The translations under genes and the position numbers were made by a program. Shown here piece by piece: positions 1 through 64,000 of a DNA stretch of 64,000 bases. Under the pieces are notes generated by a model, which saw only the letters and a list, made by a program, of their open reading frames with translations, was not told the origin of the DNA and did not search any database. Position 1 is the stretch's first letter. Each line of letters begins with the position of its first letter. This DNA comes from Streptomyces ruber (lineage in GTDB: Bacteria > Actinomycetota > Actinomycetes > Streptomycetales > Streptomycetaceae). The stretch is from the NCBI RefSeq assembly GCF_014648075.1, contig NZ_BMQK01000004.1:438048-502047 (forward strand), given 5' to 3'.

Positions 1-276
1 TGTCGCCCCTTCGAGGGGACCGGCGCACACCTCATCAGGCACATCCCCTCCGAATCCCCCCATCCGTTCGGCATATGCGTGGCGTGCGGGGGAACGCAAA
101 CCCCCGAACGCTCGTCTCCACAAGCGGGGCGACACGTGATCTGCTGACAATGGCGAAGACCCTCGCGCAGTGTTCGTGCGGGCGAGACTACGATGTAAGC
201 CTTCACGTCACAGCACCCACTTCGCCGACCCGAAAAGCCGTCAGTGCTCCACTTTGGGAAGGCCAGACGAATCCTG
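1..276. other. non-coding region upstream of mreB
   Basis: No convincing gene is seen here. A small hairpin (CCCCT, loop TCG, AGGGG at 6-18) at the very edge could be the tail of a terminator of the gene lying to the left. A -10-like hexamer TACGAT at 189-194 sits about 80 nt before the mreB start, but no good -35 is visible at 16-18 nt, so an mre promoter here is only suggested. Confidence 0.4.
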
Positions 277-1308
277 ATGGGGAACTCAATGTCGTTCATC
301 GGCCGTGACATGGCTGTCGACCTCGGGACCGCCAACACGCTGGTGTACGTCAGGGGTCGCGGGATCGTACTCAACGAGCCGTCCGTCGTCGCGATCAACA
401 CGAACACCGGTGGAATTCTCGCGGTCGGCGCGGAAGCGAAGAAGATGATCGGTCGGACGCCCGGCAACATCGTCGCCGTGCGTCCCCTCAAGGACGGTGT
501 CATCGCCGACTTCGAGATCACCGAGCGGATGCTCCGCTACTTCATCCTGAAGATTCACAAGCGGAGGTACCTCGCCCGGCCGCGCGTCGTCGTCTGCGTG
601 CCGTCCGGCATCACCGGTGTCGAGCGCCGCGCCGTCATCGAGGCGTCGTCCCAGGCCGGCGCCCGCCAGGTGCACATCATCGAGGAGCCCATGGCCGCGG
701 CCATCGGCTCCGGCCTGCCGGTCCACGAGGCCACGGGCAACATGGTGGTGGACATCGGCGGCGGCACCACGGAGGTCGCGGTCATCTCGCTCGGCGGAAT
801 CGTCACGGCACAGTCGATCCGCGTCGCGGGCGACGAGCTGGACAACGCGATCATCCAGCACATCAAGAAGGAGTACTCGCTCCTCCTCGGTGAGCGGACG
901 GCCGAGCAGATCAAGATCACTATCGGCTCGGCGTACGACCTGGACACTGACGAGCACACCGAAATCCGTGGCCGGGACCTGGTCTCCGGACTGCCCAAGA
1001 CCGTGGTGATCTCCGCGGCCGAGGTCCGCAAGGCCATCGAGGAACCGGTCAACGCCATCGTCGACGCGGTCAAGACGACCCTCGACAAGTGCCCGCCCGA
1101 GCTGTCCGGCGACATCATGGACCGCGGCATCGTCCTCACCGGCGGCGGCGCCCTGCTGCGCGGCCTGGACGAGCGGCTGCGCCGGGAGACCGGCATGCCG
1201 ATCCACATCGCCGAGGACCCGCTGGACAGCGTGGCGCTCGGCTCCGGCAAGTGCGTCGAGGAGTTCGAGGCGTTGCAGCAGGTGCTCGACGCCCAGCCCC
1301 GCAGATGA
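277..1308 (+). CDS. mreB: rod shape-determining protein MreB
   Basis: This is a bacterial actin homologue of 343 residues, the usual MreB length. It polymerises on the inner face of the membrane and directs wall synthesis through MreC, MreD, PBP2 and RodA; in Streptomyces it acts mainly in spore wall assembly. The actin-ATPase signatures are intact: phosphate-1 DLGTANT at residues 15-21, phosphate-2 DIGGGTTE near 159, and the adenosine motif TGGGALLRG near 288. The ATG at 277 was chosen because it gives the family length; an in-frame ATG at 244 would add 11 residues without homology, and ATG 289 (GGGGA just upstream) is also possible. A strong hairpin follows the gene, so mreB may also be transcribed alone. 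Confidence 0.97.
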
Positions 1309-1322
1309 CGTAACGCTTCGAT

Positions 1323-1358
1323 TCCGCCGTACGAGACGATCCCTTCTCGTACGGCGGA
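1323..1358 (+). terminator. hairpin between mreB and mreC
   Basis: A perfect 14-bp stem (1323-1336 with 1345-1358) and an 8-nt loop, without a T-run. It probably attenuates transcription so that mreB mRNA exceeds mreCD mRNA. Confidence 0.6.
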
Positions 1359-1520
1359 TCGTTGATTACGAGGCATATGCTCCGCACAACACCCGTGAGA
1401 GCGCCCGCGTCACCACCGCGAGTTGCACGCTCGGGGTGTGCCCCCCCATTGACACTGACCCATTCCGAGCTCGACCCAACCCGACGACTGAACTCGACGA
1501 GGAAGGCACGGCCGTCGCAC

Positions 1521-2465
1521 GTGAGGGACACACGAGAGAGCCGGCTGCTCCTGGTGCTGCTGGTCGCCATCGCGTTCGCACTGATCACGGTGGACATCCG
1601 CGGCGGGGAGGACTCGCCGGTCGACGGTGCCCGCCAGGCCGCTGCCGCGGTCTTCGGACCCGTGGAGAACGGGGTCGCCAGCGCCGTCGACCCGATCGGC
1701 AACGCGATCGGCGCGATCCGTGACTCCGGTTCCCGCCACGACCGGCTCGCCGCGCTGGAGAAGGAGAACGCGGCGCTGAAGGCGGAACTGGGCAGCGACG
1801 ACCGCAACCGCAGCCGGGTCCGGCAGCTCGACTCGATGCTGAAGACCGCCGCGAACGGCCGGTACGGCATCAAGGGCGCGGAGGTCATCGCCATAGGCGC
1901 GGCCCAGGGCTTCTCCTGGACCGTGACCATCGACATCGGGTCGAACGACGGCGTCGAGCGCGACATGACCGTGCTGAACGGGGACGGGCTGGTCGGCCGC
2001 GTCACCACCGTGGGACCGGACACCTCCACCGTGCTCCTCGCCAACGACCCCGACTTCACGGTCGGCACGCGCATGGAGACCACGGACGAGCTCGGCTTCG
2101 CCTCCGGCCAGGGCGACCGGCCGCTGCGCGTCGAGCTGCTCAACGGCAAGGCCAAGGTCAAGAAGGGCGACCGGATGGTCACCTTCGGCTCCCAGGCCGA
2201 CCGGCCGTTCGTGCCCGGTGTGCCGGTCGGGACCGTCTCCCGCGTCGACCCCTCCGGCGGCGACCTGACCCGCACGGTGTACGTCGAGCCGTTCGCCGGC
2301 CTCACCAAGCTCGACCTGGTCGGCGTCGTCGTCGAGGCGCCCCGCAAGGACCCGCGCGACACGGTCCTGCCGCCCCAGCCGAAGGCGACGCCCACGCCGA
2401 CCGTGACGGTGACGGTCACCCCGTCCGCGGGGGCGCCCACCGACGGAACTCCGCAAGAGCAGTAG
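1521..2465 (+). CDS. mreC: rod shape-determining protein MreC
   Basis: MreC is the bitopic scaffold linking MreB filaments to the periplasmic wall synthases. The 314-residue product has a short basic N-terminus, one membrane anchor at residues 8-24, a coiled coil around residues 73-90 (HDRLAALEKENAALKAEL) and the beta-domain typical of MreC, followed by a Thr/Pro-rich tail. The GTG at 1521 was chosen because it places a normal short cytoplasmic tail before the anchor. The frame stays open up to 1362, but those extra residues are Pro/Arg-rich and non-homologous. It sits 12 nt upstream of mreD, so the two are co-transcribed. Confidence 0.92.
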   Translation: MRDTRESRLLLVLLVAIAFALITVDIRGGEDSPVDGARQAAAAVFGPVENGVASAVDPIGNAIGAIRDSGSRHDRLAALEKENAALKAELGSDDRNRSRVRQLDSMLKTAANGRYGIKGAEVIAIGAAQGFSWTVTIDIGSNDGVERDMTVLNGDGLVGRVTTVGPDTSTVLLANDPDFTVGTRMETTDELGFASGQGDRPLRVELLNGKAKVKKGDRMVTFGSQADRPFVPGVPVGTVSRVDPSGGDLTRTVYVEPFAGLTKLDLVGVVVEAPRKDPRDTVLPPQPKATPTPTVTVTVTPSAGAPTDGTPQEQ

Positions 2466-2477
2466 GAGACCGACCCC

Positions 2478-3143
2478 ATGCGCCTCAACCGGATCCTGCT
2501 CTCCACCACCCTGGTGATCGTCGCCCTGGTGCTCCAGGTGAGCGTCCTCGCCCGCCTCCAGCTGCCCGGCGCCGTCCCGGACCTGGTCCTCCTCACCGTC
2601 CTCGGCCTCGCCCTGGTGTACGGGCACGTCGGCGGCGCCCTCGTCGGCTTCGGCGCGGGCCTGCTCTCCGACCTCGCCCCGCCCGCCGACCACGCGGCGG
2701 GCCGCTACGCGCTCGTGCTGTGCGTCGTCGGCTACCTCGTCGGACTGGTGAAGCCGGACAACGGCCGGCTGAAGTCCGCGACCGCCTCGCTGGCCGTCGT
2801 GGCCGCCGCCGCGATCGGCACGACCCTGCTGTACGCGGGCGTCGGCGCCCTCGTCGGGGACACCGCCGCCCGTCATGTCGGCCTGCCCGGACTGGTGTTC
2901 ACGGCCGCCCTGTACGACCTGCTGCTCGCCCCGTTCGTGGTCCCCGGGATCATGGCGCTGGCCCGGCGCGCCGACAACGACCCGCTCGACGAGGCGAACT
3001 CCGCCAAGGCGGCCGACGTCTCCTCCGGCTGGCTGGCCTCCGGCACCGGGCTGCGCATCGGCCGGCAGCGCGGCGGGCGGATGAGGACGGTCAGGGCGCG
3101 CACGGCCCGCGCCGGACGCATCAAGGGGGTCAAGCGGCTGTGA
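2478..3143 (+). CDS. mreD: rod shape-determining protein MreD
   Basis: An integral membrane partner of MreC in the elongation/spore-wall complex. The 221-residue protein begins MRLNRILLS and contains about five hydrophobic segments in the first 165 residues, then a basic cytoplasmic tail rich in Arg that is longer than in short MreD proteins. The gene is 12 nt after mreC and 67 nt before the PBP2 gene, in the standard mreC-mreD-PBP2-rodA order. The assignment rests on context and topology, since MreD is poorly conserved in sequence. Confidence 0.9.
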   Translation: MRLNRILLSTTLVIVALVLQVSVLARLQLPGAVPDLVLLTVLGLALVYGHVGGALVGFGAGLLSDLAPPADHAAGRYALVLCVVGYLVGLVKPDNGRLKSATASLAVVAAAAIGTTLLYAGVGALVGDTAARHVGLPGLVFTAALYDLLLAPFVVPGIMALARRADNDPLDEANSAKAADVSSGWLASGTGLRIGRQRGGRMRTVRARTARAGRIKGVKRL

Positions 3144-3210
3144 CGGCACGGCGGACGGCCACGGCGGACAGAGCGGACCTCAGGCAAGTGCACCGCAGGG
3201 AGGGGGAAGC

Positions 3211-5502
3211 ATGACCAACATCCCGGAGACCGGGCGGACCCCACGGGTCCAGGTCCGGCTCGTCGTCATCCAGATCCTCGTCGTCTCCCTCCTGGCGACG
3301 CTCGGCGGCCGGCTGTGGTACCTCCAGATCCGCGAGGGCGACACCTACGCCAAGGAGGCCTCGGGCAACCACGTGCAGCAGGTCGTCCAGCCCGCCGTAC
3401 GCGGTTCGATCCTCGACGCGCGCGGCGTGCCCATCGCCGACAACGAGACCCGCCTGGTGGTCTCCGCCTCCCGCACCGACCTGATGAAGATGAAGGACGA
3501 CGGCGAGACGGTCCTCACCAAGCTCGCCGGCGTCCTGGGCATGACCCCCAAGGAGGTCCAGGACAAGGTCCGGCTGTGCGACGCCGAGACCCCGCAGCCG
3601 TGCTGGAACGGCTCCCCGTACCAGCCGATCCCCATCACCGACGAGGCCACCCCCAAGCAGGCCCTGCAGATCCGCGAGCGCGCCGAGGACTTCCCCGGCA
3701 TCACCGCCGAACCGCAGGCCGTGCGCCGTTACCCGGCCCCCGGCGACGCCAACACCGCCCAGGTGCTCGGCTACCTGTCGCCCGTCACCGACGAGGAGAT
3801 CCAGCAGGCCCAGGACAGCGACTCGCCGTACCTGCGCTCCGACCAGGTCGGCCGCTCGGGCCTGGAGCGCCAGTACGACAAGCAGCTGCGCGGCAAGGCC
3901 GGCGTCACCCGGTACGAGGTCGACAACCTCGGCCGTGTCATGGGGGAGGCCGAGAACGACCCGGGCAGGCCCGGCGACAACCTCGTCACCAGCATCGACG
4001 CCCGGGTGCAGCGCATCGCCGAGTACGAGCTCAACGAGGCGATGAAGGCGGCCCGCAAGGAGCACGACCGCAACACCGGCACCAACTACAAGGCGGATTC
4101 CGGCGCGCTCGTCGTGATGGAGGCGAAGACCGGCCGCGTGGTGGCCATGGCGTCCAACCCCTCGTACGACCCGAACGCCTGGGTCGGCGGCATCTCCGCC
4201 AAGGACTACACGAGGCTGACCGGCAAGGAGTCCAACTACCCGCTGCTGAACCGGGCCATCCAGGGCCAGTCGGCGCCCGGCTCCATCTTCAAGGTCATCC
4301 CGACGGCCGCCGCCATACAGGCCGGTTACTCCTTCGAGGGCCCGTACGAGTGCTCCAGCTCGTACTCGGTCGGCAGCCAGGTCTTCAAGAACTTCGAGTC
4401 CAAGGGGTACGGCCCGATCAGCCTCGGCCGTGCCCTGGAGGTCTCCTGCGACACCGTCTTCTACCGCCTCTCCCACGAGGAGTGGAAGAAGGACGGCGGC
4501 ACCAAGCCGAAGAAGAACGCCAACGACTGGTTCTACAAGACCGCCCACGAGTTCGGCCTCGGCGAGGAGACCGGCATCGACCTGCCCAACGAGGTCACCG
4601 GCCGCGTCCCCGACCGCCAGTGGAAGCTCGACTACTGGCAGGCCAACAAGGACGCCTGGTGCAAGAGCGGCAAGAAGGACGGCGACTACGCCGAGAAGAT
4701 CGCCTACGAGAACTGCCTCGAGGGCAACCGGCTGCGCGCCGGTGACTCCGTCAACTACTCCATCGGACAGGGCGACACCCTCGTCACCCCGATACAGATG
4801 GCGACGATCTACGCGGCGCTCGCCAACGGCGGCACGCTCTACAACCCCACCGTCGGCAAGGCCGTGATCAGCGCGGACGGCAAGAACGTCCGGGAGATCC
4901 AGCCCGAGGCGCACGGCAAGCTGCCGATGTCGCAGAAGACGCTCCAGGCCGTGGACGGCGCCCTGGAGGGCGTCGTGACCCGCGGTTCGGCCGCCTGGCG
5001 GTTCCAGGACTGGCCGCAGGACGAGATCGCGCTGCACGCCAAGACGGGTACGGCGGAGGTCTACGGCAAGCAGACCACCTCGTGGTTCGCCACGTACACC
5101 GAGGACTACTCCATCGTCATGACGATCTCCCAGGGCGGTACCGGCTCCGGCGCCTCGGCACCGGCCGTGCGCAAGGTCTACAACGCGCTGTACGGCGTCT
5201 CCGAGGACGGGAAGATCGACAAGAGGAAGGCCCTGCTGCCCGAGCCGCAGAAGGACCTGCCGAAGATCGGGTCCGACGGGTCGATCGACGCGCCGAAGGT
5301 CGACGAGTACCCGTCGCCGGAGGACCGGAAGAAGGCCGCCGAGGCCAGTGCGCAGCCGGTGGTGTTCCACGCCCCGGCGCCCACCACCGCGTACCCCGAC
5401 GCCCTGGCGGCCACCGCGAACACCCCGTCCGGCGGCAACCGCGACGCCCGCAGGCGATCGGCCCGCCACGGGGACAGCAGGAGGCGGAGGATCCCCGCAT
5501 GA
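3211..5502 (+). CDS. mrdA: penicillin-binding protein 2 (class B transpeptidase)
   Basis: A class B penicillin-binding protein that cross-links peptidoglycan together with its SEDS partner RodA. The 763-residue product has one N-terminal membrane anchor (about residues 15-35), a dimerisation/pedestal domain, and a transpeptidase domain. The catalytic motifs are SIFK with Ser358, SCD near residue 412 in the SxN position, and KTG at 611-613. The last ~100 residues are a Pro/Ala/Arg-rich tail outside the fold. The start at 3211 is preceded by an AGGGAGGGGG Shine-Dalgarno. The stop overlaps the rodA start (ATGA), implying translational coupling. Confidence 0.96.
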   Translation: MTNIPETGRTPRVQVRLVVIQILVVSLLATLGGRLWYLQIREGDTYAKEASGNHVQQVVQPAVRGSILDARGVPIADNETRLVVSASRTDLMKMKDDGETVLTKLAGVLGMTPKEVQDKVRLCDAETPQPCWNGSPYQPIPITDEATPKQALQIRERAEDFPGITAEPQAVRRYPAPGDANTAQVLGYLSPVTDEEIQQAQDSDSPYLRSDQVGRSGLERQYDKQLRGKAGVTRYEVDNLGRVMGEAENDPGRPGDNLVTSIDARVQRIAEYELNEAMKAARKEHDRNTGTNYKADSGALVVMEAKTGRVVAMASNPSYDPNAWVGGISAKDYTRLTGKESNYPLLNRAIQGQSAPGSIFKVIPTAAAIQAGYSFEGPYECSSSYSVGSQVFKNFESKGYGPISLGRALEVSCDTVFYRLSHEEWKKDGGTKPKKNANDWFYKTAHEFGLGEETGIDLPNEVTGRVPDRQWKLDYWQANKDAWCKSGKKDGDYAEKIAYENCLEGNRLRAGDSVNYSIGQGDTLVTPIQMATIYAALANGGTLYNPTVGKAVISADGKNVREIQPEAHGKLPMSQKTLQAVDGALEGVVTRGSAAWRFQDWPQDEIALHAKTGTAEVYGKQTTSWFATYTEDYSIVMTISQGGTGSGASAPAVRKVYNALYGVSEDGKIDKRKALLPEPQKDLPKIGSDGSIDAPKVDEYPSPEDRKKAAEASAQPVVFHAPAPTTAYPDALAATANTPSGGNRDARRRSARHGDSRRRRIPA

Positions 5503-6698
5503 CCGGTGCGAACAGCTTCTCCGTCTCCAGGTACGGGCCCGAGCGGTCCGGCTGGGCCCGGCTGTTCGCCCGCGACTCGCTCGCGCGCCGGCTCGACTGG
5601 CCCATACTGCTGTGTGCCCTCGCCCTGTCGCTGATCGGCACGGTCCTCGTCTACTCGGCGACCCGCAACCGCACCGAGCTCAACCAGGGCGACCCGTACT
5701 ACTTCCTGGTCCGGCACCTCCTCAACACCGGCATCGGCCTGGCCCTGATGGTCGGCACGGTCTGGCTCGGCCATCGCACCCTGCGCGGCGCCGTGCCGTT
5801 CCTGTACGGCATCTCCGTGCTGCTGGTGCTGCTGGTGCTCACCCCGCTCGGCGCGACGATCAACGGCGCGCACGCGTGGATCCGGCTCCCCGGCGGCTTC
5901 TCGCTCCAGCCCTCGGAGTTCGTGAAGGTCACGATCATCCTGGGCATGGCGATGCTGCTCGCGGCGCGCGTCGACGCGGGCGACCGGCAGTTCCCCGACC
6001 ACCGCACCGTCGTGCAGTCCCTCGGCCTGGCCGCCGTGCCGATAGCGGTCACCCTGCTCATGCCCGACCTCGGCTCGGTCATGGTGATGGTCGTCATCGT
6101 GCTCGGCGTGCTGCTCGCCTCCGGCGCGTCCAACCGCTGGATCTTCGGCCTGATCGGCACGGGCGTGGCCGGCGCGATCGCCGTCTGGCAGCTGAAGATC
6201 CTCGACGAGTACCAGATCAACCGGTTCGCCGCCTTCGCCAACCCCGAGCTCGACCCGGCGGGCGTCGGCTACAACACCAACCAGGCGCGCATCGCCATCG
6301 GCTCCGGCGGCCTCTTCGGCACCGGACTCGGCGAGGGATCGCAGACCACCGGCCAGTTCGTGCCCGAGCAGCAGACGGACTTCGTCTTCACGGTCGCGGG
6401 CGAGGAGCTGGGCTTCGTCGGCGGCGCCCTGATCATCGTGCTGCTCGGCATCGTGCTGTGGCGCGCCTGCCGCATCGCCCGCGAGACGACCGAGCTGTAC
6501 GGCACGATCGTCGCCGCCGGCATCATCGCCTGGTTCGCCTTCCAGTCCTTCGAGAACATCGGGATGACGCTCGGCATCATGCCGGTGGCCGGTCTGCCGC
6601 TGCCGTTCGTGTCGTACGGCGGGTCCTCGATGTTCGCTGTCTGGGTGGCCGTCGGACTGCTCCAGTCGATCCGGGTGCAGCGGCCCCTGTCGGCGTAG
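5499..6698 (+). CDS. rodA: SEDS peptidoglycan glycosyltransferase RodA
   Basis: A SEDS-family peptidoglycan polymerase that works with the PBP2 encoded immediately upstream. The 399-residue protein is polytopic, with about ten membrane segments, and carries the SEDS signature FVPEQQTDFVF in its large extracytoplasmic region. It overlaps the PBP gene by 4 nt (ATGA), a common arrangement for SEDS-PBP pairs. A strong terminator directly follows it and ends the mre operon. In Streptomyces this gene is sometimes called sfr. Confidence 0.95.
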   Translation: MTGANSFSVSRYGPERSGWARLFARDSLARRLDWPILLCALALSLIGTVLVYSATRNRTELNQGDPYYFLVRHLLNTGIGLALMVGTVWLGHRTLRGAVPFLYGISVLLVLLVLTPLGATINGAHAWIRLPGGFSLQPSEFVKVTIILGMAMLLAARVDAGDRQFPDHRTVVQSLGLAAVPIAVTLLMPDLGSVMVMVVIVLGVLLASGASNRWIFGLIGTGVAGAIAVWQLKILDEYQINRFAAFANPELDPAGVGYNTNQARIAIGSGGLFGTGLGEGSQTTGQFVPEQQTDFVFTVAGEELGFVGGALIIVLLGIVLWRACRIARETTELYGTIVAAGIIAWFAFQSFENIGMTLGIMPVAGLPLPFVSYGGSSMFAVWVAVGLLQSIRVQRPLSA

Positions 6699-6710
6699 GC
6701 GCCGCGCGAG

Positions 6711-6745
6711 GGCGGTGGCCGTACCCCGGGGGTACGGCCACCGCC
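6711..6745 (+). terminator. terminator of the mre operon
   Basis: A perfect 15-bp GC-rich stem (6711-6725 with 6731-6745) with a 5-nt loop, starting 13 nt after the rodA stop. As usual in Streptomyces there is no long T-run. Confidence 0.8.
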
Positions 6746-6786
6746 TCTGTCCGGGCACGGGCTGCCCAACCGCCGGACGAGGCCAC

Positions 6787-6798
6787 TACATTCGGCAC
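6787..6798 (+). promoter_or_regulatory. -10-like hexamer for a leaderless CYTH-CHAD transcript
   Basis: TACATT at 6787-6792 ends 6 nt before the ATG at 6799, and no Shine-Dalgarno is present. This is the spacing expected if transcription begins at the start codon. The -35 region is not obvious. Confidence 0.45.
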
Positions 6799-8298
6799 AT
6801 GGCGGACACCAAGCGTGAGATCGAGCGCAAGTACGAGTCCGACGAGAGCGGTCTGCCCGACCTGACGGGCGTCGCCGGAATCGCCACCGTCGTCGACAAG
6901 GGCGTCACCGAGCTGGACGCCGTCTACTACGACACCCCCGACGAACGCCTCACGGCCTCCTCGGTCACCCTGCGCCGCCGCACCGGGGGCGACGACGCGG
7001 GCTGGCACCTGAAGTTCCCCGTCTCCGCCGGGGTACGGGACGAGATACGCGCCCCGCTCTCCGGCACCCTGCCCCGTACGCTCGCCCGCCTCGTGCGCTC
7101 CCGGGTCCGTGACGCGGAGCTGGTGCCCCTCGTCCGCCTCCGCTCCTCGCGCGACCTCCGCGACCTGCTCGACGCGGACGGTGTCCTCCTCGCCGAGATC
7201 AGCGTCGACTCCGTGCGCGCCGAGCGGCTCGGCGGTGGGGGACGCGACGCCCAGTGGTCCGAGATCGAGGTCGAGCTGGCCGACGGCGGCGACCCGGCGT
7301 TCCTTGACACGGTGGACAAGAAACTGCGCAAAGCGGGCATCAAACCCTCCGCGGCGCCCTCCAAACTGGTGCGGGCCCTGCGGGAGACCGCACCGGTCCG
7401 CGACGTGCCCGGGCCGCCCGGACCTCCCCCGCCGCCCGCCACCGCCGCGGACCCCGTCCTCGCCTACGTGCGCGCCCAGCGCGACGCGATCGTCGCCCTC
7501 GACCCCGCCGTACGCCGCGACCTGCCGGACTCCGTGCACAGCATGCGCGTCGCCACCCGCCGGCTGCGCAGCACCTTCCGCTCGTACGCGAAGGTCCTGG
7601 ACCGCGCCGTCACCGACCCCGTCGGCGCGGAACTGAGGTGGCTGGCCGAGGAGCTGGGCGCGGGGCGCGACCAGGAGGTGCTCGCCGAACGCCTCACGGC
7701 CGCCCTGGACGAGCTGCCGCGCGCCCTCCTGGCCGGCCCGGTGCGCACCCGGCTGCGCACCTGGTCCCACGCCCGCCGCTCCGGCTCCCGGCGCCGGGTG
7801 ATCTCCGTACTGGACGGGGAGCGGTACCTGGCGCTGCTCGGCGCGCTGGACGCGCTGGCCGCCGACCCGCCGCTGCTCGGGGCCGCGGCCGAGGACCCGG
7901 GGAAGGTGCTCGGCCGGACCGTACGCCGGGAGGTCGAACGCGTGTCCGGGTTGGTCCGGCAGGCCCTGGACGTACCGCCCGGCGACGACCGCGACCTCGC
8001 CCTGCACGAGGCCCGCAAGAAGGCCAAGCGCGCCCGGTACGCGGCGGAGGCCGCCGTGCGCCTGGACGACGCCTTCGCGGAACGGGTCCGCGGCATGAAG
8101 GCCCTGCAGACGCTGCTCGGCGAACACCAGGACAGCGTCATGGCGCGGCAGGCCCTGCGCGAGGTGGCGGCGCAGGCCCACGCGGCCGGGGAGAGCGCCT
8201 TCACCTACGGCGTGCTGTACGGCCGGGAGGAGCGGCGGGCCGCCGCGGCGGAGGCGGCGCTGCCGGACGCGTACGAGCGGTACTGCGCTCCGCGTTAG
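6799..8298 (+). CDS. CYTH and CHAD domain protein
   Basis: A two-domain protein of 499 residues. The N-terminal CYTH (triphosphate tunnel metalloenzyme) domain opens with the EIERK signature at residues 7-11 and spans about 200 residues. A Pro-rich linker follows, then a helical CHAD domain with the conserved VHSMRVATRRLRS helix near residue 246 and a basic second helix HEARKKAKRARY near 403. CYTH domains bind or hydrolyse triphosphates or polyphosphate, and CHAD binds polyphosphate through its basic helices. A role in polyphosphate metabolism is therefore inferred, but the substrate is not shown. ATG 6799 was preferred to the upstream in-frame 6715 because it begins directly at the CYTH signature. 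Confidence 0.92.
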   Translation: MADTKREIERKYESDESGLPDLTGVAGIATVVDKGVTELDAVYYDTPDERLTASSVTLRRRTGGDDAGWHLKFPVSAGVRDEIRAPLSGTLPRTLARLVRSRVRDAELVPLVRLRSSRDLRDLLDADGVLLAEISVDSVRAERLGGGGRDAQWSEIEVELADGGDPAFLDTVDKKLRKAGIKPSAAPSKLVRALRETAPVRDVPGPPGPPPPPATAADPVLAYVRAQRDAIVALDPAVRRDLPDSVHSMRVATRRLRSTFRSYAKVLDRAVTDPVGAELRWLAEELGAGRDQEVLAERLTAALDELPRALLAGPVRTRLRTWSHARRSGSRRRVISVLDGERYLALLGALDALAADPPLLGAAAEDPGKVLGRTVRREVERVSGLVRQALDVPPGDDRDLALHEARKKAKRARYAAEAAVRLDDAFAERVRGMKALQTLLGEHQDSVMARQALREVAAQAHAAGESAFTYGVLYGREERRAAAAEAALPDAYERYCAPR

Positions 8299-8347
8299 GC
8301 TTGATGGCCACCCCTGTCGAATCCGTACCCTCACGAAGGTCCGCGAG

Positions 8348-10315
<1,968 letters not shown>

Positions 10316-10364
10316 CACGGCCGGAGCACGACAACAGGGGGGAGCCCGGAGCGTCCGGGCAGGT

Positions 10365-11294
10365 ATGGAACTCGAGAAGAAGGCTGCCCGGAACCAGGCA
10401 GCTCCCGCGGAGGGATGCCTGGTCACCGCGGTACGGCTGCCCGTGCGGATCGTGGCGCTCGTGGTCGTCGTACCCGTCCGGCTGGTGTGGGACGCGCTGG
10501 TCGCGATCGGGCGGGTGCTGCGCGACTGGGTGCTGCGACCGCTGGGGCGGGCGCTGCTGTGGGTGGGCAAGGCGCTGTTCGTGTGGCCGTGGGTGGCCCT
10601 GTGGCGCTACGTCGTCGTCCCCGTCGGCAAGGCGCTCGGGTGGCTCGGACACGTCCTGCTCGTGGTGCCGGCCGGGTGGGTGTACCGGTACGTGCTGACG
10701 CCCGTGGGGCGCGGCCTGGCGTGGCTGGGGCGCGTCCTCGTCGTGGTGCCGGCCGGGTGGCTGTACCGGTACGTGCTGGCACCCGTCGGGTACGGGATCG
10801 GGGTCGCCCTGTACTGGACGGCGCGCGTGCTGCTCGTCCTGCCCGCGCTCGCCCTCTGGCGGTGGGTCCTCGTGCCCGTCGGCCGCGTGCTCGCCGTCAT
10901 CGGCCGTGAGGTGTGGGATGCGCTGAAGCACGCCTGGCGGATCGCCGGGTACGTGTCGCGGGCCGTCGGCCGGCTCCTCGGCACCCTCTTCCGGTGGATC
11001 CTCGTCGAGCCGGTGCGATGGACCTACCGGACCGTCCTGACCCCGGTCGGGCACGTGGTGCGGGACGTGGTGTGGCGGCCCGCGGCCGCCGCCGCGCGTG
11101 CCGTGGGCCGCGCCGCGCGGCAGGTGCTCGCCCCCGTGCGCGACTCCCTCCGGCGGGCCCGGGCCGACGTGCGGCGCCTGCTCCTCGGCGGCCCGCGGCG
11201 GCCCGAGAGGCATCGACGAGTGGTCCACGGGGAACCCGGAGGCCCGGAGACACGTACTCTAGGTAGCAGTACGACCGCACTCACGAAGGACTGA
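10365..11294 (+). CDS. Trp/Arg-rich internally repetitive membrane-associated protein
   Basis: I do not recognise a named family for this 309-residue protein. The N-terminal 230 residues are built from repeats of about 28-32 residues of the form RYV-LxPVG-xxLxWLG-xxLxVVPAGW, seen most clearly in the segments RYVLTPVGRGLAWLGRVL and RYVLAPVG. The repeats alternate hydrophobic stretches with Arg and Trp, so they could be membrane-spanning or lie along the membrane surface. The C-terminus is very Arg-rich (residues 235-290). The gene lies between the two halves of the radical SAM pair, 49 nt after one and just before the other, so it is probably co-transcribed with them. No signal peptide is evident. 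Confidence 0.75.
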   Translation: MELEKKAARNQAAPAEGCLVTAVRLPVRIVALVVVVPVRLVWDALVAIGRVLRDWVLRPLGRALLWVGKALFVWPWVALWRYVVVPVGKALGWLGHVLLVVPAGWVYRYVLTPVGRGLAWLGRVLVVVPAGWLYRYVLAPVGYGIGVALYWTARVLLVLPALALWRWVLVPVGRVLAVIGREVWDALKHAWRIAGYVSRAVGRLLGTLFRWILVEPVRWTYRTVLTPVGHVVRDVVWRPAAAAARAVGRAARQVLAPVRDSLRRARADVRRLLLGGPRRPERHRRVVHGEPGGPETRTLGSSTTALTKD

Positions 11295-11342
11295 GCGACA
11301 CTGGGCAAGCGACAGCCCGAAGGCCCGCCGCCCGCACCGGCG

Positions 11343-12128
11343 GTGCAGCGCATCCGACTGCGTTACACCAAGCGCGGCCGCCTCCGGTTCACCAGCCACC
11401 GTGACTTCCAGCGCGCCTTCGAGCGCGCGTTGCGCCGCGCCGAGGTGCCCATGGCGTACTCGGCGGGGTTCACGCCGCACCCGAAGGTGTCGTACGCCAA
11501 TGCCGCACCCACCGGCACGGGCAGCGAGGCGGAGTACCTGGAGATCGCGCTCACCGAGGCGCGCGACCCCGACAAGCTGCGCGAACTGCTCGACGAGTCG
11601 CTGCCCGCCGGGCTCGACATCGTGGACGCGGTGGAGGCCCGCACCCCGGGCCTCGCCGACCGGCTCACCGCCTCCGTCTGGGAGCTGCGCCTCGACGGCG
11701 TGGATCCCGAGGAGGCCGGGCGCGCGGTGGCGGCCTTCGAGGCGGCCGAGACCGTGGAGGTCGAACGCCAGACCAAGAAGGGCATGCGGGCCTTCGACGC
11801 CCGCTCCGCCGTCGTGAGCCTCGGGCTGAGCCCGGAGACGCACAGTCTCCGGGCTGATAGGCCGACCGACCAGCCCTGTGCGATACTGCGCCTGGTTGTT
11901 CGGCACGTGACGCCTGCCGTACGACCCGACGACGTCCTGTCCGGTCTCCGTGCCGTGGCCGACCTGGCGCCGCCGGTCCCCGCAGCGGTGACCAGGCTGG
12001 CGCAGGGGCCGATCGATGCAGGGACCGGCACGGTGACCGACCCGCTCGCGCCCGACCGCGAGGCAGCGCCGCTTCTCGAGACGGCCGCTGCCGCCGCGAC
12101 GGCGCCGGCGCCGGAAGGTTCCGCGTAG
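11343..12128 (+). CDS. DUF2344 (TIGR03936) partner of the radical SAM protein
   Basis: The product is a 261-residue protein of the DUF2344 family, whose members are either fused to or encoded beside TIGR03960-type radical SAM proteins. It carries the family's opening RLRYTKRGRLRFTSHRDFQ and the GFTPHPKVSYANA stretch. The GTG at 11343 is the first standard start codon, but it has no good Shine-Dalgarno. An in-frame CTG at 11301 lies 10 nt after GAAGGA and 6 nt after the upstream stop, and would add 14 residues (LGKRQPEG...); that may be the true start. The Ala-rich C-terminus is low complexity. Function is unknown beyond the partnership. Confidence 0.88.
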   Translation: MQRIRLRYTKRGRLRFTSHRDFQRAFERALRRAEVPMAYSAGFTPHPKVSYANAAPTGTGSEAEYLEIALTEARDPDKLRELLDESLPAGLDIVDAVEARTPGLADRLTASVWELRLDGVDPEEAGRAVAAFEAAETVEVERQTKKGMRAFDARSAVVSLGLSPETHSLRADRPTDQPCAILRLVVRHVTPAVRPDDVLSGLRAVADLAPPVPAAVTRLAQGPIDAGTGTVTDPLAPDREAAPLLETAAAAATAPAPEGSA

Positions 12129-12371
12129 GGACGGACGTCACAGCGCCGCCCTCGGACTCGGGAGCCACCTGGGTCGGGCAGCGCACCGACCAGAAGACTT
12201 TCGCCAGGCCGTGCGTACATGGCGTACGGAACCGGCGAGACAGGACACGATGAGCTCCCGTGCGGCGCCCGCGCCCCGGACGGCGGCACCGCGCACCGCG
12301 CGAGCCGCGGACGTCACCGGCATCGCCGGGCCAGGCGCGGCGCCCGGGAGCCTGACGGGAGAACCGCCCGC
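12129..12371 (+). other. rne upstream region
   Basis: A 243-nt segment without a convincing gene. The rne frame remains open back to 12219, but codon choice and the Shine-Dalgarno GGGAGA at 12358-12363 favour the ATG at 12372. A long rne leader would be expected if this RNase controls its own mRNA, but no defined structure was identified. Confidence 0.4.
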
Positions 12372-15300
12372 ATGCTCGAAGAGAACGAATCCACCGAGGG
12401 TTCCGAACACAGCACCCCCAGCGACACCCTGCCGCCGCGCCGGCGCCGCCGTGCCGCGTCCCGTCCCGCGGGCCCGCCCGCGGTGAACGCCGAGACGCCG
12501 GCGGAGACGGTCACGCCGGCCATACCGCCTGCGCGGTCCGTCGACGAGTCGGCGACCGTCGAGGCGCCGCAGGACGTCGAGGCGGGGGAGACGGAAGAGA
12601 ACGAGGGAAGCGCGGTGGACGCGGAGACGTCCGCCGGCGTTCCCGCCGCCGAGAGCACCGAGAGCGCAGCCGCCCCGGCCGCCGGGCGTACGCGGCGCCG
12701 GGCGACGCGCCGTGCGTCGGCGCCCGCCGGTGCGCCCGCGACGGCGGAGACCGTGGTGCCCGCGGCCGCGACGGGCGACGAGTCCGCCGACGCGGCCGGT
12801 GCCTCGGCGGCCACCGAGCCGTCCGTCACCGCCGCGCCCACGGCCGACGGTGCTGCCGAGGAGGCCGCGCCCGCTCGTACGCGGCGCCGGGCCACGCGCC
12901 GTGCCTCGGCGCCCACCGGTGCGCCCAAGGCGACCGAGGCCGTTGAGGAGACGGTTCCGGCCGCGTCCGCCGCCGACGCCGAGGTGACTGCGGTCGCCGC
13001 CGAGGAGGCCGCGCCGCCTGCTCGTACGCGTCGTCGGGCCACGCGCCGGGTGTCCGCGCCCGCGACGGAGGCGGCTGCCGCCGAGCCGGCCGCCGCTGAG
13101 CCCGCGTCCGCCGCCGACGCCGAGGTGACTGCGGTCGCCGCCGAGGAGGCCGCGCCGCCTGCTCGCACGCGTCGTCGGGCCACGCGCCGGGTGTCCGCGC
13201 CCGCAGACGCGCCCGAGACGGCCGAGGCGGTCGCCCCGGCGGTGGAGGCGACGGAGCAGACCGCTCCCGCCGACGAGCCGGGCGAGACGGCCGAAGCTGC
13301 CGAGACGACCGAAGCTGCCGAGACGACCGAGGCTGCCGAGTCGGCCGCGCCCCGGCGTGCGCGCCGTCGCGCCACGCGGCGGGTGTCCGCGCCCGTCGGC
13401 ACGCCCGAGACGGCCGGTGCCGCCGAGGAGCGCACGGAGGCGCCCGCTTCCGCCGCCGAACAGACCACGGGCGAGACCACCACCGGGACCGGGTCCGCCC
13501 CCGCCGTGGTGGCCCGGGAGGAGCAGCCCGCCCCCGCGGCCGAGTCCGGTGACGCCGCTCCGCGCCGGGGCCGCCGCCGTGCCGTGCGCAAGGCCGCCGG
13601 CGGTTTCTCCGAGCCCGCGCCCCGGCGCGGCGCCGGTGACAACGGCGAGAGCGCACCCCGGCCCGCGCGCCCCGCGGTCGCCGTGTTCCAGCCGCCCGTG
13701 TTCGCCGAGCCGATGTTCCAGACCCCGGAGCGGGCCGCCGCCGCGGCGGCGGCCGAGGCCGCCGGAGCCGCCGCCCGGACCGACGAGGAGGCCCCCGGGA
13801 CGGAGCCCGTCGCGCAGGTCGCCGAGGAGGACGGCACCGGCTCCCGCCGCCGTCGCCGTCGGCGCGCCGCCGAGGAGGAGACCCCGGCCGCGACCGCCGA
13901 CGTGGCGGAGGAGACCGAGGACGACGGGGAGACGGACGGGACGGACGACACGGCCGAGGGCGGCGCCGCCGACTCCGACGCCGATGCGGACTTCGACGCC
14001 GACGACCACGACGGCGAGGACACCGGTTCGCGCCGTCGCCGTCGCCGCGGTGGCCGTCGCCGTCGCCGGGGCGAGTCCGCCGAGGCGGAGGGCGAGTCCC
14101 GCGAGGACGGGGAGCGCGCGGCCGAGCAGGCCGCGCAGGACGCCGAGGACACCGCCGAGCAGTTCGCGGAGGACGCGGCGGACGCCGAGGAGACGGGCGA
14201 CGACCGGCACGCCGACGACCACGCCGGCGGCTCCAGCAGCAGCCGTCGCCGTCGTCGCCGCCGTCGCCGCGCCGGTGACTCGGCCGTCGACACCGAGCCC
14301 GGTGACGGCGACCCGGAGCGCACGGTCGTCAAGGTGCGCGAGCCGCGCAAGAAGGACGACCACGGCACCGGTTCGGACGAGGTGCAGTCCATCAAGGGCT
14401 CCACGCGTCTGGAGGCCAAGAAGCAGCGCCGCCGCGAGGGCCGTGAGCAGGGCCGCCGCCGGGTGCCGATCATCACCGAGGCCGAGTTCCTGGCCCGCCG
14501 CGAGGCCGTCGAGCGCGTCATGGTCGTCCGCCAGAACGGCGACCGCACGCAGATCGGCGTCCTCGAGGACAACGTGCTCGTCGAGCACTACGTCAACAAG
14601 GAGCAGTCGACCTCGTACGTCGGCAACGTCTACCTCGGCAAGGTGCAGAACGTCCTGCCGTCGATGGAGGCCGCCTTCATCGACATCGGCAAGGGCCGCA
14701 ACGCCGTGCTGTACGCCGGTGAGGTGAACTTCGAGGCGCTCGGCATGGCCAACGGCCCGCGGCGCATCGAGTCCGCGCTGAAGTCCGGCCAGTCCGTCCT
14801 CGTCCAGGTGACGAAGGACCCCATCGGGCACAAGGGCGCGCGTCTGACCAGCCAGGTCTCCCTCCCGGGCCGGTACCTCGTGTACGTCCCCGAGGGCTCG
14901 ATGACCGGCATCAGCCGCAAGCTGCCCGACACCGAGCGCGCCCGGCTGAAGACCATCCTCAAGAAGATCGTCCCCGAGGACGCGGGCGTCATCGTGCGCA
15001 CCGCCGCCGAGGGCGCGAGCGAGGACGAGCTGCGCCGCGACGTCGAACGGCTGCAGGCGCAGTGGGAGGACATCCAGAAGAAGGCGAAGAGCGGCAACGC
15101 CCCGACCCTGCTGTACGGCGAGCCGGACATGACCGTCCGGGTCGTCCGCGACATCTTCAACGAGGACTTCTCCAAGGTCGTCGTCAGCGGTGACGAGGCG
15201 TGGCAGACCATCCACGGCTACGTCTCGCACGTGGCGCCCGACCTGGCCGACCGCCTGTCCAAGTGGACGAGCGAGGTCGACGTCTTCGCCACGTACCGGA

Positions 15301-16955
15301 TCGACGAGCAGCTCGCCAAGGCGCTGGACCGCAAGGTCTGGCTGCCCAGCGGCGGCTCGCTGGTGATCGACCGGACCGAGGCGATGGTCGTCGTCGACGT
15401 CAACACCGGCAAGTTCACCGGTCAGGGCGGCAACCTCGAGGAGACCGTCACCAGGAACAACCTGGAGGCGGCCGAGGAGATCGTGCGCCAGCTCCGGCTG
15501 CGCGACCTCGGCGGCATCATCGTCATCGACTTCATCGACATGGTGCTGGAGTCCAACCGGGACCTGGTGCTGCGGCGCCTGCTGGAGTGCCTGGGCCGGG
15601 ACCGTACGAAGCACCAGGTCGCCGAGGTCACCTCGCTGGGCCTGGTGCAGATGACCCGCAAGCGCGTCGGACAGGGGCTGTTGGAGTCCTTCTCCGAGAC
15701 CTGTGTCCACTGCAACGGGCGCGGCGTCATCGTGCACATGGAGCAGGCGTCCGCCGCGGGCGGTGGCGGCAAGCGCCGCAAGCGGGGACGCGGAGGTGCC
15801 GAGCACACGCACGAGCACGCGCACGAGCACGAGGCCGCCGCGGAGGCCGTGACCGCCGCGACCACGGAGCCCTCGGGCACCGCGGAGGCCAAGGAGAGCG
15901 CGGCCGGGACGGTCGCCGAGGAGACCGCCGAGCCGGCTGGTGCTTCCGAGGCACCCGTCACGCAGCCCCTGGCGGACGCCTTCGCGCCCGACGAGGAGCT
16001 GTACAGCAGCGTCGCCGAGGCGGAGGCCGCGGCAGCGCGCGGACGCAACCGGCGCCGGTCCGGCCGGCGGGTGTCGGCACCCGCGGGCTCGCCCAAGGGC
16101 GACCGTGCCAAGGGCAGGACCGAGCCGGAGGACGGGACCGCCGAGGTCCGGGCGCCGAAGTCGCGCGAGGCCGCCGAGGCGGAGCCCGTCGCAATCGAGG
16201 ACCCCGTGGTGGAGACGCCGCCGTCCGTGGTGGGCGACCAGCCTGCGAGCAAGGCGGACAAGGCGGACGGGACGGTGGCCGGGGAGACCGCTGCCGCCGA
16301 GGACCGGGCCGAGGCCGCGCCCAAGGGGCGTACGCGCCGGCGGGCGACCCGCAAGGCGACGGCCCCCGCGGGTGCGCCCCCGGCGGAGGACGCCGTGGTG
16401 ACGGTCACGGAGCCGGCGACGGCTCCCGAGCCCCGGCCCGCGACGGAGCCGGTGCCGGAGACGGTGCCGGTCCCGGAGGCGGCGCCGGAAGCGGTGACCG
16501 CGTCCGCTCCCGCGGAGAGCGCGGCCCCCGCCCGGCCCCGCCGGCGTGCGGTCCGCAAGGCGGCCGCGCCGACCGCGCCCGAGGACACGGCGGTCGTCGT
16601 GGTGCCGTCCGCTTCCGCCGAGGCTCCGGCCGACGCACCTGCCGACGCGCCCGCCGATGCTCCTGAGGGAGCGGCGGCGGACGCACCGGCGGAGGCTCCG
16701 GCGGAGGAGGCCGCGCCGGTGAAGAAGACCGCGCGGAAGACCGCCGCCAAGAAGGCCACGGCCAAGAAGGCGACGACGAAGAAGGCCGCCGCCAAGAAGA
16801 CGACGGCGGCCAAGAAGACGACGGCGAAGAAGACCACGGCCAAGAAGACGACCGCCAAGAAGGCGACGTCGAAGAAGGCCGTGTCGAAGAAGACCGCGGC
16901 GGCGGAGCAGACGTCCGCCACGGTCACGGCCTCGGCGTCGTCCGACGAGGGCTGA
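12372..16955 (+). CDS. rne: ribonuclease E/G family endoribonuclease
   Basis: The product is an RNase E/G endoribonuclease of 1527 residues that cuts single-stranded RNA in mRNA decay and RNA processing. The catalytic core lies in the middle, as in other streptomycete enzymes: an S1 domain at about 715-790, DNase-I-like active site with Asp1009 ([10 protein letters not shown]) and Asp1053 (VIDFIDM), 44 residues apart, and the zinc-link CVHC at Cys1111/Cys1114. Long disordered arms flank it. The N-terminal ~700 residues alternate acidic blocks with about six Arg-rich motifs such as [13 protein letters not shown]; the C-terminal arm has three more, a His-rich patch, and a Lys/Thr/Ala repeat tail at about 1450-1512. 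The arms probably bind RNA and partners such as PNPase. A strong terminator follows. Confidence 0.95.
12963..13204 (+). repeat. 101-bp direct duplication inside rne
   Basis: Bases 12963-13063 and 13104-13204 match over 101 bp with one visible difference (GTA/GCA), giving a 141-bp period that preserves the frame. It duplicates an acidic block plus one Arg-rich motif of the N-terminal arm. Confidence 0.85.
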
Positions 16956-16991
16956 CCCTCCCGGTCCCGGCCGGCTCCGCGGGAGCCGGTG

Positions 16992-17038
16992 ACCGGTGCC
17001 CCGGTCCGGTGGTTCGTCCACCGGACCGGGGCACCGGT
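16992..17038 (+). terminator. rne terminator
   Basis: A perfect 21-bp stem (16992-17012 with 17018-17038) closed by the 5-nt loop TTCGT, starting about 36 nt after the rne stop. Confidence 0.9.
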
Positions 17039-17131
17039 GTGTCGGCCCCGGTGCGCGCCGGGAGCGGGCGGGTAGAGTCCCGTGCGCTGCTTGCGACCCT
17101 TGCACCCGGCCCGGGACGGAGAGTGGACCGC

Positions 17132-18480
17132 ATGGCGTGCGTGCACCGGAGAGACAGCGGGCGGCGGCGCGCCGCGAAGCCGTTCACGGCCGGACGGCGG
17201 GCGGTGGCGCTGACGGCGGTGCTGTCGGCGGCCTGGCTGCAGACCGCGGCCTCGGCGGGCACCGCGCGGGCCGTGGAGGCGCCCGGCCGGGCCGAGGGGC
17301 CCCTCTTCAACGATCCGCTGGGCACCCGTGCCGAGCGCTACGCCATCCGTACGCGACTGCTGGAACTGACCGGCGCGGCGCTGCCCGGCTCGACCGTCAC
17401 GGTGGCCGTGTACCACCTGTGGGAGACCACGGTCGCCGACGCGCTCGCCGCCGCCGCGGCGCGGGGCGTGCACGTGCGGGTGCTCCTGGACGGGTCCAGT
17501 GTCACCGACCGGCCGGCGAACACGGCGTACCGGAGACTGGCCGCGGCGCTCGGCACGGACCGCCGGAAGAGGTCGTACGTCGCCACCTGTCCCGCGGACA
17601 GGTCGTGCCTCGGTGACCCCCGGTACGGCAAATCATGCACAACAAGTTCTGGCTGTTCTCGGCGGTGAAGGGGGCCAGGAACGTCGTCGTGCAGACCACG
17701 TCCAACTCGACGCCCTCCGCGCACACCCGGTTCTTCAACGACGCCCTGGTGCTGCCGGACAACCCGGCGATGTACGGCGCCTACGCGCACCACTTCGACA
17801 CGATGGTCGCCGGGGACTGGAAGGCGTGGCGGTACCGGACGGCCGGCGGGCGGCCGTACCGGGCGTACTTCTTCCCCCGGGCCGGTGAGGGGCGCGACAC
17901 CGACACCGTGTTCTCGGTCCTCGACGACGTCACGTGCGTGTACCGGGACGGGGCGGGTGTCCGCCGGAGGACGTGGGTCCGGGTCGCGATCTTCAAGATC
18001 ACCCGGCTGGCGGTCGCCGCGAAGCTGGTCTCGCTGCGGCGGGCCGGCTGTCACGTGAGCGTCGTGTACGCCGAGTCGGACAGTGCGGGGAGCAGCGACG
18101 GCACCAAGGGCACGTGGGAGAAGCTGCACTCACCCGGCGGGCCCACCGTGCGGTGCCACCACGACGACCGGGACCCGCTGCACCCCGGACGGCGGCTCAC
18201 CACGCCGTACGTCGTCCACTCGAAGTACCTCCTCGTCGACGGGGTGTACGACGGGGCGCGCGACCGGCTCGTTCTCACCGGCTCCGGCAACTACACCGGT
18301 CCCGCGCTGCGCGAGAACGACGAGGTGATCGTCAAGGTGGACGACGACACCGTGCACGGCCTGTACCGGGCTCATTTCGACCGGGTGGTGCGGGCCGCCC
18401 ACCCCGGCACGGCGGACGGCACGCCCCTGTGCAGGGGAGTGAGGCCACTGCCCACGGACGGGGAGAGGGCGCGGAGGTGA
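17132..18480 (+). pseudogene. secreted phospholipase D-like protein, frameshifted
   Basis: Two consecutive frames together make one phospholipase D-like protein. Frame one (17132-17668) starts with a basic segment and signal-like stretch (AVALTAVLSAAWLQTAASAGTA is the hydrophobic core region) and enters the first half of the fold. Frame two (17635-18480) resumes with the first HKD-type motif HNKFWLFS and ends with the second, HSKYLLVD. The join lies at 17628-17634, where GGC AAA TCA TGC would become GGC AAA ATC ATG CAC with one extra A, restoring the motif. So a single A appears to be missing; this is either real inactivation or a sequencing error. ATG 17132 has GGAGAG 9 nt upstream. The first motif has Ser where the Asp of HKD is expected. 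Confidence 0.8.
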
Positions 18481-18506
18481 GCGCCGACGGGCGCGGCCGG
18501 CTCGGT

Positions 18507-18536
18507 TTGACCCGTTCGGCGCAGGCCCCGTACTCT
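18507..18536 (+). promoter_or_regulatory. rplU-rpmA promoter
   Basis: TTGACC at 18507-18512 and TACTCT at 18531-18536, separated by 18 nt, form a good housekeeping (HrdB-type) promoter. Transcription would start near 18543 and leave a leader of about 135 nt before rplU. Confidence 0.75.
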
Positions 18537-18677
18537 TGACCCTCGGCGTGTCCGCTGACATGCCACATCCCCGTAAACCTCTTCCTCCCGGGCGCCGGGC
18601 GCCGTGGGAGAGGCCGACCGCGTGCCGGACGGCTGGACTGCGGGGGTGCCGTTCCCGAGCGAGAGAGTGAGATCCGC

Positions 18678-18998
18678 GTGTACGCCATCGTGCGCAGCGG
18701 TGGTCGCCAGCACAAGGTTGCTGTCGGCGACATCGTCGAGGTTGACAAGATTTCCACCGCCAAGGTTGGCGACACGGTCGAGCTCTCGACCCTGCTCGTT
18801 GTCGACGGCGACTCCGTGACCAGCGACCCGTGGGTGCTGGCCGGGATCAAGGTCCAGGCCGAGGTCGTGGACCACCACAAGGGCCAGAAGATCGACATTC
18901 TGCGCTACAAGAACAAGACGGGTTACCGCCGTCGTCAGGGCCACCGCCAGCAGTACACGGCGATCAAGGTCACTGAGATCCCCGCGGCTGCGAAGTAA
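18678..18998 (+). CDS. rplU: 50S ribosomal protein L21
   Basis: Ribosomal protein L21, 106 residues, a primary 23S rRNA binder of the large subunit. The sequence begins [14 protein letters not shown], the characteristic L21 N-terminus, and ends with the basic [16 protein letters not shown] region. It starts with GTG. It precedes rpmA by 14 nt, the nearly universal L21-L27 order, and shares the promoter at 18507. The ~135-nt leader leaves room for ribosomal protein feedback control, but no specific structure is evident. Confidence 0.98.
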
Positions 18999-19012
18999 GG
19001 GACTGAGGAGAC

Positions 19013-19267
19013 ATGGCACACAAGAAGGGCGCATCGTCCACCCGGAACGGTCGCGACTCCAACGCTCAGCGGCTCGGCGTGAAGCGCTTCGGCGGTCAGG
19101 TCGTCAGCGCCGGTGAGATCCTGGTCCGCCAGCGCGGCACGCACTTCCACCCGGGCGCGGGCGTCGGCCGTGGCGGCGACGACACGCTGTTCGCGCTGCA
19201 GGCCGGTTCGGTGCAGTTCGGCACCGCCCGTGGCCGCAAGGTCGTGAACATCGTCCCGGTCGCCTGA
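19013..19267 (+). CDS. rpmA: 50S ribosomal protein L27
   Basis: Ribosomal protein L27, 84 residues, whose N-terminal tail reaches the peptidyl transferase centre. The N-terminus [16 protein letters not shown] is the mature form without the cleavable extension found in Firmicutes. It has a clear GAGGAG Shine-Dalgarno and follows rplU by 14 nt. A bulged hairpin immediately after it ends the operon before obg. Confidence 0.98.
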
Positions 19268-19282
19268 CCGGACGCATCACCT

Positions 19283-19330
19283 CGCGAGGCGGACCTCACT
19301 TCCCGGGCCGGGAAGTGGGTCCGCCTCGCG
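19283..19330 (+). terminator. rplU-rpmA terminator
   Basis: A stem of about 23 bp with a single bulged T (19283-19306 with 19308-19330) located 16 nt after the rpmA stop. Confidence 0.8.
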
Positions 19331-19403
19331 CGTGTTAGTACGGGTGAGCCAAGAGCTGGACCCGTAACCCCGTAACTCACCGAACGTGCTGGAGGCACCT
19401 CAC

Positions 19404-20843
19404 ATGACCACCTTCGTGGACCGCGTCGAGCTCCATGTCGCCGCGGGTAACGGAGGCCACGGCTGTGCCTCCGTGCACCGGGAGAAGTTCAAGCCGCTGG
19501 GCGGCCCCGACGGGGGCAACGGCGGCCGTGGCGGCGACGTGATCCTGGTCGTCGACCAGTCGGTCACCACGCTGCTCGACTACCACCACTCCCCGCACCG
19601 CAAGGCCACCAACGGCAAGCCCGGCGAGGGCGGCAACCGCTCCGGCAAGGACGGGCAGGACCTGATCCTCCCCGTGCCGGACGGGACCGTCGTGCTGGAC
19701 AAGGCGGGCAACGTCCTCGCGGACCTCGTCGGCCACGGCACCTCGTACGTGGCCGCGGAGGGCGGCCGCGGCGGCCTCGGGAACGCGGCGCTGGCCTCCG
19801 CCCGGCGCAAGGCCCCCGGCTTCGCCCTGCTCGGCGTGCCGGGCGACGTCCAGGACGTCGTCCTGGAGCTGAAGACCGTGGCCGACGTCGCGCTGGTGGG
19901 CTACCCCAGCGCCGGCAAGTCCTCGCTGATCTCCGTGCTCTCCGCCGCCAAGCCGAAGATCGCGGACTACCCGTTCACGACGCTCGTGCCGAACCTGGGC
20001 GTGGTCACCGCGGGCTCCACCGTCTTCACGGTCGCCGACGTGCCGGGCCTCATCCCGGGCGCCAGCCAGGGCCGGGGCCTCGGCCTGGAGTTCCTGCGGC
20101 ACGTGGAGCGCTGCAGCGTGCTCGTGCACGTACTGGACACGGCGACGCTGGAGTCCGACCGCGACCCCGTCTCCGACCTCGACGTCATCGAGGAGGAGCT
20201 GAAGAGCTACGGCGGGCTCGGCGACCGCCCGCGCATCGTCGTCCTCAACAAGATCGACGTGCCGGACGGCAAGGACCTCGCCGAGATGGTGCGGCCGGAC
20301 CTGGAGGCGCGGGGCTACCGGGTCTTCGAGGTGTCGGCGGTCGCGCACACCGGGCTGAAGGAGCTGTCGTTCGCGCTCGCCGACCTGGTGGCCACGGCAC
20401 GCGCGGCCAGGCCGAAGGAGGAGGCGACCCGGATCGTCATCCGCCCGAAGGCGGTCGACGACGCGGGATTCACCGTGGTCCGCGAGGACGACGGCTTGTT
20501 CCGCGTGCGCGGCGAGAAGCCGGAGCGCTGGGTGCGCCAGACCGACTTCAACAACGACGAGGCCGTGGGCTACCTCGCCGACCGGCTGAACCGCCTCGGT
20601 GTCGAGGAGGAGCTGATGAAGGCGGGCGCCCGCGGCGGCGACGGCGTCGCCATCGGTCCGGAGGAGAACGCCGTCGTCTTCGACTGGGAGCCCTCGGTCA
20701 TGGCCGGCGCGGAGATGCTCGGCCGGCGCGGCGAGGACCACCGCTTCGAGGCCCCGCGGCCCGCGGCCCAGCGCCGCAGGGACCGCGAGGCGGAGCGCGA
20801 CGAGGCGGAGCAGGCGTACCGGGGCTTCGACCCGTTCGAGTGA
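19404..20843 (+). CDS. obgE: GTPase Obg/CgtA
   Basis: Essential GTPase in late 50S assembly, linked to growth and sporulation control in Streptomyces. The 479-residue protein has the glycine-rich Obg domain (residues 1-158), a G domain with P-loop GYPSAGKSS near residue 166 and NKID recognition motif, and a C-terminal OCT domain. A charged Arg/Glu tail follows. ATG 19404 is preceded by GGAGG with 8-nt spacing; the in-frame ATG 18 nt upstream lies over the Shine-Dalgarno and is rejected. The stop codon opens four tandem TGACCG copies (20841-20864). It is convergent with the glycosyltransferase gene. Confidence 0.97.
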
Positions 20844-20883
20844 CCGTGACCGTGACCGTGACCGGGCCGCTGTCCGCGTGAAC

Positions 20884-20925
20884 GGTGGGGGGCGCCGCAC
20901 ACAGTCGTGTGCGGCGCCCCCCACC
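20884..20925. terminator. bidirectional terminator between obg and the glycosyltransferase gene
   Basis: A perfect 19-bp stem (20884-20902 with 20907-20925) and 4-nt loop between two converging genes. It can serve both strands. Confidence 0.88.
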
Positions 20926-20942
20926 CGTTACCGCGCGGCCGC

Positions 20943-22115
20943 TCAGCGCTCCAGGAACGCGAACAGCTCCTCCCAGCGGTCGGTGACGGCCTTCGGCGAG
21001 TACCGCTGGACGTTCTCCCGGGCGCGACGGCCCATGGTCTCCCGCAGCTCCGTGTCCGACATCAGCCGGCCGAGCTGCCCGGCCAGGTCGGTGATGTCGC
21101 CGGGACGGGCCAGCAGTCCGTCGACGCCGTCCTGGACGATCTCGCGGACGCCCGGGGCGCAGTCGAAGGCAGCGCACGGCACTCCGGTGGCCATCGCCTC
21201 CAGCAGGACCAGCGGGAAACCCTCGCCGCGCGAGGACTGCACGAAGACCGAGGAGCCGTGCAGGGCGCCGGGCACGTCGTCGGTCCGGCCCGCCCATTCC
21301 ACCGAGCTGATGAGGCCCAGCCGGGTGCACTGTCGCCTCAGTTCCGCCTCGTCGGGACCGGTGCCGTAGAGGCGCAGCCGCCAGCCGGGGTGGCCGGGCG
21401 CGACCTCGGCCCACGCGTCCAGCAGCATGTCCACGCCCTTCGCGTACTCGAGCCGGCCGATGCTGCACACCACCTTCTCGGTCAGCGGCGACGCGGTGTC
21501 CGGTACGAACGGCAGCGGGTTGGGCATGACGCCGACGTTGTTGAGCCCCCTGCCGACCCACAGGTCGGCGTCCTCCTGGGTGAGCAGCAGCAGGCGGTCC
21601 ACGTCCTTGTAGTACTTCTGGACGCGGCCGAACCGGGACGACCTGCGGGAGGACTCGAAGCTCTCGTGGCTCATGCCGATGACCGGGTGGCCCGCGGTGT
21701 CGGCCCGTGCGACCCACTCCATCGCCCACACCTGGGTCACCACGATCACGGCGCCGGGCCGGGCCTGCCGGAACATCGCGGACAGCCGCTCGACCGCCTG
21801 CCGCACCGACGCCTCGCGCGCGGCCTCGCGGCGGCGTGCCGCGAGGTCGGCCCGGTCGCGCAGGGTCCTCGGCCGCCACCGTCCCGGCGGCCGGACGGCG
21901 TGCAGGGTCACCGTCCGGAACGGCGGGGCGTCGCCCAGGTCCATGGGCACCCCGGCCGGCGCGATGCCGACGACGGTCACCCGGTGGCCGCGCTCGGCGA
22001 GCAGCGTCGCCATCTGTGTCTGCCAGCGGGCCACCCCGCCGAGTTCGTCGACCTCGTTGGCCACGAAGAAGATGTCGCGCTGTGCCGTCGTGCCGGTCGT
22101 GCTCGTCGTGCTCAT
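20943..22115 (-). CDS. GT4-family glycosyltransferase
   Basis: A retaining glycosyltransferase of the GT4/GT-B type, 390 residues, which transfers an activated sugar to a wall polymer or lipid carrier. The N-terminal half carries the VDELGGVARWQTQMA glycine loop and the C-terminal half the EGFPLVLLE (E-x7-E) donor-binding motif near residue 297. A possible target is the polymer made by the TagF-like genes beside it. Its start overlaps the end of the upstream gene by 4 nt (ATGA), so the two are co-translated. The exact sugar is unknown. Confidence 0.92.
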   Translation of the reverse strand: MSTTSTTGTTAQRDIFFVANEVDELGGVARWQTQMATLLAERGHRVTVVGIAPAGVPMDLGDAPPFRTVTLHAVRPPGRWRPRTLRDRADLAARRREAAREASVRQAVERLSAMFRQARPGAVIVVTQVWAMEWVARADTAGHPVIGMSHESFESSRRSSRFGRVQKYYKDVDRLLLLTQEDADLWVGRGLNNVGVMPNPLPFVPDTASPLTEKVVCSIGRLEYAKGVDMLLDAWAEVAPGHPGWRLRLYGTGPDEAELRRQCTRLGLISSVEWAGRTDDVPGALHGSSVFVQSSRGEGFPLVLLEAMATGVPCAAFDCAPGVREIVQDGVDGLLARPGDITDLAGQLGRLMSDTELRETMGRRARENVQRYSPKAVTDRWEELFAFLER

Positions 22116-25000
22116 CGGGCTGCTCCTGCGGGGCCGGCGGGGCCGAAGAAGCGGTCCGCGATGCGCGCGGCCGCGTCGCCGTGGTCGTGTTCTCCGTACC
22201 GGTCCATGAACTCCTTGAGGCGCACGGCGTGTTCGCGGCCGACGGCGCCGAGGTCGGAGAGCGTGTCGAACAGCTCCTCCGCGGTGTGGACCACGGGCCC
22301 GGGCGCCTGGCCCGGCAGGTCGAAGTAGGTGCCGCGGGTGTCCTGCGCGTACTCCTCCCAGTCGTGGGCGAAGAAGATCATCGGGCGTTGCAGGAGGGAG
22401 TAGTCGAACATCACCGAGGAGTAGTCGGTGATCAGTGCGTCCGCGAGCAGCAGTACGGGGGTGATGTCCGGCTCCGCGCTGACGTTGACGACCCGGCCGG
22501 CCACCGAGGGCGGCAGGCTGACGCTGTTGAGGTAGTGCGTGCGGACGAGCAGGGTGTACCGGTCGCCGAAGCGGTCCGCGAACGCCTCCACGTCGAACGG
22601 GAAGCTGAACTGCGCGACGCCGCCGCCCTCCTGGGAGCGGAAGGTCGGCGCGTACAGCAGCACCGGCCGGTCGCGGCGGACGCCCAGCCGCCCGGCCAGC
22701 TCCTCGGCCGCCGGATCGGGGGTCTTGGCGTCGCGCGCCCGCACCAGGGCGTCGTTGCGCGGGTAGCCGGTGCGCAGCAGCTTCTCCTCGGGGATGCGGT
22801 ACGCCCGGGCCAGCGTGCGCACGTCGTGCTCGCCGCGGACCACGAAGTGGTCGAACCGGTCCAGGGCGGCCTGGTAGGCGCGCTGTTCGTGCTCCGGCAG
22901 CATGCGCAGGCCCGGCTCGTCGAAGCCCATGCGCTTGAGGGCCGAGCCGTGCCAGGTCTGTATGTAGGTGGTCCCGGGCCGCTTGGCCAGCTTCAGCGGG
23001 AAGCCCTGGTTGTCGATCCAGAACTCGGCCTGCGCCAGCGCCCGGAGGTACGGCCAGGACCAGCGGCGCACCAGCCGTACGTCGTCGGGGAAGCCCTCGG
23101 GGCGGGTCCCGGCGTAGGACCAGATCGCGGTGACCGGCGTGCCGCGGCGGCGCAGTTCCTCGTGGATGGCCCGGGGACTGTCGCTGTACTGCCTGCCGAG
23201 GTGGCTCTCGAAGACCACGGTGCCCTTGCGGACCGGGAGGAGCCGCACCATGCGGTGGTAGCCCCGGATCTTCGTGGGCCCGGAGTTTAGGTCCTTGCGG
23301 ATCCTGCGGGCCTTGCGGACGGCGGTCTTGGCCGCCCTGGCCGGCGGGCTCTGCAGGTTGCGGCCGACCATGGCCCGGGTCCGTGTTGCGATCCTGCCGT
23401 GCTGGTCGAGCCGGAACGCCAGATGCCCCTTGGCCGACACGTGCGGTCTGATCCGGTCGGCCACGACCCGGCCGAGCCGGGGCCGCACGGTGATCGAACC
23501 GGTGCCGGAGAGGTCGGTGTCGGCGACGGTGAGACGGCTGGTGGTGCGCCTGCCGTCCGCGGTCACGTGCATCCGGACGTCCCACACCTCGTCCACGATG
23601 CCCAGCGGACGCAGCCTGCGGGCCAGCGGCACCACGGCCCGCCACGTGAGGTGCGTGCCGTCGTGGCGGAGCGCCTGCACCGGGAAGCGGAAGGTCTGCA
23701 GGCTGCGCCGGCGGGCCCGGAACTCCAGCTCGGCCCCGAGGGCGGCGTCCGGGGGGATGACGCCGAGCGGGTTGACGAGGCTGCCCTCCAGGACGGCCCC
23801 GGCCGGCCGCTCGGTGTAGCGGGTCAGCCGGTTGCGCAGGAACAGCCGGTCCAGCGGCCTGTCGTGGTGGCCGAGGTCGGTGACGTCCAGGATCTCGCGG
23901 GCGAGCGGGTCGTCGAGGTGTTCGGCGCACCAGTGGACGCGGCCGTCGCGCACGGCGAGCGGCGTGGACACCTTCTTGCCGTTGATCAGGCTGTCGATCG
24001 CGGGCGTGAGGTTCTTCCAGTCCTCCTGCAGCAGCAGATAGGCGCAGATCCGGTGCACCGGGGCCAGCGACTCGTACGCCTCCTGCGGGAAGTCCTGGAT
24101 GTAGCCCCGCGCCAGCTCCGCGAAGAGCGTGCGGAACTCCAGGTCCAGGAACGGCAGTTGACGCAGGTAGAGCACCAGGTCGTGCTTGAGGAACTTGATG
24201 TCCTTGTGCAGCTTCAGGTCGTCGTGGCCGAGCCGGGCGAGGAGGGCGTCGATGCGGCGGTGGATCTCCACGCGGTCCGCGAAGTTGCGTATCTCGTGCC
24301 GCCGGTTGCTGATCGACTTCTCCTCGGCCTTCTCCACGACGTTCCAGTGGTAGACCGTGTGGGGGATCAGGGTGATCCGGGCGGCCGCCAGATACGCCTC
24401 GGCGGAGAAGAGCAGGTCCTCGTAGTGGATGCCGCGGGGAAAGGTGAGCCCTTCGTCGAGCAGGAACTCGCGCCGGTAGCACTTGTTGGTCGACAGGGTG
24501 TCGTAGACCATCAGGTCCGGCAGTTCGGTGATGGAGTCCAGGGTGCGGGTCCGCTCGTAGAGCCAGGGGTACCAGCGGGCCGTCTTGCCGTGGCGGTTGT
24601 CGGTGTGCACCCGCAGGCACAGCCCGGAGACCAGGTCGGCCCCGGTGCGCTCGGCCGCGTCCAGCATGTTGCGGCAGGCGTCGGGCTCCAGCGTGTCGTC
24701 GCTGTCCAGGAACATCACGTAGCGGCCGCGGGCCACGGCCACGCCCTGGTTGCGCGGCTCTCCGCAGCCGCCGCTGTTCTCGGGCAGCCGGACGGTACGG
24801 ACCCGGTCCGAGGAGGCGGCGAGGGCGCGGGCCACGTCGTAGGAGCCGTCGGTGGAGCAGTCGTCGGCGATGACGACCTCGACGTTGCGCAACGTCTGGC
24901 CGAGCACGGACCGCACGGCCGTGGGAAGCCGGTCCGCGTCGTTGTAGACGATGACGACGACGCTGATGTCCGGTGTGTCGTTGTTGGCGGGCACGGACAC
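22112..25000 (-). CDS. bifunctional GT2 glycosyltransferase / CDP-glycerol glycerophosphotransferase (TagF-like)
   Basis: A fusion of about 962 residues. The N-terminus is a GT2/GT-A domain (SVVVIVYND opening, DSDD metal motif at residues 99-102). The last ~370 residues are a TagF-type polyol-phosphate polymerase domain with WHGSALKRMG near 683 and TDYSSVMFDY near 858. Together they would add a sugar and polymerise a glycerol- or ribitol-phosphate type wall teichoic acid. GTG 25000 was chosen because it lies just before the GT2 domain and has AGAGG 5 nt upstream. The frame remains open to 25225 through Arg/Pro-rich residues, with alternatives at 25132 and 25093. It is the first gene of a two-gene operon. 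Confidence 0.88.
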   Translation of the reverse strand: MSVPANNDTPDISVVVIVYNDADRLPTAVRSVLGQTLRNVEVVIADDCSTDGSYDVARALAASSDRVRTVRLPENSGGCGEPRNQGVAVARGRYVMFLDSDDTLEPDACRNMLDAAERTGADLVSGLCLRVHTDNRHGKTARWYPWLYERTRTLDSITELPDLMVYDTLSTNKCYRREFLLDEGLTFPRGIHYEDLLFSAEAYLAAARITLIPHTVYHWNVVEKAEEKSISNRRHEIRNFADRVEIHRRIDALLARLGHDDLKLHKDIKFLKHDLVLYLRQLPFLDLEFRTLFAELARGYIQDFPQEAYESLAPVHRICAYLLLQEDWKNLTPAIDSLINGKKVSTPLAVRDGRVHWCAEHLDDPLAREILDVTDLGHHDRPLDRLFLRNRLTRYTERPAGAVLEGSLVNPLGVIPPDAALGAELEFRARRRSLQTFRFPVQALRHDGTHLTWRAVVPLARRLRPLGIVDEVWDVRMHVTADGRRTTSRLTVADTDLSGTGSITVRPRLGRVVADRIRPHVSAKGHLAFRLDQHGRIATRTRAMVGRNLQSPPARAAKTAVRKARRIRKDLNSGPTKIRGYHRMVRLLPVRKGTVVFESHLGRQYSDSPRAIHEELRRRGTPVTAIWSYAGTRPEGFPDDVRLVRRWSWPYLRALAQAEFWIDNQGFPLKLAKRPGTTYIQTWHGSALKRMGFDEPGLRMLPEHEQRAYQAALDRFDHFVVRGEHDVRTLARAYRIPEEKLLRTGYPRNDALVRARDAKTPDPAAEELAGRLGVRRDRPVLLYAPTFRSQEGGGVAQFSFPFDVEAFADRFGDRYTLLVRTHYLNSVSLPPSVAGRVVNVSAEPDITPVLLLADALITDYSSVMFDYSLLQRPMIFFAHDWEEYAQDTRGTYFDLPGQAPGPVVHTAEELFDTLSDLGAVGREHAVRLKEFMDRYGEHDHGDAAARIADRFFGPAGPAGAAR

Positions 25001-25311
25001 GGCCACCTCTGGATCGCTTGCGGGAACGGGCGGGACACGTCGTGGAGACTCCCTGCGCGGACGGCGACCCGAAGCCCGGGGCACGCTGGACATGTCCGTG
25101 GGGAAAACTCTGGGTAACGGATAAGACAATCTCATCCGTCCTATGGTTGTCAGGCGCGGGGCGCCGCGGTCAACCTCACCGCCCGAACACCCACGAAGCG
25201 CCCAGGAACCGCGGATACGTGCCAAAATGCCGGGCGTGGCCGGGCGGGCGGCGCGGTGGACGTAGGGTGGCGCCGGTCAGTCGACGCAAACGCGCAGGGG
25301 AGCAGTGACGC

Positions 25312-26298
25312 ATGACGACGTGGATGGTCACGGGAGGCGCCGGCTACATCGGCGCGCACGTCGTACGGGAGATGCGGGCCGCCGGCCAGTCGGTCGTGGT
25401 GCTGGACGACCTGTCCACCGGGGACGTATCCCGGGTGCCCGCGGACGTCCCGCTGGTGAACGGGAGCGTGCTCGACCGCGCGGTGCTGGACGCCGCCCTG
25501 CGGGAGCACGACGTGACCGGCATCGTGCACGTCGCGGCGAAGAAGCAGGTCGGCGAGTCGGTCGAGCAGCCGCTGCGCTACTACCGCGAGAACGTCGACG
25601 GCCTGCGTACGGTGCTGGAGGCGGCCGTCGACGCCGGTGTCGGCCGCTTCCTGTTCTCCTCCTCGGCCGCCGTGTACGGCATGACCGACACCGAGCTGGT
25701 CACCGAGGAGACCCCCTGCGCCCCCATGAGCCCGTACGGCGAGACCAAGCTCGCCGGCGAGTGGCTGGTCCGCGCGGTCGGCCGGGCGCACGGCATGGCC
25801 ACCGCCTGCCTGCGCTACTTCAACGTGGCCGGGGCCGCCTCGCCGGAGCTGGGCGACGCGGGCGTGTTCAACGTCATCCCCATGGTGTTCGAGAAGCTCA
25901 CGGCGCACGAGCAGCCGCAGATCTTCGGCGCCGACTACCCGACGCCCGACGGCACCTGCGTCCGGGACTACGTGCACGTCGGGGACGTCGCCTCCGCGCA
26001 CGTCGCGGCGGTCCGCCGGCTCGACGCCGACCCCTCGGCCGCGCTGGTGCTGAACATCGGCCGGGGCGAGGGCGTCTCGGTCGCCGAGCTGATCGACGTC
26101 ATCCGTTCCGTCACCGGCCACAGCGGTCTCGCGCCCCGCACGGTGGACCGCAGGCCCGGCGACCCGGCCCGGGTGGTCGCCTCGGCCGAGCTGATCGCCA
26201 AGGAACTCGGCTGGACCGCGCGGTACGACGTGCGCGACATGGTCGCCTCGGCCTGGGCCGGCTGGTGCCTGCGCCACCCGGAGGCCGGCACCGCCTGA
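25312..26298 (+). CDS. galE: UDP-glucose 4-epimerase family protein
   Basis: An extended short-chain dehydrogenase/reductase of 328 residues that most likely interconverts UDP-glucose and UDP-galactose (or the N-acetyl forms). It has the NAD-binding GGAGYIG at residues 8-14 and the catalytic YxxxK as Tyr142/Lys146 (YGETK). ATG 25312 follows GGGGAG. A TAGGGT hexamer at 25265-25270 may be the -10 of its promoter. Its position between wall-polymer genes suggests it supplies a sugar nucleotide to them. Substrate specificity within the family cannot be read from the sequence. Confidence 0.9.
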   Translation: MTTWMVTGGAGYIGAHVVREMRAAGQSVVVLDDLSTGDVSRVPADVPLVNGSVLDRAVLDAALREHDVTGIVHVAAKKQVGESVEQPLRYYRENVDGLRTVLEAAVDAGVGRFLFSSSAAVYGMTDTELVTEETPCAPMSPYGETKLAGEWLVRAVGRAHGMATACLRYFNVAGAASPELGDAGVFNVIPMVFEKLTAHEQPQIFGADYPTPDGTCVRDYVHVGDVASAHVAAVRRLDADPSAALVLNIGRGEGVSVAELIDVIRSVTGHSGLAPRTVDRRPGDPARVVASAELIAKELGWTARYDVRDMVASAWAGWCLRHPEAGTA

Positions 26299-26312
26299 GC
26301 CCGTACACCGGG

Positions 26313-28451
26313 TCAGGCGTTCACCACCGGGTCCGGCCCGTCCGGCGCCTGCACCGGGTCGGACGGCTCCTGGTCCTCCCCGGGCTCCTGCCCGGCCTCC
26401 TCGGCGGCGTCCCGGGCCCGCGCCTGCGCCGTGCCCTCCCGCTGCGCCGGCATCTCCGGGAGGAGGCGGGCGTTCATGCGGACACGCCGTTCCTCGGCCT
26501 TCGCGCCCAGCGCGGCGACGGCCCGGTCGAAGCGGACCAGCGACGGCGGGTCGGACGGACCCAGCAGGTGCTTCTTGAGCTCGGCGCGGGCCGCGGCGAG
26601 CCGGTCCCGCTCCACATGGCGGACCGAGTCCAGCAGAGCCGGCACCTCCTCGGCCGAGGGGCTGAGGATCACTCCCGCCGACACGGTCGGGAAGCCCGCC
26701 CGGAACTCCTCCTCGCTCAGACCGGAGGTGTTGGCGACGGCGTACGGCTTCTCGCTGGACAGCCAGTCGGAGACCACCGACGAGACATCGCTGATCAGCA
26801 GGTCGGCCTGGTTGAAACAGGCGAAGATCGCGGGCCGGGCGTCCGTGATGATCTGGTGCTCCCACTCCGGGAAGGAAGCCCAGTACGCCTTGTCCCAGGC
26901 GGCCGTGGCCTCCGCGATGGCCGCCTCCCGGTCGCCGCGCGGAGCGCCCTGGAGCAGCATCCGCTCCATCTCGTCCGCGCCGGGGCGGAAGGACGCCGAC
27001 GTCAGCTCGTCCAGCTCGGCCGTGCGCCGGGCCAGCTCGGCGGCGGCCTCCGGACCCGGCCGGCCACCGGAGCGGCGGGCGTTGGCCTCACGGATCATCG
27101 CCTTGATCCGCTCGTTGGCGGCACCCGCGCGCGGGTCGACGGAGCCGGTCAGCGGGTGCGGCTTGTACAGCAGGCGCACGCGCTCGTCGGCGAGCAGCCC
27201 GCGCACGACGTTCTCACCCGCCAGGACCACCGAGGTGTTGCCCGGGTTGCCGTCCCACCCCTCCCAGGTGGGGGCGTACAGGACGGTCGTGTACGGGCCC
27301 GTCGGCGCGCCCGAGTAGGGGCGGATCGGGGCGAGCTGCGGGCGGCCGACCTCGACGACATCCTTGTCCTCGACGCCGACGTCGGCGAGCGCGTACCGCT
27401 CGCGGGCGGCCGGCCCCGCGACCCACACCTCGTCGTAGGCCTTCGCGTACGGGTTGCAGGACGACAGCTTGTCGCTCTCGCCGTGGTTGATGAACGCGTG
27501 CTTGATCGTGGGGATGCGCAGCACCTGCGAGGTCTTCGCGGCGTTCGCCGGGTGCAGCATCGTCCTCAGCGTCGAGTTCTCCAGGGAGAACATCGTGGTG
27601 ACCTTCGGGAAGCAGACGATCGGCACGTCGGTCGCGTCGATCTTCTGCATCATGAAGCGCTCACGCAGCACGATCAGCGGCCTGCCGTCCAGCTGGGACA
27701 GCGTGGACAGCCACATGTTGGCCTGGTACGCCGACGTCGTGCCGCCGGAGAAGTACATGGCGACGGTCGGCCGGTAGTCGGCCAGCCACCGGTCGAACCA
27801 CTCGATCACCTGGCGCTCGCCCACCGCCCGCTTCCGGGGCAGCAGCCAGGTCGCCAGGTACGCCGTACCGCCCAGCGCCGGCACCAGCGCCGCGCCGATC
27901 CCGAGGGCGCCCCAGAGCACGTCGTCCGTGACGGCGGTGACCAGCAGGCCGGCGGTGGCGGGCAGCGAGAAGGTCAGCAGCCGGTGACCCTGGCGGCGGG
28001 CCAGCAGCCGCGGCGGGGCGGTGCTCAGGCGCAGCGCGGAGGCGTCGATGTTCCGGGTGACGATCGGCAGGGTCCGGGTGCGGCGCACCAGCACGGCCAC
28101 GGCCTGGCAGACGAAGTGCAGCGCGTACAGGGCGCACAGGCCGACCAGCAGGGGCGCGTGCCCGCTCAGCGGGTCGATGCCGTCGATCCGCAGCAGCCCC
28201 ACCAGGACCAGCATGTCCCGCAGCAGCTGCCGCACCGTCACGTCGAAGCGCACCTTGGCCAGCAGGGACAGCAGCCCCGGCTGGCGGTGCTGGAGGAGCA
28301 GATCGAGGGCGAGACCCACCGCGGACCCGGCGACGAAGAGGGGGACGTGCGGCACCAGGGCGCCCAGCAGCTGGGCGGCGTAGGCCACGGTCATCACGAG
28401 CAGCGAGGTCAGCTGCACCGCGCGACGGGACACGGATCCGGCAGAGGGCAC
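26313..28451 (-). CDS. membrane protein with CDP-glycerol glycerophosphotransferase-like domain
   Basis: A 712-residue protein with about six membrane segments in the first 220 residues, followed by a TagF/TagB-like GT-B domain. The domain shows HAFINHGESDK where TagF has its WHG motif, VLYAPTWEGW in the donor site, and LISDVSSVVSDW in place of the TDYSSV motif. The Lys/Arg/Pro-rich tail is disordered. It probably builds or links a phosphate-containing wall polymer at the membrane. GTG 28451 has AGGAG 10 nt upstream. It ends only 14 nt from the galE stop in convergent orientation, with no clear terminator between. Confidence 0.85.
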   Translation of the reverse strand: MPSAGSVSRRAVQLTSLLVMTVAYAAQLLGALVPHVPLFVAGSAVGLALDLLLQHRQPGLLSLLAKVRFDVTVRQLLRDMLVLVGLLRIDGIDPLSGHAPLLVGLCALYALHFVCQAVAVLVRRTRTLPIVTRNIDASALRLSTAPPRLLARRQGHRLLTFSLPATAGLLVTAVTDDVLWGALGIGAALVPALGGTAYLATWLLPRKRAVGERQVIEWFDRWLADYRPTVAMYFSGGTTSAYQANMWLSTLSQLDGRPLIVLRERFMMQKIDATDVPIVCFPKVTTMFSLENSTLRTMLHPANAAKTSQVLRIPTIKHAFINHGESDKLSSCNPYAKAYDEVWVAGPAARERYALADVGVEDKDVVEVGRPQLAPIRPYSGAPTGPYTTVLYAPTWEGWDGNPGNTSVVLAGENVVRGLLADERVRLLYKPHPLTGSVDPRAGAANERIKAMIREANARRSGGRPGPEAAAELARRTAELDELTSASFRPGADEMERMLLQGAPRGDREAAIAEATAAWDKAYWASFPEWEHQIITDARPAIFACFNQADLLISDVSSVVSDWLSSEKPYAVANTSGLSEEEFRAGFPTVSAGVILSPSAEEVPALLDSVRHVERDRLAAARAELKKHLLGPSDPPSLVRFDRAVAALGAKAEERRVRMNARLLPEMPAQREGTAQARARDAAEEAGQEPGEDQEPSDPVQAPDGPDPVVNA

Positions 28452-28881
28452 TAGCTGGGCTCCTGACGGCAGAGCGGACTTGGGGGGACCGTGTGGGGCG
28501 GCCGACCGCAGCTCCAGGCGCGTCTCATGGGCTCCAGGCGCGCCTCTGCGCCGCGGATGACCACAGACCGTAGATGGTTGCCCGTCCCGATGACAATTTC
28601 GGAGTGATCTTCGTCACCGGGACTGCGGTCGCGTGGCAGACAGTAGAGGAAAAATCTGTGGGCGTGCTGTGGCGGGGCCGGTCCGCCCGTTCCGCTCCGG
28701 CTTCTTTCCGCCACGTCCCGGCCGCCCCGCGCGGGCCGCCGGCCCCGGCCGTTCCGGCCGTCCGGGGGCCGGACACCGCGGCACGGCGCACCGCGCTGAC
28801 GTAGATTGACGGAACGAACGCAAAGGTGGAGCGCCGGTTCGTCCGGCCCGCCGGGCCGAGACGAGTGAGGACGCGCTAGAG
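28452..28881. other. intergenic region between divergent TagF-like gene and proB
   Basis: No credible gene is seen in these 430 nt. A less GC-rich stretch at about 28570-28665 may carry the promoter of the leftward gene. A direct repeat of GCTCCAGGCGCG occurs near 28510 and 28530. TAGATT near 28803 could be the -10 of proB, about 75 nt before its start. Confidence 0.4.
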
Positions 28882-30024
28882 GTGTCAGGGGCAGCGGACA
28901 CGCAGGGACGGGGCGGGGTCGTGGCGGCCCGCAGGATCGTGGTGAAGGTCGGCTCGTCGTCGTTGACCACGGCTTCCGGAGGACTCGACGCGGACCGGGT
29001 GGACGCCCTCGTGGACGTCCTCGTCAAGGTGCGCGAAGCAGGTGGCAAGGAGGTCGTGCTCGTCTCCTCCGGTGCCATCGCCGCCGGGCTCGCGCCGCTG
29101 GGCCTGCGCCGGCGCCCCCGGGACCTCGCCCGGCAGCAGGCGGCCGCGAGCGTCGGCCAGGGCCTGCTGGTGGCCCGCTACACCGCCTCCCTCGCCCGCT
29201 ACGGCGTCCGGGTCGGCCAGGTGCTGCTGACCTCCGACGACATGAGCCGCCGCGCCCACCACCGCAACGCCTCCCGCACCCTCGACAAGCTCCTCGCGAT
29301 GGGCGCCCTGCCGATCGTCAACGAGAACGACACCGTCGCCACCGACGAGATCCGCTTCGGCGACAACGACCGGCTCGCCGCGCTCGTCGCCCATCTGGTC
29401 CATGCCGATCTGCTGGTCCTGCTGTCCGACGTGGACGGCGTGTACGACGGCGACCCCAGCAGGCCGGGCACGTCGCGGATCGCCGAGGTGCGGGGGCCCG
29501 GGGACCTCGCCCACGTCGAGATCGGCAGCGCGGGCCGGGCCGGCGTCGGCACCGGCGGCATGGTGACCAAGGTCGAGGCCGCCGGGATCGCGGCGGCCGC
29601 CGGCATCCCGGTGGTGCTGACCAGCGCGAGCCACGCGGCGGACGCCCTCTCGGGGCGTGACACCGGCACCTACTTCCACCCCACGGGCAAGCGCTCCGCG
29701 GACCGTCTGCTGTGGCTCCAGCACGCCTCCGCCCCGCAGGGCGCGATCACCCTCGACGACGGGGCCGTGCGCGCGGTCGTCGAGGGACGCAAGTCGCTGC
29801 TGCCGGCGGGCATCGCGTCGGTCGAGGGCGCCTTCTCCGCGGGCGACCCCGTGGAACTGCGCGACGGCGGGGGACGCGCGGTGGCCCGGGGGCTGGTGAA
29901 CTACGACGCCAAGGAGATCCCCCGGCTGATCGGCCGCTCGACGCGAGAACTGGCGCGCGAGCTCGGTTCCGCCTACGAACGAGAGGTCGTACACCGCGAT
30001 GACCTCGTTCTGCTGCGTCCCTGA
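28882..30024 (+). CDS. proB: glutamate 5-kinase
   Basis: First enzyme of proline synthesis: it phosphorylates glutamate to gamma-glutamyl phosphate, and feedback inhibition by proline normally acts here. The 380-residue protein has an amino-acid kinase domain with KVGSSSLTT (Lys22) and NENDTVATDEIRFGDNDR near 146, then a PUA domain from about residue 283, the full two-domain form. GTG 28882 was kept; GTG 28921 is an alternative that would remove a non-conserved 13-residue extension. It lies in the order proB, unknown, proA. Confidence 0.96.
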   Translation: MSGAADTQGRGGVVAARRIVVKVGSSSLTTASGGLDADRVDALVDVLVKVREAGGKEVVLVSSGAIAAGLAPLGLRRRPRDLARQQAAASVGQGLLVARYTASLARYGVRVGQVLLTSDDMSRRAHHRNASRTLDKLLAMGALPIVNENDTVATDEIRFGDNDRLAALVAHLVHADLLVLLSDVDGVYDGDPSRPGTSRIAEVRGPGDLAHVEIGSAGRAGVGTGGMVTKVEAAGIAAAAGIPVVLTSASHAADALSGRDTGTYFHPTGKRSADRLLWLQHASAPQGAITLDDGAVRAVVEGRKSLLPAGIASVEGAFSAGDPVELRDGGGRAVARGLVNYDAKEIPRLIGRSTRELARELGSAYEREVVHRDDLVLLRP

Positions 30025-30168
30025 CCGTTCGAGCCCGCAAAACTACGATTCCCGGCGTCTTCCCGGCTTCCGGCGGTGGACGTTCCGTAAAACCGCCCCG
30101 CGAAGCCGGTCCGCCTGCTCAACTTTGTGTCAGCGAAATTGCACGACCATTGCGAGAAGGAGGACGTC

Positions 30169-30660
30169 GTGAGACGAGTGCGCCATGGGGCGGCGGCGTC
30201 CCGCGCCGGCGGCAGCTCCCGCACGGCCGGCGAGGAGCGCGCCCTCACCAGCGTCCGGGCCGACGCCGTCCACGAGGGACGGACCTCCGGCGGGACCGGC
30301 CGGCGGGAACCGGACGACGCCGCCCGGCTGTGGCACGTGACGCTCAGCGTCTCGGGCGGCGAGGCCCCGCTGAAGGAGGTGCGGCGCGGACTCGAACAGC
30401 TCGCCCACGACCACCCCTTCCTGCTGACCAGCCGCTACGCCAACGACCACGCCGAGATCCGCTACTGGGAAGAGGCCCGCGACCTGCACGACGCGGCCGC
30501 CGTCGCGCTGCGCCTGTGGGGCGAGCACCGGCAGAGCGCCCGGCTCCCGCCCTGGGAGATCGTCGGCCTGGAGGTCATCGACCGCGAGACCTACCACCAG
30601 CGCGTCGCGGAGGGCTGCGGACCGCTCCCGGCGGCTCCGGTGGGCGTGCACCCCTTCTGA
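30169..30660 (+). CDS. conserved unknown protein between proB and proA
   Basis: An unrecognised 163-residue soluble protein. The N-terminal ~50 residues are Arg/Gly/Ser-rich and probably disordered. The rest (from about RLWHVTLSVSGG) looks like a compact alpha/beta domain with many acidic and aromatic residues (ANDHAEIRYWEEARDLHD, WEIVGLEVIDRETYHQR). No membrane segment or cofactor motif is visible. GTG 30169 is supported by a perfect AAGGAGG 5 nt upstream; a longer in-frame start at 30127 has no Shine-Dalgarno. The placement between proB and proA is conserved in streptomycetes as far as I recall, but a link to proline synthesis is not shown. Confidence 0.85.
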   Translation: MRRVRHGAAASRAGGSSRTAGEERALTSVRADAVHEGRTSGGTGRREPDDAARLWHVTLSVSGGEAPLKEVRRGLEQLAHDHPFLLTSRYANDHAEIRYWEEARDLHDAAAVALRLWGEHRQSARLPPWEIVGLEVIDRETYHQRVAEGCGPLPAAPVGVHPF

Positions 30661-30725
30661 CGGTTCCCGGCTCCCTGGGGCCTTCGCACAGCGTGACCGT
30701 CGTGTCTCGCGCAGTGGGACGACCA

Positions 30726-30753
30726 GTGACCGGCCCGCCCCGCGCACTACCCT
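30726..30753 (+). promoter_or_regulatory. proA promoter, leaderless type
   Basis: GTGACC (30726-30731), 16-nt spacer, TACCCT (30748-30753), then 6 nt to the ATG at 30760. There is no Shine-Dalgarno, so the mRNA probably starts at or near the start codon. Confidence 0.5.
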
Positions 30754-30759
30754 TCCCCC

Positions 30760-32046
30760 ATGACCACGCTCTCGCCGTACGACTCCGTGTCCCCGGTCAT
30801 CCAGGCCGCCTACCGGGCCAGGGCGGCCGCCGCCGACATCGCGCCGCTGCCGCGCGCCGTCAAGGACGACGCGCTGCTGGCGATCGCGGACGCCCTGGAA
30901 GTCCGTACGAGCGAGATCGTCGAGGCCAACGCCCAGGACGTCGAGCGGGCCCGCCAGGCCGGCACCGACGAGGCGATCGTCGACCGGCTCACGCTGACAC
31001 CGGAGCGGGTGCGCGCCATCGCCTCCGACGTACGGGACGTCGTAGCGCTCCCGGACCCGGTCGGCGAGGTCGTCCGCGGCTCCACCCTCCCCAACGGCAT
31101 CGACCTGCGCCAGGTCCGCGTGCCGCTCGGCGTCGTCGGCATCATCTACGAGGCCCGGCCGAACGTGACCGTGGACGCCGCCGCCCTCTGCCTGAAGTCC
31201 GGGAACGCGGTGCTGCTGCGCGGCTCGTCCTCCGCGTACGCCTCCAACACCGCGCTGGTCCGGGTGATCCGCGACGCGGTCGGCGGCGCCGGGCTGCCCG
31301 CCGACGCGGTCCAGCTCGTCCCGGGCGAGAACCGGGAGTCCGTACGGGAGCTGATGCGCGCCCGCGGCCTCGTCGACGTGCTGATCCCGCGCGGCGGTGC
31401 CTCCCTCATCCGTACGGTCGTCGAGGAGTCCACCGTCCCGGTCATCGAGACCGGCACCGGCAACTGCCACGTCTACGTCGACGCGCAGGCCGACCTGGAC
31501 ACGGCGGTCGACATCCTGGTCAACTCCAAGGCCCACCGGGTGAGCGTGTGCAACGCCGCCGAGACGCTGCTGGTCCACCAGGACATCGCCGCCGCGTTCC
31601 TGCCGCGCGCCCTGGACGCGCTGGCCGGGGCCGGGGTGACCGTGCACGGCGACGAGCGGGTGCTGGAGCACGCCAAGGAGAGCCGGGCCACGGTCGTCGA
31701 GGCGACCACCGAGGACTGGGAGACCGAGTACCTGTCGTACGACATCGCCGCGGCCGTCGTCGACTCGCTCGAGGCGGCCGTGGAGCACATCCGGCTGTGG
31801 AGCTCCGGGCACACCGAGGCGATCGTGACGACCTCGCAGGCGGCCGCCCGCCGTTTCACCCAGTTGGTGGACTCGACGACGGTCGCGGTGAACGCCTCCA
31901 CCCGCTTCACGGACGGCGGCCAGTTCGGTTTCGGCGCCGAGATCGGCATCTCCACGCAGAAGCTGCACGCCCGCGGCCCGATGGGGCTGCCGGAGCTGAC
32001 GAGCACCAAGTACATCGTCACCGGGGACGGTCACGTGCGCCGTTGA
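30760..32046 (+). CDS. proA: gamma-glutamyl phosphate reductase
   Basis: Second enzyme of proline synthesis: NADPH-dependent reduction of gamma-glutamyl phosphate to glutamate semialdehyde. The 428-residue protein is an aldehyde-dehydrogenase-like enzyme with the catalytic Cys264 in [10 protein letters not shown] and the conserved [10 protein letters not shown] and GNCHVYVD segments. The length matches the family. The ATG lacks a Shine-Dalgarno but follows a TACCCT hexamer by 6 nt, so it is probably translated from a leaderless mRNA. It is separated from proB by the conserved unknown gene. Confidence 0.97.
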
Positions 32047-32127
32047 CGGCCCGGTGAGCGCCGCGGGCGCCCGTGCCGCACTGCCGGCGAATTTCCTTTC
32101 CGTCTGCCCAAATTGACCCCCCAGGTC

Positions 32128-32133
32128 TACTCT
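32128..32133 (+). promoter_or_regulatory. -10-like TACTCT for a leaderless transcript
   Basis: TACTCTGG precedes the GTG at 32140 with a 6-nt gap. The identical 8-mer, with the same gap, precedes the paralogous next gene (32819), suggesting that both are read from similar leaderless promoters. Confidence 0.45.
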
Positions 32134-32139
32134 GGTTCC

Positions 32140-32733
32140 GTGCCGGAGGACGTGGGGGGCATGCCGTTCTCTGACGGCTGGGAGCCCGACGACGACCGCG
32201 ACCGCGGGGGCAGGGACGACGAGTTCGCCTCCGTGGTCTTCGACGAGGACTTCGTACGGGCGGCCGTCGTGCACGAGCCGTCCGCCGTCGAACGTCTGCT
32301 CGCCGCGGCCCAGGCCCGCGCCGAGGCGCAGGAGGCCGAGGCGCGCCGGGCGCACACCAGACATCCACGCGGCGACGACGAGCGGTACGACGACGGCTTC
32401 GGCCCCGACGACCTCGACCTCGGCCCCGGTGGCGACCGTGACGACCCGGACGACAGCGGGGTGTTCGAGGGCGGCCGCTACGGGGCGCCGGAGGGTTACG
32501 GCCGGCAGCCCCGCTGGCACCGGCCCGTGGCCTGGGTGCTCGCCCTGGTGATGGGCATCGGCATGGTCGCGCTCGCGTTCACGGCGGTCTACCGGGGAGC
32601 CTCCTCGGGCAGCCACGAGGAGCAGGTCCCGCCCCCCGCCTCCACGGGTGTCGAACACGGTGTCGACACGGCTCCCTCCGCCTCCGCCGACTACTCCCCG
32701 CCACCGGTGTCGGCGGTGCCACGCACGCCCTGA
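32140..32733 (+). CDS. single-pass membrane protein with SVVFDEDFVRAA motif (paralogue 1)
   Basis: A 197-residue protein of unknown function. The acidic cytoplasmic N-terminus carries DDEFASVVFDEDFVRAA at about residues 25-41, then a long Asp/Gly/Arg-rich linker, one membrane segment (VAWVLALVMGIGMVALAF, about 129-146) and a short Ser/Pro-rich outside tail. The next gene encodes a protein with the same cytoplasmic motif, so the two are paralogues. By position it corresponds to the S. coelicolor membrane protein that I recall being tied to the mre-dependent spore-wall machinery; that link is from memory. Start choice: GTG 32140 (leaderless geometry); ATG 32161 with GGAGG 10 nt upstream is an alternative. 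Confidence 0.78.
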   Translation: MPEDVGGMPFSDGWEPDDDRDRGGRDDEFASVVFDEDFVRAAVVHEPSAVERLLAAAQARAEAQEAEARRAHTRHPRGDDERYDDGFGPDDLDLGPGGDRDDPDDSGVFEGGRYGAPEGYGRQPRWHRPVAWVLALVMGIGMVALAFTAVYRGASSGSHEEQVPPPASTGVEHGVDTAPSASADYSPPPVSAVPRTP

Positions 32734-32796
32734 GGGCATCCGCAAGCGCTTGCGGACCCGGTGAGCGCGTGTCAGAAGTTGTCGCGTACCAGGGCG

Positions 32797-32824
32797 TTTA
32801 CCGCAGCCCCGCGGGACCTACTCT
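32797..32824 (+). promoter_or_regulatory. promoter of paralogue 2, leaderless type
   Basis: TTTACC (32797-32802), 16-nt spacer, TACTCT (32819-32824), then 6 nt to ATG 32831. The GGAGG at 32825-32829 touches the ATG and is too close to work as a normal Shine-Dalgarno. Confidence 0.5.
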
Positions 32825-32830
32825 GGAGGT

Positions 32831-33898
32831 ATGGGCGGACCAGGAGACCCACCTGAGGGGACACCCGAGGGCGCTCCCGGTGGTGGAGAGGACGAGTACA
32901 GGTCGGTCGTCTTCGACGAGTCCTTCGTTCGCGCTGCCCGGCTCCAGGAGTTCTCCGCCCGGGAGCGCATGGCCGACCACGCGCCCGCCGTACGCCGCCG
33001 TGCGCCGCTGCGCCGCGGGCTGTCCCGCCAGGCGCTGGTCCTCGTCATGCTGATCGCCCTCGCCTTCGGCACCGCGATCTACATGGGCCTGCGCCATCCG
33101 TACGAGGCGCCGGCCGCCGGCCCCGTCGAGCCGCTCAGGATGACGGTCATCCCGCTCGCCCCGCAGGGCGCCGTGCCCGGCTCCACGGATGCCGAGCGCC
33201 TGTACGAGAGCAGCCCCGCCGCCCGGTTCCGGATCGGGGCCGAGGGCATCACCATGCCCGCCACCCGGCGCACGGCGAACTTCTCCGACAGCCAGGTCGT
33301 CGCGGCCCTGACCACCGCCAAGGACTACCTCGTCGCCTCCGCGCTCGACCCCCGGGTACTGGACGGCACGACCGTGCGGTCCCCGCGCATCCTGCTGGAC
33401 CCGCAGCTCCTGGACCAGTTCGACCAGAGCTTCGACCACCCCGCGGCCGACGGGCGGCACGCGCCCACCGGCTGGACGGTCCGCTTCGACCCCTCCCGCG
33501 CCGAACTCGCCGACTCCAGGATCCGTGTGCAGGGCACCCTGCGGGCGGTCGAGTTCGACTCCGACACCCTCGAGGTCGTCGCCGACCACGTCTACGTGTA
33601 CGCGCTGCGGCCCGCCGGCGCGGACGAGGGGGTCGCGGCCTCGCTGTTCACCGTCCGGCGCGAGCTGCACTTCCGCTTCGACCACGACGACCTGCGCAGC
33701 CACCAGGCCGAGATCGCCGTCGCCCACGTCCAGGCCGGGCCGCTCGCCTGCGCCGAGGACACGGCGAACCACCTGCGCCCGCTGCTCGCGGGACAGACGG
33801 CGGGGGCGGGCGGCCCGGCCGGCACGGACCCGTACGCGACGGGCGGCGCCACGGCCCTGTGCGGCTCGCTGGCGGAGGCCGCCCAGCCGAGGGTGTGA
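32831..33898 (+). CDS. single-pass membrane protein with SVVFDESFVRAA motif (paralogue 2)
   Basis: A 355-residue bitopic protein of unknown function. Its short cytoplasmic part carries EDEYRSVVFDESFVRAA at about residues 20-36, followed by a basic stretch, one membrane segment at about 62-80 (LVLVMLIALAFGTAIYMG) and an extracytoplasmic domain of about 270 residues with two Cys in its last third (QAGPLACAED and ATALCGSL) that could form a disulfide. The cytoplasmic motif is shared with the protein encoded 98 nt upstream, but the outer domains differ completely. The shared motif suggests docking to a common cytoplasmic partner. The gene converges with the M48 protease gene with only 4 nt between stops. 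Confidence 0.85.
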   Translation: MGGPGDPPEGTPEGAPGGGEDEYRSVVFDESFVRAARLQEFSARERMADHAPAVRRRAPLRRGLSRQALVLVMLIALAFGTAIYMGLRHPYEAPAAGPVEPLRMTVIPLAPQGAVPGSTDAERLYESSPAARFRIGAEGITMPATRRTANFSDSQVVAALTTAKDYLVASALDPRVLDGTTVRSPRILLDPQLLDQFDQSFDHPAADGRHAPTGWTVRFDPSRAELADSRIRVQGTLRAVEFDSDTLEVVADHVYVYALRPAGADEGVAASLFTVRRELHFRFDHDDLRSHQAEIAVAHVQAGPLACAEDTANHLRPLLAGQTAGAGGPAGTDPYATGGATALCGSLAEAAQPRV

Positions 33899-33902
33899 CG
33901 CG

Positions 33903-35003
33903 TCACTCCGCGCCGGGACGCTCGTCCCGCGGCCGGTCCTTCGCCGTCCCGCCGCCACCGCCGCCGGTGAAGCCGCCGAAGCCGCGCCGCACCCGGCCGC
34001 CGAGGTCACCCGCCCCGCCCGCGATGTCGCTGACCAGCTTCATCAGCGGGTCCTTGGAGTTCTTGACGTCGCTGGCGTAGGCGGCCGCCGACTGGCGGAA
34101 GGAGTCGGTCACCGAGGTGTCCTTGTCCTCGTCGCGCCGCGGGTAGTGACCGTCCATGATCCGCTGGAAGTCGCGGGAGTCGGCCCACTTCTTCAGCTCG
34201 GCCGCGCGCACGGTGGCGAAGGGGTGGGAGCGGGGCAGCACGTTCATGATCTTCAGCACGGAGTCGCGCAGGTCGCCCCCGGCCTCGTACTCCTCGGCCT
34301 GCGCGAGGAACGCGTCCACGTTCATCGCGTGCAGGTGGTTGCCGCCCGCGAGCTTCATCAGACCGCGCATCGAGGCCCGCAGGTCCTGTCCGACCAGCAG
34401 GCCCGCCCGGTCGGCGGACAGCTCCGACTTGCGGAACCACTCGCGCAGCGCGGTCACGATCGCCATGATCGCGAGGTTGCCCAGCGGGATCCACGCCACC
34501 CGGACGGCCAGGCTCGTCAGGAACAGCAGGATCGTGCGGTAGACGGCGTGGCCGGAGAGGGCGTGGCCCACCTCGTGGCCGACGACGGCCCGCATCTCCT
34601 CCTCGTCGAGCAGCTCGACGAGCCCCGTGGTGACGACGATGATCGGCTCGTCCAGGCCGATGCACATCGCGTTCGGCTGCGGGTCCTGGTTGACGTACAT
34701 CGGCGGGACCTTCTCCAGGTCCAGGATGTAACAGGCGTCCCGCAGCATGTCGTTGAGGTGCGCGAACTGCTCGTCCGAGACCCGTACGGAGTCGGACAGG
34801 AACAGCAGGCGCAGACTCCGCTCGGGAAGCAGGCCGCTGAGCGCCTTGAAGACCGTGTCGAAGCCGCTCAGCCTGCGCAGGGCCACCAGGGCGGAGCGGT
34901 CCGCGGGGTGCTCGTACGCCCGTGAGGACAGGCCCTCGAAGCGCCTGCGGCTCCTGCTGGGCACGTTCCCGTGACCGTCTCGCTCGTGGCTGCCGTCGGA
35001 CAT
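33903..35003 (-). CDS. M48-family zinc metalloprotease (HtpX/Ste24-like), membrane-bound
   Basis: A 366-residue M48 peptidase. The zinc site is HEVGH at residues 143-147 (His143, Glu144, His147) with the third ligand Glu194 in SELSADRAG. A hydrophobic stretch at about 155-187 provides membrane segments between these parts, as in HtpX. The C-terminus is Gly/Arg/Asp-rich. These proteases degrade damaged membrane proteins. ATG 35003 was chosen because GGGGGA lies 5 nt upstream; another ATG is at 35015. It is divergent from the two tiny membrane-protein genes. Confidence 0.92.
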   Translation of the reverse strand: MSDGSHERDGHGNVPSRSRRRFEGLSSRAYEHPADRSALVALRRLSGFDTVFKALSGLLPERSLRLLFLSDSVRVSDEQFAHLNDMLRDACYILDLEKVPPMYVNQDPQPNAMCIGLDEPIIVVTTGLVELLDEEEMRAVVGHEVGHALSGHAVYRTILLFLTSLAVRVAWIPLGNLAIMAIVTALREWFRKSELSADRAGLLVGQDLRASMRGLMKLAGGNHLHAMNVDAFLAQAEEYEAGGDLRDSVLKIMNVLPRSHPFATVRAAELKKWADSRDFQRIMDGHYPRRDEDKDTSVTDSFRQSAAAYASDVKNSKDPLMKLVSDIAGGAGDLGGRVRRGFGGFTGGGGGGTAKDRPRDERPGAE

Positions 35004-35102
35004 GTGTTCCCCCATGTGTCTGATTGCCCAGTGTGCCCCCGAAGCGAGGACCAGCCTAGGCGGAGATACGGTGACAGGGCAGCACACGTAAGGAGCGATC
35101 CC

Positions 35103-35279
35103 ATGGAGCACACCCCGGCCACCTGGTTCCCCCGGGCCGCGACCGTCGTCGCGGAGGGCCCCGTCTTCGGCGGCGGCCTGTTCCGCGTCGTCCTGCTCGT
35201 GATGCTCGTGGGCTGTGTGCTGGGCGGCTGGTTCCTGCTGCGGGGCTACCGCCAGGACGACCGCGAGGACGAGGACTGA
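35103..35279 (+). CDS. small single-pass membrane protein, 58 aa
   Basis: A 58-residue protein starting MEHTPATWFPRAATVV, with one membrane segment (VVLLVMLVGCVLGGWFLL, about residues 29-46) and a charged tail ending in RQDDREDED. It has a strong AAGGAG Shine-Dalgarno 8 nt before ATG 35103, which supports it being a real gene despite its size. The frame is open upstream to 34971, but that part overlaps the protease promoter. It is divergent from the M48 gene by 99 nt. No function can be assigned. Confidence 0.75.
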   Translation: MEHTPATWFPRAATVVAEGPVFGGGLFRVVLLVMLVGCVLGGWFLLRGYRQDDREDED

Positions 35280-35387
35280 GGTTCCGTCCGCCACAAGGCG
35301 GAGTCGGCGTGGGCGCCGCGCGGGGGCCCGCTTACGATATGCCGGAGCCCTTGTCCCGATCCCACACCCGGATAGGTCCAGCCGACG

Positions 35388-35552
35388 ATGAACCTGCACA
35401 GCACCGCTGCCCAGTTGGTCACCCTCGCCGCCGAGGGCGAGGAGCACGGAGGCAACCACCACAGCCTCAACCCCTACCTGACCGGCATCGGTGCCTTCGC
35501 CGTCCTGATGCTCCTGCTGTTCATCACCACCCGCTTCAACCGGGACCGCTGA
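35388..35552 (+). CDS. small single-pass membrane protein, 54 aa, upstream of nadD
   Basis: A 54-residue protein: MNLHSTAAQLVTLAAEGEEH, a short His/Asn-rich stretch, a membrane segment (YLTGIGAFAVLMLLLFITT, about 30-48) and the end RFNRDR. It lies 60 nt upstream of nadD. A TACGAT hexamer at 35333-35338 could be its -10. The Shine-Dalgarno is weak (AGG). I believe proteins of this type are widely annotated in Streptomyces just upstream of nadD; function unknown. Confidence 0.7.
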   Translation: MNLHSTAAQLVTLAAEGEEHGGNHHSLNPYLTGIGAFAVLMLLLFITTRFNRDR

Positions 35553-35612
35553 ACCCCCCGCAAATAGACGTTCGACCGGAACCCGTCGAACGGGCCGGTA
35601 GGGTCTGCACGC

Positions 35613-36299
35613 ATGGGAGAGCAGGAAATGCCTACCGGCCCGGAGCAGACCACCGCGGGCGGCCGGGCCAGTCACCCCGGGGACGGTCCCGGCGCCGGTC
35701 CCCTGGAACCGCGCCGACGCCGCCTCGGCGTCATGGGCGGAACGTTCGATCCGATCCACAACGGCCACCTCGTCGCGGCCCAGGAGGCCGCCACCCAGTT
35801 CCACCTCGACGAGGTCGTGTTCGTACCCACGGGCGAGCCGTGGCAGAAGTCCCACCGGTCGGTGTCCCCGGCCGAGGACCGCTATCTGATGACGGTCATC
35901 GCGACCGCGGAGAACCCGCAGTTCTCCGTCAGCCGCATCGACATCGACCGCGGCGGTCCCACCTACACCACGGACACCCTGCGTGATCTGCGCGCACTCA
36001 ACCCCGACACGGACCTCTTCTTCATCACCGGCGCCGACGCGCTGTCCCAGATCCTCACCTGGCGCGACACGGACGAGTTGTTCTCGCTCGCGCACTTCGT
36101 CGGCGTCACCCGCCCCGGACACGTCCTCGCCGACCCGGGCCTGCCCGCCGGAGGCGTCTCGCTCGTCGAGGTTCCGGCTCTGGCCATCTCGTCCACGGAC
36201 TGCCGTGCGAGAGTCGCCAAGGGCGATCCCGTCTGGTATCTGGTGCCGGACGGTGTGGTGCGCTACATCGACAAGCGTGAGCTGTACCGCGGCGAGTGA
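35613..36299 (+). CDS. nadD: nicotinate-nucleotide adenylyltransferase
   Basis: Transfers AMP from ATP to nicotinate mononucleotide in NAD synthesis. The 228-residue protein has a 35-residue disordered, basic N-terminal extension, then the nucleotidyltransferase signature [11 protein letters not shown] (His49 and His52 of HxGH) and the ATP motif SSTDCR near the C-terminus. The ATG follows a TAGGGT hexamer by 8 nt and has no clear Shine-Dalgarno, suggesting a very short or absent leader. The LCP-like gene follows closely. Confidence 0.96.
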
Positions 36300-36316
36300 G
36301 CCGAGAGGGGCACCGG

Positions 36317-38101
36317 GTGAACGACCGATACGACGCCGGCCACGGGAGCGACGGTTACGAGCTCGTCGGCTACGACGAGTTCGGGCAGCCTGTGTACCGC
36401 CAGGTGCCCGCCCAGCACTCCCCGCAGGAGTACGGCTCCTACGGGACGCAGGAGCCGCAGCAGTCCCAGGGATACGGCTACGGCTACGACCCGTACGGGA
36501 CCGCCGCCCAGCAGCAGCCCCCGGCCCCGCAGGCCTCCCACGACTTCCATGACTTCCACGACCCGTACGGGAACGGCCAGGGCGGGGGAGCGGCCGGACA
36601 CGGGTACGACGGCTACGACCCGTACGGGCAGCAGACGGCCGGCGCCGGGCAGCAGACGTACACCGCAGTCCACCAGCCCCATGCCCAGCCCGACGCCCAG
36701 CCCCACGGCACCGAGCAGAGCGCGTACATCCCGCACCAGGCCCGGCCTCCGAGAACCGGGCAGGAGGACGGCGGGCCGGGCGGCCCGGGTCCGTCCGGTG
36801 AGCGGCCGGAGGACGGCGGCGACAGGGAGTACCACACCGAGCAGTTCGCCTTCGTCGAGGAGCCCGACGGCGACTCCGAGGACGTGATCGACTGGCTGGC
36901 GTTCACCGAGAACCGCACCGAGCGCCGCGAGGAGGCCAAGCGCCGGGCCCGCGGCCGGCTCGTCGCCCTGGCGGTGGTCCTCGCCCTGGTCGCGGCCGGC
37001 GGCGTCGGCTACCTCTGGTTCGCGGGGAAGCTGCCCGGCACCTCGGAGGGGGACAAGGCGGGCACCACGACGTCCGCGGCCGCCCAGAAGCGCGACGTGC
37101 TCGTCGTCCACCTGCACAACACGGGCGGGGACGAGACCTCCACGGCGCTGCTCGTGAACAACACCACCACCGAGCGCGGCGCCACCGTGCTGCTGCCCAA
37201 CTCCCTCGCCCTGACGGGCGACGACGGCGGCACCACCACCCTCGCCAAGTCCGTCGAGGACGACGGCGCCGCCGGCACCCGCGACTCCCTCCACACCGTG
37301 CTCGGCACCGACATCGAGGGCACCTGGCGCCTCGACACCCCTTACCTGAACAACCTCGTCGAGCTCGTCGGCAACATCGAGATCGACACGGACACCGACG
37401 TGCCCGACCCGGACGGCAAGGAGGGCGAGGCGCCACTGGTCAACAAGGGCGGGGCGCAGACCCTCAGCGGCAAGATGGCCGTCGCGTACGCCACCTACCG
37501 GGCGCCCGGCGAGTCCGAGAGCGCGCAGCTGAAGCGGTTCGGGCAGGTGATGCAGGGCGTGCTGCGCAAGCTGTCCTCGGACGCGCAGGCCGCCACGGTC
37601 ACCATGCAGACCCTGGGGCAGATCCTCGACCCGCCGCTGACCGACGGCGACCTCGGCACCTTCCTCGCGGGGCTCGCCGAGCGGGCCAAGGGCGGCGACT
37701 ACGAGACCGCCGCGCTGCCCGTCCAGGAGGACGGCACGCTCGACGCCGAGACCTCGGACAGCGTGGTGAAGGACCTGCTCGGCGGCACCGCGAAGAGCCC
37801 CGAGGCGGGCGACGCCGTCCGGGTCGGCATCCGGAACGCCACCGGCGAGAAGGACGCCACCGAACAGGCCCGCGTGGTCCTGCTCAACGGCGGCTACACC
37901 TTCCTCGACGCCGGCACCGCCTCCGCGGCCGGGACCTCCACGGTCACGTACGCCGACGCCGCGAGCAAGGACGACGCGGTCGAGGTCGCGAAGACCCTTG
38001 GCCTGCCGACCGGCAGCGTCGTGCAGGGCAGCACCACGTCCAACGCCGACGTCTCGGTCGTCCTCGGCCGGGACTACGAGGTGACCGGCCCCACCGGCTG
38101 A
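36317..38101 (+). CDS. LytR-CpsA-Psr (LCP)-like membrane protein with LytR C-terminal domain
   Basis: A 594-residue protein with a Tyr/Gly/Gln-rich cytoplasmic N-terminus of about 210 residues (DGYELVGYDEFGQPVYRQVP), a membrane segment at about 214-238, an LCP-like extracytoplasmic domain, and a LytR_C domain at the end (VRVGIRNATGEKDATEQAR). LCP proteins attach teichoic acids or similar polymers to peptidoglycan. Here the usual catalytic Arg-Asp motif (SIPRD-like) is replaced by LLPNSLAL, so catalysis is doubtful. By position it matches the S. coelicolor spore-wall LCP protein that I remember as PdtA. GTG 36317 has GAGAGGGG upstream; GTG 36296, overlapping the nadD stop, is the alternative. 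Confidence 0.85.
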   Translation: MNDRYDAGHGSDGYELVGYDEFGQPVYRQVPAQHSPQEYGSYGTQEPQQSQGYGYGYDPYGTAAQQQPPAPQASHDFHDFHDPYGNGQGGGAAGHGYDGYDPYGQQTAGAGQQTYTAVHQPHAQPDAQPHGTEQSAYIPHQARPPRTGQEDGGPGGPGPSGERPEDGGDREYHTEQFAFVEEPDGDSEDVIDWLAFTENRTERREEAKRRARGRLVALAVVLALVAAGGVGYLWFAGKLPGTSEGDKAGTTTSAAAQKRDVLVVHLHNTGGDETSTALLVNNTTTERGATVLLPNSLALTGDDGGTTTLAKSVEDDGAAGTRDSLHTVLGTDIEGTWRLDTPYLNNLVELVGNIEIDTDTDVPDPDGKEGEAPLVNKGGAQTLSGKMAVAYATYRAPGESESAQLKRFGQVMQGVLRKLSSDAQAATVTMQTLGQILDPPLTDGDLGTFLAGLAERAKGGDYETAALPVQEDGTLDAETSDSVVKDLLGGTAKSPEAGDAVRVGIRNATGEKDATEQARVVLLNGGYTFLDAGTASAAGTSTVTYADAASKDDAVEVAKTLGLPTGSVVQGSTTSNADVSVVLGRDYEVTGPTG

Positions 38102-38141
38102 GGAGAGGCGGGGGGCGGGGAACCGCCGCTCCGCCGCGTGA

Positions 38142-38175
38142 GCGACCACCCCCGGGTAATCCCTGGGGTGGTCGC
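38142..38175 (+). terminator. hairpin between the LCP-like gene and rsfS
   Basis: A perfect 11-bp stem (38142-38152 with 38165-38175) and 12-nt loop, about 40 nt after the LCP-like stop. Confidence 0.65.
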
Positions 38176-38241
38176 GGCGGTCCGTGAGACCCTTGAGGTA
38201 GCCCGTGAGGGCGTAACCGACCGCCGACCGAAAGCCACGTA

Positions 38242-38688
38242 GTGACCGCCACTGACCGCTCTCTCGAGCTCATCAACACCGCTGCCCAGGCGGCAGCCGA
38301 CAAGCTCGCCCACGACGTCATCGCGTACGACGTCAGCGACGTCCTGTCCATCACGGACGCCTTCCTGCTCGCGTCCGCGCCCAACGACCGCCAGGTCAAG
38401 TCGATTGTCGACGAGATCGAGGAGCGGCTGAACAAGGAGCTGGGTGCCAAGCCCGTACGCCGCGAGGGCGACCGCGAGGCCCGCTGGGTCCTGCTCGACT
38501 ACGTCGACATCGTGGTGCACGTCCAGCACAGCGAGGAGCGGGTCTTCTACGCCCTGGAGCGGCTGTGGAAGGACTGCCCCGAGCTGGAGCTGCCCGCCGA
38601 CGCCAAGGCCACCCGTGGCAAGGGCGAGGAGCACGCCCGGCAGGAGGCCGACGGGGACGCGGCCGGGCCGGTCGGGGAGCCGCGGTGA
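38242..38688 (+). CDS. rsfS: ribosome silencing factor RsfS
   Basis: RsfS binds ribosomal protein L14 and blocks subunit joining under nutrient limitation. The 148-residue protein contains the family core (KLAHDVIAYDVSDVLSITDAF, REGDREARWVLLDYVDIVVH) followed by an acidic, low-complexity tail of about 30 residues that RsfS of other phyla lacks. GTG start. The stop overlaps the GTG of the next gene (GTGA), so the phosphatase is co-translated. The nadD-(LCP)-rsfS order is typical of actinobacteria. Confidence 0.95.
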   Translation: MTATDRSLELINTAAQAAADKLAHDVIAYDVSDVLSITDAFLLASAPNDRQVKSIVDEIEERLNKELGAKPVRREGDREARWVLLDYVDIVVHVQHSEERVFYALERLWKDCPELELPADAKATRGKGEEHARQEADGDAAGPVGEPR

Positions 38689-39362
38689 ACGCGGTCCCGG
38701 GCATAGACGCCGCCGACCCCGCCTCGCGGCTGGGGCGGCGCGTCATCCTCTGGCGGCACGGCCAGACCGCGTGGAACCTGGAGCGCCGTTTCCAGGGCAC
38801 CACGGACATCGACCTCACCGAGACCGGCGTCGGCCAGGCCCGACGTGCCGCCCGGCTGCTCGCCTCGCTGAACCCCGCCGCCATCGTCGCCTCGGACCTG
38901 CGGCGCGCCGTCGACACGGCCGCCGAGCTGGCCGCTCTCACCGGCCTTGCGGTGACGCACGACGAGGGCCTGCGCGAGACCTACGCGGGCGTCTGGCAGG
39001 GGCTGACGCACGAGGAGATCATCGAGCGGTACGGCGACGAGTACGCGGCCTGGAAGCGCGGTGAGCCGGTCCGCCGCGGCGGGGGCGAACTGGAGACCGA
39101 GGTCGCCGACCGCGCCGCCCCCGTGGTGCTGCGGCACGCCGACAAGCTGCCCCCGGGCGGCACCCTCGTGGTGGTCAGCCACGGCGGCACCATCCGCACC
39201 ACCATCGGCCGCCTCCTGGGGCTCGCTCCCCACCACTGGGAGAGCCTCGGCGGCCTCTCCAACTGCTGCTGGTCCGTCCTCGGCGAGGGCGCCCGCGGCT
39301 GGCGCCTGCTGGAGCACAACGCCGGCACCCTGCCGGAACCGGTGCTCGGCGACGACACCTGA
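38685..39362 (+). CDS. histidine phosphatase family protein
   Basis: A phosphoglycerate-mutase-like phosphatase of 225 residues. The catalytic RHG motif is at residues 24-26 (WRHGQTAWN) and the second histidine at His166 (SHGG). Conserved RFQGTTDIDLTETG and the ETYAGVWQGLTHEEI stretch are also present. It overlaps rsfS by 4 nt. The family includes broad phosphatases, and in mycobacteria a homologue next to rsfS is annotated as a glucosyl-3-phosphoglycerate phosphatase; the substrate here is unknown. Confidence 0.92.
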   Translation: MNAVPGIDAADPASRLGRRVILWRHGQTAWNLERRFQGTTDIDLTETGVGQARRAARLLASLNPAAIVASDLRRAVDTAAELAALTGLAVTHDEGLRETYAGVWQGLTHEEIIERYGDEYAAWKRGEPVRRGGGELETEVADRAAPVVLRHADKLPPGGTLVVVSHGGTIRTTIGRLLGLAPHHWESLGGLSNCCWSVLGEGARGWRLLEHNAGTLPEPVLGDDT

Positions 39363-39403
39363 CGCCCGCCGGCGCCCCGCTCCGGGCGCCCGCCGGACCG
39401 GAT

Positions 39404-39433
39404 TTCACTTTCCGGCTGGTCGCAGGCTAAAGT
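39404..39433 (+). promoter_or_regulatory. tRNA-Ala promoter (first copy)
   Basis: TTCACT (39404-39409), 18-nt spacer, TAAAGT (39428-39433), 36 nt before the tRNA. The second tRNA copy has TAATGT at 40323-40328 at a similar distance, with a poorer -35. Confidence 0.55.
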
Positions 39434-39469
39434 TCTTCTTGTTCGCCCCGCCGAGCGGGAAGAACGCAA

Positions 39470-39542
39470 GGGGCTATAGCTCAGTTGGTAGAGCGCCTGC
39501 ATGGCATGCAGGAGGTCAGGAGTTCAATTCTCCTTAGCTCCA
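39470..39542 (+). tRNA. tRNA-Ala(GGC), first copy
   Basis: A complete 73-nt cloverleaf: acceptor stem GGGGCTA with TAGCTCC, D arm, anticodon stem CCTGC/GCAGG with loop ATGGCAT (anticodon GGC), T arm AGGAG-TTCAATT-CTCCT, discriminator A. CCA is not encoded. It reads GCC, the main alanine codon at this GC content. A T-containing terminator follows. Confidence 0.97.
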
Positions 39543-39595
39543 CAGGGTCACAGATCCACAAGATCACAGTTCTACAAGATCACAGATCGATACAG

Positions 39596-39628
39596 AAGAT
39601 CCCGTTCCTCTTGGGGGAACGGGATCTT
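39596..39628 (+). terminator. terminator after the first tRNA-Ala
   Basis: A 13-bp stem (39596-39608 with 39616-39628) followed by TTC. The 50 nt between tRNA and stem contain imperfect repeats of GATCACAG. Confidence 0.85.
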
Positions 39629-39831
39629 TCGTGTGTCCTGGGTTGAGTCACCCGGTACCCACGCTCGTATACCTGTACGGACGTCCTTCTCGCGTGCGCG
39701 TGCGCGCCGGTAGGAACGGCGGGGCCGGGGCCGTGTCCGGACTGGTACGAAGGCGTCGCTGACCGTATTGGTCCGGCCGTGGCAGAATCAAACGGCCGGA
39801 AGGGGGCGCGGCCCGACGGGAGGGAGAGGCG

Positions 39832-40005
39832 ATGCCCGGGAGCATCCGCGAGGAGGCCGAGCACCTTCTCGGACGGGTGGTGGCACCGAGGACGGCCACT
39901 CTCCTGAACTGCCCTTCCTGCGGGTCGCTCCATGTCGCCCAAGTCCTTGGAGACAACGGGGGGATCTCGTACGTGTGCACGACCTGCGGCCACAGCTGGA
40001 GCTGA
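39832..40005 (+). CDS. small zinc-ribbon protein, 57 aa
   Basis: A 57-residue protein, MPGSIREEAEHLLGRVV..., with two cysteine pairs CPSC and CTTC spaced about 22 residues apart, a treble-clef or zinc-ribbon arrangement. A purine-rich Shine-Dalgarno (GGGAGGGAGAGG) precedes ATG 39832. It lies between two identical tRNA-Ala genes and 3 nt before the next small cysteine-pair protein, so the two are probably one operon. The ribbon suggests nucleic acid or ribosome binding, but nothing defines its function. Confidence 0.75.
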   Translation: MPGSIREEAEHLLGRVVAPRTATLLNCPSCGSLHVAQVLGDNGGISYVCTTCGHSWS

Positions 40006-40008
40006 TCG

Positions 40009-40242
40009 ATGGGTGCGCACAGGAGGAAATGCGACTGGTGCGGGAGCGGTACGCCGATCGTCCGCGACATGGAGCCGGTCCACCACGACTACCAGTACTG
40101 GTGCGAGGAATGCGCACGGGCGCTGATCATAAAAGGCGACCCCATCGAGACGTACCGCGAGCTGGAGGGCGAGCCGATCTACGGTCGGCTCCTCGAGGAG
40201 CACTGCACGCTCAAACGGTTCTATTCGTTCGTGACGGCTTGA
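40009..40242 (+). CDS. small cysteine-pair protein, 77 aa
   Basis: A 77-residue protein with CDWCG near residue 8 and CEECA near residue 32, again a pair of CxxC motifs suited to zinc, followed by a helical, acidic C-terminal half (GDPIETYRELEGEPIYGRLL). It begins 3 nt after the zinc-ribbon gene stop; GGAG lies about 12 nt before its ATG. The family is not known to me. Its location between duplicate tRNAs is the main context. Confidence 0.8.
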   Translation: MGAHRRKCDWCGSGTPIVRDMEPVHHDYQYWCEECARALIIKGDPIETYRELEGEPIYGRLLEEHCTLKRFYSFVTA

Positions 40243-40367
40243 CCGGTAGTCGCCGGAGCGCCGGAGAAACGGGCATACCGGACGGAGCGGAAACGATTTG
40301 GTGGTGCACCCCGGTGACCGTGTAATGTTGGCGTCGCCGCCGGGGAAACCCGGAGGACACACCGCAA

Positions 40368-40440
40368 GGGGCTATAGCTCAGTTGGTAGAGCGCCTGCAT
40401 GGCATGCAGGAGGTCAGGAGTTCAATTCTCCTTAGCTCCA
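40368..40440 (+). tRNA. tRNA-Ala(GGC), second copy
   Basis: Identical over all 73 nt to the copy at 39470, including the same CGCAA directly upstream. Same cloverleaf, anticodon GGC, no encoded CCA. The two copies are 0.9 kb apart in the same direction. Confidence 0.97.
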
Positions 40441-40448
40441 CAGACGAG

Positions 40449-40481
40449 GATCCCGTCCGATCGCACCGATCGGACGGGATC
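40449..40481. terminator. bidirectional terminator after the second tRNA-Ala
   Basis: A perfect 15-bp stem (40449-40463 with 40467-40481) with a 3-nt loop, between the tRNA and the converging NuoF-like gene. Confidence 0.88.
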
Positions 40482-40533
40482 TCTGCTGTTGCGGGGCCGT
40501 GCTGGGGCGGGCCGTACGTGCGGGCCGTGCCGT

Positions 40534-42153
40534 TCAGCGGCCGCTGCCGAGGGCCCGGCGGCCCCGGACCTGGGAGAGCACCGGCAGGGTGTTGCGGGCC
40601 GGGGCGGCGGAACGGGTGTCCTCCTCGATGCGCAGAGCGAGCGCCGGGCAGCGGCGCACCGCCCGCAGTGCCTTCGCCTCCGCGTAACGCGGCACCGAGG
40701 CCTGGGCGACCGTCGGGAAGCCGTCCGCGCCCAGTTCGAAGACCTCCGGAAGGATGTCCGCGCACAGGCCGTGCCCGCGGCACAGGGTCCAGTCGACGAA
40801 GATCTTCTGGCGGCTGGGACCGGTCTCCTCCTGGGCGCCGCCGCCGGGAATGCCCGTCGGCGCCCTGCCGCCCTCGAACAGGGGCAGGACGCCCTCCACG
40901 GGCCGTCCGCAGCCGTTGCCGAGGACGTGCGCGGCCAGGTCGTCCGTGAACGCCTTGATCGTCGACTCCAGGAACATCGCCGAGCCGTCCGGGTGCGAGC
41001 ACGCCCCGCGCCGCTTCACGTTCTTGGCGACCTGCTTGAGCGCCTCCAGGGCGGCCGGACCGCCGCCGTTCAGGATGTCCTCCATGCCGCGTGCGGCGGC
41101 CGGCAGGCCCAGGTAGCAGGGGCCGCACTGGCCCGCGCTCTCCTCCGCCAGCCACTTCGCCACCTGCAGCGACTCACCCAGCGGACAGGTCTCCTGACTG
41201 ATCGGCAGGATCGCGCCCGCGCCGAGCGAACCGCCCACCGCGTCCAGCGAGTTGCGCGAGACGACCGCCTCGTCCACGGTCGCCGCGTCGATCCACTTGC
41301 CGTGGTAGCCGCCGGTCAGCACGCCCTGCGGCACCGGCGGCGCACCGGCCAGCTGGAGCACGTAGCGCAGGGGTACGCCGGTGGGGGCCTCGATCACCAT
41401 GGGGCGGGAGACCGCGCCGGAGACCGTGAGCATCACGGTGCCCGGCTCGTCGTACAGGCCGGTGTTGCCGTAACGCTCGGCGCCGATGCGGGCGGCGACG
41501 GCCAGCTGGGCGAACGTCTCGGCGTTCGACAGCAGGGTGGGCGCGCCGCCCACGCCGTTCCGGGAGGCGCTGACCTTGCGGCCCGGGGGGATCGCCGGGC
41601 CGCCGTCGATGGAGCGGATCAGCGAGGCGGCCGCACCGGTGACCATCCGTACCGGGTTGCGCTGCACGCGCGCGCGGATCGCCGCGCCCCGCCGGTTGCC
41701 GAGGCCGCGCTCGGCGAGGGCGGCCTCCATCGAGCGCTGGGTGGACTCGCGGGTCACTCCGACCACGAGCTGGCGGGCGCCCAGGGCCTCCGCGACCAGC
41801 AGGGCGCCGTCCAGGATGAGGTGCGGGGCACGGTTGATGAGCACCGTGTCCTTGCGGCAGGCCGGCTCGTCCTCGCTTCCGTTGACGACGACCACGGGCC
41901 GGATGCCGCGTTTGATCGCCGACTCGGCGACCGACCGCAGTTTCTTGTGGAACGGGAAGCCGGCGCCGCCCCGTCCCTTCAGGTTGATCCGTTCGGCGAG
42001 CCGGGCGAGCTGTTCGCCGCCCACCGGTTCGAGCGGACCGTGCACTTTCAGGTGCATGGGGAGGTCGAGCCTCTCGACGAGGTCGAAGCCCGAGGTGAGC
42101 TGGGGGAGCCCCACCACACGGACTTCGGGAACGTCGGGAAGGGCCTCGTTCAC
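40534..42153 (-). CDS. NuoF-like NADH/FMN subunit fused to a ferredoxin domain
   Basis: A 539-residue protein resembling the 51-kDa (NuoF) subunit of complex I. It has the FMN/NADH-binding GRGGAGFP at residues 60-67, an SLBB domain, and an iron-sulfur region near 340 reading SAGQCGPC where NuoF has SCGxCxPC, with GACSHPDG later, so one cluster cysteine is missing. The last ~90 residues are a small ferredoxin with LCRGHGLC and RRCPALAL, three cysteines as in [3Fe-4S] ferredoxins. It is not part of a nuo operon; instead it overlaps a membrane cytochrome gene by 4 nt. Together they probably move electrons between NAD(P)H and a membrane haem. Confidence 0.88.
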   Translation of the reverse strand: MNEALPDVPEVRVVGLPQLTSGFDLVERLDLPMHLKVHGPLEPVGGEQLARLAERINLKGRGGAGFPFHKKLRSVAESAIKRGIRPVVVVNGSEDEPACRKDTVLINRAPHLILDGALLVAEALGARQLVVGVTRESTQRSMEAALAERGLGNRRGAAIRARVQRNPVRMVTGAAASLIRSIDGGPAIPPGRKVSASRNGVGGAPTLLSNAETFAQLAVAARIGAERYGNTGLYDEPGTVMLTVSGAVSRPMVIEAPTGVPLRYVLQLAGAPPVPQGVLTGGYHGKWIDAATVDEAVVSRNSLDAVGGSLGAGAILPISQETCPLGESLQVAKWLAEESAGQCGPCYLGLPAAARGMEDILNGGGPAALEALKQVAKNVKRRGACSHPDGSAMFLESTIKAFTDDLAAHVLGNGCGRPVEGVLPLFEGGRAPTGIPGGGAQEETGPSRQKIFVDWTLCRGHGLCADILPEVFELGADGFPTVAQASVPRYAEAKALRAVRRCPALALRIEEDTRSAAPARNTLPVLSQVRGRRALGSGR

Positions 42154-43511
42154 TTATGGCCTCCGGAAGGCATGTTCCAAGGTTCGCCGGAGCCCGGTGC
42201 GCCATAGCCGCCGGGCAGCGTTTCGGTTGCGGGACCGCTGTCGTACGTGTCGTTCGTGTTGTACGTGCCGTAAGGGGCTGTCGTCTCAGCTGTCTCGTAA
42301 GAATTTTCGGGAATCGCCTGGAACTCGGGGACCGCCTGGAACGAGGTGCCCGCGAAGGTGTCCTGCATCGGGTCGTACGCCGACGGGGGCGCCTCGCCGA
42401 CCGGCGGCGGGGACGGGACGGGCCAGCGGCCGCCCGTGGAGCCGTCGTCGAGGCGCGGCACGGCCTGCGTGGGCGGCATGGCCGGCGGCGACTGCGCCGG
42501 CCGGTCCGTCCAGGGCGCCGACGGGTCCCCCGCGCGCGGGAAGGCCGACACGGTGCGGTAGGCGGCGGCGAAGCCGGGGCGGGTGCCGGGGGCGTCGGCC
42601 CGGACGGCGGACTCGTACGGGTCCGGGGACGGGGTGCGCTGCGGCGGGATCGCCGAGCCGCCCGGGAACAGCGGGTCGTCCGGGGCGGAGCCGCCGCGCG
42701 CGCCGTAGCCGGGCAGCGGTGAGCCGCCGCCCCGCGCGCGGGGGACCGCTCCCGGCGGGGTGTCCGCGGCGGCGCCGGCCACCCGGGCACGGCTCGCGTC
42801 CAGCTCCTCGCGGCCGGGCCGCGACTCGGTGCCGAGCACGCCCATGACCCGGTCGGCCACCTTGCGCTTGAACGGGCGGGGTGCGGAGCGCAGGGCCAGG
42901 GCGCCCGCGACGCCGGCCAGGCAGAGGCAGTACAGCGTGACGAAGACCGGCTTCGCCTCTCGACCCGCGTAGAGTCCGTGGATCAGCGCGAAACACCAGG
43001 CCGGGTAGGCCAGCATGTGGAACGCCCGCCAGCGCGCCGCGACCGGTGCCGGGGTGGCGAAGGCGCTGCGGAGCGCGCCGGTGAGGGCGGTCGTGATCAT
43101 CAGCAGGGCGGCCAGCGAGCCGAAGCCGATGAGGCCGGCGCTGCCCGTCACCCCGAGGCTGAAGGGGATCAGCGCGGCGAGGAGTGTCGTGTGGTCCGTC
43201 GCCAGCTTGACCGTGACGTGCAGCAGCAGGAAGGCCACCGAGGAGACGGCGGTCGTGCGGTGCACGGCCTGCGCGACGATGCGCTGGCGCGCGTTGAGGA
43301 ACACCCGGTCGGTCGCGACCAGACCCCAGATGACCGAGCAGGACAGGGCGACCAGCGAGAGCACGCCGGCGCCGAAGTTCAGGAAGTCCCGGACGCCGTC
43401 ACCTCCCAGGAGCACGATCGCGGGAATCAACAGCAGAGCGGCAGCCGTCGCCGCCCCATAGGCCGACCGGCCCGGCCGGGGAAGCGAGCTGCTGCTGCGA
43501 CGAGGGTTCAT
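42150..43511 (-). CDS. ferric reductase-like transmembrane cytochrome b protein
   Basis: A 453-residue protein with six membrane segments in the first ~210 residues and four conserved histidines (His84, His98, His165, His178) with spacings of 14 and 13, the pattern that binds two haems in ferric reductase/NADPH oxidase-type proteins. The flavin/NAD half that follows in those enzymes is absent; instead there is a 240-residue Pro/Gly/Ser/Tyr-rich disordered tail. The missing redox half may be supplied by the NuoF-like protein translated from the overlapping downstream gene. ATG 43511 lies about 35 nt after a putative start of transcription. Confidence 0.85.
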   Translation of the reverse strand: MNPRRSSSSLPRPGRSAYGAATAAALLLIPAIVLLGGDGVRDFLNFGAGVLSLVALSCSVIWGLVATDRVFLNARQRIVAQAVHRTTAVSSVAFLLLHVTVKLATDHTTLLAALIPFSLGVTGSAGLIGFGSLAALLMITTALTGALRSAFATPAPVAARWRAFHMLAYPAWCFALIHGLYAGREAKPVFVTLYCLCLAGVAGALALRSAPRPFKRKVADRVMGVLGTESRPGREELDASRARVAGAAADTPPGAVPRARGGGSPLPGYGARGGSAPDDPLFPGGSAIPPQRTPSPDPYESAVRADAPGTRPGFAAAYRTVSAFPRAGDPSAPWTDRPAQSPPAMPPTQAVPRLDDGSTGGRWPVPSPPPVGEAPPSAYDPMQDTFAGTSFQAVPEFQAIPENSYETAETTAPYGTYNTNDTYDSGPATETLPGGYGAPGSGEPWNMPSGGHK

Positions 43512-43552
43512 GGGGAACTCCGAACAGTTCGGGTGAGCGGTCCCGCCGTCGC

Positions 43553-43583
43553 ACTCTAAGTGGTGCCTAACCGACCGGTAGGT
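43553..43583 (-). promoter_or_regulatory. promoter with TetR-like operator for the cytochrome/NuoF-like operon
   Basis: Reading leftward, TAGAGT (43553-43558) can be a -10. The -35 zone is covered by a near-palindrome ACCGACC/GGTAGGT (43570-43583), a shape common for TetR-family operators. The regulator is not in the window. Confidence 0.4.
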
Positions 43584-43703
43584 GGTTTTGGTTATTGCGT
43601 TGTTATCAACCGGTGATGCGCCACCTGTGATGCCCCTTAGCGACTGCTATGCGAAATAGTGCGGGTTCCCCGGACCTCGTCGCGGCCCTTGTGGCCGCTG
43701 CGG

Positions 43704-43709
43704 TACCCT
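43704..43709 (+). promoter_or_regulatory. -10 of the leuS leader transcript
   Basis: TACCCT ends 6 nt before the ATG of the leader peptide at 43716, the same leaderless geometry as several other genes here. The -35 is weak. Confidence 0.45.
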
Positions 43710-43715
43710 GATCCC

Positions 43716-43754
43716 ATGCGTGCCGTACGCCTTCTGCTTAGCGAGCCGCGCTGA
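43716..43754 (+). CDS. leucine-rich leader peptide of the leuS attenuator
   Basis: A 12-codon reading frame, [12 protein letters not shown], with three consecutive leucine codons CTT-CTG-CTT. CTT is rare at this GC content, so the ribosome should pause there when charged leucyl-tRNA is scarce. The frame stops just before a stem-loop and a T-run terminator that precede leuS. Its placement, leaderless -10 and content fit a classical attenuation leader. Translation of the peptide is inferred, not shown. Confidence 0.7.
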
Positions 43755-43760
43755 TCAGTC

Positions 43761-43825
43761 CCGGCCACGGGAGAAGCGAGTGGCCGGCATCGGCGCGGCG
43801 TCCCCTCCTGTGCGAGGGGATTTTT
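43761..43825 (+). terminator. leuS attenuator: pause hairpin and T-run terminator
   Basis: An 8-bp hairpin (43761-43768 with 43780-43787) is followed by a 7-bp terminator stem (43801-43807 with 43814-43820) and TTTTT at 43821-43825, a clear intrinsic terminator in a genome where T-runs are rare. It lies 69 nt before leuS and inside its leader. The exact antiterminator pairing was not resolved by eye. Confidence 0.75.
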
Positions 43826-43893
43826 CATTTCTCGGGTGTCACGGCCCGAGCGGCACAGTCGCTGGCAGAGACGATCGATGGAGCTTGAGGATC

Positions 43894-46779
<2,886 letters not shown>

Positions 46780-46809
46780 GTCGTCCGGGTCCCCTGGGGG
46801 ATGTGTGTG

Positions 46810-46850
46810 CGGGCAGGTTCGGGGTTCCGACGGAACTCCGGACCTGCCCG
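46810..46850 (+). terminator. leuS terminator
   Basis: A long stem of about 19 bp with GU pairs and one loop of 3 nt (46810-46828 with 46832-46850), followed by TTGCGTTT, 30 nt after the leuS stop. Confidence 0.8.
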
Positions 46851-46894
46851 TTGCGTTTACCGTGGAGGAGCGGCGTCACGGGGCCGTCGGCTGT

Positions 46895-46978
46895 GCCGTG
46901 CGTCGGACGCCGTGCGTCGGACGCCCCGGGCCGGACGCCGTGCGTCTGGCGTCGTGGGCCGGGCGTCGTGGGTCGTCG
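46895..46978 (+). repeat. 14-bp tandem repeat in a leader region
   Basis: Six consecutive, partly degenerate copies of a 14-bp unit (consensus GCCGTGCGTCGGAC), ending exactly where the Shine-Dalgarno of the next gene begins. Confidence 0.75.
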
Positions 46979-46991
46979 GAGGAGGAGCGTC

Positions 46992-47813
46992 GTGGGGACC
47001 GTCATCGCAATCGTGGCTCTCGTCTTCGTGCTGTTCCTGGTGCTGGGCGTGTACGCCACGGTGAAGGTCGTCGGAGCCGCCAAGCGAGGCGTGGACCGCA
47101 CCATCTCGCAGGCCCGCCGGACGGTCGAGGACACCACGCTGCGTGCCAAGAGCTTCGCCCAGCCGGGACCCGTGGGTGAGATCGCCGAGCTCCGGCTGAG
47201 GCTGCGCACCTCGATGCGGGCCACTCAGGACGCGCTGCAGGCGGGCGCGGCGGAGGACGAGTCCCTGAAGGAGACGCTGGGCCTCTTCACCCGGCTCAGC
47301 GCGCACGGCCACGAACTGGACGCCGAGTTGCGGCGCATGGAGGCCGAGCCGGATCGGGCCAAGCTCACGGAGCGGCTGCCCGTCCTGCGCGAGCGCACCG
47401 AGCGGATCACGAAGTCGGCGGACGCCCTGCGCTGGGCGGCCCACGACCGGGCCCACCGCTTCGCGGACGACGACCTGGACTCGCTCAGCGCGCAGATCGA
47501 CGTCGAGGCGGGAGCGCTGCGGCATTGGACGCCCTCTTCCGCCGCCCCGGCGGAAGCCGCGGACGCCGCCCCGGCGGAAGCCGCGGACGCCGCCCCGGCC
47601 GAACCGCCGCCCTGGCCCGAGCCCCCCGCACCGGAGGCCGCGGCCTCCGGCGGACAGACCTGGCCCGGGACACCCCGGGCGGACACGTCCGAGGAACCGG
47701 CGCGACCCGCGATCACACCTCCCGGCCCCCAGGTCTCCTACCCCTGGCAGGAGACCCCGGAGCGGGAGCACGAGGCGGTGCGGAAGAGGCCGCGGCCCGG
47801 GAACGCGACCTGA
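46992..47813 (+). CDS. membrane-anchored coiled-coil protein of unknown function
   Basis: A 273-residue protein with an N-terminal membrane anchor (TVIAIVALVFVLFLVLGVY, residues 3-21), then a long helical, charged region of about 150 residues likely to form coiled coils (IAELRLRLRTSMRATQDAL, ELDAELRRMEAEPDRAKL), and an Ala/Pro-rich disordered tail containing a duplicated AAPAEAAD unit. GTG 46992 is supported by GGAGGAG 5 nt upstream. It lies between leuS and degV in the same direction. I recognise no family; the layout resembles proteins that position other factors at the membrane, but this is inference. Confidence 0.85.
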   Translation: MGTVIAIVALVFVLFLVLGVYATVKVVGAAKRGVDRTISQARRTVEDTTLRAKSFAQPGPVGEIAELRLRLRTSMRATQDALQAGAAEDESLKETLGLFTRLSAHGHELDAELRRMEAEPDRAKLTERLPVLRERTERITKSADALRWAAHDRAHRFADDDLDSLSAQIDVEAGALRHWTPSSAAPAEAADAAPAEAADAAPAEPPPWPEPPAPEAAASGGQTWPGTPRADTSEEPARPAITPPGPQVSYPWQETPEREHEAVRKRPRPGNAT

Positions 47814-47940
47814 CCTGAAGGGAGTTCCGGGCGGAGCCCCGCCGCTCCGGTACCGGGACTCGACTTGATTCCGACCGTCCGACCGCAGGTGGGAGGGCCC
47901 GGGCTGCCGTCCGCGCGGCGCGGCGGGTAACCTCCAGCTC

Positions 47941-48786
47941 ATGTCCTGCCATGTCGCGATCGTCACCGATTCAACGGCCTATCTGCCGCAGCGGGAGATG
48001 GAGCGTCACGGCATCACCGCGGTGCCGCTGACCGTGGTCCTCGGCGACCGGGCACTGGAAGAGGGCACCGAGATCTCGGCCCGTTCGCTGGCCCAGGCCC
48101 TCCAGAAGCGACAGCCCGTCACCACCTCCCGGCCCAGCCCCGAACAGTTCGCCGAGACCTATCGCGAGGTCGCCGAGTCGGGCGCCGAGAGCATCGTCTC
48201 CCTGCACCTGTCCGCCGAGTTCTCGGGCACGTACGACGCCGCCGTGCTCGCCGCGAGCGGAGCGCCCGTGCCCGTGCGCGTGGTCGACACCGGCATGGTC
48301 GCCATGGCGCTCGGCTTCTGCGCACTGGCCGCCGCGGAGACCGCGGAGAACGGGGGTACGGCCGACGAGGCGGTCACCGCCGCGGAGAAGAGGGCCGCGG
48401 GCACCTCCGCCCACTTCTACGTCGACACCCTCGACTACCTCCGCCGGGGCGGCCGGATCGGCGCGGCTCAGGCCCTGCTCGGCTCCGCACTCGCCGTCAA
48501 ACCGCTGCTGCAGCTCGACGACGGCCGCATCGAGCTGCTGGAGAAGGTGCGCACGGCGTCGAGGGCGATCGCCCGCCTGGAGGAGATCGTCACCGAACGC
48601 GCCGGCGGCGCTACCGTGGACATCGCCGTCCACCACCTGGCCGCGCCCGAGCGGGCCCAGGCACTCGCGGACCGGCTGCGGGAGCGGGTGCCCGGACTGG
48701 CCGACCTCCATGTCAGCGAGGTCGGCGCGGTGATCGGGGCGCATACGGGACCGGGGTTGCTGGGAGCTGTCGTCTCGCCGCGATGA
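47941..48786 (+). CDS. DegV family fatty acid-binding protein
   Basis: A 281-residue DegV-fold protein that binds a fatty acid; in Gram-positive bacteria such proteins deliver acyl chains to fatty acid kinase. The family opening VAIVTDSTAYLPQ, TSRPSPEQF and YLRRGGRIG motifs are present. ATG 47941 has no Shine-Dalgarno but follows TAACCT by 7 nt, again leaderless style. There is no adjacent kinase partner (FakA-like) in this window. Confidence 0.93.
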   Translation: MSCHVAIVTDSTAYLPQREMERHGITAVPLTVVLGDRALEEGTEISARSLAQALQKRQPVTTSRPSPEQFAETYREVAESGAESIVSLHLSAEFSGTYDAAVLAASGAPVPVRVVDTGMVAMALGFCALAAAETAENGGTADEAVTAAEKRAAGTSAHFYVDTLDYLRRGGRIGAAQALLGSALAVKPLLQLDDGRIELLEKVRTASRAIARLEEIVTERAGGATVDIAVHHLAAPERAQALADRLRERVPGLADLHVSEVGAVIGAHTGPGLLGAVVSPR

Positions 48787-48917
48787 ACTGCCGGCCGAGT
48801 TGCCCTCGGTGATGTCCGGTGCTCGAGTGGGTGACGGAGTTGTCCACAACCCGGTGATGGTCCACGGGAAATGCGCAAGATCATCGCGAGCGTGCGGATG
48901 TGCCCGATCCTCCGGAC

Positions 48918-50006
48918 ATGGCACTCCGATCGCATTCGCGTCCACGCACAGCGTCCGTCACGAGCGGCCCCGGCCGGGCCCCCGTCCCGGGCCGCCGCGT
49001 ACGCCACCGCCGGGGGCGGGCAGCGCGCCGACGGGCATCGGCGGAGGCGCTCCGCAGACGCACGGAAGCACTCTTCGCCGCCGCCGAACCGGACGAGCGG
49101 GTCGAGCGGGTCGAGCGGGTCGAGGGAACTGAGCGAACCGAGCGAACTGAGCGGACCGGGTCGAGCGGGAAGGACGGTTCGCGGGCGGAGCGGCCGGACT
49201 CCTCGGACGTGCCGGGCGTTCCAGACCTGCGGGGTGTACGGGAGCGGATCGGTCCCGCGCTGCGCGAGCGGATGCCGTTGTGGCTGCAGACGAGGTGCGG
49301 TCTCGAGCGGAGGAGCGTCGCAGCGCTCGGTGTGGTGCTGCTCGTGGCGGTGATCCTCGCCGGACAGCACTTCTGGACGGGTGGGACACAACCGGTGAGC
49401 GCGCCCGAGGTGGTGCGGTCGGTCCCGCACGGCGCGCGGGACCTGCCGATGGCACCGGACGCGCCGGACGCGCAGGGCCCGGCGGTGCCCGGTACCGAAG
49501 CCGGACCGTCCGCCTCCGTGGCCGGCCCCGAGATCGTGGTGGACGTCAGCGGCAAGGTGCGGAGCCCCGGGATCCAGCGGTTGCCCGCGGGGTCCCGGGT
49601 CGCCGACGCGCTGCGGGCGGCCGGCGGGGTGCGTCCGGGCGTGGACGTGACGGGGCTCAACCGTGCGCGGCTGCTCGCGGACGGTGAGCAGGTGGTCGTC
49701 GGCGCGCCCGTACCCGCGGCAGGCCCCGCCACAGATGCGCCCGGTACGGGAGGGGTCGGTACGGGAGGAGCCGGAGGAGCCGGTACGGGAGGGCCCGCCG
49801 GCGCCGTCCCCGCGGCCCCGCTGTCCCTCAACACGGCTTCCGCGGAGCAGCTCGACACTCTCCCGGGCGTCGGCCCCGTGCTGGCCCGGCACATCATCGA
49901 CTACCGCACCCGGCACGGCGGTTTCCGCTCGCTCGACGAGCTCCGTGAGGTCAACGGCATCGGTGACCGCCGCTTCGCCGATCTGCGACCTCTCGTACGG
50001 CCATGA
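48918..50006 (+). CDS. comEA: ComEA-like DNA-binding competence protein
   Basis: ComEA binds double-stranded DNA at the cell surface for uptake or repair. The 362-residue protein has an Arg-rich disordered N-terminus, one membrane segment near residues 134-151 (VAALGVVLLVAVILAG), an SLBB domain (VDVSGKVRSPGIQRLPAGS) and a C-terminal helix-hairpin-helix region (LNTASAEQLDTLPGVGPVLA). The N-terminal part contains short tandem ERV and ERT tripeptide repeats (bases about 49095-49157). The start is uncertain: ATG 48918 is used, GTG 48900 is also possible, and neither has a good Shine-Dalgarno. It overlaps comEC by 4 nt (ATGA). Confidence 0.9.
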   Translation: MALRSHSRPRTASVTSGPGRAPVPGRRVRHRRGRAARRRASAEALRRRTEALFAAAEPDERVERVERVEGTERTERTERTGSSGKDGSRAERPDSSDVPGVPDLRGVRERIGPALRERMPLWLQTRCGLERRSVAALGVVLLVAVILAGQHFWTGGTQPVSAPEVVRSVPHGARDLPMAPDAPDAQGPAVPGTEAGPSASVAGPEIVVDVSGKVRSPGIQRLPAGSRVADALRAAGGVRPGVDVTGLNRARLLADGEQVVVGAPVPAAGPATDAPGTGGVGTGGAGGAGTGGPAGAVPAAPLSLNTASAEQLDTLPGVGPVLARHIIDYRTRHGGFRSLDELREVNGIGDRRFADLRPLVRP

Positions 50007-52678
50007 CCGGGGCGAACGGCAGGGGAGTCGCCGCGGCCACGCCCGCCGTCCGCCGCGCCCCCGTGCACGTCGCCGCGAGGAGCCGGCTCGGCGCCTCCCA
50101 CCCCCGGCAGGAGGGACCGGCGGATCTGCGGTTGGTGCCACCGGCCTCGGCCGCCTGGGGCACGGCGGCTTCGCTGCTCGATGCCTCGGCCGGGTGGATC
50201 GTGGGGGTGGTGACGGTCTGCCTGGTGGTGGGGTGCGTCCTCCTCCGGAGCGGGCGAGGCCGGGGACGCGAACGAGGCCGAGGACGCGAACGAGGCCGAG
50301 GACGCGAAAGAGAACGAGGACGCGAAAGAGAACGAGGACGCGAAAGAGAACGAGGACGCGAAAGAGAACGAGGAGGCGAAAGAGAACGAGGACGCTGGCA
50401 CAGGCACTGGTCGAGGCCGTCCGTCGCCGCCGTGCTGCTCTGCGCCGCCGCCGCGGCGGCCTCGGCCGGGCTGCACGGCGCGGATGTGCGGCGCGGACCC
50501 GTTCCCGCGCTGGCCCGGGAGTACGCACAGGTGACGGCCGACGTCGAACTGACCGCCGATCCACGTCTCACCCGGCCACGGCTCAGTGGTGATCACATGG
50601 CCCCGGCCGCCGTCCTGCTCGAAGCGGACGTACGGCGGGTGACGCGGCGGGGCGGCCCGGTGCTCTCGACGCGTACGCCGGTCCTGGTCATCGTGGACGT
50701 GGCCGCGTCGAGGCGCGGGCGCTGGCTGTCCCTCCTGCCGTCGACGCGCCTGCGGGTGACCGCGCGCGTCGTACCGGCCCTGGACCGTGGGGACCGTGTC
50801 GCGGCGGCGCTGCGGGTGCGCGACGGAGAAGAGGGAGCACCGGAGGTGGTGGGCGCCCCGTCCGCACCCCAGCGGTTCGCCGGCCGGCTGCGGAGCGGGC
50901 TGCGGGAGGCGACGGACGGGCTGGAGGCGGACGCGCGGGCCCTGCTGCCGGGATTCGTCGTGGGGGACACCTCACGGGTCCCGGCCGAGCTGGACGAGGC
51001 GTTCAAGGCGACCGACCTCACGCACCTGCTCGCTGTCAGCGGGGCCAACTTCACCATCCTCCTCGCGCTGTTCATCGGGCCGCCCGGGCTCGCGCAGCGG
51101 GCGGAGCGGCGGGGGCTCGCACGCAGGCTCGGCATTCCCCTCCGGCCGACCGCCCTCGCCGGAGGGGTGCTGACCCTCGGCTTCGTGATCGTGTGCCGGC
51201 CCGACCCGAGCGTGGTGCGGGCGGCGGCGTGCGGGTCGATCGCGCTGCTGGCCATCGCGACCGGGCGCCGCAAGTCCCTGATTCCAGCGCTGGCCACCGC
51301 GGTCCTGCTGCTGGTGCTGTACGACCCGTGGCTGGCCCGCAGCTACGGCTTCCTGCTCTCGGTCCTCGCGACCGGGGCCCTGCTCACCCTCGCGCCGCGG
51401 TGGAGCGCCGCGCTCCGCCGGCGCCGGGTGCCGCCGCGCCTGGCCGAGGCGCTGGCCGCCGCCGGCGCCGCCCAGGCGGTGTGCGCGCCGGTCGTCGCGG
51501 TCCTGTCGGCCCGGGTGAGCCTGGTGGCCGTGCCGTGCAACCTGCTGGCGGAGTTCGCGGTGGCGCCCGCCACGGTGCTGGGGTTCGCCTCGCTGGCGAC
51601 CGCCCAGGTGGCGATGCCGGTGGCCAGGGCCCTTGCCTGGTGCGCGGGTCGGCCCGCGGGCTGGATCGCCGACGTCGCGCGGACGGGGGCGGCGCTGCCC
51701 GGTGCCGGTGTGGACTGGCCGGGGAGCTGGCCGGGCGCGCTGCTCCTCGCCCTGGCGACGGTGACCGCGGTCGTGCTCGTACGGCGGATGCCGCGCCGCC
51801 CCTGGCTGTGCGCGGCGTGCTTCGTGGCGTTCCTGCTGGTCGTCGTGCAGCCGCCGCCGTTGACCCGGGTGATCACCATGTGGCCGCCGCCGGGCTGGCG
51901 GTTCACGATGTGCGACGTCGGGCAGGGCGACGCGACCGTGCTCGCGGCGGGTGAGGGGGCGGGGGTGGTCGTGGACGCCGGCCCCGATCCGGTGCTCGTC
52001 GACCGCTGCCTGCGGGCCCTCGGCATCACACGTGTCCCCCTGGTCGTGCTGACCCACTTCCACGCCGATCACGTGGCGGGGCTGCCGGGCGTGCTGCGGG
52101 GACGTGCGGTGGGCGCGATCGAGACGACCACGTTCGGTGAGCCCGAGGACCAGGCGGAGTTCGTCCGCAGAGTGGCGGCGGCCCGGCGCGTCCCGGTGTC
52201 GCGGGCGGTGGCGGGAGAGGCACGGCGTACGGGCGACCTGGCCTGGCGGGTCCTCGGGCCCCCACCGCCCGCACCGGGAGGCGGGCCCGGGTCGGAGGGG
52301 CCGAACGACGCCAGCGTGACCATGCTCGTGCGGTCGGGCACGGGGGCGGGCGCGGTGAGCCTGCTGATACTGGGCGACCTGGAGCCCCCGGCGCAGCGGG
52401 CGCTGCTGAGATCACCGGTTGCCGCCGGTCTGCGACCGGTGGACGTCCTCAAGGTCGCCCACCACGGTTCCGCCTACCAGGACCCGGACCTCATACGCGT
52501 CGTGGCCCCGCGGCTGGCGCTCGTGTCGGTGGGTGCCGGCAACCCCTACGGGCATCCGGCACCGAGCACCCTGGCGGCGCTGCGGTCCACCGGTGCGACG
52601 GTGCTGCGCACGGACGAGGACGGGGCGATCGCCGTGAGCGGCACGGCGGGAGAGCTGAGGGTGGCGGCGGGTGACTGA
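50003..52678 (+). CDS. comEC: ComEC/Rec2-family DNA uptake channel
   Basis: The transmembrane channel that carries single-stranded DNA across the membrane. The 891-residue protein has N-terminal membrane segments, a soluble domain, the Competence membrane domain with about eight helices, and a C-terminal metallo-beta-lactamase-like nuclease domain (DVGQGDATVL, HFHADHVAGL, VAHHGSAYQ). An unusual insert of about 45 residues made of Arg/Glu/Gly repeats follows the first hydrophobic segment. It starts within the comEA stop (ATGA), so the two are co-translated. Streptomycetes are not known to be naturally competent, so its present role is open. Confidence 0.93.
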   Translation: MTGANGRGVAAATPAVRRAPVHVAARSRLGASHPRQEGPADLRLVPPASAAWGTAASLLDASAGWIVGVVTVCLVVGCVLLRSGRGRGRERGRGRERGRGRERERGRERERGRERERGRERERGGERERGRWHRHWSRPSVAAVLLCAAAAAASAGLHGADVRRGPVPALAREYAQVTADVELTADPRLTRPRLSGDHMAPAAVLLEADVRRVTRRGGPVLSTRTPVLVIVDVAASRRGRWLSLLPSTRLRVTARVVPALDRGDRVAAALRVRDGEEGAPEVVGAPSAPQRFAGRLRSGLREATDGLEADARALLPGFVVGDTSRVPAELDEAFKATDLTHLLAVSGANFTILLALFIGPPGLAQRAERRGLARRLGIPLRPTALAGGVLTLGFVIVCRPDPSVVRAAACGSIALLAIATGRRKSLIPALATAVLLLVLYDPWLARSYGFLLSVLATGALLTLAPRWSAALRRRRVPPRLAEALAAAGAAQAVCAPVVAVLSARVSLVAVPCNLLAEFAVAPATVLGFASLATAQVAMPVARALAWCAGRPAGWIADVARTGAALPGAGVDWPGSWPGALLLALATVTAVVLVRRMPRRPWLCAACFVAFLLVVVQPPPLTRVITMWPPPGWRFTMCDVGQGDATVLAAGEGAGVVVDAGPDPVLVDRCLRALGITRVPLVVLTHFHADHVAGLPGVLRGRAVGAIETTTFGEPEDQAEFVRRVAAARRVPVSRAVAGEARRTGDLAWRVLGPPPPAPGGGPGSEGPNDASVTMLVRSGTGAGAVSLLILGDLEPPAQRALLRSPVAAGLRPVDVLKVAHHGSAYQDPDLIRVVAPRLALVSVGAGNPYGHPAPSTLAALRSTGATVLRTDEDGAIAVSGTAGELRVAAGD
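50264..50389 (+). repeat. 18-bp tandem repeat inside comEC
   Basis: Seven consecutive in-frame 18-bp units (126 bp): two GGACGCGAACGAGGCCGA, four GGACGCGAAAGAGAACGA, one GGAGGCGAAAGAGAACGA. They encode a (GRERER)-type charged repeat. Confidence 0.9.
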
Positions 52679-52964
52679 GCCGGGGCGGGGCCCGCCGGGA
52701 CTGTCGGACAATGTGACGGTGAGCGATGTGAGACATGTCCTGGTGCTGCCCGACCGCGATGCCGCCGAGGAGGTGGTGGAGGCCCTGGCCGACCGCTTCG
52801 GGGTGGACGAGGAGCCCCAGCTGGTACGGGACGCGCTGGCCGGGGAGGACGACGCCGAGGACGCGCAGTGGCTCGTGGTCCTCCGCGACGAGCGGGGGCG
52901 GCTCGACCCGGCCGAGCTGGACGAGTTCGCGGGGGAGTGGGAGGGATGGCGGGAGGAGCCCTGA
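52671..52964 (+). CDS. small acidic unknown protein between comEC and holA
   Basis: A small acidic protein of up to 97 residues with no recognised family. It has a core VRHVLVLPDRDAAEEVVEAL, then a long helical acidic stretch (RDALAGEDDAEDAQWLVVLRD). It overlaps the comEC stop by 8 nt if GTG 52671 is used; GTG 52713 or 52719, right before the conserved-looking core, are alternatives giving about 81-83 residues. It lies 46 nt before holA. Its alpha/beta pattern could be a small ferredoxin-like fold. No function is evident. Confidence 0.75.
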   Translation: MTEPGRGPPGLSDNVTVSDVRHVLVLPDRDAAEEVVEALADRFGVDEEPQLVRDALAGEDDAEDAQWLVVLRDERGRLDPAELDEFAGEWEGWREEP

Positions 52965-53010
52965 CATCGCCCGGACCGGGTTGTCAGTGGCCCGTGGGAT
53001 GCTGTGGGGG

Positions 53011-53997
53011 ATGGCCAGGAAGACTGCGAACGACGACCCCCTCGCCCCTGTCACGCTTGCCGTGGGCCAGGAGGAGCTCCTGCTCGACCGTGCCGTGCAG
53101 GAGGTGGTGGCCGCCGCGAAGGCCGCCGACGCCGACACGGACGTACGGGATCTGACCCCGGACCAGTTGCAGCCCGGCACGCTGGCCGAGCTGACGAGTC
53201 CGTCGCTCTTCGCGGAGCGCAAGGTCGTGGTCGTACGCAACGCGCAGGATCTGTCGGCCGACACGGTCAAGGACGTGAAGGCGTACCTCGGGTCGCCCGC
53301 CGAGGAGATCACTCTCGTGCTGGCGCACGCGGGCGGGGCCAAGGGGAAGGGGCTGCTGGACGCGGCGCGCAAGGCGGGCGCCCGTGAGGTGGCGTGCGCG
53401 AAGATGACGAAGCCGGCCGAGCGGCTGGGATTCGTCCGGGCGGAGTTCCGCACCCTGGGCCGGTCCGCCGCGCCCGAGGCCTGCCAGGCGCTCGTGGACG
53501 CGATCGGCAGCGATCTGCGGGAGCTCGCGTCCGCGGTGTCGCAGCTGTGCGCGGACGTCGAGGGGACGATCGACGCGGCCGTGGTCGGGCGGTACTACAC
53601 CGGGCGGGCCGAGGCGTCGAGCTTCGAGGTGGCCGACCGGGCCGTCGAGGGGCGGGCCGCGGAGGCGCTGGAGGCGTTGCGCTGGTCGCTGTCGACCGGG
53701 GTCGCGCCCGTACTGATCACCAGCGCGCTGGCCCAGGGCGTGCGCGGCATCGGCAAGCTGCTCTCCGCGCGCGGCGGCCGGCCGAACGATCTGGCGCGGG
53801 AACTGGGGATGCCGCCGTGGAAGATCGACCGGGTGCGGCAGCAGATGCGCGGGTGGACGCAGGACGGGGTGGCGGTCGCCCTGCGCGCGGTCGCCGAGGC
53901 CGACGCGGGAGTGAAGGGCGGCGGGGACGACCCCGAGTACGCGCTGGAGAAGGCGGTCGTGACGATCGCGCGGGCGGCCCGGTCGCGCCGGGGCTGA
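53011..53997 (+). CDS. holA: DNA polymerase III subunit delta
   Basis: The delta subunit opens the sliding clamp in the clamp-loader complex. The 328-residue protein begins MARKTANDDPLAPVTLAVGQ and shows the HolA fold: an AAA+-like N-terminal domain without a Walker A motif, and a C-terminal collar domain (LRWSLSTGVAPVLITSALAQ region). It follows the small unknown gene in the com order comEA-comEC-holA, common in many bacteria, with rpsT next on the other strand. ATG 53011 was chosen as the point where similarity begins; a GGGGG run touches it. Confidence 0.95.
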   Translation: MARKTANDDPLAPVTLAVGQEELLLDRAVQEVVAAAKAADADTDVRDLTPDQLQPGTLAELTSPSLFAERKVVVVRNAQDLSADTVKDVKAYLGSPAEEITLVLAHAGGAKGKGLLDAARKAGAREVACAKMTKPAERLGFVRAEFRTLGRSAAPEACQALVDAIGSDLRELASAVSQLCADVEGTIDAAVVGRYYTGRAEASSFEVADRAVEGRAAEALEALRWSLSTGVAPVLITSALAQGVRGIGKLLSARGGRPNDLARELGMPPWKIDRVRQQMRGWTQDGVAVALRAVAEADAGVKGGGDDPEYALEKAVVTIARAARSRRG

Positions 53998-54123
53998 GCC
54001 TGCGGCGGCCGGTGACGGCCGGTGACGGCCGGAGCCGGGCAGGCCCCGGCACCGCGCCGTGCGCCTCGGAGTGCCGTGACGAGCTCCGGAACACGCGCCA
54101 GAGCCCGAGCGCGGAACGCCGGA

Positions 54124-54164
54124 AGCCCCGACCCTCGTTCCGGGGAAGAACGGGGACCGGGGCT
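54124..54164. terminator. bidirectional terminator between holA and rpsT
   Basis: An imperfect stem of about 17 bp with two mismatches (AGCCCCG arm at 54124 pairing to CGGGGCT at 54158-54164) between converging genes. The other ~280 nt here (53998-54320) hold a short GGCCGGTGACGG direct repeat but no gene that I can support. Confidence 0.55.
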
Positions 54165-54320
54165 CCGGGTGAAGCTCGTGGACCCATACCCGCGTGGCGA
54201 ACGCAGGCCGCGTACGGGTCCGGGGTGCCGGTCGGGAGCGGATGAGAGAGGGCCCGCTCTGGGTCCGGCCGACGGTCAAGTCAGGAGAGTCGTGAGGACG
54301 AGTCCGCGGACTCGGCCGAC

Positions 54321-54587
54321 TCAGCCCTTGAGGGCAGAGACCTGGGCAGCCAGGGCCGACTTCTTGTTGGCAGCCTGGTTCTTGTGGATGACGCCCTTGG
54401 AGACGGCCTTGTCGAGCTTGCGCGAGGCCTCGCGCAGGGCCAGGTTCGCCTTCTCCACGTCACCCGCGGCCGTGGCCTCACGGGTCTTGCGGATCGCGGT
54501 CTTCAGAGAGGACTTGACGGCCTTGTTGCGCTGCCGGGCCTTCTCGTTGGTCTTGATCCGCTTGAGCTGGGACTTGATGTTCGCCAC
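54321..54587 (-). CDS. rpsT: 30S ribosomal protein S20
   Basis: Ribosomal protein S20, 88 residues, a primary 16S rRNA binder. The sequence begins [20 protein letters not shown] (GTG start read as Met) and is all basic helix, as expected. The Shine-Dalgarno is AAAAGG 8 nt upstream. It is encoded alone and divergently from lepA, the common actinobacterial arrangement. Confidence 0.98.
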
Positions 54588-54690
54588 GAATGAGCCTTTT
54601 CAGGTTCAGGCACGGGACCGGACAGGAGCCGTGCCGATGGTTTTCCAGAAGACGTGCCTCGCGCTGAGAGGGCATGAGACACAGCCATCC

Positions 54691-54720
54691 ACACTACCAG
54701 CGGCCCCTTGAGTGGCCCAA
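54691..54720 (-). promoter_or_regulatory. possible rpsT promoter
   Basis: On the minus strand TTGGGC (54715-54720), 18-nt spacer, TAGTGT (54691-54696). It gives a leader of about 95 nt. Confidence 0.4.
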
Positions 54721-54818
54721 ACCGGTCACCGGTCCGCGTCCGTGGGACCATGGAGCCTACGTGACGATCCGACCCGAGACCGCAGACACTGCGGACGCCT
54801 CAAGAATCAGGACCCTGC

Positions 54819-56687
54819 GTGCCCGCGATCCCCAGCCATGTGCCCGAGCCGAGCCGTACCGACCCGGCTCTGATCCGCAACTTCTGCATCATCGCGCACA
54901 TCGACCACGGCAAGTCCACGCTCGCCGACCGGATGCTCCAGCTGACCGGTGTGGTCGAGCAGCGGCAGATGCGTGCTCAGTACCTCGACCGCATGGACAT
55001 CGAGCGCGAGCGCGGCATCACGATCAAGTCCCAGGCGGTCCGTCTGCCCTGGGCGCCCACGGACGAGCCGGGCAAGACGCACATCCTCAACATGATCGAC
55101 ACCCCGGGACACGTCGACTTCACCTACGAGGTCTCGCGGTCGCTCGCCGCCTGTGAGGGGACCATCCTCCTCGTCGACGCCGCCCAGGGCATCGAGGCCC
55201 AGACCCTCGCCAACCTGTACCTGGCGATGGAGAACGACCTCACGATCATCCCGGTGCTCAACAAGATCGACCTGCCGGCCGCGCAGCCCGAGAAGTTCGC
55301 CGAGGAGCTCGCCAACCTGGTCGGGTGCGACCCCGACGACGTGCTGCGGGTGTCCGCCAAGACGGGCCTCGGGGTCGAGGCGCTGCTCGACAAGGTCGTC
55401 GCCGAGGTCCCCGCCCCGGTGGGCGTCGCCGACGCCCCCGCGCGCGCCATGATCTTCGACTCGGTGTACGACTCGTACCGGGGCGTCGTGACGTACGTCC
55501 GTGTCGTCGACGGGCAGCTCAACAAGCGCGAGCGGATCCGGATGATGTCCACCGGCGCCACGCACGAGCTGCTGGAGATCGGGACCAACTCGCCCGAGAT
55601 GCTCGGCGCGGACGGCCTCGGCGTCGGTGAGGTGGGCTACCTCATCACCGGTGTGAAGGACGTCCGCCAGTCGAAGGTCGGCGACACGATCACCCAGCAG
55701 AGCAAGGGGGCCACCGAGGCGCTCGGCGGCTACAAGGACCCCAAGCCCATGGTGTTCTCCGGGCTGTACCCGCTGGACGGCTCCGACTACCCGGAGCTGC
55801 GCGACGCCCTGGACAAGCTCCAGCTCAACGACGCCGCCCTCGTCTACGAGCCGGAGACCTCCGCGGCCCTCGGCTTCGGCTTCCGCGTCGGCTTCCTCGG
55901 CCTGCTGCACCTGGACGTGATCCGGGAGCGGCTGGAGCGCGAGTTCGGCCTCGACCTGATCGCGACCGCCCCGAACGTGGTCTACCGCGTGGTCATGGAG
56001 GACGGCAGCGAGCACACGGTCACCAATCCGAGCGAGTTCCCCGAGGGCAAGATCGGGGAGGTGTACGAGCCGGTCGTGCGCGCCACGATCCTGGCGCCGA
56101 GCGAGTTCATCGGCTCGATCATGGAGCTGTGCCAGGCCCGGCGCGGCGTCATGCTCGGCATGGACTACCTCTCCGAGGACCGCGTCGAGATCCGCTACAC
56201 GCTGCCGCTCGCGGAGATCGTCTTCGACTTCTTCGACCAGCTGAAGTCCAAGACCCGCGGTTACGCCTCGCTCGACTACGAACCCACCGGCGAGCAGACC
56301 TCCAGCCTCGTCAAGGTCGACATCCTGCTGCACGGCGACAAGGTGGACGCGTTCTCCGCGATCACCCACCGGGACCAGGCGTACGCCTACGGCGTCCGGC
56401 TCGTCGCCAAGCTCAAGGAGCTGATCCCGCGGCAGGCGTTCGAGGTGCCGGTCCAGGCCGCCATCGGCTCCCGCGTCATCGCCCGCGAGACCATCCGCGC
56501 CATCCGCAAGGACGTCCTCGCCAAGTGCTACGGCGGTGACATCTCCCGTAAGCGGAAGCTGCTGGAGAAGCAGAAGGAGGGCAAGAAGCGGATGAAGATG
56601 GTCGGCTCCGTGGAGGTTCCGCAGGAGGCCTTCATCGCCGTCCTCTCCAGTGACGAGGGCGGGGGCTCGGGCAAGGGCAAGAAGTAG
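54819..56687 (+). CDS. lepA: elongation factor 4 (LepA)
   Basis: A ribosome-dependent GTPase that back-translocates or assists initiation. The 622-residue protein has the G-domain motifs AHIDHGKST (residues 26-34) and DTPGH near 94, EF-G-like domains II, III and V, and the LepA-specific C-terminal domain ending in a Lys-rich tail ([16 protein letters not shown]). GTG 54819 is used; family similarity begins about 15 residues later. It is divergent from rpsT. Confidence 0.97.
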
Positions 56688-56713
56688 CCGGCCTCCCGGG
56701 ACGCGTACACGTG

Positions 56714-56745
56714 CGGGCCCGTCGCGCTTCGGCGCGGCGGGCCCG
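56714..56745 (+). terminator. lepA terminator
   Basis: A 14-bp stem with one GU pair (56714-56727 with 56732-56745) and TTCG tetraloop, 27 nt after the lepA stop. Confidence 0.8.
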
Positions 56746-56858
56746 TCCGCGTGCGGGGGCGTCGTCCGCGTGCGGGGTGTCGTCCCCGCGGCCGTACCGG
56801 GTACGCCTCCGTACGAAGTGACGGCCTTCCGCCCCTTACGCACCGGCGAACGGAGCCT

Positions 56859-56892
56859 TACCCTGATCACCACTCGACGGTTACTCGCGAGT
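56859..56892 (+). promoter_or_regulatory. putative promoter and palindromic operator of the acyl-CoA ligase
   Basis: TACCCT at 56859-56864 resembles a -10, though the -35 (TTACGC at 56836-56841) is poor. Just downstream is the perfect palindrome ACTCGCGAGT (56883-56892), extended on both sides by TTA/TAA-like bases, the form of a TetR-family operator. It would sit near +15 and could block transcription in response to fatty acyl-CoA. Confidence 0.5.
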
Positions 56893-56899
56893 TAAACAG

Positions 56900-56992
56900 C
56901 AGCCGCCAGAAGTCAGCCGCCAGAAGTCAGCCGCCATGAGTCATATGAGTCAGCCGCACTGAATCAGCCGCATCGAGCCAGCCGCACCGTCG
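56900..56992 (+). repeat. 14-bp repeat array upstream of the acyl-CoA ligase
   Basis: Six copies of CAGCCGC start at 56900, 56914, 56928, 56951, 56965 and 56979. The spacing is 14 bp except for one 23-bp gap that contains a degraded copy. The array lies in the expected 5' leader and ends about 17 nt before the start codon. Confidence 0.8.
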
Positions 56993-57009
56993 CGGGCCCG
57001 GAGGATGTC

Positions 57010-58887
57010 GTGAGCGACACACAGAATCTGATCGAGAACCGTCCGCCGTCCGTGGCGGCCCTCTTCCTGGAGCGCGTGGCGGCCACACCGGACGCGGAGG
57101 CCTACCGCTACCCCGTCCCCTCGCGGTCCGGCCGGGGCCCGGACGACTGGAAGTCGCTGAGCTGGGCGCAGGCCGCCGACCGGGTGTACGCCATCGCGGC
57201 CGGGCTGATCGAGCTGGGTGTCCGGCCCGAGGAGCGCGTCGCCCTCGCCTCCGCCACCCGTATCGAGTGGATCCTCGCCGACTTCGGCATCATGTGCGCG
57301 GGCGCGGCCACCACGACCGTCTACCCGCAGACGAACGCCGACGAAAGCGCGTACATCCTGTCCGACTCCGCGAGCCGGTTCCTGATCGCGGAGGACGCGG
57401 CCCAGCTCGCCAAGGTCCAGGAGAAGCGGGCCGAGCTGCCCGACCTCGGCCATGTGATCGTCATCGACACCGACGGCGCCGACCTCTCCGGCGACGGAGT
57501 CCTCTCGCTCGCCGAGCTGGAGCGGCGCGGCGCGGCGTACCTGACGGAGAATCCCGACCTCATCCGCAAGAGGGTCGACGCGATCACCGCCACCCAGCTG
57601 GCCACCCTCATCTACACCTCGGGCACCACGGGCCGTCCCAAGGGTGTCCGTCTCCCGCACGACAACTGGTCGTACATGGCGAAGGCGATCGCCGCGACCG
57701 GTCTGCTCGGCGAGGAGGACGTGCAGTACCTGTGGCTGCCGCTCGCGCACGTCTTCGGCAAGGTGCTCACCTCCGGTCACGTCGAGATCGGCCACATCAC
57801 CGCCGTCGACGGCCGCGTCGACAAGATCATCGAGAATCTGCCGGTGGTGCAGCCGACGTACATGGCGGCCGTGCCGCGCATCTTCGAGAAGGTCTACAAC
57901 GGGGTCGCGGCCAAGGCACGCGCGGGCGGCGCCGCCAAGTACAGAATCTTCCAGTGGGCCGCCGAGGTGGCCCGGGAGCACGCCAGGGTCCGGCAGGACA
58001 ACTTCCGCCGCACCGGGAGCTCCTCGGTGCCGCTCGGGCTGGCCGCCCGGCACAAGGCCGCCGACGTCCTCGTCTACGCCAAGATCCGCGAGGCGTTCGG
58101 CGGGCGGCTGCGCGCCTGTGTCTCCGGGTCGGCCGCCCTCGCGCCCGACATCGGCTACTTCTTCTCCGGCGCCGGCATCCACATCCTGGAGGGCTACGGT
58201 CTGACCGAGTCCAGCGCCGCCTCCTTCGTCAACCCGGGCGAGGCGTACCGGACCGGCACGGTCGGCAAGCCGCTGCCCGGCACCGAGGTGCGCATCGCGG
58301 ACGACGGGGAGGTCCTGCTGCGCGGCCCCGGCATCATGGAGGGCTACCACGGGCTGCCGGAGAAGACCGCGGAGGTGCTGGAGCCGGACGGCTGGTTCCA
58401 CACCGGGGACATCGGCGAACTGTCCGTGGACGGCTACCTGCGCATCACCGACCGCAAGAAGGACCTGATCAAAACGTCGGGCGGCAAGTACATCGCCCCG
58501 GCCGAGGTGGAGGGACAGTTCAAAGCGGTCTGCCCGTACGTCTCCAACATCCTGGTCATCGGCGCCGACCGGAACTTCTGCACCGCGCTGATCACGCTGG
58601 ACGAGCCCGCCGTCCTCGGCTGGGCGGAACAGCACGGTCTGAGCGGCAAGGAGTACGCCGACGTGGTGACCTCCCCGGAGGTCCAGCGGCTGGTGCAGGG
58701 GTATGTGGACCAGCTCAACGAGGGGCTGCAGCGCTGGCAGACGATCAAGAAGTTCCGGGTGCTGCCGCGTGACCTGGACGTCGAGCACGGCGAGCTGACG
58801 CCCAGCCTGAAGCTGAAGCGTCCGGTGGTCGAGCGCGAGTACCAGCACCTGATCGACGAGATGTACGCGGGAACCAGGGAAGCGTGA
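57010..58887 (+). CDS. long-chain fatty acid-CoA ligase (AMP-binding)
   Basis: Activates long-chain fatty acids to acyl-CoA through an acyl-adenylate. The 625-residue enzyme has the AMP-binding P-loop YTSGTTGRPKG at 202-212, the GYGLTESSAA motif, WFHTGDIGEL and the DRKKDLIKTSGGKY signature of long-chain acyl-CoA synthetases of the AMP-dependent ligase superfamily. GTG 57010 has GGAGG about 7 nt upstream. An operator-like palindrome and 14-bp repeats lie in its leader. It is a single-gene unit bounded by a strong terminator. Confidence 0.95.
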   Translation: MSDTQNLIENRPPSVAALFLERVAATPDAEAYRYPVPSRSGRGPDDWKSLSWAQAADRVYAIAAGLIELGVRPEERVALASATRIEWILADFGIMCAGAATTTVYPQTNADESAYILSDSASRFLIAEDAAQLAKVQEKRAELPDLGHVIVIDTDGADLSGDGVLSLAELERRGAAYLTENPDLIRKRVDAITATQLATLIYTSGTTGRPKGVRLPHDNWSYMAKAIAATGLLGEEDVQYLWLPLAHVFGKVLTSGHVEIGHITAVDGRVDKIIENLPVVQPTYMAAVPRIFEKVYNGVAAKARAGGAAKYRIFQWAAEVAREHARVRQDNFRRTGSSSVPLGLAARHKAADVLVYAKIREAFGGRLRACVSGSAALAPDIGYFFSGAGIHILEGYGLTESSAASFVNPGEAYRTGTVGKPLPGTEVRIADDGEVLLRGPGIMEGYHGLPEKTAEVLEPDGWFHTGDIGELSVDGYLRITDRKKDLIKTSGGKYIAPAEVEGQFKAVCPYVSNILVIGADRNFCTALITLDEPAVLGWAEQHGLSGKEYADVVTSPEVQRLVQGYVDQLNEGLQRWQTIKKFRVLPRDLDVEHGELTPSLKLKRPVVEREYQHLIDEMYAGTREA

Positions 58888-58895
58888 CCGGAGAG

Positions 58896-58949
58896 CGTCG
58901 TACGCCGGCCGGGGGCGCCGCACACGCCACCCCCGGCCGGCGTACGACG
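58896..58949. terminator. bidirectional terminator between the acyl-CoA ligase and the response regulator
   Basis: A perfect 20-bp stem (58896-58915 with 58930-58949) with a 14-nt loop between converging genes. Confidence 0.9.
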
Positions 58950-58950
58950 G

Positions 58951-59535
58951 CTACGGCCTCCGGCCGTGCCGGAACGTGTTCACCAGCGCCTGGAGGTCAC
59001 GCACCTGTGCGCGCAGCCCCGTCAGATCCAGCGGGCCGTCGGCGGCCAGCCGGTCGTCCAGGGCGGTCAGGCGGTCGCCGACCTGGGCGAGGTGCGTCTG
59101 CTCCTGCGCCAGCATCCTCTCCAGCTGCTGGTTCTTGCGGTGCAGGTCGAGGAAGACGGCGACCTTGGCCCGCAGCACCCAGGGGTCGAAGGGCTTGGTG
59201 AGGTAGTCGGCCGCCCCGGTGGCGTAGCCGCGGAAGGCGTAGCCCTCGTCGGCGTCGGTGCCCGTCAGGAAGATGATCGGGATGTCCTTGGTCTGATCGA
59301 GCCGCTTGATGTTGGCGGCTGTCTCGAAGCCGTCCATGCCCGGCATCCGGATGTCCAGGAGGACCACGGCGAAGCGCCGGCGCAGCAGCGCCTTCATCGC
59401 CTCCTCGCCCGAACGCGCCCGGACCAGCGGCTCGTTGAGGGAGCGCAGCACGGCCTCCAGGGCGATCAGGTTGTCCTCCATGTCGTCCACCAGGAGGATG
59501 CCGGCCCGCTCGCCGGCCGTTGTCTCAGTGCTCAT
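58951..59535 (-). CDS. response regulator with C-terminal coiled coil, no DNA-binding domain
   Basis: A 194-residue response regulator. The receiver domain has Asp17-Asp18, the phosphorylation site Asp61 (VVLLDIRMPGMDG), the FLTGTD Thr and the LTKPF Lys. After residue about 125 it has no output domain of known type but a helical, coiled-coil-like tail (RKNQQLERMLAQEQTHLAQV). It may act by protein contact. It begins 10 nt after the hybrid kinase gene and has GAGG about 10 nt upstream of ATG 59535, so it is part of a two-gene operon. The pair resembles osmotic-stress kinase/regulator pairs of Streptomyces such as OsaA/OsaB in layout. Confidence 0.93.
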   Translation of the reverse strand: MSTETTAGERAGILLVDDMEDNLIALEAVLRSLNEPLVRARSGEEAMKALLRRRFAVVLLDIRMPGMDGFETAANIKRLDQTKDIPIIFLTGTDADEGYAFRGYATGAADYLTKPFDPWVLRAKVAVFLDLHRKNQQLERMLAQEQTHLAQVGDRLTALDDRLAADGPLDLTGLRAQVRDLQALVNTFRHGRRP

Positions 59536-59545
59536 GCTGACTGCC

Positions 59546-62500
59546 TCACTCAGTCGCCGGCGGAGTCGCCGTCTGCTCCGGCGTGCCCGTCCCGGGGACC
59601 GCTCCGGCGCAGTCGTCCGGCTCGCCGCCGTCCTCGCCCTCCGGGTCCAGGAGCGCGCAGACGACCGTGAGCAGCTGATCGACGTCCACTGGTTTCGGTA
59701 CGTAGTCGTTGGCGCCCCGCGCTATCGACTTCTCGCGGTCGCCCGGCATGGCCTTCGCGGTCAGCGCGACGATGGGCAGGTCCGCCCAGCGCGGGGTGCG
59801 GCGGATGACGGCGATCGTCTCGTAGCCGTCCATCTCCGGCATCATGATGTCCATCAGGATGATCTCGACGTCCGGGGTGCGCTCCAGGGTCTCGATGCCC
59901 TCGCGGCCGTTCTCCGCGTACAGGACGGGCATGCCGACGCGGCCCAGCACATGGGTGAGCGCGAAGACGTTGCGGATGTCGTCGTCGACGATGAGCACCC
60001 GCCGGCCCGGCAGCACCCGGCCCGCGCGGCCCGTCTTCCAGGCCTCCAGCTTGGTGGGCGTCGGCCAGCTCTCGTCCGTCTCGTGCCCGGTGTACGGCTC
60101 GGCCGAGAGCTGCTCGGGCAGGGGGTTGCCCCGCTCGAAGGAGGCCGCCCCGGCGACCGTGTGCCCGGGGCTGACGACCGGGACGTACAGAGTGAACGTG
60201 GAGCCCACGCCGGGCACGCTCTCGGGGACGATGCGGCCCCCCAGCAGGTTGGCGATCTCCCGGCTGATGGAGAGCCCGAGCCCGGTGCCGCCGTACTTGC
60301 GGTTCGTCGTGCCGTCGGCCTGCTGGAACGCCTCGAAGATGACGGGGAGCTTCTCGGGCGCGATGCCGATGCCGGTGTCGGAGACCGCGAAGGCGATGAC
60401 CTCGTCGGCGTCGTCGCGGGTGTACTCGTTGTCCGGGTCCTCGATACGGCTGACGCTCAGCTCGACCCGGCCGGCCGCGGTGAACTTGATCGCGTTGGAC
60501 AGGAGGTTGCGCAGGATCTGCTGGAGGCGCTGCTCGTCCGAGTACATCTCGCGCGGCACGTCCTCGCCGACCGACACCTCGAAGGCGAGCCCGCGGTCGG
60601 CGGTGAGCGGACGGAAGGTGGCGTGCACGTAGTCGAGCAGCTTGATCAGCGGCAGCCGCTTCGGCCGTACGTCCATCCGGCCCGCCTCGATCTTCGACAG
60701 GTCGAGGATGTCGTTGATCAGCTGGAGCAGGTCCGAGCCCGAGCGGTGGATCGTGGACGCGAACTGCACCTCCTGGTCGGAGAGGTTGCCGTCGGGGTTG
60801 TCGGAGAGCAGCCGGGCGAGGATGAGCAGCGAGTTCAGCGGGGTGCGCAGCTCGTGCGACATGTTCGCCAGGAACTCGGACTTGTACTGGGAGGAGGTCG
60901 CCAGCAGGGCGGCCTTCTCCTCCAGTTCGGCGTTGGAGCGCTGGAGCTCGCCCTGCTGCTTCTGGAGCTCGTCCGACCGCTCCTGGAGCTGCATGGCCAG
61001 CCGCTGCGACTCGCCGAGGAGCGACTCCGTACGGGAGTTGGCGATGATCGTGTTGATGGCGACGCCGATCGTGTTCACGAACTGGTCGAAGAACGCCAGG
61101 TGCACATCCGAGAAGCGTGAGAACGAGGCGAGTTCGATCACGCCGAGGAGCTTGTCCTCGAAGGGGATGGGGATGATGACGATCGTGGTCGGAGCGGCCT
61201 CGCCGAGCCCACTGTTGATCTTGATGTAGTCGGGCGGGGCCTCCTCCACCAGGATCCGCTTCCGTTCCCGGGCGGCCTGCGCCACCAGCCCGTGCACCGG
61301 CAGCCCGCCGGTCTCCACGGTCGCGCCCTGCGCCGCGCCGTACCCGGCGATGAAGGCGAGCCCCTTGTGCGGCGGGGTGGTGCGCAGCGCGGCGCGGTCC
61401 GTCTCCGGGTCCGCCAGGTAGAAGGCGCCGTACTGGGCGTTCACCAGCGGTGTCAGCTCCCGCAGCAGCAGGTCGGCGACCTCCATCAGGTCCCGGTGGC
61501 CCTGCATCAAGGACGCGAGCCGGGCCAGGTTGGACTCCAGCCAGTCCTTCGCCCGGGTGGTCTCGCGCAGGTTGGACACCATCAGGTTGATGTTGTCCTT
61601 CAGTTCGGAGACCTCGCCGCGGGTGTCCACCGTGATCGACCGGGACATGTCGCCCTGGGCCACGGCCGAGGCCACCTCGGCGATGGCGCGGACCTGGGTG
61701 GTCAGGTTCGACGCCAGCTCGTTCACGCTCGTCGTCAGGCGCTTCCAGGTCCCGTACACGCCCTCGACCCGCGCCTGCCCGCCGAGCTGCCCCTCCGAGC
61801 CCACCTCCCGGGCGACGCGCGTGACCTCGGAGGAGAACGAGGACAGGGTGTCCACCATCGTGTTGATGGTCGTCTTCAGCTCCAGGATCTCGCCGCGCGC
61901 GTCCACGTCGATCTTCTTGGAGAGGTCGCCCTGGGCCACCGCGGTGGCGACCTGGGCGATGTTGCGCACCTGTGAGGTGAGGTTGTCGGCCATGTAGTCG
62001 ACGTTGTCGGTCAGGTCCCGCCACACCCCGGACACGCCCTGCACCTGGGCGCGGCCGCCGAGACGCCCGTCGGTGCCGACCTCGCGCGCCACCCTCGTCA
62101 CCTCGTCGGCGAAGGCGCGCAGCTGCTCCACCATCGTGTTGACGGTGTCCTTCAGTTCGAGGATCTCGCCCCGCGCGTCGACCGTGATCTTCTTGGACAG
62201 GTCACCGTTCGCGACGGCCGTGGTCACCAGGGCGATGTTGCGCACCTGTGAGGTGAGGTTGTCGGCCATGAAGTTGACGTTGTCGGTGAGGTCCTTCCAG
62301 ACGCCGGAGACGCCGCGGACCTCGGCGCGGCCGCCGAGGTTGCCCTCGGTGCCGACCTCGCGGGCGACGCGGGTGACCTCGTCGGCGAAGGCGGAGAGCT
62401 GGTCCACCATCGTGTTGATGGTCGACTTCAGCTCCAGGATCTCGCCCTTCGCCTCGACCGTGATCTTCTTGCCGAGATCGCCCTGGGCGACCGCCGTCGA

Positions 62501-63706
62501 CACGAGCGCGATGTTGCGCACCTGTGAGGTGAGGTTGTCGGCCATGAAGTTGACGTTGTCGGTGAGGTCCTTCCAGACGCCGGAGACGCCGCGCACCTGG
62601 GCGCGGCCGCCGAGGTTGCCCTCGGTGCCGACCTCGCGGGCGACGCGGGTGACCTCGTCGGCGAAGGCGGAGAGCTGGTCCACCATCGTGTTGATCGTGG
62701 ACTTCAGCTCCAGGATCTCGCCCTGCGCGTCCACCGTGATCTTCTGGCTGAGGTCGCCGTTGGCCACGGCCGTGGTGACCTGGGCGATGTTGCGGACCTG
62801 CGAGGTCAGGTTGGACGCCATGAAGTTGACGTTGTCGGTGAGGTCCTTCCAGACGCCGGAGACGCCGCGGACCATGGCCCGGCCGCCGAGGTTGCCCTCG
62901 GTGCCGACCTCGCGGGCGACGCGGGTGACCTCGTCGGCGAAGGCGGAGAGCTGGTCCACCATCGTGTTCACGGTCAGCTTCAGTTCCAGCAGCTCACCGG
63001 TGGCCTCGACGGTCACCGTACGGGTCAGGTCGCCGCGCGCCACCGCCGTGGTCACCAGGGCGATGTCCCGCACCTGTGCGGTCAGCCGGGCGGCCATCGT
63101 GTTGACCGCCTCGGTCACGTCCCGCCAACTCCCGGACAGACCCTGCGCCTTGGCGCGCCCGCCGAGCCGCCCCTCGGTGCCCACCTCCCGCGCCACCCGG
63201 GTCACCTCGCCCGTGAACAGCGACAGTTGGTCGACCATCTTGTTCACCGCCCGGCCCAGCCGGCGCAGATCACCCCGCAGCTGCCGGTTGCCGTCGTGCA
63301 GGTCGACCCGCTGGGTGAGGTCACCGCCGGCCACCGCGTCCAGCACGCGCGTGGCGTTCGCCGCCGGGGCCACCAGGGCGTCCAGGAGGTGGTTGACGTC
63401 GTCGACCCGGGACGCCCAGGCCCCCTGGCCCGGGCTCGCCGACAGCCGCTCGTCGAGCCGCCCGTACCGCACCAACTCCCGCCGGACGCGCTGCACTTCG
63501 TCGGTGAAGTGGGTGCTGCGGTCCATGATCTGATTGAAGACGGCCGTCAGCTCGGCCGGCAGCCCCCGCCCCGTGTCGGGGGCCTTCCGGTAGTCGCCGT
63601 CCCGAGCGGCGATCATGGCCGCGAGCAAAGGGCGCAGATCGGATGCCCGAATCCATTCGTCTTTCTGACCGTCTTCGAGCACGCGCATAGCAGTGTTCTC
63701 ACTCAT
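59546..63706 (-). CDS. soluble multi-HAMP hybrid histidine kinase
   Basis: A very large hybrid kinase of 1386 residues. Residues ~100-740 hold seven HAMP units with a 92-residue period (each with a [11 protein letters not shown]-like helix and a [18 protein letters not shown]-like block). Then come a GAF domain (~770-930), a coiled coil, a HisKA domain with His951 ([10 protein letters not shown]), a HATPase domain ([17 protein letters not shown]) and a receiver with Asp1286 ([12 protein letters not shown]). No membrane segment is seen, so it is a cytoplasmic sensor. The tandem HAMP design matches fungal group III (Nik1/Os-1) osmosensors. The Shine-Dalgarno is weak. It is co-transcribed with the response regulator and divergent from the gene at the window end. 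Confidence 0.95.
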
Positions 63707-63809
63707 GGTGGCCCACTTCGGTTACTCGGCGCATATGGGCCTGGCCAGTCTGTCACTCTGTCAGTGCCACCCGAGGCTTATTCGTCCGAACTGCTCAGGG
63801 AGCCGTACA

Positions 63810-64000
63810 GTGGGGGCCATTCCGACGCAACGGGACATCACGTCCCGTGCTCCTGATACGCCTGCGCAGCAGGATGTGGACACGCGCGCGGAAGCACATG
63901 TGCTGCTCTCCGGCGGTCCGCTGGCGGCCGGTGTCGCGCGCCGCTTCGTCCGTGCGGGCATGGCCGAATGGGCCCGGCTGGCCCTCCCCGGCGCCGAGTC
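63810..64000 (+). CDS. N-terminal part of a possible ATP-binding/SpoIIE-type regulator, truncated by window end
   Basis: An open frame that runs out of the window, reading VGAIPTQRDITSRAPDTPAQ at its start and VLLSGGPLAAGVARRFVRAG further on. The latter resembles the opening of the anti-sigma-factor-type ATPase domain (and SpoIIE-like phosphatases) common in Streptomyces. GTG 63810 overlaps a TACAGT hexamer at 63806-63811, so the true start may be downstream, for instance GTG 63876. It is divergent from the hybrid kinase gene, whose spacer (63707-63809) should hold both promoters. The identification is tentative because only about 60 codons are visible. Confidence 0.5.
   Translation, partial: MGAIPTQRDITSRAPDTPAQQDVDTRAEAHVLLSGGPLAAGVARRFVRAGMAEWARLALPGAE

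Follow-up and report, generated by a model that had tools for sequence, protein, structure and literature searches.

A conserved leucine leader peptide and terminator before leuS of Streptomyces ruber probably form a ribosome-mediated attenuator found widely in Actinomycetes

The leucyl-tRNA synthetase gene leuS of Streptomyces ruber (43894–46779, ATG at 43894) lies in a 64,000-nt stretch of contig NZ_BMQK01000004.1 (positions 438,048 to 502,047), referred to here as the window and numbered from its first letter; the features of the leuS leader described below are all on its plus strand. Upstream of the gene, a −10 element, TACCCT (43704–43709), precedes a 12-residue leader peptide ORF (43716–43754) reading ATG CGT GCC GTA CGC CTT CTG CTT AGC GAG CCG CGC TGA, in which three adjacent Leu codons, CTT CTG CTT (43731–43739), would serve as control codons. 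The leader ATG begins 6 nt past the end of the −10 hexamer, a leaderless spacing, and the promoter of S. ruber is, judged from this spacing alone, probably leaderless. Two nested helices, P1 and P2, an intrinsic terminator and a Shine-Dalgarno-like GAGG (43887–43890) follow before leuS. The earlier note on this DNA had described a TACCCT −10 element, a 12-codon Leu frame, an 8-bp hairpin and a TTTTT terminator in this order before leuS, and we recovered each of them at the same position; CTT is also rare at this GC content, as had been remarked, accounting for 0.9% of Leu codons in the high-GC3 ORFs of the window.

Folding of the leader RNA revealed an 11-bp outer helix, P1, whose 5′ arm (43745–43755) overlaps the final leader codons and contains the leader stop codon, and whose 3′ arm (43789–43799, hereafter strand 2) abuts the terminator. 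The terminator itself (43800–43825) is composed of GTCCCCTC and GAGGGGAT (arms 43800–43807 and 43814–43821) separated by CTGTGC, with TTTTT at 43821–43825. It was flagged by a terminator scan that found 4 terminator-like sites where 0.4 would be expected for the region, one further such site lying on the minus strand. The 114-nt leader as a whole folds with z = −2.5, and 1 of 200 shuffles was equally good. P1 encloses the 8-bp hairpin that had been noticed before, P2 (43761–43787, arms 43761–43768 and 43780–43787), while the outer helix had been missed; it is P1 that corresponds to the 1:2 helix in classical attenuation. Within Streptomyces, P2 covaries (6 of 8 pairs changed on both sides), but it is absent from many relatives, and we dropped it as a functional regulatory hairpin in favor of a dispensable spacer.

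The arrangement is strongly conserved within the genus. All 110 Streptomyces loci examined carry the leader in the form MRAV[RAG]LLL[STI][EG]PR followed by a stop, with a TACCCT-like −10 element, although these loci were chosen among matches to a leader-containing query and the count is thus biased towards the leader. In a less biased count, a covariance model recovered the element in 150 of 150 Streptomycetaceae genomes and 17 of 17 genera. Most of the 110 loci preserve the leader nucleotide for nucleotide. The peptide was identical in 69 of them, the remainder showing single or few residue variants, and GCGGTACCCT or a close variant stood at equal distance from the leader in every sampled Streptomyces locus. 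Mean column identity among the Streptomyces loci reached 98.6% over the leader and 96.7% over the block formed by the P1 3′ arm and the terminator, compared with 46% upstream (−70 to −41) and 44% past the terminator, and the terminator sequence was nearly invariant in 109 Streptomyces. Loss of the Leu codons or the terminator in close relatives had been named as an outcome that would speak against attenuation; both were conserved. On these alignments, the leuS leader element is evidently not a product of chance. In two members of Streptomycetaceae other than Streptomyces (L165 and L169), P1 encloses a far longer stretch than usual, with model matches of 154 and 180 nt versus about 112, and P1 and the terminator are kept.

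Outside the family, the same covariance model, built from Streptomyces sequences only, matched 103 of 297 genomes and 43 of 114 genera of the class Actinomycetes. We fetched 60 distant loci, 40 belonging to the class and 20 to other Streptomycetaceae. In 59 of them the next gene, in the same orientation, is leuS; the remaining one is on a contig fragment that stops too early to tell. A search of named genomes for the exact pattern also returned Jiangella, Actinopolymorpha and a Pseudonocardiaceae bacterium. In an alignment of the class, which was fitted to the covariance model and therefore favors the structure, 8 of 11 P1 pairs and 6 of 7 terminator pairs varied on both sides, and none of 500 shuffles matched the values obtained for the structure as a whole. 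Such compensatory changes, which the earlier note had proposed looking for in the stems of relatives, are directly readable in the arms, where GCCGUGC/GCACGGC and GCCGCGUCG/CGACGCGGC occur beside GCCGCGC/GCGCGGC.

The synthetases downstream of the distant leaders fall into two sequence types, about 65–80% and 33–40% identical to the LeuS of the window. The attenuator thus stands before two very different types of LeuRS (L179, L181, L182, L183, L185, L186, L189 and others), which suggests either an ancient element or a synthetase gene exchanged behind a conserved leader. The position of the leader stop relative to P1 varies among the class members: some (L184, L196, L198 and L205) have an early stop just before P1 (LLLA, LLLT or LLLS directly followed by a TAG stop), and in others (L182, L185 and L189) the leader runs past P1 with no stop at the usual place. 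Class-wide spread of the leuS leader was not found in the accessible literature, where S. coelicolor, S. avermitilis and S. lividans are the species known to carry the element. By the sequence matches described here, it appears to be far more widespread in Actinomycetes than accessible papers state. Lopatovskaya et al. 2010 (Mol Biol) may treat leuS attenuators in more Actinobacteria already, in which case part of this broader range would be known. The leuS attenuator is widespread in the class and evidently old, and not a peculiarity of some Streptomyces.

Among the three control codons, the last (43737–43739) is the conserved one. It is CTT in all but one Streptomyces leader and, among the 53 distant leaders that have three adjacent Leu codons, in 50. 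It persists even in L150, L151, L169 and L207, which have lost the first, the second or both of the preceding Leu codons. We attribute the importance of this codon to the position of a ribosome waiting there, which reaches P1. When codon 8 occupies the A site, a ribosome of the usual bacterial footprint would have its front edge near 43749–43750 and overlap roughly half of the 5′ arm of P1; among the control codons, only a ribosome waiting at the last one would cover P1, which would be out of reach from codon 6. The attenuation model is sensitive to this edge, working at 43750 and not at 43747.

A stalled ribosome would act on the terminator through a second pairing. We identified a candidate antiterminator in which 43790–43798, within the P1 3′ arm, pairs with the terminator loop and its edges (43807–43815, CCTGTGCGA) as UC-G-GCGC-GG with CC-U-GUGC-GA, with two bulges. 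Folding of the unhidden RNA gave P1 plus the terminator. When the P1 5′ arm was hidden to 43750 and the RNA ended at 43814, P1 was lost and the antiterminator became the minimum-energy fold, whereas with the hidden edge at 43747 P1 still formed and the attenuation model failed. Folding in search of an antiterminator, another step proposed by the earlier note, therefore yields one at the first edge only. The antiterminator is less stable than the terminator and must therefore act kinetically. Within Streptomyces, 99% of cells are paired, and the terminator-loop changes in the 109 sequences are exclusively C-to-T or T-to-C exchanges that preserve the antiterminator pairs. Across the class, matched versus permuted strand 2/loop combinations gave p of about 0.05 and scrambled loops gave p = 0.07, and several loops (CTGAGC and short ATGC-type loops) break antiterminator pairs. 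The pairing therefore fits Streptomyces and is weakly supported class-wide, and we regard it as the least certain part of the attenuation model. A different partner for strand 2, the early leader (GCCG-UA-CGCC with GGCGCGGC), was set aside because a stalled ribosome would cover the early leader too.

We interpret the locus as a classical ribosome-mediated transcription attenuator of leuS, a reading to which we assign a probability of about 0.88. A short leader ORF with clustered Leu codons, an intrinsic terminator before leuS and a P1 helix within reach of a stalled ribosome, as in classical attenuators, were all found. In the proposed mechanism, RNA polymerase would start at or next to the leader ATG, and a ribosome would begin the leaderless ORF at once. 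When Leu-tRNA is plentiful, the ribosome would translate through the three Leu codons and be released at the stop codon, P1 would form between AUCGGCGCGGC and the final stretch of the leader (GCCGCGCUGAU), the GUCCCCUC/GAGGGGAU hairpin would follow, and transcription would stop at the U-run before leuS. When Leu-tRNA is short, the ribosome would wait with the third Leu codon (CUU) in its A site, where its front edge at about 43749–43750 would hide about half of the P1 5′ arm and leave strand 2 (43790–43798) free to pair with the terminator loop (43807–43815); the resulting antiterminator would engage the inner portion of the terminator and so allow transcription of leuS. The leader very probably raises LeuRS when leucine-tRNA is short; we infer that the ribosome stalls at CUU, that the antiterminator pairs and that the switch responds to leucine. 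The leucine leader-peptide attenuation proposed in the earlier note is thus supported, the order of promoter, leader, P1, terminator and leuS being conserved in Streptomyces and the structure covarying across the class.

The most serious alternative, which we nevertheless consider improbable, is that leader and terminator are real but the switch is not classical, the leader sensing leucine by another route such as lost coupling between translation and transcription, Rho, or a mode other than attenuation as reported for ilvB and leuA of S. coelicolor. The weak class-wide support for the antiterminator leaves room for such a mode, as do the ambiguous mutation results for the leaders of those two genes, where mutation of the control codons was without effect in the similar ilvB leader and leuA behaved anomalously (cited in PMC1262725). 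However, a strong and conserved intrinsic terminator sets leuS apart from leuA, as does a P1 helix that sits on the last codons of the leader and shows compensatory changes; this is how a classical attenuator is expected to be laid out.

It is less probable still, and by our estimate quite unlikely, that the leader answers slow translation generally, as under antibiotics or any starvation, and not leucyl-tRNA specifically. A stall of any origin around codon 8 would mask P1, and the actinobacterial whiB7 leader responds to ribosome stalling in a uORF (PMC13236596), but the conserved codons here are Leu codons, and each of the 59 distant loci that could be assessed has leuS as its downstream gene, whichever of the two LeuRS sequence types it encodes. 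We give very little credence to control by a T-box or another tRNA- or metabolite-binding riboswitch with the small ORF incidental: ileS is under T-boxes in some Actinobacteria (PMC1262725), yet the small ORF before leuS is itself conserved, and an Rfam search of the leader, in agreement with the earlier impression that no T-box is visible, found no T-box or other family at the gathering threshold or at E values up to 5, apart from two chance hits on the minus strand. The notion of a leftover or chance terminator after an untranslated ORF, for which the many hairpins formed by high-GC DNA and the additional minus-strand site could be invoked, is already contradicted by a sequence that hardly varies within the genus and by helices that covary in the class, and deserves next to no weight.

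The classical attenuator we favor has been published for this gene and peptide. Seliverstov et al. 2005 (PMC1262725, Fig. 4) predicted a classical attenuator with terminator and antiterminator hairpins before leuS in S. coelicolor and S. avermitilis, and the 2021 transcriptome of S. lividans TK24 (PMC8079986, Table 4) lists LeuL2, a leaderless ORF before leuS that encodes the identical peptide and is followed by a hairpin and a uridine stretch; the report there is of terminator-like termination, not of a leucine response. The S. ruber leader shares with LeuL2 the downstream gene, the 12 residues letter for letter and the terminator before leuS, and is leaderless by the spacing of its −10 element as LeuL2 is in S. 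lividans. It is the leuS attenuator/LeuL2 of Streptomyces, with no structural difference visible. Leader-peptide attenuation had been called less usual for a synthetase; for leuS it is a known case in Streptomyces, having been described in 2005 and 2021.

Several other systems share parts of this design. The LEU element of the actinobacterial leuA leader (LeuL1) is likewise leaderless, with a run of Leu codons before a leucine gene, but leuA has a pseudoknot and no typical intrinsic terminator, whereas leuS has P1 and a strong one; the conserved terminator and the identity of the downstream gene place the leuS leader outside the LEU element class. With the trp and leu attenuators of E. coli and Salmonella and the gamma-proteobacterial pheST attenuator, it has in common an intrinsic terminator, a leader peptide rich in the cognate amino acid and, if the candidate antiterminator forms, alternative hairpins; rare Leu codons are a further trait of leu leaders. 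In contrast to these, it is leaderless, has only three control codons and a compact P1 that holds the leader stop codon, and would use the terminator loop for its antiterminator. T-box leaders likewise regulate synthetase genes by tRNA charging, but they sense uncharged tRNA directly. The leuS leader supports the view that synthetase genes of Actinomycetes can be under leader-peptide attenuation instead of a T-box, and could serve in this class as a natural reporter for leucyl-tRNA charging and for inhibitors of LeuRS.

The codon choice of leuS is the opposite of that of its leader. All 74 Leu codons of leuS are CTG, compared with 0.59 CTG and 0.38 CTC in the ORFs of the window (p = 2e-9), and no other amino acid compared with the window ORFs was significant. 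Parts of leuS from 30 Streptomyces (550 codons each) contained 1100 CTG, 17 CTC, 3 TTG and 0 CTT codons, and in control genes CTG made up 0.37–0.80 of Leu codons. Among ten synthetase genes, which together with the window ORFs approximate genome-wide codon usage, the cognate synthetase deviated most at the codons of Leu (p = 2e-10), Ala (2e-7), Arg (5e-6) and Val (6e-4), these chi-square values being approximate owing to sparse cells. It ranked second for Thr and Ser (thrS, G000 L277; serS, G000 L278), and for Gly and Pro it was not an outlier among the ten genes. The alaS gene (G000 L283) uses GCC for 81 of 87 Ala codons and valS (G000 L220) GTC for 59 of 70 Val codons, and argS (G000 L282) is shifted to CGG where other synthetases prefer CGC.

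Rare Leu codons in leu leaders are a paradigm cited in PMC1183508, and the theory of selective isoacceptor charging presented there would explain the partition of codons between leader and gene. We considered CTT as a simple rare-tRNA codon and found this unsupported: among the long tRNAs checked, the tRNA-Leu genes comprised two GAG, one CAG, one TAA and one TAG, such that tRNA-Leu(CAG), not GAG, is the scarcer by gene number alone. It is conceivable, although we hold it at somewhat under even odds, that the switch senses tRNA-Leu(GAG) via CTT while the induced leuS mRNA depends on tRNA-Leu(CAG) via CTG and that, more generally, selection acts in Streptomyces synthetase genes on how the cognate amino acid is encoded. 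A fixed CTT in the leader versus a CTG-only leuS would then be a concrete case for selective isoacceptor charging as a design principle. Within the window, two tRNA-Ala (GGC) genes with identical Rfam scores (39470–39543 and 40368–40441) lie about 0.9 kb apart, upstream of the leuS region.
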